DNA from: a virus
DNA length: 24,045 bases
Strand: one strand, 5' to 3'
Virus record (IMG/VR): IMGVR_UViG_3300032797_000076
Coordinates: 1-24,045 of that record
Position numbers and translations under genes: made by a program. Below, piece after piece: positions 1 through 24,045 of this stretch (position 1 is the stretch's first letter; each line of letters begins with the position of its first letter). The notes under the pieces were generated by a model. The model worked only from the letters and a program-made list of their open reading frames with translations. It searched no databases and was not told where the DNA came from.

Positions 1-513
1 CGGTATCTGATACGGAATGTCGGTGTGGATGACCTGATGTTGTGGGGAAAAAGCCAGGCGGTTACTCTTAAACAAGCAGATTGCGAGGGCGCTTACCAAA
101 TCAAGGTTGATTTTGATGCTACTACCCCAGAATCACGGGGCAACAGGGCGTTGGTAGGACAACGGTTGCGCCAGGGCGGTAGTATCTCACAATACACTGA
201 ATTGAAGGAATGGCAGAACAATGAGAACCCGGAAAAGGAAATTACCAGGATAAACGCCGAGTCCATTCTTAAACACCCAGCCATTCAGCAACACATAGCG
301 GTCGAGGCAGTAAGGGAACTCAAGGGGGAACAGGCCGCTTTGATGGTGGAGCAAATTATGGCTGGAGGTCAAGCGGGTGCGGAAAGGAAAGCCGAATCAA
401 CCGGTATTCCTGTCGGTGGCATAACAGAAAGCGAAGTACCAGAGGATGTTCTCGCCCAGGCTATCGGTCGGCGGCAACAAGCATTAGGAGCGCAAGGATA
501 TGCCAAGCGATAA
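1..513 (+). CDS. Probable portal protein, C-terminal part (partial)
   Basis: The reading frame is open from the first base of the window, so the gene begins upstream; the GTG at 25 is internal. About 170 residues are visible. They show a strand-rich piece, then a segment reading RQGGSISQYTELKEW followed by charged helices (INAESILKHPAIQQH) and a Gln/Ala-rich tail. A 'G-S-I-S-x-x-T' segment followed by 'E-x-x-R-I-x-x-E-x-I/L' is what I know from the C-terminal part of tailed-phage portal proteins. The position upstream of scaffold and capsid genes fits. The portal is the dodecameric DNA channel at one capsid vertex. The call rests on resemblance and synteny; the diagnostic stem and clip regions are outside the window. 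The 3' end overlaps the next ORF by 14 nt. Confidence 0.6.
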   Translation, partial: RYLIRNVGVDDLMLWGKSQAVTLKQADCEGAYQIKVDFDATTPESRGNRALVGQRLRQGGSISQYTELKEWQNNENPEKEITRINAESILKHPAIQQHIAVEAVRELKGEQAALMVEQIMAGGQAGAERKAESTGIPVGGITESEVPEDVLAQAIGRRQQALGAQGYAKR

Positions 514-736
514 GAATTTACTCCGAGGTATGGTGCATTCGCTGGTTACTGATACGATTAAAGAGGTTGTATCGGGGCTGTCGGCTTTTGATGTGCAACC
601 AAAACTGGACGACAAGAAAATCAAAGATGCAATCCTTAATTTAACACCAGAAGGATTGAATAAACTTTTTACTCAATACGGGATAAAGGATGTTACGAGC
701 TTCCTGAATGAGTTCCGACAAGGTAAGAGATGGTAA
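500..736 (+). CDS. Small hypothetical protein, 78 aa
   Basis: An ORF of 78 codons starting at ATG 500, inside the end of the preceding probable portal gene, with AGGAG/AAGGAT upstream as ribosome binding site. The protein is charged and looks helical, with two likely amphipathic helices (around residues 5-30 and 38-75), no cysteines, no signal peptide and no membrane segment. I do not recognise a family. The overlap suggests translational coupling with the portal gene, so it may be a minor head protein or assembly chaperone, but that is inference from position only. Confidence 0.65.
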   Translation: MPSDKNLLRGMVHSLVTDTIKEVVSGLSAFDVQPKLDDKKIKDAILNLTPEGLNKLFTQYGIKDVTSFLNEFRQGKRW

Positions 737-814
737 GCCATGTCCTTCTCAGCCATAGGTAGTTGACACTCGTGGTAAAATATTCCTGATTGATACTATG
801 GTGGGAGGGCGGCA

Positions 815-1216
815 ATGAGATGCTTTCTAATTTCACTACTTCTCTTGGTAGCCATGGGTTTAGTGGGGTGCAGTTCGGCTGGAGCCATTCAAACAGAGCA
901 ACAGGCAATATCCCAAGTCCAAATTCGCGGGATTCCACATTACTTTTCAGATGCTACACCAACGGGGCAGTGGTCTGCCGTAATAAACGGCGATAAGTCT
1001 TGGGACATCCGGGGGGAAGTTCGGATTAAAGAGACAATACAATATGCCACTGGCGGAAAACCTGCCGTTGTAGAAGACCGATATTATATCAGTACTTGGA
1101 AACTTTCTCCCTTGAAAGCAGAGACATATACTCTTGCACTTGTCTCGTTTAACCCACCACGTCCCAGGCCGATAGGCCCGTCAGGACCAAAAGTGGAATG
1201 GAAGCAAGTAAAATAG
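815..1216 (+). CDS. Predicted lipoprotein (moron-like), 133 aa
   Basis: The start is ATG 815 behind a strong GGGAGGGCGG ribosome binding site. Residues 1-18 are a classical type II signal peptide: basic R2, hydrophobic core LLLLVAMG, then lipobox LVGC with the lipidated Cys at position 19. The mature domain of about 115 residues looks beta-rich (WSAVINGDKSWDIRGEVRI) and ends in a Pro-rich strand. A secreted lipoprotein is not a virion part; in known phages such genes (for example Cor-type or Ltp-type superinfection exclusion lipoproteins) act at the host envelope after infection or in lysogeny. It sits between probable portal and internal-virion genes with non-coding sequence on both sides, as morons do. 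I do not recognise the mature domain, so its target is unknown. Confidence 0.75.
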   Translation: MRCFLISLLLLVAMGLVGCSSAGAIQTEQQAISQVQIRGIPHYFSDATPTGQWSAVINGDKSWDIRGEVRIKETIQYATGGKPAVVEDRYYISTWKLSPLKAETYTLALVSFNPPRPRPIGPSGPKVEWKQVK

Positions 1217-1477
1217 AAAACCCTAAAGAGGGGCTTAGCCCTTCCATTAGAACAAAAAAGCTAGGCAAGAAAGCCTTTAGGTCAAGGGTGTTAAAGACTT
1301 CCTGCCATATATACTATCCTGCTCTACTAGATTTGCACTAGGTGCTTGCTGGTGCGATACCAGGCTCAAGTTATGAATTTCCAGAAGTAAAACTCCAACA
1401 GTTTCTTGAATTGTTTTAATTCACTGTAGCCCTTAAAGCTGAAAATGTATTATTTGTAACACGGAGGCGATAGTAAG
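1217..1477. other. 261-bp intergenic region after the lipoprotein gene
   Basis: This non-coding stretch begins just after the lipoprotein stop with an imperfect hairpin (1223-1250). A 6-bp inverted repeat, TGAATT-GTTTT-AATTCA, follows at 1407-1423. A good ribosome binding site (GGAGG at 1463-1467) serves the next gene. I found no ORF of convincing size, no tRNA shape, and no sigma70 promoter with correct spacing. A TATTAT at 1448-1453 could be a -10 element but lacks a recognisable -35. It is longer than other gaps here, consistent with the lipoprotein gene plus flank being a late insertion between head genes. Confidence 0.5.
1223..1250 (+). terminator. Imperfect hairpin after lipoprotein gene
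   Basis: CTAA pairs with TTAG at the outside and AGGGGC with GCCCTT at the inside (one G-T pair), around a TTA loop, with one mismatch and one bulge between. There is no U-tract on the + strand; on the opposite strand the flank is moderately T-rich. It may be a weak or factor-dependent terminator or an mRNA 3'-end stabiliser. Confidence 0.35.
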
Positions 1478-2599
1478 ATGGCTGACCAAATAAATTTTGA
1501 TACTTGGGCAGGGGCTGTCCCTGGCCCTGGTGGATTTGGGGCTGGCCCCGGTGGTTGGGGTGGCGCACCATCACCCACCGGCTTTGGTGATTTTATAGTA
1601 TCTGCTCCCTGGTCTGCTCCTGAAGCTAAAGCACCAGCCATTACACCCAAAATGCCTACTTCGGAGAAAGTAACAGTACCAAGGCCGATGACAGTTGCAG
1701 AGTGGGGTAAACCCGGGGCTAAACCCGAGGCTAAAACTGTGGTTCCTGAAGAAAAAGAACAGGTGGTCTTACCACCCGATGCGGAGAATTGGACAGAGGC
1801 AGAAAAAGCATTATATCAATCTTATTCACAGGAAGATAGGGAAGCATATCTTGCCTCGACTAACATTGCAAGATTTCAGTGGGCACAGGGTACAGCTAAT
1901 AAGATAGAGTTATTCGATGCGAAGGGCAATCCCCTTGCTCCCAATGCAATATATAATCCTAACGCCGATGTGAGAGTTTCTTTCACATTCCCCGATGGAA
2001 CGAAGTGGGATGCCACATTGTCCTATGGTGACTGGCTTGGAATATCCAGAGGTCTATCGCCCGAAGTGGCAAAAGAATGGATGTTTGGCAGGGTAGGTGA
2101 AGGAGGAAAGCCAAAGGCAGAACAGGCTTTGCCGACATTACCCCCGGAAAGTGACACATCCTGGCAGGCCCAGGTTGTCAGGGAAACATATAACTACTAT
2201 TTGAACCAGTTAAGGGAAACTGGCCGGGCACCTTACACTGACGAATTTTGGGCAATGGTCAATGACCGCTTAACCAATCCTACTCCGCAAGATATAAGCC
2301 TCTGGGGTAGTAAAGGCCCTCAACTTGGTGCCGTCCCCAAGAAGACGGTCTTGCCCGATTGGGCAGACCGGGTGGGGGCTTATGGGGTTAATGTTTCTGA
2401 GACTTATCCCTATGTCTCACCTGTGGCAGAAAGCCATTTGAGGGCAATCCCACTTGACCTTCTCCGCCAGATGGCCGATTGGCTTGAGACAAAAGGTATC
2501 TCCTGGAGTGATTATCTTGAGATGTGCCGGGCCTATTATGAGGGCGCGGGCCCCGGCCGTGTTTATTGGGGTACACCAAAACAGGCGGCAGTGTGGTGA
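1478..2599 (+). CDS. Gly/Pro-rich N-terminus protein, unknown, 373 aa
   Basis: The start is ATG 1478 with GGAGG 10 nt upstream. Residues 10-40 are a low-complexity Gly/Pro/Ala segment (PGPGGFGAGPGGWGG). Residues 50-100 are Pro/Lys/Glu-rich and probably disordered. The rest is an ordered, Trp- and Tyr-rich domain (WTEAEKALYQSYSQEDREAYL at about 105-125, a strand region near 155-185, then helices). There is no signal peptide, and I do not recognise a family. It ends 6 nt before the giant 1885-aa gene, whose start lacks a strong ribosome binding site, so the two are probably translated together. I infer a virion-associated partner of the giant protein, such as a second internal or ejection protein; this is not shown by any motif. 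Confidence 0.7.
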   Translation: MADQINFDTWAGAVPGPGGFGAGPGGWGGAPSPTGFGDFIVSAPWSAPEAKAPAITPKMPTSEKVTVPRPMTVAEWGKPGAKPEAKTVVPEEKEQVVLPPDAENWTEAEKALYQSYSQEDREAYLASTNIARFQWAQGTANKIELFDAKGNPLAPNAIYNPNADVRVSFTFPDGTKWDATLSYGDWLGISRGLSPEVAKEWMFGRVGEGGKPKAEQALPTLPPESDTSWQAQVVRETYNYYLNQLRETGRAPYTDEFWAMVNDRLTNPTPQDISLWGSKGPQLGAVPKKTVLPDWADRVGAYGVNVSETYPYVSPVAESHLRAIPLDLLRQMADWLETKGISWSDYLEMCRAYYEGAGPGRVYWGTPKQAAVW

Positions 2600-2605
2600 T
2601 AGAAA

Positions 2606-5600
2606 ATGACTTATGATTTGCTCACTGGTAGATTACTGAAACCCAGGGAAAGTCCCAGCCGTCTTAATCTGTTTGGGACTCAGACAACTCAAGCGCCGAC
2701 GAAGACGGCCTGGGATATGATGGCTTCAAGCTATCAGGGTGATATGCCTCTTACCCTGAAATACGCCAACGGCCAAACGGTAAAGGCATATGTCAATACG
2801 AAGGGCGAAGTCTGGTCTGGTAATCAGATGCTTGGGACCTATGACCGAACATGGCGTGTTTATACGCCGAGAGCCAAGGGATTGGGAACACAACTTGCCG
2901 AAAAGGGCAAAGAACTGGTGAGTTTGGCTTTTAAGCCCTTTGAGTATTTTCAAGAATATGTTGCGAAACCTTTTGCTGTGGGTGTAACAGCGCCGGCATG
3001 GACAAAGACCTGGTGGGAATCAAAGACACCTGAAGAGCAAGCGGCATTGACGGCTCAAGGGTTAAAACCCGGAGAATTGGGGGCACAAAATGCGTGGGAA
3101 TTTACAAAAGGCTTTTTCTCAAAGCAGGGAGAATTCCGTCAAGCCTATGAGAAGTGGCAAGCTCCGAAGTTCGTCAAGGGGGCAATAGAAACCCTGCCTT
3201 GGTTCATTCTGCCATCATTTACTAAGATAGCAGACCTTTTAGGTGGAGCGGGTAAGGTTGGTGCGGTTGCCGCCAAAGGTTTGACACCCTATGTTCTTCT
3301 GGAAAAGGGCATGGAAAAGGTTATCAACATTCCCATCAAGGCTGGTGAAAAACTGATTAAAAATATCAGTCTGATTAAGAAGGTTGAGTTGCCTTCTCTG
3401 GCTCCAAGCGAAGCTATCACCGCAGAAATACAACAACTTCACCCAGAAAGACTAAGAGGTTATGGCAAGGTTGGCCTTCCTTTCATTACCGCTACTCAAG
3501 TTCAAAAAGCGGAGATTGCCCAGAGAGTCGAGCCACTATTCAGGGCGATGGAAGTTGAGAAGCGGTACATTGAGGAAGTCTCTGGTAAGGCTATGGACAG
3601 GGGAGTGTCTACTGTAGCCAGATTGGGAGACCCTAAGACCTTGTTCCAGCTTGATGATAATATGGTTGTCAAAGCCGCCCATATTGTGCCTAAGACTGAG
3701 GGCGCAAGCATGGGCATTTACGATGTTCTGCGTAATCCTTCGCAATACCGATGGACTGGGGCGAAGGGCAGAGAGGCACGAATCTGGGCAGAACAACTCT
3801 ATCAGGTTTACGGTGGTCTTGACGAGTTTACTACACGATTTGTCAAGAGAACACCTGAAGGATTTGGAAGAACCGAGGAAAAGTATGTTCACTCCCAGGT
3901 AATCGCCAAGAAAGACACTGAGACGGGCAAAGTCTTGTGGTCGACTGACCTTTATCCTGGTGGGGCAAAGGGTGGGCTCGCCTCATCCTTTAAGTTGCCA
4001 GTATTCAAAACGCAGGCTGAAGGCATTAAGGCTGGGTATGTTTATGCTGACCCCCTCCAAGCTCTGGCCGTTGACATTAAGGAACGATATAACATGGCGA
4101 TGTTTGACCGGATGGAGCAATATGTAAAGCCATTGACGCAGACGGGGAAAGAACGAATCAGCCAGGATATTCTCGACCAAGTAAAGTCTTATGCACGGGA
4201 GACAAAGCAGTTAAGTTTTATCAATGACCGCCTTAATCGTGTCAGGCGTGGTGAAATTCTGCCCTGGCAAACTATGAGAGCAATTGAAAGTATCTATCCT
4301 GATGCTGGCCGAGCTATCCGATTCCAGATGGATAAGAGAGCCGCAAAGTTTACTGACCTGCAAAGGCACGCTTTTGAATTAGAAAACAGGTTGGCGGCGG
4401 AGGTTGAAGCATCGGCACGGATGACTGAACCTATCGCTGGGGGGGTTGGCAAGAATACCACGATAGCAATTGGCTCTGACCCACTCAAACGGTATTCCTT
4501 TAAGTTCGAGGTCATTGATGCAGACAAGGCAATTACCTCACATACCAGCACTTTCACGGCTAACCCGGAGTATCCCAAAGATTTGCAGGCCAGATTGAGA
4601 GAAAGGGCGGCACCGAGAGAGCAAATAGAACGTATAGCCAGAGAACTCGACCCTGACGCCTTGCTGGTTGATACCCACCGGCTTGATTCGGGGCCGATGA
4701 TTCTCGGTGCCGACAACATAGTGGAAAGTGGCAACGGGCGTATCATGGCTGTCAAACGAGCCATTGAGGGATACCCTGAACGCTATCAGGCATATCGGCA
4801 GCGTCTTGAGAATACGGCAGAACTTTACGGATTGAAGCCTGAAGATATAAAGAAAATGAAAAACCCAGTGCTGGTTCGGCGCAGAATCACGGAAGTGCCA
4901 AATAGGGCTGAGTTTGCCAGGGAAGCCAACCTCAGTGTCGCTACTCAGATGAGTCCTGTGGAACTGGCCTTTGCTGATGCCCAGTATATCTCCGAGGAAT
5001 CGCTTGGCGGGTTGGTCATTGAAGGTAAGACATCTTTAACCGATGCCTTACAGGATACAGCCAATGCTAGTTTTGTGGCTCGCTTTATGGCGAATATCCC
5101 TGTTGTGGACAAGGGACAATTTCTGACCAGTACAGGGTCGTTAAGCAAGGTCGGGTTGGACAGGATAGGCAATGCCATATTAGCAAAGGCTTTCCCCGGT
5201 CGCTTCGGTTTGAGACTTGCCGAACTGAATATTGAGGCTACCGAAGTTGCGTCAAAGAATGTCATTGCTGGTCTCGCTGGTGCTTCTGCTGACTTGGCGA
5301 AGTTGACCAGCGCTATAAATCGAGGCCAACTGAGTGATGACTACCATATAGCGCTTGACTTGGCTGAAGCCTCCGACAGATTCATTCGCAATAAACTCAG
5401 AGGCTTGCCGATTGAAGGCGCGATGCAACCAGACCTCTTTGAACCAGTCGCTACCCCAATTCAGCAGGCTTTGATTAGAGCGCTGGATAAACATTCTCGG
5501 TCATCGGTGGCGGTCAGGGATTTTATTAGGCAATATACTCAACAGGCTTTGGGGCAACCTGCGGCTGGACAGGTCTTGATGCCAGGATTTGAGCGACTTG

Positions 5601-8263
5601 GTAGGGAACAACTGTTAGGCAAGATTCTGGGAGAGAAGATTCCAGAATCGCCAGTATTAAAACCTGTAGTTCCGATTGTGGAAAAGCCAATAGTTGCGAC
5701 AGAAGCAATCATCCCTAAAGCCGAGCCTTGGACCGTCGGTACGAGGGGTAAGGTTATTAGCTTTTATGCTGATACACCTGTTGGCAAAGAAGGTGAAGTT
5801 GTAAAGTCCTGGACAGTGGCAGCAGGTACACATAAGGGGCAGGTTTATGCGACACTTGATTTTGGGGCAAACTTATCTGGTCAAAGGTTAAGAAGAACCT
5901 TTCCAATCGAATCGCTTGAACAAATAGAACCAGTAATTCCCAAAGCCGAAGCTGGTATGCCAGAGGTTGCGAAGGTAACTGAACAGGTTATACCTCCAAA
6001 GCCAACTAAAGCCATTCCAGCCGAGCCAGAGTGGACGTTAGGAAAACTTATAAAAGATGTTAAGGCTCGTCTTACGGGTCTTAAGGCCGAAGCCAAAGCC
6101 TTTGTGCCTATCTATCGGGAGGCCAGAGAAAAGGCATATAAGGCCGCCTTTAGTGAAGGTCGGGTGATTGATGTACCGCGCTGGATGAGCCGGATTGTTC
6201 CCGATAATACTGAGTTAGGTATTCCTGGCCGAGAAATAGCCAGACGGATAGAGAAAATAATGAATCCCGAGAGAGCGCCGAAGATACTCACAAAGTTTGG
6301 TCATATCTCAAGGGGTTTGATTACTTTACAAGCTGCACTCGATACTTCACTTCTGTTTATGCAGGGTTCACTTGTGTTGGGACATGATGTGGCACAATGG
6401 GCGGAAGGTAGGAAATCTTCTGGCTTTTACAACTTAGCTAAGGAAATGGTCAAGTCCATGTGGAATCCCAAGTATCAGGATGAGTTCATAGCTTCTAAAG
6501 TCACGAATGACATGATAGAAAGTGGACTGATAGTGCAAAAGGCGGTGGACTATCTGAATCCTGACGACATTGAGACTCTAATGAGAAAGGGTGGCAAGGT
6601 TGGTGGTTTCTTCGGCAATATTTTCAAGGGGTCTTATGGCCGTGCCGGTGCCGGCTTCGGTAGTGGTTCTCTTGCCGCCAGGGTAACAATCTTCAACCAG
6701 ATGAAAGAGAGTTGGGTGGCCGAAGGTCACAGCCTGGTAGAATTAGCTGAGTTTGCCAATAAGATTACTGGGGTTATCTCGTCAAAGGAACTTGGAGTGA
6801 GTGCCACAAGGCGGGCAATTGAAAGCGCCACACTGTTCGCTCCGAACTACACCAGGGCTTATCTGATGGTTGCCAGGGATGTTTTCAGGGGCAATAAGAC
6901 AGCCAGTGAGGTCAGGAAGGCATTGGCTGGTATGACGGCGGCGGGTGTTCTCGGCTATGTAGGTCTATGTGAGATGATTGGTCAGGAACCAAAACTTAAC
7001 CCGGCCCCGAAAGACCTGGGGGGCGATGGTGCTGACTTTATGACCTTTAAGATTGGCAATTCCACTATTGGTGTTCCGGGTTTCTGGTATTCGGCTTTGA
7101 GAATGATGGCGGGCGTTACTGCGGCCGCGCAGAAAGACCCCGAAAGGTTGTTAAGCCTTGATTCTAGCAAGAATGATTTTCTGAAGTTCTGGACTGGCCG
7201 GTTATCACCTTTGATGCAAGTCGGCAGGGAGATAATTACCCAGAGGGACTTTATGGGTCGCCGGTTGAAAGACCCCGGCGATTGGGTGAACGAACTCGGC
7301 AGTCAATTTCTGACCTTCGCCGCACAGAATCTTGTCTTGACTAACCCCGGAGAGGAACAGGACAAGGGTATCAGGTTTGGGGCAGAAATCTTCGGCCTTC
7401 GAACTTTCCCTACAAGCGATTGGACAAAATTGAAGGCTCTAAAAGAGCAGTATGCCAAGACAGATTTTGACAAGCCATTCGACCAATTGAATCAGGAACA
7501 AAAGGATAAGCTACTGGCGGGACATAATGATTACAAGTTACTGAATGAGCAGGCCAAAGAACTCGCCATTATGGAGAGCGGGGAGGATGTAGACATTCAG
7601 ATAATGCAGGTCAGGAAGACAGCCGATGCTATTTACAATGCCGGGGTAGAGCAAGCGGCACAGAGTTTACTTCAAGGCGGAATGACTTACAGGGATTATC
7701 TGGATGCTGAAGCCAGTCTTCACAAGGTCTATAAGGGAATGAAGTTTGCTATCAATGAAATCAAGAAGTATGACCCGGCAATTGAAAAGTCGCTGACGAA
7801 CTATCTTGAGAATAGACAGCCAGAGGATAAGGCAGTTGACGAGTATTGGGATGAAGAAACCGATGAATTACGCCAAGCCTACCTGAATTCTCTTGATTCT
7901 CAAACGAGAACATATGTGCAAAGAAATAGGGATAGCTGGGTAAATACACTACCGCCAACAGCGCAGAAGCTGGCGCGGCTTCAGGTGGCTGGTCGGGATA
8001 TTGTTCAAGAGTATTATGCCTTGCCACAAGGGGCCGAGCGACTAAAATATCGCCGGGCTAATCCGACTGTGGATGCGTGGTTGCTGGTGATGGGCCGGGT
8101 GACAGATGCACAAACGCAGATGGCAACCACTTATGCCCAGCAATTGCTTCTGCGGTATGGTTTGCCAGGTACTTTAATTGGGGGCAGTCTTTTGGCTTCA
8201 CTTGCGACAAGCCAAACTCAGGCACCAGGGATAGGCAAGGTCGTTTGGACTAAAGTGAGATAA
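2606..8263 (+). CDS. Giant polyvalent/internal virion-like protein with ParB/ddrB-like domain, 1885 aa
   Basis: One uninterrupted frame of 1885 codons, by far the largest gene here. Residues about 609-800 contain a ParB-superfamily (ddrB-like) module: strands YSFKFEVID, then D-T-H-R-L-D-S-G-P, then a GNGRIMAVKRA motif near residue 710, and a helical tail ending LSVATQMSPVELAFADAQYI. I know this module from large polyvalent phage proteins injected with DNA. A Pro/Val-rich linker near residues 1005-1145 contains repeated 'I-P-K-A-E' phrases. Hydrophobic segments occur near 1236-1262 and 1437-1459, in a region resembling the large polyvalent-associated C-terminal domains, and again near 1855-1870. 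Position between portal and scaffold, length and membrane-active segments fit a DNA-ejection protein comparable in role to T7 gp16, but homology to gp16 is not claimed. No peptidase or lysozyme motif was seen. Confidence 0.75.
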   Translation: MTYDLLTGRLLKPRESPSRLNLFGTQTTQAPTKTAWDMMASSYQGDMPLTLKYANGQTVKAYVNTKGEVWSGNQMLGTYDRTWRVYTPRAKGLGTQLAEKGKELVSLAFKPFEYFQEYVAKPFAVGVTAPAWTKTWWESKTPEEQAALTAQGLKPGELGAQNAWEFTKGFFSKQGEFRQAYEKWQAPKFVKGAIETLPWFILPSFTKIADLLGGAGKVGAVAAKGLTPYVLLEKGMEKVINIPIKAGEKLIKNISLIKKVELPSLAPSEAITAEIQQLHPERLRGYGKVGLPFITATQVQKAEIAQRVEPLFRAMEVEKRYIEEVSGKAMDRGVSTVARLGDPKTLFQLDDNMVVKAAHIVPKTEGASMGIYDVLRNPSQYRWTGAKGREARIWAEQLYQVYGGLDEFTTRFVKRTPEGFGRTEEKYVHSQVIAKKDTETGKVLWSTDLYPGGAKGGLASSFKLPVFKTQAEGIKAGYVYADPLQALAVDIKERYNMAMFDRMEQYVKPLTQTGKERISQDILDQVKSYARETKQLSFINDRLNRVRRGEILPWQTMRAIESIYPDAGRAIRFQMDKRAAKFTDLQRHAFELENRLAAEVEASARMTEPIAGGVGKNTTIAIGSDPLKRYSFKFEVIDADKAITSHTSTFTANPEYPKDLQARLRERAAPREQIERIARELDPDALLVDTHRLDSGPMILGADNIVESGNGRIMAVKRAIEGYPERYQAYRQRLENTAELYGLKPEDIKKMKNPVLVRRRITEVPNRAEFAREANLSVATQMSPVELAFADAQYISEESLGGLVIEGKTSLTDALQDTANASFVARFMANIPVVDKGQFLTSTGSLSKVGLDRIGNAILAKAFPGRFGLRLAELNIEATEVASKNVIAGLAGASADLAKLTSAINRGQLSDDYHIALDLAEASDRFIRNKLRGLPIEGAMQPDLFEPVATPIQQALIRALDKHSRSSVAVRDFIRQYTQQALGQPAAGQVLMPGFERLGREQLLGKILGEKIPESPVLKPVVPIVEKPIVATEAIIPKAEPWTVGTRGKVISFYADTPVGKEGEVVKSWTVAAGTHKGQVYATLDFGANLSGQRLRRTFPIESLEQIEPVIPKAEAGMPEVAKVTEQVIPPKPTKAIPAEPEWTLGKLIKDVKARLTGLKAEAKAFVPIYREAREKAYKAAFSEGRVIDVPRWMSRIVPDNTELGIPGREIARRIEKIMNPERAPKILTKFGHISRGLITLQAALDTSLLFMQGSLVLGHDVAQWAEGRKSSGFYNLAKEMVKSMWNPKYQDEFIASKVTNDMIESGLIVQKAVDYLNPDDIETLMRKGGKVGGFFGNIFKGSYGRAGAGFGSGSLAARVTIFNQMKESWVAEGHSLVELAEFANKITGVISSKELGVSATRRAIESATLFAPNYTRAYLMVARDVFRGNKTASEVRKALAGMTAAGVLGYVGLCEMIGQEPKLNPAPKDLGGDGADFMTFKIGNSTIGVPGFWYSALRMMAGVTAAAQKDPERLLSLDSSKNDFLKFWTGRLSPLMQVGREIITQRDFMGRRLKDPGDWVNELGSQFLTFAAQNLVLTNPGEEQDKGIRFGAEIFGLRTFPTSDWTKLKALKEQYAKTDFDKPFDQLNQEQKDKLLAGHNDYKLLNEQAKELAIMESGEDVDIQIMQVRKTADAIYNAGVEQAAQSLLQGGMTYRDYLDAEASLHKVYKGMKFAINEIKKYDPAIEKSLTNYLENRQPEDKAVDEYWDEETDELRQAYLNSLDSQTRTYVQRNRDSWVNTLPPTAQKLARLQVAGRDIVQEYYALPQGAERLKYRRANPTVDAWLLVMGRVTDAQTQMATTYAQQLLLRYGLPGTLIGGSLLASLATSQTQAPGIGKVVWTKVR

Positions 8264-8268
8264 CGGTT

Positions 8269-8427
8269 ATGACAAAAGAGGAAGAGGCAATCATTATCAC
8301 TGAGCACAATGGCCTGGTGGCATTTGAGCATCAGCACTGTTTCTGTACCTATACCCCAGAAGGTATTTTGTGTTGTTCTATCTGTGGTGCCTTGTTTTTG
8401 ATATTCATTCCTATTCTGACCGTCTGA
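8269..8427 (+). CDS. Small Cys/His-rich protein, 52 aa
   Basis: ATG 8269 to TGA 8427, starting 5 nt after the stop of the giant gene; no strong ribosome binding site, so coupled translation is likely if it is real. The protein has an acidic N-terminus, then HQHCFC (C24, C26) and CCSIC (C35, C36, C39), which could bind one zinc. It ends in a hydrophobic run, ALFLIFIPILTV, that could sit in a membrane. The combination of zinc-knuckle-like cysteines and position argues that it is a true gene. I do not recognise the family. Confidence 0.45.
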   Translation: MTKEEEAIIITEHNGLVAFEHQHCFCTYTPEGILCCSICGALFLIFIPILTV

Positions 8428-8444
8428 GGATGGTATAAGGTTAG

Positions 8445-8482
8445 GGGATAGAGCCTGCTGAAAGGCGGGCTTTTTCTATTCC
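8445..8482 (+). terminator. Rho-independent terminator before the scaffold gene
   Basis: AGCCTGC (8452-8458) pairs with GCGGGCT (8465-8471) around a TGAAAG loop and is followed by a T-run to 8475. An outer helix GGGATAG (8445-8451) pairs with CTATTCC (8476-8482), with one G-T pair, enclosing the T-run. A TGGTATAAGG at 8431-8440 just upstream resembles an extended -10 promoter element, so this could also be a leader hairpin for the scaffold-capsid transcript. Confidence 0.7.
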
Positions 8483-8507
8483 AGAAAAAGGAGGTTAGCA
8501 AAAGTTT

Positions 8508-9224
8508 ATGCCAGACACAAAAGAGAACCCACCTGTGGAAACTACCAAAGTTGAAGGGCAAGACACAACCGAAACTCTAGGTGCTGAGGTACCGAAGGTC
8601 TCGACTGATGTAAAGCCCCCACCTGCGGAGAGTGAACGCAAGGAGGATTGGGAGCAAAAGTACAAGACACTTCAGGGTACACACAGCAAAGTCATTGACG
8701 AGCTTAATGTACTCAAAAGGGTGCACTTGGACTTTGGAGGTCTTTCCCAAAAGCTAGACGGCTTTGAACAAACGCTCAGTCTTGTTTTGGAAACCGTCTC
8801 TTCCAGTTTCGAGGGAACCGAGGAGCTAAAAGAGAAGGCGGAGAAGATAAAGGTTGAGCGGGAAAAGCAGGCCAAGTTGCAGGCTGACCAGGCGCAAGCC
8901 TATGGACGCATCAAGACAGTTTTTGAGACTGCGGGTTTAACATCCGAAGACCCTAAGCTGAATGATGCGAGAGAGGCTTTTAACAAAGGCGACTACGAAA
9001 AGGCGTTTAACCTGACCGTAATTGCTTCGGTTGGCCAGAAACCAGCGAAAGCTGAAGAGAAAGCAACTGAAGAGAAAAAGGAAAAGACTGAGGCTCCGAA
9101 GGGAAAGCCAGCCGCTAATCTCAAGGTGATGACAGGTTCGCCAGCATCCAAGTCACATGACGAATTGTCATCTGACGACAAGATTAAGCTCGGGCTGGCT
9201 GAAGTGAGGCGTAAGCAGAGCTAA
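8508..9224 (+). CDS. Capsid scaffolding protein, 238 aa
   Basis: The start is ATG 8508 with AAGGAGG 13 nt upstream. The composition is typical of scaffolds: almost entirely charged and polar, no Trp after the N-terminal third, no cysteine. An acidic disordered N-terminus (residues 1-45) is followed by a long coiled-coil-like helix (about 45-130, with KYKTLQGTHSKVIDELNVLK at its start), a short helical hairpin, a Glu/Lys-rich linker (about 180-200) and a basic C-terminal end. In known phages the scaffold lies immediately before the major capsid gene, directs procapsid assembly and leaves before or during packaging; here the capsid gene starts 36 nt downstream. No protease domain is visible, so it appears to be a separate scaffold and not a protease fusion. 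Confidence 0.8.
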   Translation: MPDTKENPPVETTKVEGQDTTETLGAEVPKVSTDVKPPPAESERKEDWEQKYKTLQGTHSKVIDELNVLKRVHLDFGGLSQKLDGFEQTLSLVLETVSSSFEGTEELKEKAEKIKVEREKQAKLQADQAQAYGRIKTVFETAGLTSEDPKLNDAREAFNKGDYEKAFNLTVIASVGQKPAKAEEKATEEKKEKTEAPKGKPAANLKVMTGSPASKSHDELSSDDKIKLGLAEVRRKQS

Positions 9225-9260
9225 TCCCAAGAAAAAAGTAAAAACGGAGGTAAAAACAAT

Positions 9261-10181
9261 ATGGCAATGACACTTGTGGAAGCTTCGAAGCTATCCAATG
9301 ATGTCTTGCTTGAGGGTGTGGCCGAAACTGTCGTTAAGGAATCTGCGGTACTGGCAAAGTTGCCCTTCATCGAGATTGTGGGCAACGGCTTGACCTACAA
9401 CCGGGAAAATGCCCTACCAACTGTTGACTTCTATGACCCTGGAGACCCCTGGGCTGAGTCCACGCCGACCTTCACGCAGGCGACTGCTGTCTTGAAGATT
9501 ATGGGTGGCGATGCCGATGTCGACAACTTCCTGAAGGCGACCCGCTCCAATATCCAAGACCTTGAGGCGGCAGTTTTGGCGATAAAGGCAAAAGCTCTCA
9601 AGAACAAGTTTGAGGAAATATTCCTCTACGGCAATGCGACCACATATCCCAAGCAGTTCACCGGGCTAAGGATGCTCGTTAATACGACCGTTGCCAGTGA
9701 CCAGGTGATTGCCTGCGGTGCGACTGGTGCGGCGCTGACCCTTACCCTGCTTGACCAGCTTGTTGACCAGTGTCGGCCGGGTAAACCTGATGCTCTTATT
9801 ATGAGTCGGCGTTCAAGAAGGAAGATAAAGAACCTGACCAGGGCGGCGGGCTTCAACCTGGAAACGGACCGCAATGAGTTCGGGATGTTCATAGATGTGC
9901 TGAACGGCATCCCGTTCTGGGTGAGTGATTTCCAGCTGGATACGCACACTCTTGTTGGTAGTGTGGAAACCGCTACCACTGGGGCAACTTCTTCAGTCAT
10001 CTATGCGGTAAAACTGGGTGAGAGTGGTCTGGCTGGCCTGACATCTCCTGGTGGCATGACAGTTGAACCTGTTGGCTCCCTGGAGACAAAAGATGCTACC
10101 CGAACCAGAATCAAGTGGTATGTATCTATGGCTCTCTTTGCCGTAATGTCAGCGGCCGCTCTAATCGGCGTAACAGACTAA
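9261..10181 (+). CDS. Major capsid protein (HK97-fold type), 306 aa
   Basis: ATG 9261 is preceded by GGAGG (9246-9250), a strong site as expected for the most abundant virion protein. The N-terminus (LVEASKLSNDVLLEGVAETVVKESAVLAKLPF) and the following GNGLTYNREN then PTVDFYDPG phrases are characteristic of a branch of tailed-phage capsid proteins with an N-arm helix and an E-loop. A long helix comes next (QDLEAAVLAIKAKALKNKFEEIFLYGN), then a P-domain/A-domain with LIMSRRSRRKIKNLTR and GIPFWVSDFQ. Length of about 300 is normal for capsid proteins made with a separate scaffold. The scaffold gene lies directly upstream and a terminator directly downstream. The fold is inferred from sequence style and context. 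Confidence 0.88.
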   Translation: MAMTLVEASKLSNDVLLEGVAETVVKESAVLAKLPFIEIVGNGLTYNRENALPTVDFYDPGDPWAESTPTFTQATAVLKIMGGDADVDNFLKATRSNIQDLEAAVLAIKAKALKNKFEEIFLYGNATTYPKQFTGLRMLVNTTVASDQVIACGATGAALTLTLLDQLVDQCRPGKPDALIMSRRSRRKIKNLTRAAGFNLETDRNEFGMFIDVLNGIPFWVSDFQLDTHTLVGSVETATTGATSSVIYAVKLGESGLAGLTSPGGMTVEPVGSLETKDATRTRIKWYVSMALFAVMSAAALIGVTD

Positions 10182-10191
10182 GAGGAGGCTT

Positions 10192-10228
10192 CTGGGGTGA
10201 GCCTTTTAATCACCCCCAGTAATTTTTT
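10192..10228 (+). terminator. Terminator after the major capsid gene
   Basis: CTGGGGTGA (10192-10200) pairs with TCACCCCCAG (10210-10219), with one bulged C, around a 9-nt loop, followed by TAATTTTTT. It is a strong intrinsic terminator shape. Because the next head gene follows at 10244 with no visible promoter, it probably lets part of the transcripts through and so sets capsid expression above downstream genes. Confidence 0.8.
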
Positions 10229-10243
10229 AAGGAGGCTAACAAT

Positions 10244-10663
10244 ATGGCGGTTACTGCTCAGAGAACAGTGTATGACTTTGCTGAAGCCCTTGATGTTCAA
10301 TCCGAGGGTACAACGGTTGTCAATGTATGGGCCATCCCTGCCGGGACTCTGATTGAACGAGTCATTGCGGTGGTGAAAACCGTAGGCACCGGCACAGCCA
10401 ATGTCACGGTCGGAGATGATGATGATGCCGATGGGTTCATTATCGCCTACGACCATACGTCTGCTGTCGGCACCGTCTTTGGCGATGTAATGGCTGAGGT
10501 GGGTGCATACCTGAAGATGGCCTGCGGTGCAACCAATGGGTATTCTCTTTGTAACAAGTTGTATGTGGCCGCTGGGAAAACAGTGAGACTAGTACTTTCT
10601 GGCGCCGGCACCATACAAGGGATACACACATTGTACATCATCGGCAAGCGCTTCGCGGTCTAG
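10244..10663 (+). CDS. Head decoration/stabilisation-like protein, 139 aa
   Basis: ATG 10244 with AAGGAGG (10229-10235) upstream. The protein is beta-rich and small, with a Gly/Thr/Val composition, a DDDDADG acidic loop near residue 66, and an aromatic-poor jelly-roll-like pattern (RVIAVVKTVGTGTANVTVGD). It lacks a signal peptide and membrane segments. A small beta protein directly after the capsid gene is normally a head decoration or cement protein binding the outer capsid surface. I assign the role from position and strand-rich composition; no diagnostic motif is present. Strong hairpins lie on both sides of the gene. Confidence 0.6.
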   Translation: MAVTAQRTVYDFAEALDVQSEGTTVVNVWAIPAGTLIERVIAVVKTVGTGTANVTVGDDDDADGFIIAYDHTSAVGTVFGDVMAEVGAYLKMACGATNGYSLCNKLYVAAGKTVRLVLSGAGTIQGIHTLYIIGKRFAV

Positions 10664-10674
10664 TGCGGGAAGAC

Positions 10675-10705
10675 TTTAAGGGGAGGTTAAAAGCCTCCCC
10701 TTAAA
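10675..10705 (+). terminator. Perfect 12-bp hairpin after the decoration-like gene
   Basis: TTTAAGGGGAGG (10675-10686) and CCTCCCCTTAAA (10694-10705) are exact inverted repeats around a 7-nt loop, TTAAAAG. There is no U-tract after the stem, so it is not a canonical terminator; it may protect the 3' end of the head mRNA, be an RNase III site, or reduce transcription moderately. Confidence 0.65.
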
Positions 10706-10727
10706 CCTGACTAGGAGGAGAAGATTC

Positions 10728-10934
10728 ATGCCTTTTTATGAATACTTCTGCCAGGCTTGCGGTTATCAGTTCGAGAAGTTCAATCGGATAGCGGAGCGAG
10801 ACCTAGCGAGTTGTCCGAAGTGTGGCGCAAGGGCTGACCGCAAAATCTCAGTAGTCAATCATACTTTTGGCTGGACATTAGCTGATTCCAGCCACGAACG
10901 GGGCAATCCCGATATTCGTATTCGGGATGTATAA
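10728..10934 (+). CDS. FmdB-type zinc ribbon protein, 68 aa
   Basis: ATG 10728 follows AGGAGGAG. The N-terminus MPFYEYFCQACGYQFEKF is the hallmark of the FmdB/CxxC_CxxC_SSSS family. Cys pairs C8-x2-C11 and C29-x2-C32 (SCPKCG) form one zinc ribbon, and the remaining 36 residues are polar. The family is small (usually 60-110 aa) and of unsettled function, sometimes called regulatory. Copies occur in phage structural clusters, where they may act as an RNA- or protein-binding accessory. It lies 65 nt after the decoration-like gene, with a strong ribosome binding site of its own. Confidence 0.8.
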   Translation: MPFYEYFCQACGYQFEKFNRIAERDLASCPKCGARADRKISVVNHTFGWTLADSSHERGNPDIRIRDV

Positions 10935-10948
10935 AGGAGGTCTGAACT

Positions 10949-11098
10949 ATGGTGGAAAATAAGACCAAACGGGATGAGAAGGGTAAATTTAATCAATCGA
11001 ACCCAGATAGTACAATCGGCGGGAAGGCAAAGCCGAAAGCAAGCATCAAGATTAGACTTTATCGGGCGACAACAAATACTTGGGAGGATATTAACTGA
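10949..11098 (+). CDS. Small basic protein, 49 aa
   Basis: ATG 10949 to TGA 11098, with the strong site AAAGGAGG at 10933-10940. The protein is basic and polar at the N-terminus (KTKRDEKGKF) and ends in a short strand (SIKIRLYRATTNTWEDIN). Its stop overlaps the next start as TGATG, which implies translational coupling. I do not recognise a family. The ribosome binding site and coupling support a real gene; a minor structural or assembly role is only inferred. Confidence 0.65.
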   Translation: MVENKTKRDEKGKFNQSNPDSTIGGKAKPKASIKIRLYRATTNTWEDIN

Positions 11099-11469
11099 TG
11101 GCCACAATTTATGTATCAAAGGGTGAAGAAGTAGTCGTTGATGCCATAGAAGGTGGGACAGCCTGCTATATCGGCTGGGGAACAGGAGCAGGCACGGCGG
11201 CTAAGGGCGATACTGACCTTTTTACTCCTGCCACTGAAGCAAGGGTAGTGGGAACAGAAAGTCAACCAACGGCCGACAAGAACCAATGGGTAGCCACTAT
11301 AACCTGTGCTGGGGCTGGCAAGACTATCACTAACGCAGGTCTGTTTGATGCTGCTGGGACTGGTAGCCCACCTAGCGGGGGCAATCTAGTCATTCATGGA
11401 GACTTCACTGGGGTTGTCCTTGCCGTTGGTGATGCAATCCAATTCACCATAACGCTAGAACAAACTTAA
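11098..11469 (+). CDS. Beta-rich phage structural protein, 123 aa
   Basis: ATG 11098 shares one base with the preceding TGA. The protein is rich in Gly, Ala and Thr with alternating hydrophobic strands: IYVSKGEEVVVDAI, CYIGWGTGAGTAAKGDT, NQWVATITC, GAGKTITNAGLFDA. It ends in a strand pair, GDAIQFTITLEQT. This pattern occurs in phage tail fibre/collar proteins, particularly the phrase 'A-x-I-T-C-x-x-A-x-K-T-I-T-N-A-G-L-F'. There is no signal peptide or membrane segment. It lies just before a 632-aa tail/fibre-like protein, so I infer a tail or head surface component. Confidence 0.6.
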   Translation: MATIYVSKGEEVVVDAIEGGTACYIGWGTGAGTAAKGDTDLFTPATEARVVGTESQPTADKNQWVATITCAGAGKTITNAGLFDAAGTGSPPSGGNLVIHGDFTGVVLAVGDAIQFTITLEQT

Positions 11470-11479
11470 AGGCGGGCTA

Positions 11480-13378
11480 ATGCAGATAATCAGGGAAGTC
11501 ATTGGCGATAACTTATCGCCTGTGAATCTATCTGATGGAAGCTGGCTGAATGCCACTCAAGCTGGGTTTGACGCTAGGCCACAACCTCTAAAACCTAATG
11601 AGGTCGTTTGGGGAACGCCATTGCCTAAACCGCAGGTAGCGCTCTTCTGGCCGACTAAAAGTGCCTTTGCCTGGCTGGTTGATGGGAAGCTGGTCTGCGA
11701 GGCATACATCAGGCTCATCTCAGGTACTCAATCTTTCTTGTTGACCAACCCACAGGCCAGGGTAGCCGAGTATGCCACAGACGCAAAACAGAGTAAGTTC
11801 GGCTGGACAGCCAACTATAGGATTCTAAACCGTGACTTTCCTTTCTACATGCGCCAGGTGGCATCACCTATTCGGGAAGACTTCGCCATTCAGGTTGGAT
11901 TCACCGCTCCCAGAACAATCCCTGCTTTCTCCTATGAGTATGTCTTCATCCCTGGGCCGGATATTGACACGATAAGAGTGCACCGCCATAATCCGCCTCT
12001 ATATCAGACAGTAGATATTCCGATAATTCCCACGGCGAGCACGGACTTTTCCTCCGACACCAGCCCGAATATCAACTTTTTATCCAGCGGCGAGTTCATA
12101 GCCAACTTTCATTGCCGAGACCTCTGGGAAAAGGCGCAGAGTCGCTATTACAAGATTGAGTCGGTGACGATAGATGGCGCGCCAAAGCTGGCTGTTGTTA
12201 TCGGCTTCCGCTTTCCGGGGCTTACATTGGGGCAGCAATTCACGAACGATGGCTACTTTGGCTCTACGGGTTATGCTGACACGACTTCAGAAGGTGCCAA
12301 TTATTTGCAGGCCAGTAAGTGGCAGAACACGGTCGGCACTGGCACGCTGACAAAACTTGCGATTCAATTTGTGGACACGTCACCCACAGGCAATGTTAAA
12401 CTGGCGGTTTATACCAACAACGGAAGCAACCGGCCTGATGTCTTGGTGGTTAATGCTGGGGCTATTGCCGTAGCCAACGGCTGGGTAGAAATCAGCGGGC
12501 TGAGTGCTTCGGTGACAACTGCCCTATATTACTGGCTTACTTTCTTACAGGACAGCACTAATACCATTGGCTTGAACTGGCTAGACCCCGAAACTCGGGC
12601 ATATAAGGCAAGGCAATATACTGCTGGCCCCCCCAACCCCTTCGGCACTCCTGATGGGGTAGATGGCTACAGAATGGCCATGCGGGCTTATGTCACCCTG
12701 GGGGGAGGGACGACTTACTACCAAACTTTAACGGGGGTAGCAGTTGGGGCAGGAGTTCTCTCTAAGATAGGTGGTTTCAAAAGGACTTTGACCACCACGG
12801 CAATTGGCACACCAGTTCTCTCTAAACTAGGTAACTTTTATAGGACTTTGACTGCCATTGCTACCGCTTCAGCTATATTGAACAAGGGAATGTATAAGGT
12901 CTTGACGGCTACGGCTGTTGGAGTGCCACTATTGACTGCACAAAAAGTCTTTCTCAAACTTCTTGCCGCAACCGCTCAAGGCACAGCAACTCTCTATAAA
13001 GTTGTCTCGAAGAGTTTAGCCGCTATTGCCACTGGTACTCCAGTTCTGTCTAAGGTAGGTAGTTTCTATCGGACTCTATCTGCAACTGCGGTCGGTGTAG
13101 TTACACTGGCCAAGCCAGCCACATTTTATAGGAGTCTCTTGGCTACTGCTGTCGGTAGTGCGGTGCTTTCCAAAATAGCCACCTTCTATCGTGCCCTCTC
13201 AGCTACCTCTTCTGGCATTGCTGGACTAACTAAGACTTTTATCGCCGCAGGAGCAATGACTTATTACCAAACTCTTACTGCGGTTGCTCAAGGAGTATCT
13301 GTTCTGACTGGGATTACAATCCGGGCTTACGAACTTCTCTTACGACCCTTTGCCCATAGTCCAAAAAGGGGAGGATAA
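11480..13378 (+). CDS. Tail/fibre-like protein with ten ~20-residue repeats, 632 aa
   Basis: ATG 11480 follows AAAGGCGGG. Residues 1-240 form an ordered N-terminal part with Trp and Pro (WPTKSAFAWLVDGKLVCEAY). Residues about 250-405 look like a beta-sandwich/lectin-like module (TLGQQFTNDGYFGSTGYADT ... GNVKLAVYTNNGSNRPDVL ... YYWLTFLQD), similar in style to modules of phage adhesins. From residue 413 to about 614 there are ten units of 19-25 residues with the consensus Y-R-T-L-x-A-T-A-x-G-x-x-x-L-S-K. The tail is basic (SPKRGG). The repeats are divergent at DNA level, unlike the 12-nt repeats near 22.5 kb. It probably forms part of a tail appendage. It touches the next gene (TAAATG). Confidence 0.65.
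   Translation: MQIIREVIGDNLSPVNLSDGSWLNATQAGFDARPQPLKPNEVVWGTPLPKPQVALFWPTKSAFAWLVDGKLVCEAYIRLISGTQSFLLTNPQARVAEYATDAKQSKFGWTANYRILNRDFPFYMRQVASPIREDFAIQVGFTAPRTIPAFSYEYVFIPGPDIDTIRVHRHNPPLYQTVDIPIIPTASTDFSSDTSPNINFLSSGEFIANFHCRDLWEKAQSRYYKIESVTIDGAPKLAVVIGFRFPGLTLGQQFTNDGYFGSTGYADTTSEGANYLQASKWQNTVGTGTLTKLAIQFVDTSPTGNVKLAVYTNNGSNRPDVLVVNAGAIAVANGWVEISGLSASVTTALYYWLTFLQDSTNTIGLNWLDPETRAYKARQYTAGPPNPFGTPDGVDGYRMAMRAYVTLGGGTTYYQTLTGVAVGAGVLSKIGGFKRTLTTTAIGTPVLSKLGNFYRTLTAIATASAILNKGMYKVLTATAVGVPLLTAQKVFLKLLAATAQGTATLYKVVSKSLAAIATGTPVLSKVGSFYRTLSATAVGVVTLAKPATFYRSLLATAVGSAVLSKIATFYRALSATSSGIAGLTKTFIAAGAMTYYQTLTAVAQGVSVLTGITIRAYELLLRPFAHSPKRGG
12716..13321 (+). repeat. Ten degenerate ~60-nt coding repeats
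   Basis: Protein units begin YYQTLTGVAVG, KRTLTTTAIG, YRTLTAIATA, KVLTATAVG, LKLLAATAQG, KSLAAIATG, YRTLSATAVG, YRSLLATAVG, YRALSATSSG and YYQTLTAVAQG. The first and last units share YYQTLT preceded by a Gly/Ala-rich linker, as if capping the array. Synonymous differences are abundant, so the array is old relative to the window's other repeat. Confidence 0.8.
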
Positions 13379-14413
13379 ATGACTATTGCTTTATCGGAAT
13401 TGATAACTGGATTCTTAAAGTTTATCCATGCAGTGAGTGTCATTTCTGCCGCTGATACCGGTAGCGATGCTACTAAGATTATTGATAGCGCGCTCTCTGT
13501 CTATCCCGATGAGTGGTTCAACGATTGGTGGGTTTATATTACCTCGGGCGCCGCCTCTGGCGATGTCCGGCAGATTGAAGACCACGATAAATCCACGACT
13601 AAACTTGACCCCTATGTGGATTTCTCGGCGGCGATAGGCGCTGGCGATACCTACGAACTCAGCAAGTATGACCGGGCGGATGTCATTGAGTCCATCAACG
13701 AAGCTCTATCCTCATTGTATCCCAGATTGTACCGTAAAATTGCTTTTGTTGACTTGGGGCATGACCTCTTATCTGCAAATGCCGCGTCTGGTCAACCGTA
13801 TGTCAGTATCTATGATGCGAGTCTTTTTTATGTTGGCCAACATATTACAATATCGGATACCGATGGTAATGAGGAACTAGAAATCAATGCCATAGATAAT
13901 ACAATACAGCGACTTCAGATGACTACCAACCTCACCAATTCCTATTCTACGGCCAAAGATGCCGAGATTTATGCACAGTCTGGTCATTACTTCAATCTTG
14001 GTGCTACTATCGGGAATAGTCGGGTAATCGGGCTTTGTGTGTTGTCAGACCAAACCTCCGAACGGAAACCTTATCGTAATTTTGAGGTTGTGAAAACATC
14101 CTTTTGTCCGAGGGCGATTTACTTCCCTAAGAGTGTTTCAGTGAATAATCAAACTTGGTTAGTTGAAGCTATGGGAAAGTTGGAACAATTGACAGCTCCG
14201 ACTGACACGGTTAGCCTTGAGGACGAGAGGGTGAACCTTCTGTATGCTCAAACAGGTTATCATCTCTATGACACCATGGCTAACCAAGTTTCGGCTGGAG
14301 ACCGCCGGGCATTAAACGCCCTGGCCCTAAAGTACCGCGACCAGACAAATAATGAGTTCCGTAATCTGTGGATGCCAAAGCCGATTGAACAAGCGAATCT
14401 AACTACGGATTAA
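13379..14413 (+). CDS. Head-tail connector/adaptor-like protein, 344 aa
   Basis: The ATG directly follows the TAA of the preceding gene, with GGGGAGG inside that gene's end. An N-terminal helix (ALSELITGFLKFIHAV) is followed by a beta domain that handles 'DATKIIDSAL...EWFNDWWVYITSGAASGDVRQIEDHDKSTTKL'-type sequence, then a helix (RADVIESINEALSSLYPRLYRKI). The last 90 residues are helical (RRALNALALKYRDQTNNEFR). Proteins with a 'D-x-x-x-x-I-N-x-A-L-x-x-x-Y-P' helix are common as phage adaptor/tail-tubular-A-like or completion proteins. Length exceeds T7 gp11 (196 aa) because of the extra beta domain. I regard adaptor/connector as the best guess; a tail protein is the alternative. Confidence 0.5.
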   Translation: MTIALSELITGFLKFIHAVSVISAADTGSDATKIIDSALSVYPDEWFNDWWVYITSGAASGDVRQIEDHDKSTTKLDPYVDFSAAIGAGDTYELSKYDRADVIESINEALSSLYPRLYRKIAFVDLGHDLLSANAASGQPYVSIYDASLFYVGQHITISDTDGNEELEINAIDNTIQRLQMTTNLTNSYSTAKDAEIYAQSGHYFNLGATIGNSRVIGLCVLSDQTSERKPYRNFEVVKTSFCPRAIYFPKSVSVNNQTWLVEAMGKLEQLTAPTDTVSLEDERVNLLYAQTGYHLYDTMANQVSAGDRRALNALALKYRDQTNNEFRNLWMPKPIEQANLTTD

Positions 14414-14426
14414 GGGAGTAATCAAA

Positions 14427-14606
14427 ATGGGCTTATTGAATCCTCTACATGCCTTGATGTGGGGTAGTGCACTTGTCATAAGTAACGATGCTCCTGTTGC
14501 GGTTAAGGCAATGGCCCGGGTTGCTAAAACCGCATTGCAAGAACGCATCCAGATTTGCGATGGAACAGCAGATGATGTGGAAATACAGGCAGCGATTGAT
14601 GCATAA
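14427..14606 (+). CDS. Tailspike N-terminal fragment, 59 aa (split gene part 1)
   Basis: ATG 14427, with GGGAG upstream, to TAA 14606. The sequence MGLLNPLHALMWGSALV is a leader-like segment. The end, CDGTADDVEIQAAIDA, is the standard opening of the pectate-lyase-like beta-helix in phage tail proteins; normally a 'G-G-x-V-x-L' strand and a 'G-x-F/Y-x-I' turn follow in the same frame. Here a stop comes immediately after AAIDA, and the missing part (KVLLTDGQFNIA) is in the gene at 14809. It is either a broken gene or a deliberately separate virion-anchoring piece. Confidence 0.6.
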   Translation: MGLLNPLHALMWGSALVISNDAPVAVKAMARVAKTALQERIQICDGTADDVEIQAAIDA

Positions 14607-14614
14607 CAAAAGTG

Positions 14615-14812
14615 ATGGAAGAAATTAAGATAATCTCAAGTAATAAAGATGGTGCTGAACTCAGGAGAGAAAAAATCTCGACCAAATATACGGTCAGATG
14701 CGATGGAAAAGCAGATGATGAAGAAATACAGGATGCTCTTTCTGAAGCTGGGACTAAAAAATGGTTTGGTTTAGGAACAGCCTGGGATAGAGTTTTCGGA
14801 GGTAAACCATGA
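14615..14812 (+). CDS. Second beta-helix N-terminal fragment, 65 aa (split gene part 2)
   Basis: The preferred start is ATG 14615; a GTG at 14612 is possible. The short protein (EEIKIISSNKDGAELRREKI) contains a second copy of the beta-helix entry motif, VRCDGKADDEEIQDALSEAG, comparable with the CDGTADDVEIQAAIDA of the fragment just upstream. It ends in RVFGGKP and its stop overlaps the next start (ATGA at 14809-14812). GGAGG at 14799-14803 lies in its final codons and serves the next gene. It may be an alternative N-terminal cap for the downstream tailspike. Confidence 0.55.
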   Translation: MEEIKIISSNKDGAELRREKISTKYTVRCDGKADDEEIQDALSEAGTKKWFGLGTAWDRVFGGKP

Positions 14813-16065
14813 GTGGAAAAGTCCTTCTTACAGATGGGCAGTTCAATATTGCCTCCAAATTGGTCATTGCCAAGCCCAGCATTGATTTTTGTGGTTATGG
14901 CCATTCTTCACTTCTTAAGGCTACTGCTATATTAGCCGATGATATTTTGGAGGTCACGGAGCAGTATGCAAGTGTACATGACCTCCGCCTTGATGGAGCT
15001 TTGCAAACGGCTGGTAATGGTCTAGTCTTCAATCGTCCTGCTCCTGGTCAGCAGTATTCAAAGGCTTATGGAATAGATTTGGAGAACATCTATGGCATCG
15101 GTTTGAGAGTTGCAGGAGGCTCGGATTGGAGAGGCCATGACATCAGAACGTATTGTTGCGGGACTGGAGTTTCAATAGAAACATCTGGTATCACCCTCAC
15201 GGATTATCTTCTTGTCGGGGATGACACAGGTTTGTCCATTTCTAATGGCGGTTGGCTGTACTTTTATGCTGGGCGTATCTGGGGTTGTGTCAATTACGGC
15301 ATTGACTTAATAAAAGGTGCCTGGATTGGCTTCCAGGGACTTGACGTTGATAATCTAGGTAAGCATGGCATCTATATTCACCCCAGCGTGGCTGGCAATG
15401 ACGTGTACTATGTTCTCCTCGATGGCATTCATGTGATGGAGACGAGTAAAGACGGGAATGATGTCTATGATGGTATTCATATCACGAGAACGGGCTCTGG
15501 ATTGGCAACAAAGGTAGTAATAACCAATAGTTTTCTATCAGATTATCCTTATGCTAGATATGCCTTGTTCTCCGATTGCCCAGGAAGCCTTAATGTATAT
15601 AGGAATCCTCTCATATCCTCAATAAGTGTTCCTTTCAGGTCTGATGTCATTGTTGAAGACAATCCTGATATTTTGGGTAGTCAAGAAACTAGAATGGAAT
15701 ACGTTGCCCTTACTCCTGGTTTGGCCGATGCTTTCACCTTTAACTGGCAAAATCCCTATGATAAGAACTGTATCGTTAAGCGGATAGTGGTTTATATCTG
15801 GGTATCTGGCGGAACGGCAACAGCCGTACTTAATATTGGAGTGGCTTCAAATACGGGAGTAGAATCCGATAACTTAATTGATGGATTAGACCTTAACCAA
15901 ACAGGTGTTTTTGATAATCTTGGCAATCCAGGAACAAATGGTAAGACTGTACAGATTCTTAATGCCAAGAATGGAGCGAACGATTGGATTACGGGAGTCA
16001 TTAAAGTGGCGAATGCCTCCAGTTTAGCAGGAAGAGTATTTATTGAGCTAAGAGCAACCCCATAG
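14809..16065 (+). CDS. Pectate-lyase-like beta-helix tailspike, 418 aa
   Basis: ATG 14809 overlaps the previous stop (ATGA) and has its own GGAGG. Residues 1-15 (SGKVLLTDGQFNIA) are the strand that normally continues the 'C-D-G-x-x-D-D-x-x-I' motif, showing that this protein starts inside a domain. Residues 20-290 are a right-handed parallel beta-helix with short Gly/Asn/Asp-rich turns (GIDLENIYGIGLRVAGGSDW, GIYIHPSVAG). Residues about 300-418 are a jelly-roll-like C-terminal domain. Such spikes bind and often cleave host surface polysaccharide; catalytic residues could not be assigned. The last 63 residues recur in the gene at 16165. Confidence 0.7.
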   Translation: MSGKVLLTDGQFNIASKLVIAKPSIDFCGYGHSSLLKATAILADDILEVTEQYASVHDLRLDGALQTAGNGLVFNRPAPGQQYSKAYGIDLENIYGIGLRVAGGSDWRGHDIRTYCCGTGVSIETSGITLTDYLLVGDDTGLSISNGGWLYFYAGRIWGCVNYGIDLIKGAWIGFQGLDVDNLGKHGIYIHPSVAGNDVYYVLLDGIHVMETSKDGNDVYDGIHITRTGSGLATKVVITNSFLSDYPYARYALFSDCPGSLNVYRNPLISSISVPFRSDVIVEDNPDILGSQETRMEYVALTPGLADAFTFNWQNPYDKNCIVKRIVVYIWVSGGTATAVLNIGVASNTGVESDNLIDGLDLNQTGVFDNLGNPGTNGKTVQILNAKNGANDWITGVIKVANASSLAGRVFIELRATP

Positions 16066-16090
16066 AATATTAACTTTAGCGGGGTAAATT

Positions 16091-16186
16091 ATGACACTGC
16101 CAAATATTCAGGCACCAAATGAAGTACCATCAGACAATTGCTTACTACATAAAGGGAAAAGGGGATGGCTGATATTGACAACCTAG
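16091..16186 (+). CDS. Very short ORF, 31 aa, doubtful
   Basis: ATG 16091 to TAG 16186, overlapping the start of the next gene by 22 nt. A weak ribosome binding site (GGGG at 16080-16084) precedes it. The peptide MTLPNIQAPNEVPSDN resembles the linker-like starts of phage adhesin accessory proteins, but there is no recognisable domain. It may be the remnant of an N-terminal part of the duplicated tailspike domain that follows. Confidence 0.25.
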   Translation: MTLPNIQAPNEVPSDNCLLHKGKRGWLILTT

Positions 16187-16485
16187 GGCCCGGGACGATA
16201 GATGTAGAAACAGAACGGGCTAGAGAAGCAGCCTGGAAAGAACTGGTTGACAAGAAGTTCAATGGGGATGAAGCCGCCGCCGTCTACCAGACGCTGATTG
16301 ATGGGCTTGATATTAACCAGACAGGCATATTTGACAATATTGAGAATAAGGGTGTGAACGGCAAAACCACTGGTCTTCTTCATGCCGCTGGTGGAGCTAA
16401 TGACTGGCTCACTGGCAGGATTAAAGTAGCCAATGCCAGCAATCTAGCTGGCAGGGTCTACATAGAAGTAAGAGCTGGGCCGTAA
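16165..16485 (+). CDS. Stand-alone tailspike C-terminal domain, 106 aa
   Basis: ATG 16165 with AAAAGGGG upstream. Residues 1-40 are a charged helix (ETERAREAAWKELVDKKF). Residues 44-106 match residues 356-418 of the tailspike at 14809 without gaps; by eye 45 of 63 positions are identical (shared GANDW, IKVANAS, LAGRV). The domain has short beta strands and looks like the trimerisation or receptor-binding end of a spike. The gene is thus a paralogue of the spike's C-terminus fused to a different N-terminal helix. It may exchange with or decorate the spike tip, or be a leftover of a tandem duplication. Confidence 0.7.
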   Translation: MADIDNLGPGTIDVETERAREAAWKELVDKKFNGDEAAAVYQTLIDGLDINQTGIFDNIENKGVNGKTTGLLHAAGGANDWLTGRIKVANASNLAGRVYIEVRAGP

Positions 16486-16508
16486 TCCTAGATTAAAAGG
16501 AGATTTGA

Positions 16509-18839
16509 ATGGTTGATGCTCTACTTGACCAATACGATATTTACTACATTAACCCATCAGGGGCAAAGATGGGCTTCATGCTGGCCAAAGATACAAACGA
16601 GGTCAAGGCATGGGGCAGGACTGATGCCAGAGCATTGCCTGATTCCTATGCTCCTGGCGATATAGGTTATGCCAACCTCAGCCCAGACCAGCAGAAGGTA
16701 TTGGCACAACGATATTTTCATGGAGGCTTCGGCGCCATTGATTTTGAGACGGAGGAAGATACCGACTTCACCAAGACTCGCTGTTGGAAAAGTGAGAATA
16801 TAGATTGCCGGTGCAAGGGCAAGGTATACCCTGGCCCAAAGGTAGTCAGTCTGCCCATGCCCACTTTACCATCTGATATTGTGAACCCAGGATTCGAAAG
16901 CGGTAGCGGGGGACAGCCGACAGATTGGACTTATGCACAATCTGGCGATGGGGTTGGCGACTGGTATTCTGGGGAACACCATTCAGGTGCATATTCAGTC
17001 CGTCTAGTATTGGGTGCCGGGGTTGGTTGGGTTAAATATACCCAGAATTTTACTAACCCGACAGGGTGGAGACGCCTGCTAATGACGGTGAAAGTCTGGG
17101 GAAAGGGACAAAGCAGTGCCCAACGGTTAGCTACTCTTAAGATTTTTGTCGATGGCATTGAAGCAGTTTCATACAGCTTTGCCGATTGTGCTGATTGGAC
17201 TCAACAAACTGTAGCTTGGATTATCTGGTCCGGAGCAACCTCTATCACTGTAGAATTGAAATATACCTACGCTGGTGCCAGCGGTACTTTCTATTTCGAT
17301 GATGTCAGCGTTGAGCTGCAATACAGCAATGTCAGCCAGGTAATCCCCTTCGGCGGCAAGAACTACTTTGCGGCGGGAACCCTCTTGGGCAGGGTCAACG
17401 ATGCTGGGACGGCACTTCAGGGCGTTTGCAACTTCCTTTATCCCATTACGCACCTGGCCACCTTCGGCGATTATCTCTATATCGCCTTGAGTGCCAGCTA
17501 TGCATATTGGTATATGAGCTCGGGTGAAGGCTTCACTGAAGGCAGCCTAGCCAACGGGGAGGCTGATAGATTCTGTGCGGTGGGTTCTACTTTCAAGCAA
17601 CTGAAGTTACCCAACAAAATCCGCAGTGCCACCGACCCGACCAATACCGGAGCATGGGGAAGCGAGATACTGGTTGGGTCATCCCTTTACCCCGTCAATG
17701 ATATGGTATCCTATCTTGGCTTGCTTTATTGCATGAAGACAGACGGCCCCTGGTATATTGATGCTTCTGGCACACCCCAACAACCCTTCCCCGAATTGGT
17801 GTCTATCGCCAATACAAACGCTGGCAAGAACAGTGATATTTGCCGGAACAAGATTTACTTTCGCATGGGGCTTGTCTCCGAGTGGGAGTTAGATGTCAAT
17901 AGTATCATGGAGGTTACACCCAGCGATATAGCTCCAGGCGTGGTTGACTATATCTACCCGTGTCTTGCCAGGGCGCATGATGACTCTTGGCTTTATTCGC
18001 TAATGAAGAGAGCCAATAATAATATTGCCCTTCTGGCTGGCCGATGGGAGACAATCGGCGGTGCGGATAGATGGATATGGCATGACATCAGGAAACTCAC
18101 TGGGATTACTGAACCTTCCTGCGCTATTGTCACCAGCGTTGAGGGCAGACCCTATCTTTATATTGGCTCTACCGTGGTATCCGAGGGGATGCTGAAGGTC
18201 TATCTCTCTACAACAAACGATGCCACTGCCGATTCGGGCTATCGCTTTGCTGTCAGCGAAATGTGGCCTACTACCCCCGCTGGTAGACTCTGGAGTAGTT
18301 GCTTTGCCACTTTGTTGACGGTGGCAAACAAGCGCTGGCAAGAGTTATATCTTCGGACGCAGAATTGCAATGCCTCGAATTATTTTAATGTTTTTTACTC
18401 GACAGATGGTGGTAGTACCTTCTACTATCTCGGCATAGCGAATGTTAGTCCTGAAAAGACCCTCGCATTCCCAGCAAGTATTGATAGTTCTATGATGAAT
18501 CTGTTTTTTTCTTTTGTGACTGATAGTGAGACCGTCCCTCCAATCCTGATTACTTTCAACCTAAAATGTCTTACCGTCATGCCGTCAGTATCTACATTCC
18601 AGCATATTATCAAGTGTGATTCCAAACTGCTGACCAAGAAGGTCCGCATCAGTGAACTTCAGCAGGGAACAATCATTGACTTTATTGATACATTGAGAGA
18701 CCAGATTTGCACACTCGGAGACCGGTGGGGGAACGAGCATAAGGTCAGGGTTACAATCGTTGAGGAGAGGGAGGTCTTTGACGAGGATAGCCTGAAACCA
18801 TCAATGCAATACCGTTTTGAGGCAATGAAGGTCGGGTGA
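16509..18839 (+). CDS. Large tail protein with carbohydrate-binding-like insert, 776 aa
   Basis: ATG 16509 follows AAAAGGAG. Residues 1-120 are an N-terminal domain with several cysteines (KTRCWKSENIDCRCKGK). Residues about 125-270 look like a galactose-binding/CBM jelly roll: it opens NPGFESGSGGQPTDW, continues with HSGAYSVRL and closes FYFDDVSVEL, the classical start and end of CBM4/9-like modules. Residues 275-690 show repeated beta-blade-like stretches (YLYIALSASYAYWY, WLYSLMKRANNNIALLAG) suggesting a beta-propeller. The C-terminal 90 residues form a mixed domain ending QYRFEAMKVG. Length and propeller pattern resemble short-tailed phage nozzle proteins (T7 gp12, about 790 aa); I treat that as an analogy. 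It may contact the host surface. Confidence 0.6.
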   Translation: MVDALLDQYDIYYINPSGAKMGFMLAKDTNEVKAWGRTDARALPDSYAPGDIGYANLSPDQQKVLAQRYFHGGFGAIDFETEEDTDFTKTRCWKSENIDCRCKGKVYPGPKVVSLPMPTLPSDIVNPGFESGSGGQPTDWTYAQSGDGVGDWYSGEHHSGAYSVRLVLGAGVGWVKYTQNFTNPTGWRRLLMTVKVWGKGQSSAQRLATLKIFVDGIEAVSYSFADCADWTQQTVAWIIWSGATSITVELKYTYAGASGTFYFDDVSVELQYSNVSQVIPFGGKNYFAAGTLLGRVNDAGTALQGVCNFLYPITHLATFGDYLYIALSASYAYWYMSSGEGFTEGSLANGEADRFCAVGSTFKQLKLPNKIRSATDPTNTGAWGSEILVGSSLYPVNDMVSYLGLLYCMKTDGPWYIDASGTPQQPFPELVSIANTNAGKNSDICRNKIYFRMGLVSEWELDVNSIMEVTPSDIAPGVVDYIYPCLARAHDDSWLYSLMKRANNNIALLAGRWETIGGADRWIWHDIRKLTGITEPSCAIVTSVEGRPYLYIGSTVVSEGMLKVYLSTTNDATADSGYRFAVSEMWPTTPAGRLWSSCFATLLTVANKRWQELYLRTQNCNASNYFNVFYSTDGGSTFYYLGIANVSPEKTLAFPASIDSSMMNLFFSFVTDSETVPPILITFNLKCLTVMPSVSTFQHIIKCDSKLLTKKVRISELQQGTIIDFIDTLRDQICTLGDRWGNEHKVRVTIVEEREVFDEDSLKPSMQYRFEAMKVG

Positions 18840-18854
18840 AAAAGGAGAGATAAT

Positions 18855-19784
18855 ATGCCCCTCAAATATTTTGACTGTTTAGATGGTGTAAGACGGGAAG
18901 TGGCTGAATGTCTGAAGCATTGTCCTCGGCCTGATGGCCGGTGCCTTTCCCTACCTACTCTTATGGATATTGGTAGTACCCGGCAGTGGACAGGTAAGCC
19001 CTCAACTACTCAACTGCTCAATGGCACCCGGATGACTTTTCTCCAGATAACCAAAGATTATGCCATACAGCCATATGAACAGGCTTTTGCCTTGCTCGGA
19101 ACCAGGCATCACCATCGATTAGAAAAGGTAGCTCTTAAAGTCAATGCCTTATCTGAGGAGCAACTGGGCGGTGATATAACTGGAATCCTTGACCTCTTGG
19201 TGCCCGATGAAAACTCAGAGATTGAAACCTACGAACTGTGGGATTATAAAACATCGGGAAGTTTCCAAGTGGCGAAGGCTTTGGGTTTACAGGGTGTCAA
19301 GGTTCCTGACCCGACTGGAGCAGTTTATCAGAAGTCAGGGAACTGGGGCAAGGCTGGCAGTCCCAAGATGATTACAATATGGGAAGAACATCCTGAAAAC
19401 GCTGATATGGATGATTGGATTTTACAACTGAATCATTACCGTCTGAAGATTGAGGCGTTAGGCTTCCCGGTAAGCTGGCTGATTATTCAGGATACGGTAA
19501 GGGATGGTGGCACAAGCGTATCTCTTGGGCGTGGGGTGACTGAAAAGATTTACAAGATTCCTATTCCGAGGATGGATAACCAGAAGGTTCTTGAATACTT
19601 TGGGGTAAAAGCCTATGAATTAGAAACTGCACTTCTCAAGAATGAATTGCCTCTACCATGTTCAAACAAGGAAACCTGGGATGGTCGAAGATGCGAGAAA
19701 TTCTGCGCCGTCTCCGAGTTTTGCGATTGCGGCACTAAAGAAAGCAAACAAAAGAAGAAGGAAGGCGATGGCAAGACAGGTTGA
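18855..19784 (+). CDS. PD-(D/E)XK nuclease with Fe-S-type cysteines, 309 aa
   Basis: ATG 18855 with AAAGGAG upstream. The nuclease core shows H86/H87 (RHHHRLEK), D113 (GILDLL) and the D130-x-K132 motif (LWDYKT), the RecB/Cas4-type PD-(D/E)XK pattern. Cysteines flank the core: C19, C23 and C30 at the N-terminus, C269, C280, C284 and C290 at the C-terminus, as in nucleases holding a 4Fe-4S cluster (Cas4, AddB). The C-terminal tail is Lys-rich. In phages such enzymes act in DNA recombination, end processing or packaging. It sits between the tail and lysis genes with no other replication gene near. The last 17 nt overlap the next gene. Confidence 0.75.
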   Translation: MPLKYFDCLDGVRREVAECLKHCPRPDGRCLSLPTLMDIGSTRQWTGKPSTTQLLNGTRMTFLQITKDYAIQPYEQAFALLGTRHHHRLEKVALKVNALSEEQLGGDITGILDLLVPDENSEIETYELWDYKTSGSFQVAKALGLQGVKVPDPTGAVYQKSGNWGKAGSPKMITIWEEHPENADMDDWILQLNHYRLKIEALGFPVSWLIIQDTVRDGGTSVSLGRGVTEKIYKIPIPRMDNQKVLEYFGVKAYELETALLKNELPLPCSNKETWDGRRCEKFCAVSEFCDCGTKESKQKKKEGDGKTG

Positions 19785-20310
19785 TATTGAAGAAATGCAG
19801 CCGAGCGATACCTTGCTCTTTCAAGGGACAGATTCTGTCTTTAAGTTCTTTTCCTTTTTCCTGACTATCTTTGAACCAGTTTGGAGGCAGTGGAAGAAAG
19901 CCAGGTGGTTGCCCTGGCACTGCGCCAAAGCCTGGATTAAAGGTTATCAAGCCTGGGGCATACTTGAAGCGACAGCCGAAGGTATGCGATTGAACTGGTA
20001 TAGCATCGCAGAACTGAAAAAACACGCCAGAGCCTATCGGCTTTTTGAGACACCACCGCCACCTGACCAGATGGATGTCTTCCTCAAAGAGATTATCGGT
20101 AAGCCCTACGATGTGGCGATTTACTTCTGGACAAGTCTACAGTACCTTATCCGGCACTATTTCAATCACCGCATTCCCCGGCTACTTGATGACCGATACA
20201 CCTGCTGGGAAGGCAACGAAAAATTTGACTCTGAATTCGGCAAACCCTGGGGAAGCCCTTACGATTGCGTGATGATAACCGACTTTATGAAAACTGTTGA
20301 GGGAGACTGA
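19768..20310 (+). CDS. Permuted papain-like/NlpC-P60-type cysteine peptidase, 180 aa
   Basis: I chose ATG 19768 (MARQVDIEEMQPSDTLLFQG), preceded by AGGAAGG; a longer frame back to 19642 lies inside the nuclease gene and lacks a site. The layout is that of permuted NlpC/P60 (YiiX/G6-like) amidases: N-terminal strand with D-T-L-L-F, a His (H51, WLPWHCAK), then a GILEATAEGMRL strand pair, GKPYD near 110-115, and the Cys with following Glu (YTCWEG, C146, E148). The Cys comes after the His, opposite to classical NlpC/P60. No transmembrane segment is obvious. Position before a holin-like gene suggests peptidoglycan or lipid-linked hydrolysis at lysis, which I infer. Confidence 0.6.
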   Translation: MARQVDIEEMQPSDTLLFQGTDSVFKFFSFFLTIFEPVWRQWKKARWLPWHCAKAWIKGYQAWGILEATAEGMRLNWYSIAELKKHARAYRLFETPPPPDQMDVFLKEIIGKPYDVAIYFWTSLQYLIRHYFNHRIPRLLDDRYTCWEGNEKFDSEFGKPWGSPYDCVMITDFMKTVEGD

Positions 20311-20311
20311 T

Positions 20312-20629
20312 ATGTCAGACAAACACCTTGAGTTTGAGGCCAAAACCGACCGGGAGTTGTTGTTGCTCACGGCCACAACGGTCAATGACTTGGCCGAAGA
20401 GAAAATCCCGGAACTGCAAAAACAAATTACCTCCATCGAGTTAGCCGCCAGGGACCAGGACAAGCGCTTATCTTACCGGGAAGTCATCTGTGAGCAGAGG
20501 CATAAAGGGAACCAAACACAATCCAGGACAGGCAATGATGTGAAAAAGGTCGCTGGCATCGGGGGCGGTTCTCTGGGTGGCGCAGTTCTCATTGTCTACT
20601 TTATTGGCAAGTTGCTGGGTTGGTGGTAA
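20312..20629 (+). CDS. XhlA/holin-like membrane protein, 105 aa
   Basis: ATG 20312 with GAGGGAG upstream, 1 nt after the preceding stop. The N-terminal 70 residues form a coiled-coil-like helix pair (LLLLTATTVNDLAEEKIPEL ... KQITSIELAARDQDKRL). The C-terminus has a Gly-rich transmembrane helix (AGIGGGSLGGAVLIVYFIGKLLGWW). Hemolysin XhlA-type lysis proteins have this layout: coiled coil first, one membrane helix last, about 90 aa. Together with the preceding cysteine peptidase it makes a plausible lysis pair. A spanin-like or structural membrane role is the alternative. Confidence 0.6.
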   Translation: MSDKHLEFEAKTDRELLLLTATTVNDLAEEKIPELQKQITSIELAARDQDKRLSYREVICEQRHKGNQTQSRTGNDVKKVAGIGGGSLGGAVLIVYFIGKLLGWW

Positions 20630-20800
20630 GTGAAGAATCAGAGCGAAGCGCAACAGTGGCTGGACAATTTACTGAGGGATACCAAAAGAGACCTTAACCT
20701 TAATGATGAAGACATTACCGAGCTACTGTTGCGGAACGCGGTCAACTATTACGTCAAGACCCTTGCCAAGCGCCACCTAGTGAACACTGAGCCCTCTTAA
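20630..20800 (+). CDS. Small hypothetical protein, 56 aa
   Basis: GTG 20630 directly abuts the TAA of the holin-like gene, so translation is probably by reinitiation; no separate strong site is seen. The protein is helical and charged (EAQQWLDNLLRDTKRDLNLN, ITELLLRNAVNYYVKTLAKR), without cysteine or membrane segment. It is the last gene before the strong terminator at 20833. I do not recognise it. A short helical partner of the lysis proteins is possible. Confidence 0.5.
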   Translation: MKNQSEAQQWLDNLLRDTKRDLNLNDEDITELLLRNAVNYYVKTLAKRHLVNTEPS

Positions 20801-20832
20801 AGAAGGTGGTGGTAGAAAGATATATCCCAGGT

Positions 20833-20866
20833 GCCCTTCGTTGCTTAAAACGAGGGGCGGTTTTTT
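20833..20866 (+). terminator. Strong rho-independent terminator ending the late region
   Basis: GCCCTTCGTT (20833-20842) pairs with AACGAGGGGC (20849-20858), one G-T pair, around loop GCTTAA, followed by GG and six Ts. It closes the structural and lysis transcription unit and separates it from the promoter 18 nt downstream. Confidence 0.88.
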
Positions 20867-20874
20867 AGTTTATA

Positions 20875-20883
20875 CCCCCCCCC
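20875..20883 (+). repeat. C9 homopolymer abutting the -35 element
   Basis: Nine consecutive C residues between the terminator and the -35 hexamer. Such tracts are prone to slippage and could vary in length among genomes. Confidence 0.9.
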
Positions 20884-20912
20884 TTGACAAATTCGCAAGT
20901 CTGTGATAAGAT
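20884..20912 (+). promoter_or_regulatory. Sigma70-type promoter of the HTH gene
   Basis: A perfect -35 TTGACA (20884-20889) and a -10 TAAGAT (20907-20912) are exactly 17 nt apart. Expected transcription start is near 20918-20920, only 2-4 nt before ATG 20922, so the mRNA would be leaderless. Nine Cs (20875-20883) sit directly before the -35. Confidence 0.75.
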
Positions 20913-20921
20913 AGTAGCAAG

Positions 20922-21134
20922 ATGGGATACAGAATACTAGACAAACAAAATCGTAATGAAAGGATATTCAAGTTCTGGCAGGCACATCCGAAGATGACAT
21001 ACAAAGCCATTGGCCGGGTCTTTCACATCAGTGAATCTAGGGCATGGAGAATAATCCTGCAAGAACACAAAAAGGCCACTGGCGGAGACGGAAATGAGAA
21101 ACTACCAAAGACAAGCAATACAGTTGGCGGGTGA
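20922..21134 (+). CDS. Small helix-turn-helix regulator, 70 aa
   Basis: ATG 20922 lies at or next to the predicted transcription start and has no Shine-Dalgarno sequence. Residues about 12-48 (RIFKFWQAHPKMTYKAIGRV followed by FHISESRAWRII) form a helix-turn-helix of the sigma-region-4/Trp-repressor style: a helix, 'T-Y-K-A-I-G' turn, and recognition helix 'S-E-S-R-A-W-R-I'. The last 20 residues are polar. A leaderless regulator at the head of a new unit fits a phage control gene that might act on its own promoter, which is inference. The final 41 nt overlap the next gene. Confidence 0.65.
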   Translation: MGYRILDKQNRNERIFKFWQAHPKMTYKAIGRVFHISESRAWRIILQEHKKATGGDGNEKLPKTSNTVGG

Positions 21135-21297
21135 AATTCTCAAAGATTTAAACAAACCCGTCTATCGTATCTGTCCAGGTTGCGGCAAGCCGACAGATGA
21201 ACCCTTTGGAAATGATGGGGACAAATATGGTCATGTCTATCATGCTAGGTGCTGGGAAAATAAAAAGGGGAGAAGGAACGGGAATGAGAAGGTCTGA
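21094..21297 (+). CDS. Small zinc-binding protein, 67 aa
   Basis: ATG 21094 sits within the end of the HTH gene, with GGAGACGGAA directly upstream. Metal-ligand candidates are C27-x2-C30 (ICPGCGK) and H50-x2-C53 (YHARCW), a CCHC arrangement like LIM or treble-clef fingers. An N-terminal helix (QRQAIQLAGEILKDL) could be the partner-binding part. It has no other recognisable feature. Its last 14 nt overlap the next ORF. The overlap of three consecutive small genes argues for coupled translation. Confidence 0.6.
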   Translation: MRNYQRQAIQLAGEILKDLNKPVYRICPGCGKPTDEPFGNDGDKYGHVYHARCWENKKGRRNGNEKV

Positions 21298-21406
21298 CCA
21301 ATTAAGGTTACATAACATATACTGTGCCAGCTGTGGTTTAATAGGCTCAGCCCTTAACATAACCAATAATTTAGCTCAATTCAACAGCCTCAGAAAATTA
21401 TGGTAA
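21284..21406 (+). CDS. Tiny protein with one CxxC, 40 aa
   Basis: ATG 21284, preceded by GGGGAGAAGG, to TAA 21406, inside which the terminator stem begins. Its start context (GGAATGAGAA) closely resembles that of the gene upstream (GGAAATGAGAA). The peptide is basic at the N-terminus with CASC at residues 14-17 (MRRSDQLRLHNIYCASCG) and a polar end. It is too short to identify. The ribosome binding site and coupling support translation, but a stable product is not certain. Confidence 0.4.
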   Translation: MRRSDQLRLHNIYCASCGLIGSALNITNNLAQFNSLRKLW

Positions 21407-21421
21407 CTGGGGCTGTTTTTT
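21383..21421 (+). terminator. Rho-independent terminator overlapping a gene end
   Basis: AACAGCCTCAG (21383-21393) pairs with CTGGGGCTGTT (21407-21417), one G-T pair, followed by TTTT and GTTCTTT. The loop of 13 nt (21394-21406) contains the last codons and the stop of the 40-aa ORF, so ribosomes finishing that ORF would open the stem: translation of that gene may control termination. Confidence 0.75.
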
Positions 21422-21436
21422 GTTCTTTAACAACTG

Positions 21437-21524
21437 AATACTGGGCGGGATTGAGAAAGAGGGCACGCAAAAGGCACAAGATAAGTCCTGCGCCTATACC
21501 CTGAATCACTACCCGCCCAGTATT
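21437..21524 (+). ncRNA. Possible structured leader RNA upstream of the metallopeptidase gene
   Basis: A perfect 13-bp inverted repeat, AATACTGGGCGGG (21437-21449) and CCCGCCCAGTATT (21512-21524), encloses about 62 nt. Inside, AGGG/CCCT and CGCA/TGCG can stack as further short helices. It lies between a terminator and ATG 21541 and contains no ORF. It could be a leader element or small RNA controlling the downstream gene. I recognise no known riboswitch class. Confidence 0.45.
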
Positions 21525-21540
21525 AAGAGGTTAAGGGAAA

Positions 21541-21972
21541 ATGAAAACACCACAATGGGCACAGGATTTGATAATAGACGCAATGATTCAACTTGAGAGT
21601 AAAGGTTATCAAGGTGACTTACCAGATATTAAGTGGCGCAAGGCTACTGCTAGAGCCTATGATTTTATCAATGACAAAGATTACCGTAAGCCACGCAATA
21701 CCTCTAGCGGTATATGCCACGAGCAACATATCACAATAGTCGCTGGCCATAACCGCACGGATTGCAAGTTGGTAATATTGCATGAACTAGCCCATTGGGT
21801 ATTACCTTATAAATGTGGCCACGAGGGACATACGCCTAGATTCTGGGATATAGCTTGGGACTTATTCCAGTGGGCTAAACTACCAGTCAGGTATTGTTTA
21901 CAGCGTGAACAGACCTACCGCAAGGGAGCGGTAGTAGCATACCATAATAACCGCAAGGCCAACGGAGTCTAA
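21541..21972 (+). CDS. SprT/IrrE-like zinc metallopeptidase, 143 aa
   Basis: The ATG start follows AAGAGG. Residues 81-85 are HELAH, an HExxH zinc site, with further His residues at 94 and 97 (GHEGHTPRFW) that supply the third ligand in the manner of SprT-like and related phage metallopeptidases. An N-terminal helix (WAQDLIIDAMIQLESKG) and a strand (HEQHITIVAG) precede it. There is no signal peptide, so it works in the cytoplasm, perhaps cleaving a host or phage regulator (as ImmA-like proteases cleave repressors) or DNA-bound protein. The target is not shown. The 3' region carries a CxxH-type Cys (C92). Confidence 0.75.
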   Translation: MKTPQWAQDLIIDAMIQLESKGYQGDLPDIKWRKATARAYDFINDKDYRKPRNTSSGICHEQHITIVAGHNRTDCKLVILHELAHWVLPYKCGHEGHTPRFWDIAWDLFQWAKLPVRYCLQREQTYRKGAVVAYHNNRKANGV

Positions 21973-22011
21973 AGTAATTATCTACCCGGCCCTATTCAGA
22001 GGTTAAGAAAG

Positions 22012-22036
22012 GGCATAATAGGGGCAAAAAGTAGGG
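22012..22036 (+). repeat. 25-nt direct repeat, copy 1 (leader of repeat-protein gene)
   Basis: It begins GGCATAATAGGGG and ends AAAAAGTAGGG, immediately followed by GAGGG and ATG 22045, so it includes or borders the ribosome binding site. An identical 25-nt copy is at 22877-22901. AATAGGG (22017-22023) can pair with CCCTATT (21990-21996). Confidence 0.9.
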
Positions 22037-22044
22037 GAGGGAAA

Positions 22045-22869
22045 ATGAAGACGAAAAGGGTCTTAGGTTTCAAACTTGCCCGCCCCGATGGATTTGATTT
22101 CTACACTGGAAAGACTATCAATTACCGTGAAAATGTTGGTCAGATAGTCAGACCACCAAAGCCGAATGCATCGTTGGGAGTTTGTAGTTCAGGTGTTTTG
22201 CACGCCAGCAAGAACCCGAAAGATTGCTTTGTCGGCGCTAATATACCTTGTTCCGCATATCGGGTAAGCGGTATCCCCGTTTGTGGAGACAAAACGAAAT
22301 GGGGATTTATTGAACTGAAAGTTATCCGTGAAATCAGTGATTTAGATAAACTGTTTGGGTGGAAGTATTCCGAAGTCATCAACCCAATTTATCCTTTTAA
22401 ACTACGCCAGGTTACACAAGTAACCAATGAACAAATAGACCTATTAAGACAATGGGCTTCGGTCAGGGCTTCGGTCTGGGATTCGGTCTGGGATTCGGTC
22501 AGGGATTCGGTCTGGGCTTCGGTCAGGGATTCGGTCTGGGCTTCGGTCTGGGCTTCGGTCAGGGATTCGGTCTGGGCTTCGGTCTGGGATTCGGTCTGGG
22601 ATTCGGTCTGGGCTTCGGTCAGGGATTCGGTCTGGGGTTCGGTCAGGGATTCGGTCTGGGCTTCGGTCAGGGCTTCGGTCAGGGATTACGTCAGTTCACT
22701 ATTCCCCAATATCAAAAAGTGGAAGTTTACCAAACATAAAGCGGGAATTTATCCATTCCAGCCAGCAGTGGATTTATGGAGACAGGGAATAGTCCCTAGC
22801 TTTGATGGTAAGTTGTGGCACCTCCATTCAGGGGAAAAAGCAACGATTATTTGGGAAGGAAAACTCTAA
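22045..22869 (+). CDS. DUF7666-like protein with 19 SVW/SVR tetrapeptide repeats, 274 aa
   Basis: ATG 22045 follows GGGGAGGG. Residues 1-110 resemble the N-terminal module (DUF7666-like) of phage proteins: a 'G-V-L-H-A-S-K-N-P-K-D-C' phrase, then strands ending 'F-I-E-L-K-V-I-R-E-I'. Residues 138-213 are 19 units of four, [A/D/G]-S-V-[W/R]. A C-terminal domain follows (YPFQPAVDLWRQGIVPSFDGK). Trp on one side and Arg on the other may form an extended ladder. I know similar 'SVWDSV' tails in phage proteins without an assigned role. The gene lies between the metallopeptidase and a coiled-coil gene. Function unknown. Confidence 0.65.
   Translation: MKTKRVLGFKLARPDGFDFYTGKTINYRENVGQIVRPPKPNASLGVCSSGVLHASKNPKDCFVGANIPCSAYRVSGIPVCGDKTKWGFIELKVIREISDLDKLFGWKYSEVINPIYPFKLRQVTQVTNEQIDLLRQWASVRASVWDSVWDSVRDSVWASVRDSVWASVWASVRDSVWASVWDSVWDSVWASVRDSVWGSVRDSVWASVRASVRDYVSSLFPNIKKWKFTKHKAGIYPFQPAVDLWRQGIVPSFDGKLWHLHSGEKATIIWEGKL
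22456..22683 (+). repeat. 12-nt tandem repeat, 19 copies (coding)
   Basis: Each unit is G(C/A/G)T-TCG-GTC-(T/A)GG. The codons TCG and GTC are invariant in all 19 units; only the second base of codon 1 and the first base of codon 4 vary. Order: AR AW DW DR DW AR DW AW AR DW AW DW DW AR DW GR DW AR AR (first and fourth residues). Confidence 0.95.
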
Positions 22870-22876
22870 AGTAAGA

Positions 22877-22901
22877 GGCATAATAGGGGCAAAAAGTAGG
22901 G
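22877..22901 (+). repeat. 25-nt direct repeat, copy 2 (leader of coiled-coil gene)
   Basis: Identical to 22012-22036 over 25 nt and preceded, as near the earlier gene, by a stop codon context TCTAAAGTAA. The downstream ribosome binding site is GGAGGGG and the start is ATG 22911. Confidence 0.9.
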
Positions 22902-22910
22902 AGGGGAATT

Positions 22911-23285
22911 ATGCCACAGTCACTGAAGGTCAGGTTCAACGGAAACAAAACGGAGGTCTTGGAGTATGTCAGAATGTGGGGTCGGCAAAAGGCAATGTCC
23001 AAGTTCGAGGTCCGCGACTATATCGCATTTAGTAAGTTTCTTGAGGCAGAAACAAAAGACCCGGGCTTTGGTCTACGTCCTCTTCTCGGTGACTCCTGTA
23101 ATTCCTTTAGCATGTCAAATTTTCTGGATACGGTTGTTAACAAGATTGATACGCTTAGAAAAGAGAGGGATGATGCGAGGGCGGAATTGAAACAGGCCCG
23201 GTTAGAGATTGAATATCTGAGGACTCAACAGGCATTAGAGATTGAGCCAAAACTACAACAGGTCATGGCCGAGTGTGAAATTTGA
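22911..23285 (+). CDS. Coiled-coil protein, 124 aa
   Basis: The start is ATG 22911 with GGAGGGG upstream. Residues 12-45 contain helices (EVLEYVRMWGRQKAMSKF) that could be a small helix-turn-helix. Residues 70-124 are a strongly predicted coiled coil (NKIDTLRKERDDARAELKQA and on), with heptad-like Leu/Ile spacing. It would be dimeric or trimeric. There is no signal peptide. I do not recognise the family; a DNA-binding or scaffold-type accessory role is possible. The leader is the repeated 25-nt element. Confidence 0.65.
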   Translation: MPQSLKVRFNGNKTEVLEYVRMWGRQKAMSKFEVRDYIAFSKFLEAETKDPGFGLRPLLGDSCNSFSMSNFLDTVVNKIDTLRKERDDARAELKQARLEIEYLRTQQALEIEPKLQQVMAECEI

Positions 23286-23297
23286 GAGGATTAAGAC

Positions 23298-23642
23298 ATG
23301 GTGGTTGAAACATTTACTCTGCAACTTCCCAGGTGGCGGTTAAAGCAGTGCCCTAAATGCCAGGGTGATATGTCCCATGATGGCTCAGACCGCTCCTGGG
23401 TATGCCTCCAATGCGGTCACAGAGACTATGATGATGAACCGTTGCCATTTCTTTACGGGCAAGGCCAGTTTGATAAGCACTTCGGCCAATCACTACGGCC
23501 AGTATCTTGGCACCGGCCATGTGAAGTAACCTGCCCTCAGTGCAAGAAGACCCGGATAATAACTGGGCCAACAACAAGCGGACTTTGCGGTCGCTGTGCC
23601 CAAGTTTTAAGGCACGCAAAAGAAAAGGAACAGGGAAGATGA
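23298..23642 (+). CDS. Double zinc-ribbon protein, 114 aa
   Basis: ATG 23298 follows GAGGATTAAG. Two CxxC/CxxC zinc ribbons are visible: C18-x2-C21 with C36-x2-C39, and C79-x2-C82 with C97-x2-C100. The linker contains aromatic residues and Asp (DDEPLPFLYGQGQ). The C-terminal end is basic. Such proteins typically bind nucleic acid or a partner polymerase. It overlaps the next gene by ATGA. No catalytic motif was seen. Confidence 0.7.
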   Translation: MVVETFTLQLPRWRLKQCPKCQGDMSHDGSDRSWVCLQCGHRDYDDEPLPFLYGQGQFDKHFGQSLRPVSWHRPCEVTCPQCKKTRIITGPTTSGLCGRCAQVLRHAKEKEQGR

Positions 23643-23938
23643 AACGGATTGATTTATTGGCGATAATCTCGGTTGTGGTTATCTTTGCAGGGGGATTTCT
23701 CCTCGGAATAAACTGGCCGTCCTCACCAAGCCATGCCTTTGTTCCTATGAATCAACACCAAGCCATTGAGTTTGTTGAATCTTGCATTGCTTCCCACCAA
23801 CAGTACATAGACCATCCCGAATGGTGCGATAACAAAACGGGCTCGGTGGATTTCAATCAACGAGTGAACGAAAACTACAAGGGTTTGCTGGAATATTTGA
23901 AGATACTTTGGAAGGAGGGAAAAATCTATGGAAGGTAG
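23639..23938 (+). CDS. Membrane-anchored small protein, 99 aa
   Basis: ATG 23639 overlaps the preceding stop (ATGA), with CAGGGAAG as ribosome binding site. Residues 5-24 (DLLAIISVVVIFAGGFLLGI) form a membrane helix with K2/R3 in front, so the remaining 75 residues should be outside (N-in). The outer part has two cysteines (C48 and C63, ESCIASHQQYIDHPEWC), possibly disulfide-bonded, and a helix at the end. I do not recognise the family; a superinfection, envelope or lysis-related function is conceivable. Confidence 0.6.
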   Translation: MKRIDLLAIISVVVIFAGGFLLGINWPSSPSHAFVPMNQHQAIEFVESCIASHQQYIDHPEWCDNKTGSVDFNQRVNENYKGLLEYLKILWKEGKIYGR

Positions 23939-24045
23939 GGTAGAAAGGATACTAACCGACAATAGCCATGAACGTCTCAAGGCAGTTTGGGATGGGGAAC
24001 GGTTTGCTCTTGTGCATGAAAACAAAGGCCAACAACCCTATAGTA
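23928..24045 (+). CDS. Partial gene at window end, 39 aa visible
   Basis: ATG 23928 overlaps the end of the preceding gene and has a strong GAAGGAGGG upstream. The frame is open to the end of the window. The visible residues (MEGRVERILTDNSHERLKAV) are charged, with strand-like FALVHENKG later. It is too short to assign. Confidence 0.5.
   Translation, partial: MEGRVERILTDNSHERLKAVWDGERFALVHENKGQQPYS

Follow-up and report, generated by a model that had tools for sequence, protein, structure and literature searches.

The stretch analysed here, hereafter the window, comprises 24,045 nucleotides (positions 1 to 24,045 of IMG/VR virus record IMGVR_UViG_3300032797_000076) and carries near its right end a gene with a tandem tetrapeptide array (Table 1). 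The encoded protein consists of an N-terminal domain with a DUF7666-like fold (about residues 1-115), the array, and a conserved C-terminal domain with the motif AYIGSLFPNIKKWK..VPSFDGKxWxLHSG. Copies of a perfect direct repeat, GGCATAATAGGGGCAAAAAGTAGGG, stand on both sides of the gene and occur only twice in the window (0 expected). Because the gene is located beyond the capsid and tail genes, after an SprT-like gene, a virion role is unlikely, and its product is probably a non-virion phage protein. Elsewhere in the window, two ORFs share copies of one module, LIDGLDxNQTGxFDN...GANDWxTGxIKVANAS, and further features are given in Table 1.

Table 1. Positions of the array gene, its surroundings and other features mentioned in the text
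Feature	Sequence	Position	Strand	Remarks
Array-carrying ORF	Window	22045..22869	+	274 aa; N-terminal domain, array, C-terminal domain
Tetrapeptide array	Window	22456..22683	+	19 units [D/A/G]SV[W/R] of 12 bp; ten invariant positions, variation at 2 and 10
Degenerate twentieth unit	Window	22684..22695	+	DYVS; opens the conserved C-terminal domain
Leader repeat, left copy	Window	22012..22036	+	25 bp; upstream of the array gene
Leader repeat, right copy	Window	22877..22901	+	25 bp; follows the array gene and precedes the next ORF
Alternative open frame across the array	Window	22452-22739		95-aa ORF encoding (GFGLGFGQ)n
Putative tail-region protein	Window	11480-13378		C-terminal half repeats a degenerate unit, FYRTLTATAVGxxVLSK, of about 25 residues (visual inspection)
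ORF with module copy	Window	14809-16065		Module in the last ~60 residues
ORF with module copy	Window	16165-16485		Module makes up most of the ORF
Large ORF	Window	2606-8263		1,885 aa; ddrB-like ParB domain (E 1.6e-27)
Partner gene	L041	5360-5662		~100 aa; 47 further loci besides L041 and L188
Partner gene	L188	2694-3005		~100 aa
Giant array	L079	5668-7479		151 units; DUF6745-type protein of about 896 aa

At the DNA level, the unit of the window array reads G[A/C/G]T-TCG-GTC-[T/A]GG in the frame of the ORF, and the window contains 18 copies of the core pattern TCGGTCNGGGNTTCGGTC against 0 expected (TRF score of the array, 344). We confirmed the 19 in-frame units and the ten invariant positions described in an earlier note on this DNA. 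Its further statement that each variable position carries two bases was accurate for both sites apart from a single G at position 2, the base counts being A9/C9/G1 at position 2 and T11/A8 at position 10. Another contig from this phage, L002, differs by 1 SNP in 8 kb and contains an identical array; this agreement bears on the possibility of assembly collapse raised in that note.

The same pattern is common to more than 120 other phage genes. With the window protein as query, 79 loci were found in viral contigs; two relatives used as queries retrieved many more, and bacterial genomes contributed 13 loci, of which some are doubtful. The resulting array set comprises 125 non-redundant [D/A]SV[W/R/G] arrays of at least 10 units each, with 2,959 units in total and 10 to 151 units per array. 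These arrays occur in at least three architectures, namely the window type with its DUF7666-like N-terminal domain, the MCKxFS type, whose C-terminal domain is the same as that of the window type, and DUF6745 proteins. Many arrays lie within DUF6745 (PF20530) proteins (L041, E 6e-65), including the giant array of L079, whose residues are more divergent, and some follow a DUF7666 (PF24703) domain (L034, E 9e-9). Repeat-free relatives were also found: in the homologues L009, L011 and L012, a degenerate, largely non-repetitive stretch occupies the place of the array, and gp174 of the cultured cyanophage Ma-LMM01 is a homologue without repeats. Arrays built on other cores were detected as well. 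Mycobacterium phage prophiGD102-1 gp38 carries a sister array with the core QL, [D/G]QL[W/R/G], of 46 units by scan, of which 45 are clean with ten positions invariant, and phage cta39025 carries 28 SSL[G/E/W/R] units (core SL).

A gene of ~100 aa adjoins most DUF6745-type array genes on the same strand and is present at 49 of the 125 loci overall. Its product contains the motifs RQGDV, GHxH and HEEH (RQGDVLI..GEVTGHAH..HEEH..REYxPExIRNVxD) and has no Pfam match, and the gene is absent beside the array gene of the window. It also adjoins the repeat-free gp174 of Ma-LMM01, where it is annotated as gp175.

Across the 125 arrays, the median within-array heterozygosity was 0 at positions 1, 3-9, 11 and 12, but 0.497 at position 2 (D/A) and 0.667 at position 10 (W/R/G). 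The homogenisation at the DNA level that the earlier note had proposed for the window thus holds throughout the set, each array having its own Ser and Val codons. Between arrays these codons differ, and we counted 26 synonymous backgrounds that include both TCN and AGY serine. The same two codons are variable on the 26 backgrounds and in the sister [D/G]QL[W/R/G] arrays. Both alternatives are well represented within single arrays: D-type and A-type codons each occurred two or more times in 105 of 125 arrays, and W, R and G all did so in 104 of 125. The arrays are also more than the Trp/Arg ladder that had been suggested from the window, since most of them have glycine as a third common state.

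The fourfold-degenerate site of the Val codon provides an internal reference for this polymorphism. Its heterozygosity was 0.039, compared with 0.459 at position 2 and 0.640 at position 10 (p < 1e-4 in both tests). When we controlled for codon background by taking one array per background (n=26), the means were 0.052 at the Val site and 0.464 and 0.629 at the two variable positions (p 9e-6 for position 2 and 3e-8 for position 10). In a homogenising array, neutral sites are expected to resemble the Val site, and neutral concerted evolution therefore fails to account for the data; something specific keeps residues 1 and 4 variable. This comparison bears directly on the possibility that the array is a passive spacer, a flexible or helical linker in which length and residues 1 and 4 are irrelevant and vary by slippage and drift. 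The range of array lengths and the repeat-free homologues at the same place, both noted above, fit such a linker. Drift, however, predicts that homogenisation would reach the two sites as it reaches the fourfold-degenerate sites, whose diversity within those units is 12-17 times lower. The base spectrum at position 2 of the SV arrays (1587 A, 1037 C, 68 G, 34 T) is likewise non-neutral, because A/C outnumbers the transition A/G. We therefore regard the passive spacer as unlikely.

The restriction of variability to two codons might alternatively reflect targeted mutagenesis, in which every unit is rewritten at positions 2 and 10, either by reverse transcription of the kind found in diversity-generating retroelements (DGRs) or by a different site-specific mutator. 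DGR variable regions are known for diversity at fixed codons of a phage protein, a likeness that the phage arrays share. In addition, both adenines of the window unit GATTCGGTCAGG are the two variable positions, and the remaining positions are clean in the 125 arrays. Against this mechanism, the adenine at position 4 of AGC-Ser arrays is not comparably variable, and the outcomes are confined to D/A and W/R/G rather than to all reachable residues. Each array also uses one Arg codon, with AGG and CGG mixed in 2 of 102 arrays, and its D and A codons end in a single base, with mixtures in 4 of 125 arrays. Reverse transcriptase (PF00078) was detected in none of 32 phage records, some of which may be fragments, and the controls were positive. 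The stable AGC-Ser adenines, the single Arg codon and the lack of a reverse transcriptase in these records argue against DGR mutagenesis, which was rejected on the substitution spectrum and the latter result, and we consider targeted mutagenesis of either kind quite improbable; the arrays further differ from DGR variable regions in being tandem. The single Arg codon and single third base point instead to founder units spread by exchange, not to repeated random mutation. We infer that selection, rather than site-specific mutation, is behind the polymorphism at the two sites.

Units are identical at the DNA level within an array, as would be expected if the 12-bp unit served as a recombination or protein-binding site and its coding were secondary. 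The same design is, however, encoded on 26 synonymous backgrounds and with the cores QL and SL. The retention of both TCN and AGY Ser codons means that the amino acids are conserved and the DNA motif is not; the candidate role of a DNA element was rejected on this ground and is highly improbable.

We then examined the order of units. The earlier note had reported that D accompanies W in 8 of 9 units and R accompanies A or G in 7 of 8, and these counts are correct for the window array. The linkage is modest in that array alone (Fisher p = 0.02) and does not extend to a general rule, since residues 1 and 4 within a unit were independent across the 125 arrays (odds ratio of D with W, 1.01). The consistent association spans the unit border, with W followed by D (z 5.0) and G followed by A (z 3.7). 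In permutations in which units were shuffled within arrays, units resembled one another at lags 2 and 4 (z about 3 to 3.6) and not at odd lags, which lends weak support to the proposed 8-residue super-repeat. Duplicated four-unit words numbered 125 against 31 in the shuffles (z 16), an excess that block duplication would give. All of these z values are indicative only, because arrays of related phages are not independent. A helical-face periodicity (lag 9) gave no signal across arrays, and the D/R net-charge balance followed no clear rule (mean net charge per unit -0.23, with a wide spread).

Comparison of near-identical phages showed that the arrays turn over, their length and order changing faster than the remainder of the gene, in agreement with the earlier suggestion that length and order could change by slippage or recombination. 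The cleanest pair is formed by prophiGD102-1, with 46 units, and the prophage in L263, with 19, whose flanks are 100% identical over 2,000 bp on the upstream side and 1,500 bp on the downstream side and which also share an 8,950-bp structural block at 100% identity; a third relative has 62 units. Assembly collapse was rejected for this pair (L259/L263), because L263 contains two-unit words that are absent from L259 and the length difference is hence not a collapsed repeat. The arrays of L041 and L044 are exactly one four-unit block apart, and their flanks show 1 mismatch in 6 kb. Scrambled arrays were observed in L239/L249 (flanks 99.5 and 100%), L015/L019 (98.6 to 99.2%) and L080/L190 (99.5%, over 190 bp only). 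Turnover is not extreme, given that 13 of the 14 tabulated pairs with flanks of 99.9-100%, some possibly from related samples, share identical arrays, and two Nocardia farcinica copies, which are one sequence with a few indels, are uninformative on this point. These comparisons are best explained if array length and order have been renewed once the flanks have diverged by about 0.5 to 1%.

In 19 of 115 viral arrays, the array lies within 60 bp of a contig end, where we estimate a chance expectation of about 1% (array about 270 bp, contigs tens of kb). This excess indicates that assemblers break at arrays; by itself it is not proof of population variation, because L264, an apparent isolate genome, breaks there too. 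Since metagenome assemblies break in arrays and are the source of most arrays of the set, some unit orders may be wrong.

We also examined protein structure and family membership. AlphaFold predicted helices in the array of the window protein, although with low confidence (pLDDT 32-74 there, 81.7 overall), and likewise low-confidence helices in the array of L068, a protein of another architecture. In a Foldseek search against BFVD, the top match of the N-terminal domain of the window protein was a DUF7666 protein (E 3.4e-4, prob 1.00) and the third match was another; the fold matches were DUF7666 proteins of phages and giant viruses, with a few further viral proteins named pentapeptide or ankyrin repeat proteins. 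By sequence, the window protein had no match above the Pfam cut-off, including DUF7666 (PF24703) and DUF6745 (PF20530), whereas L034, whose array is of this kind too, exceeds the DUF7666 gathering score (36.2 vs 27 bits). Searches of the PDB by sequence or fold returned no convincing relative. PADLOC-DB gave no match for the window protein and one weak match across the array of L034.

On this evidence, we consider it probable that the array is a hypervariable tandem-repeat domain that is homogenised and reshuffled while two residues are kept mixed by selection, most likely as a variable binding surface. Unequal recombination, or slippage during replication, would make the 12-bp units uniform and reshuffle them; the core dipeptide (Ser-Val in the window) would be under purifying selection, and selection would maintain the mixture of D/A and W/R/G at two residues per unit. 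The anatomy of the arrays, the polymorphism of the two sites on different codon backgrounds and the turnover between near-identical phages are observed directly; the argument for selection is strong, and the binding role is inferred. The resulting string may then form a variable, likely helical, binding surface between two conserved domains, directed at a target that changes over time, for which a host factor, a competing phage or a defence protein are candidates. More tentatively, and with some doubt, we propose that many unrelated phages share a small recognition string of combinatorial type. Its four-residue units would combine a constant core with two residues (D/A/G and W/R/G) that recombine freely, and recombination would rewrite the string as its target changes.

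Several known systems resemble these arrays in part. TALE repeats are nearly identical units of 33-35 aa with two adjacent hypervariable residues, in arrays altered by recombination. The phage arrays share the homogenised units and the two adjacent variable residues (x4 and the next x1), but their units have 4 aa and no sequence relation to TALE, and nucleic-acid binding is without support. DUF6745 proteins host many of the arrays, a DUF7666 domain precedes some, and the window N-terminal domain is DUF7666-like by fold, but neither the array nor its variability falls within the Pfam matches. In phages and giant viruses, pentapeptide and other short repeats also follow a DUF7666-like domain, judging from match names, but the period of the phage array is 4 and not 5, and it is predicted, with low confidence, to be helical and not beta-helical. 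The chain TLP-4 of PDB 9ikm shares a four-residue period, but its profile match is weak (E 0.018) and driven by low complexity, and its TASX repeats are of another kind; we do not consider it homologous. Intragenic tandem repeats of changing length are well known. What is apparently undescribed, as far as we found, is a widespread set of arrays whose four-residue units are polymorphic at two constant places, on codon backgrounds that are homogenised within arrays but differ between them, and with different cores; a literature search found no paper naming DUF6745, DUF7666 or the repeat peptides, which is weak evidence as its coverage is incomplete.

If the proposed reading is true, phages of diverse hosts have a compact diversity-generating domain that works without a retroelement, through the shuffling of 12-bp units, and the arrays offer a direct test of selection holding a residue mixture against the uniformity imposed by concerted evolution. 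A prophage of cultured Mycobacterium and the repeat-free homologue in a cultured cyanophage make it testable, with the caution that assembly from short reads breaks genes of this kind and may put their units in the wrong order.

We further observed, in L257 and other viral contigs, tetrapeptide stretches that have an alanine core ([D/G]AA[W/R/Q]) and homogenised codons. An alanine-core query gave more than 600 pattern matches in viral contigs, of which few were confirmed and two were readable as short arrays. These matches hint at a wider class of such repeats.
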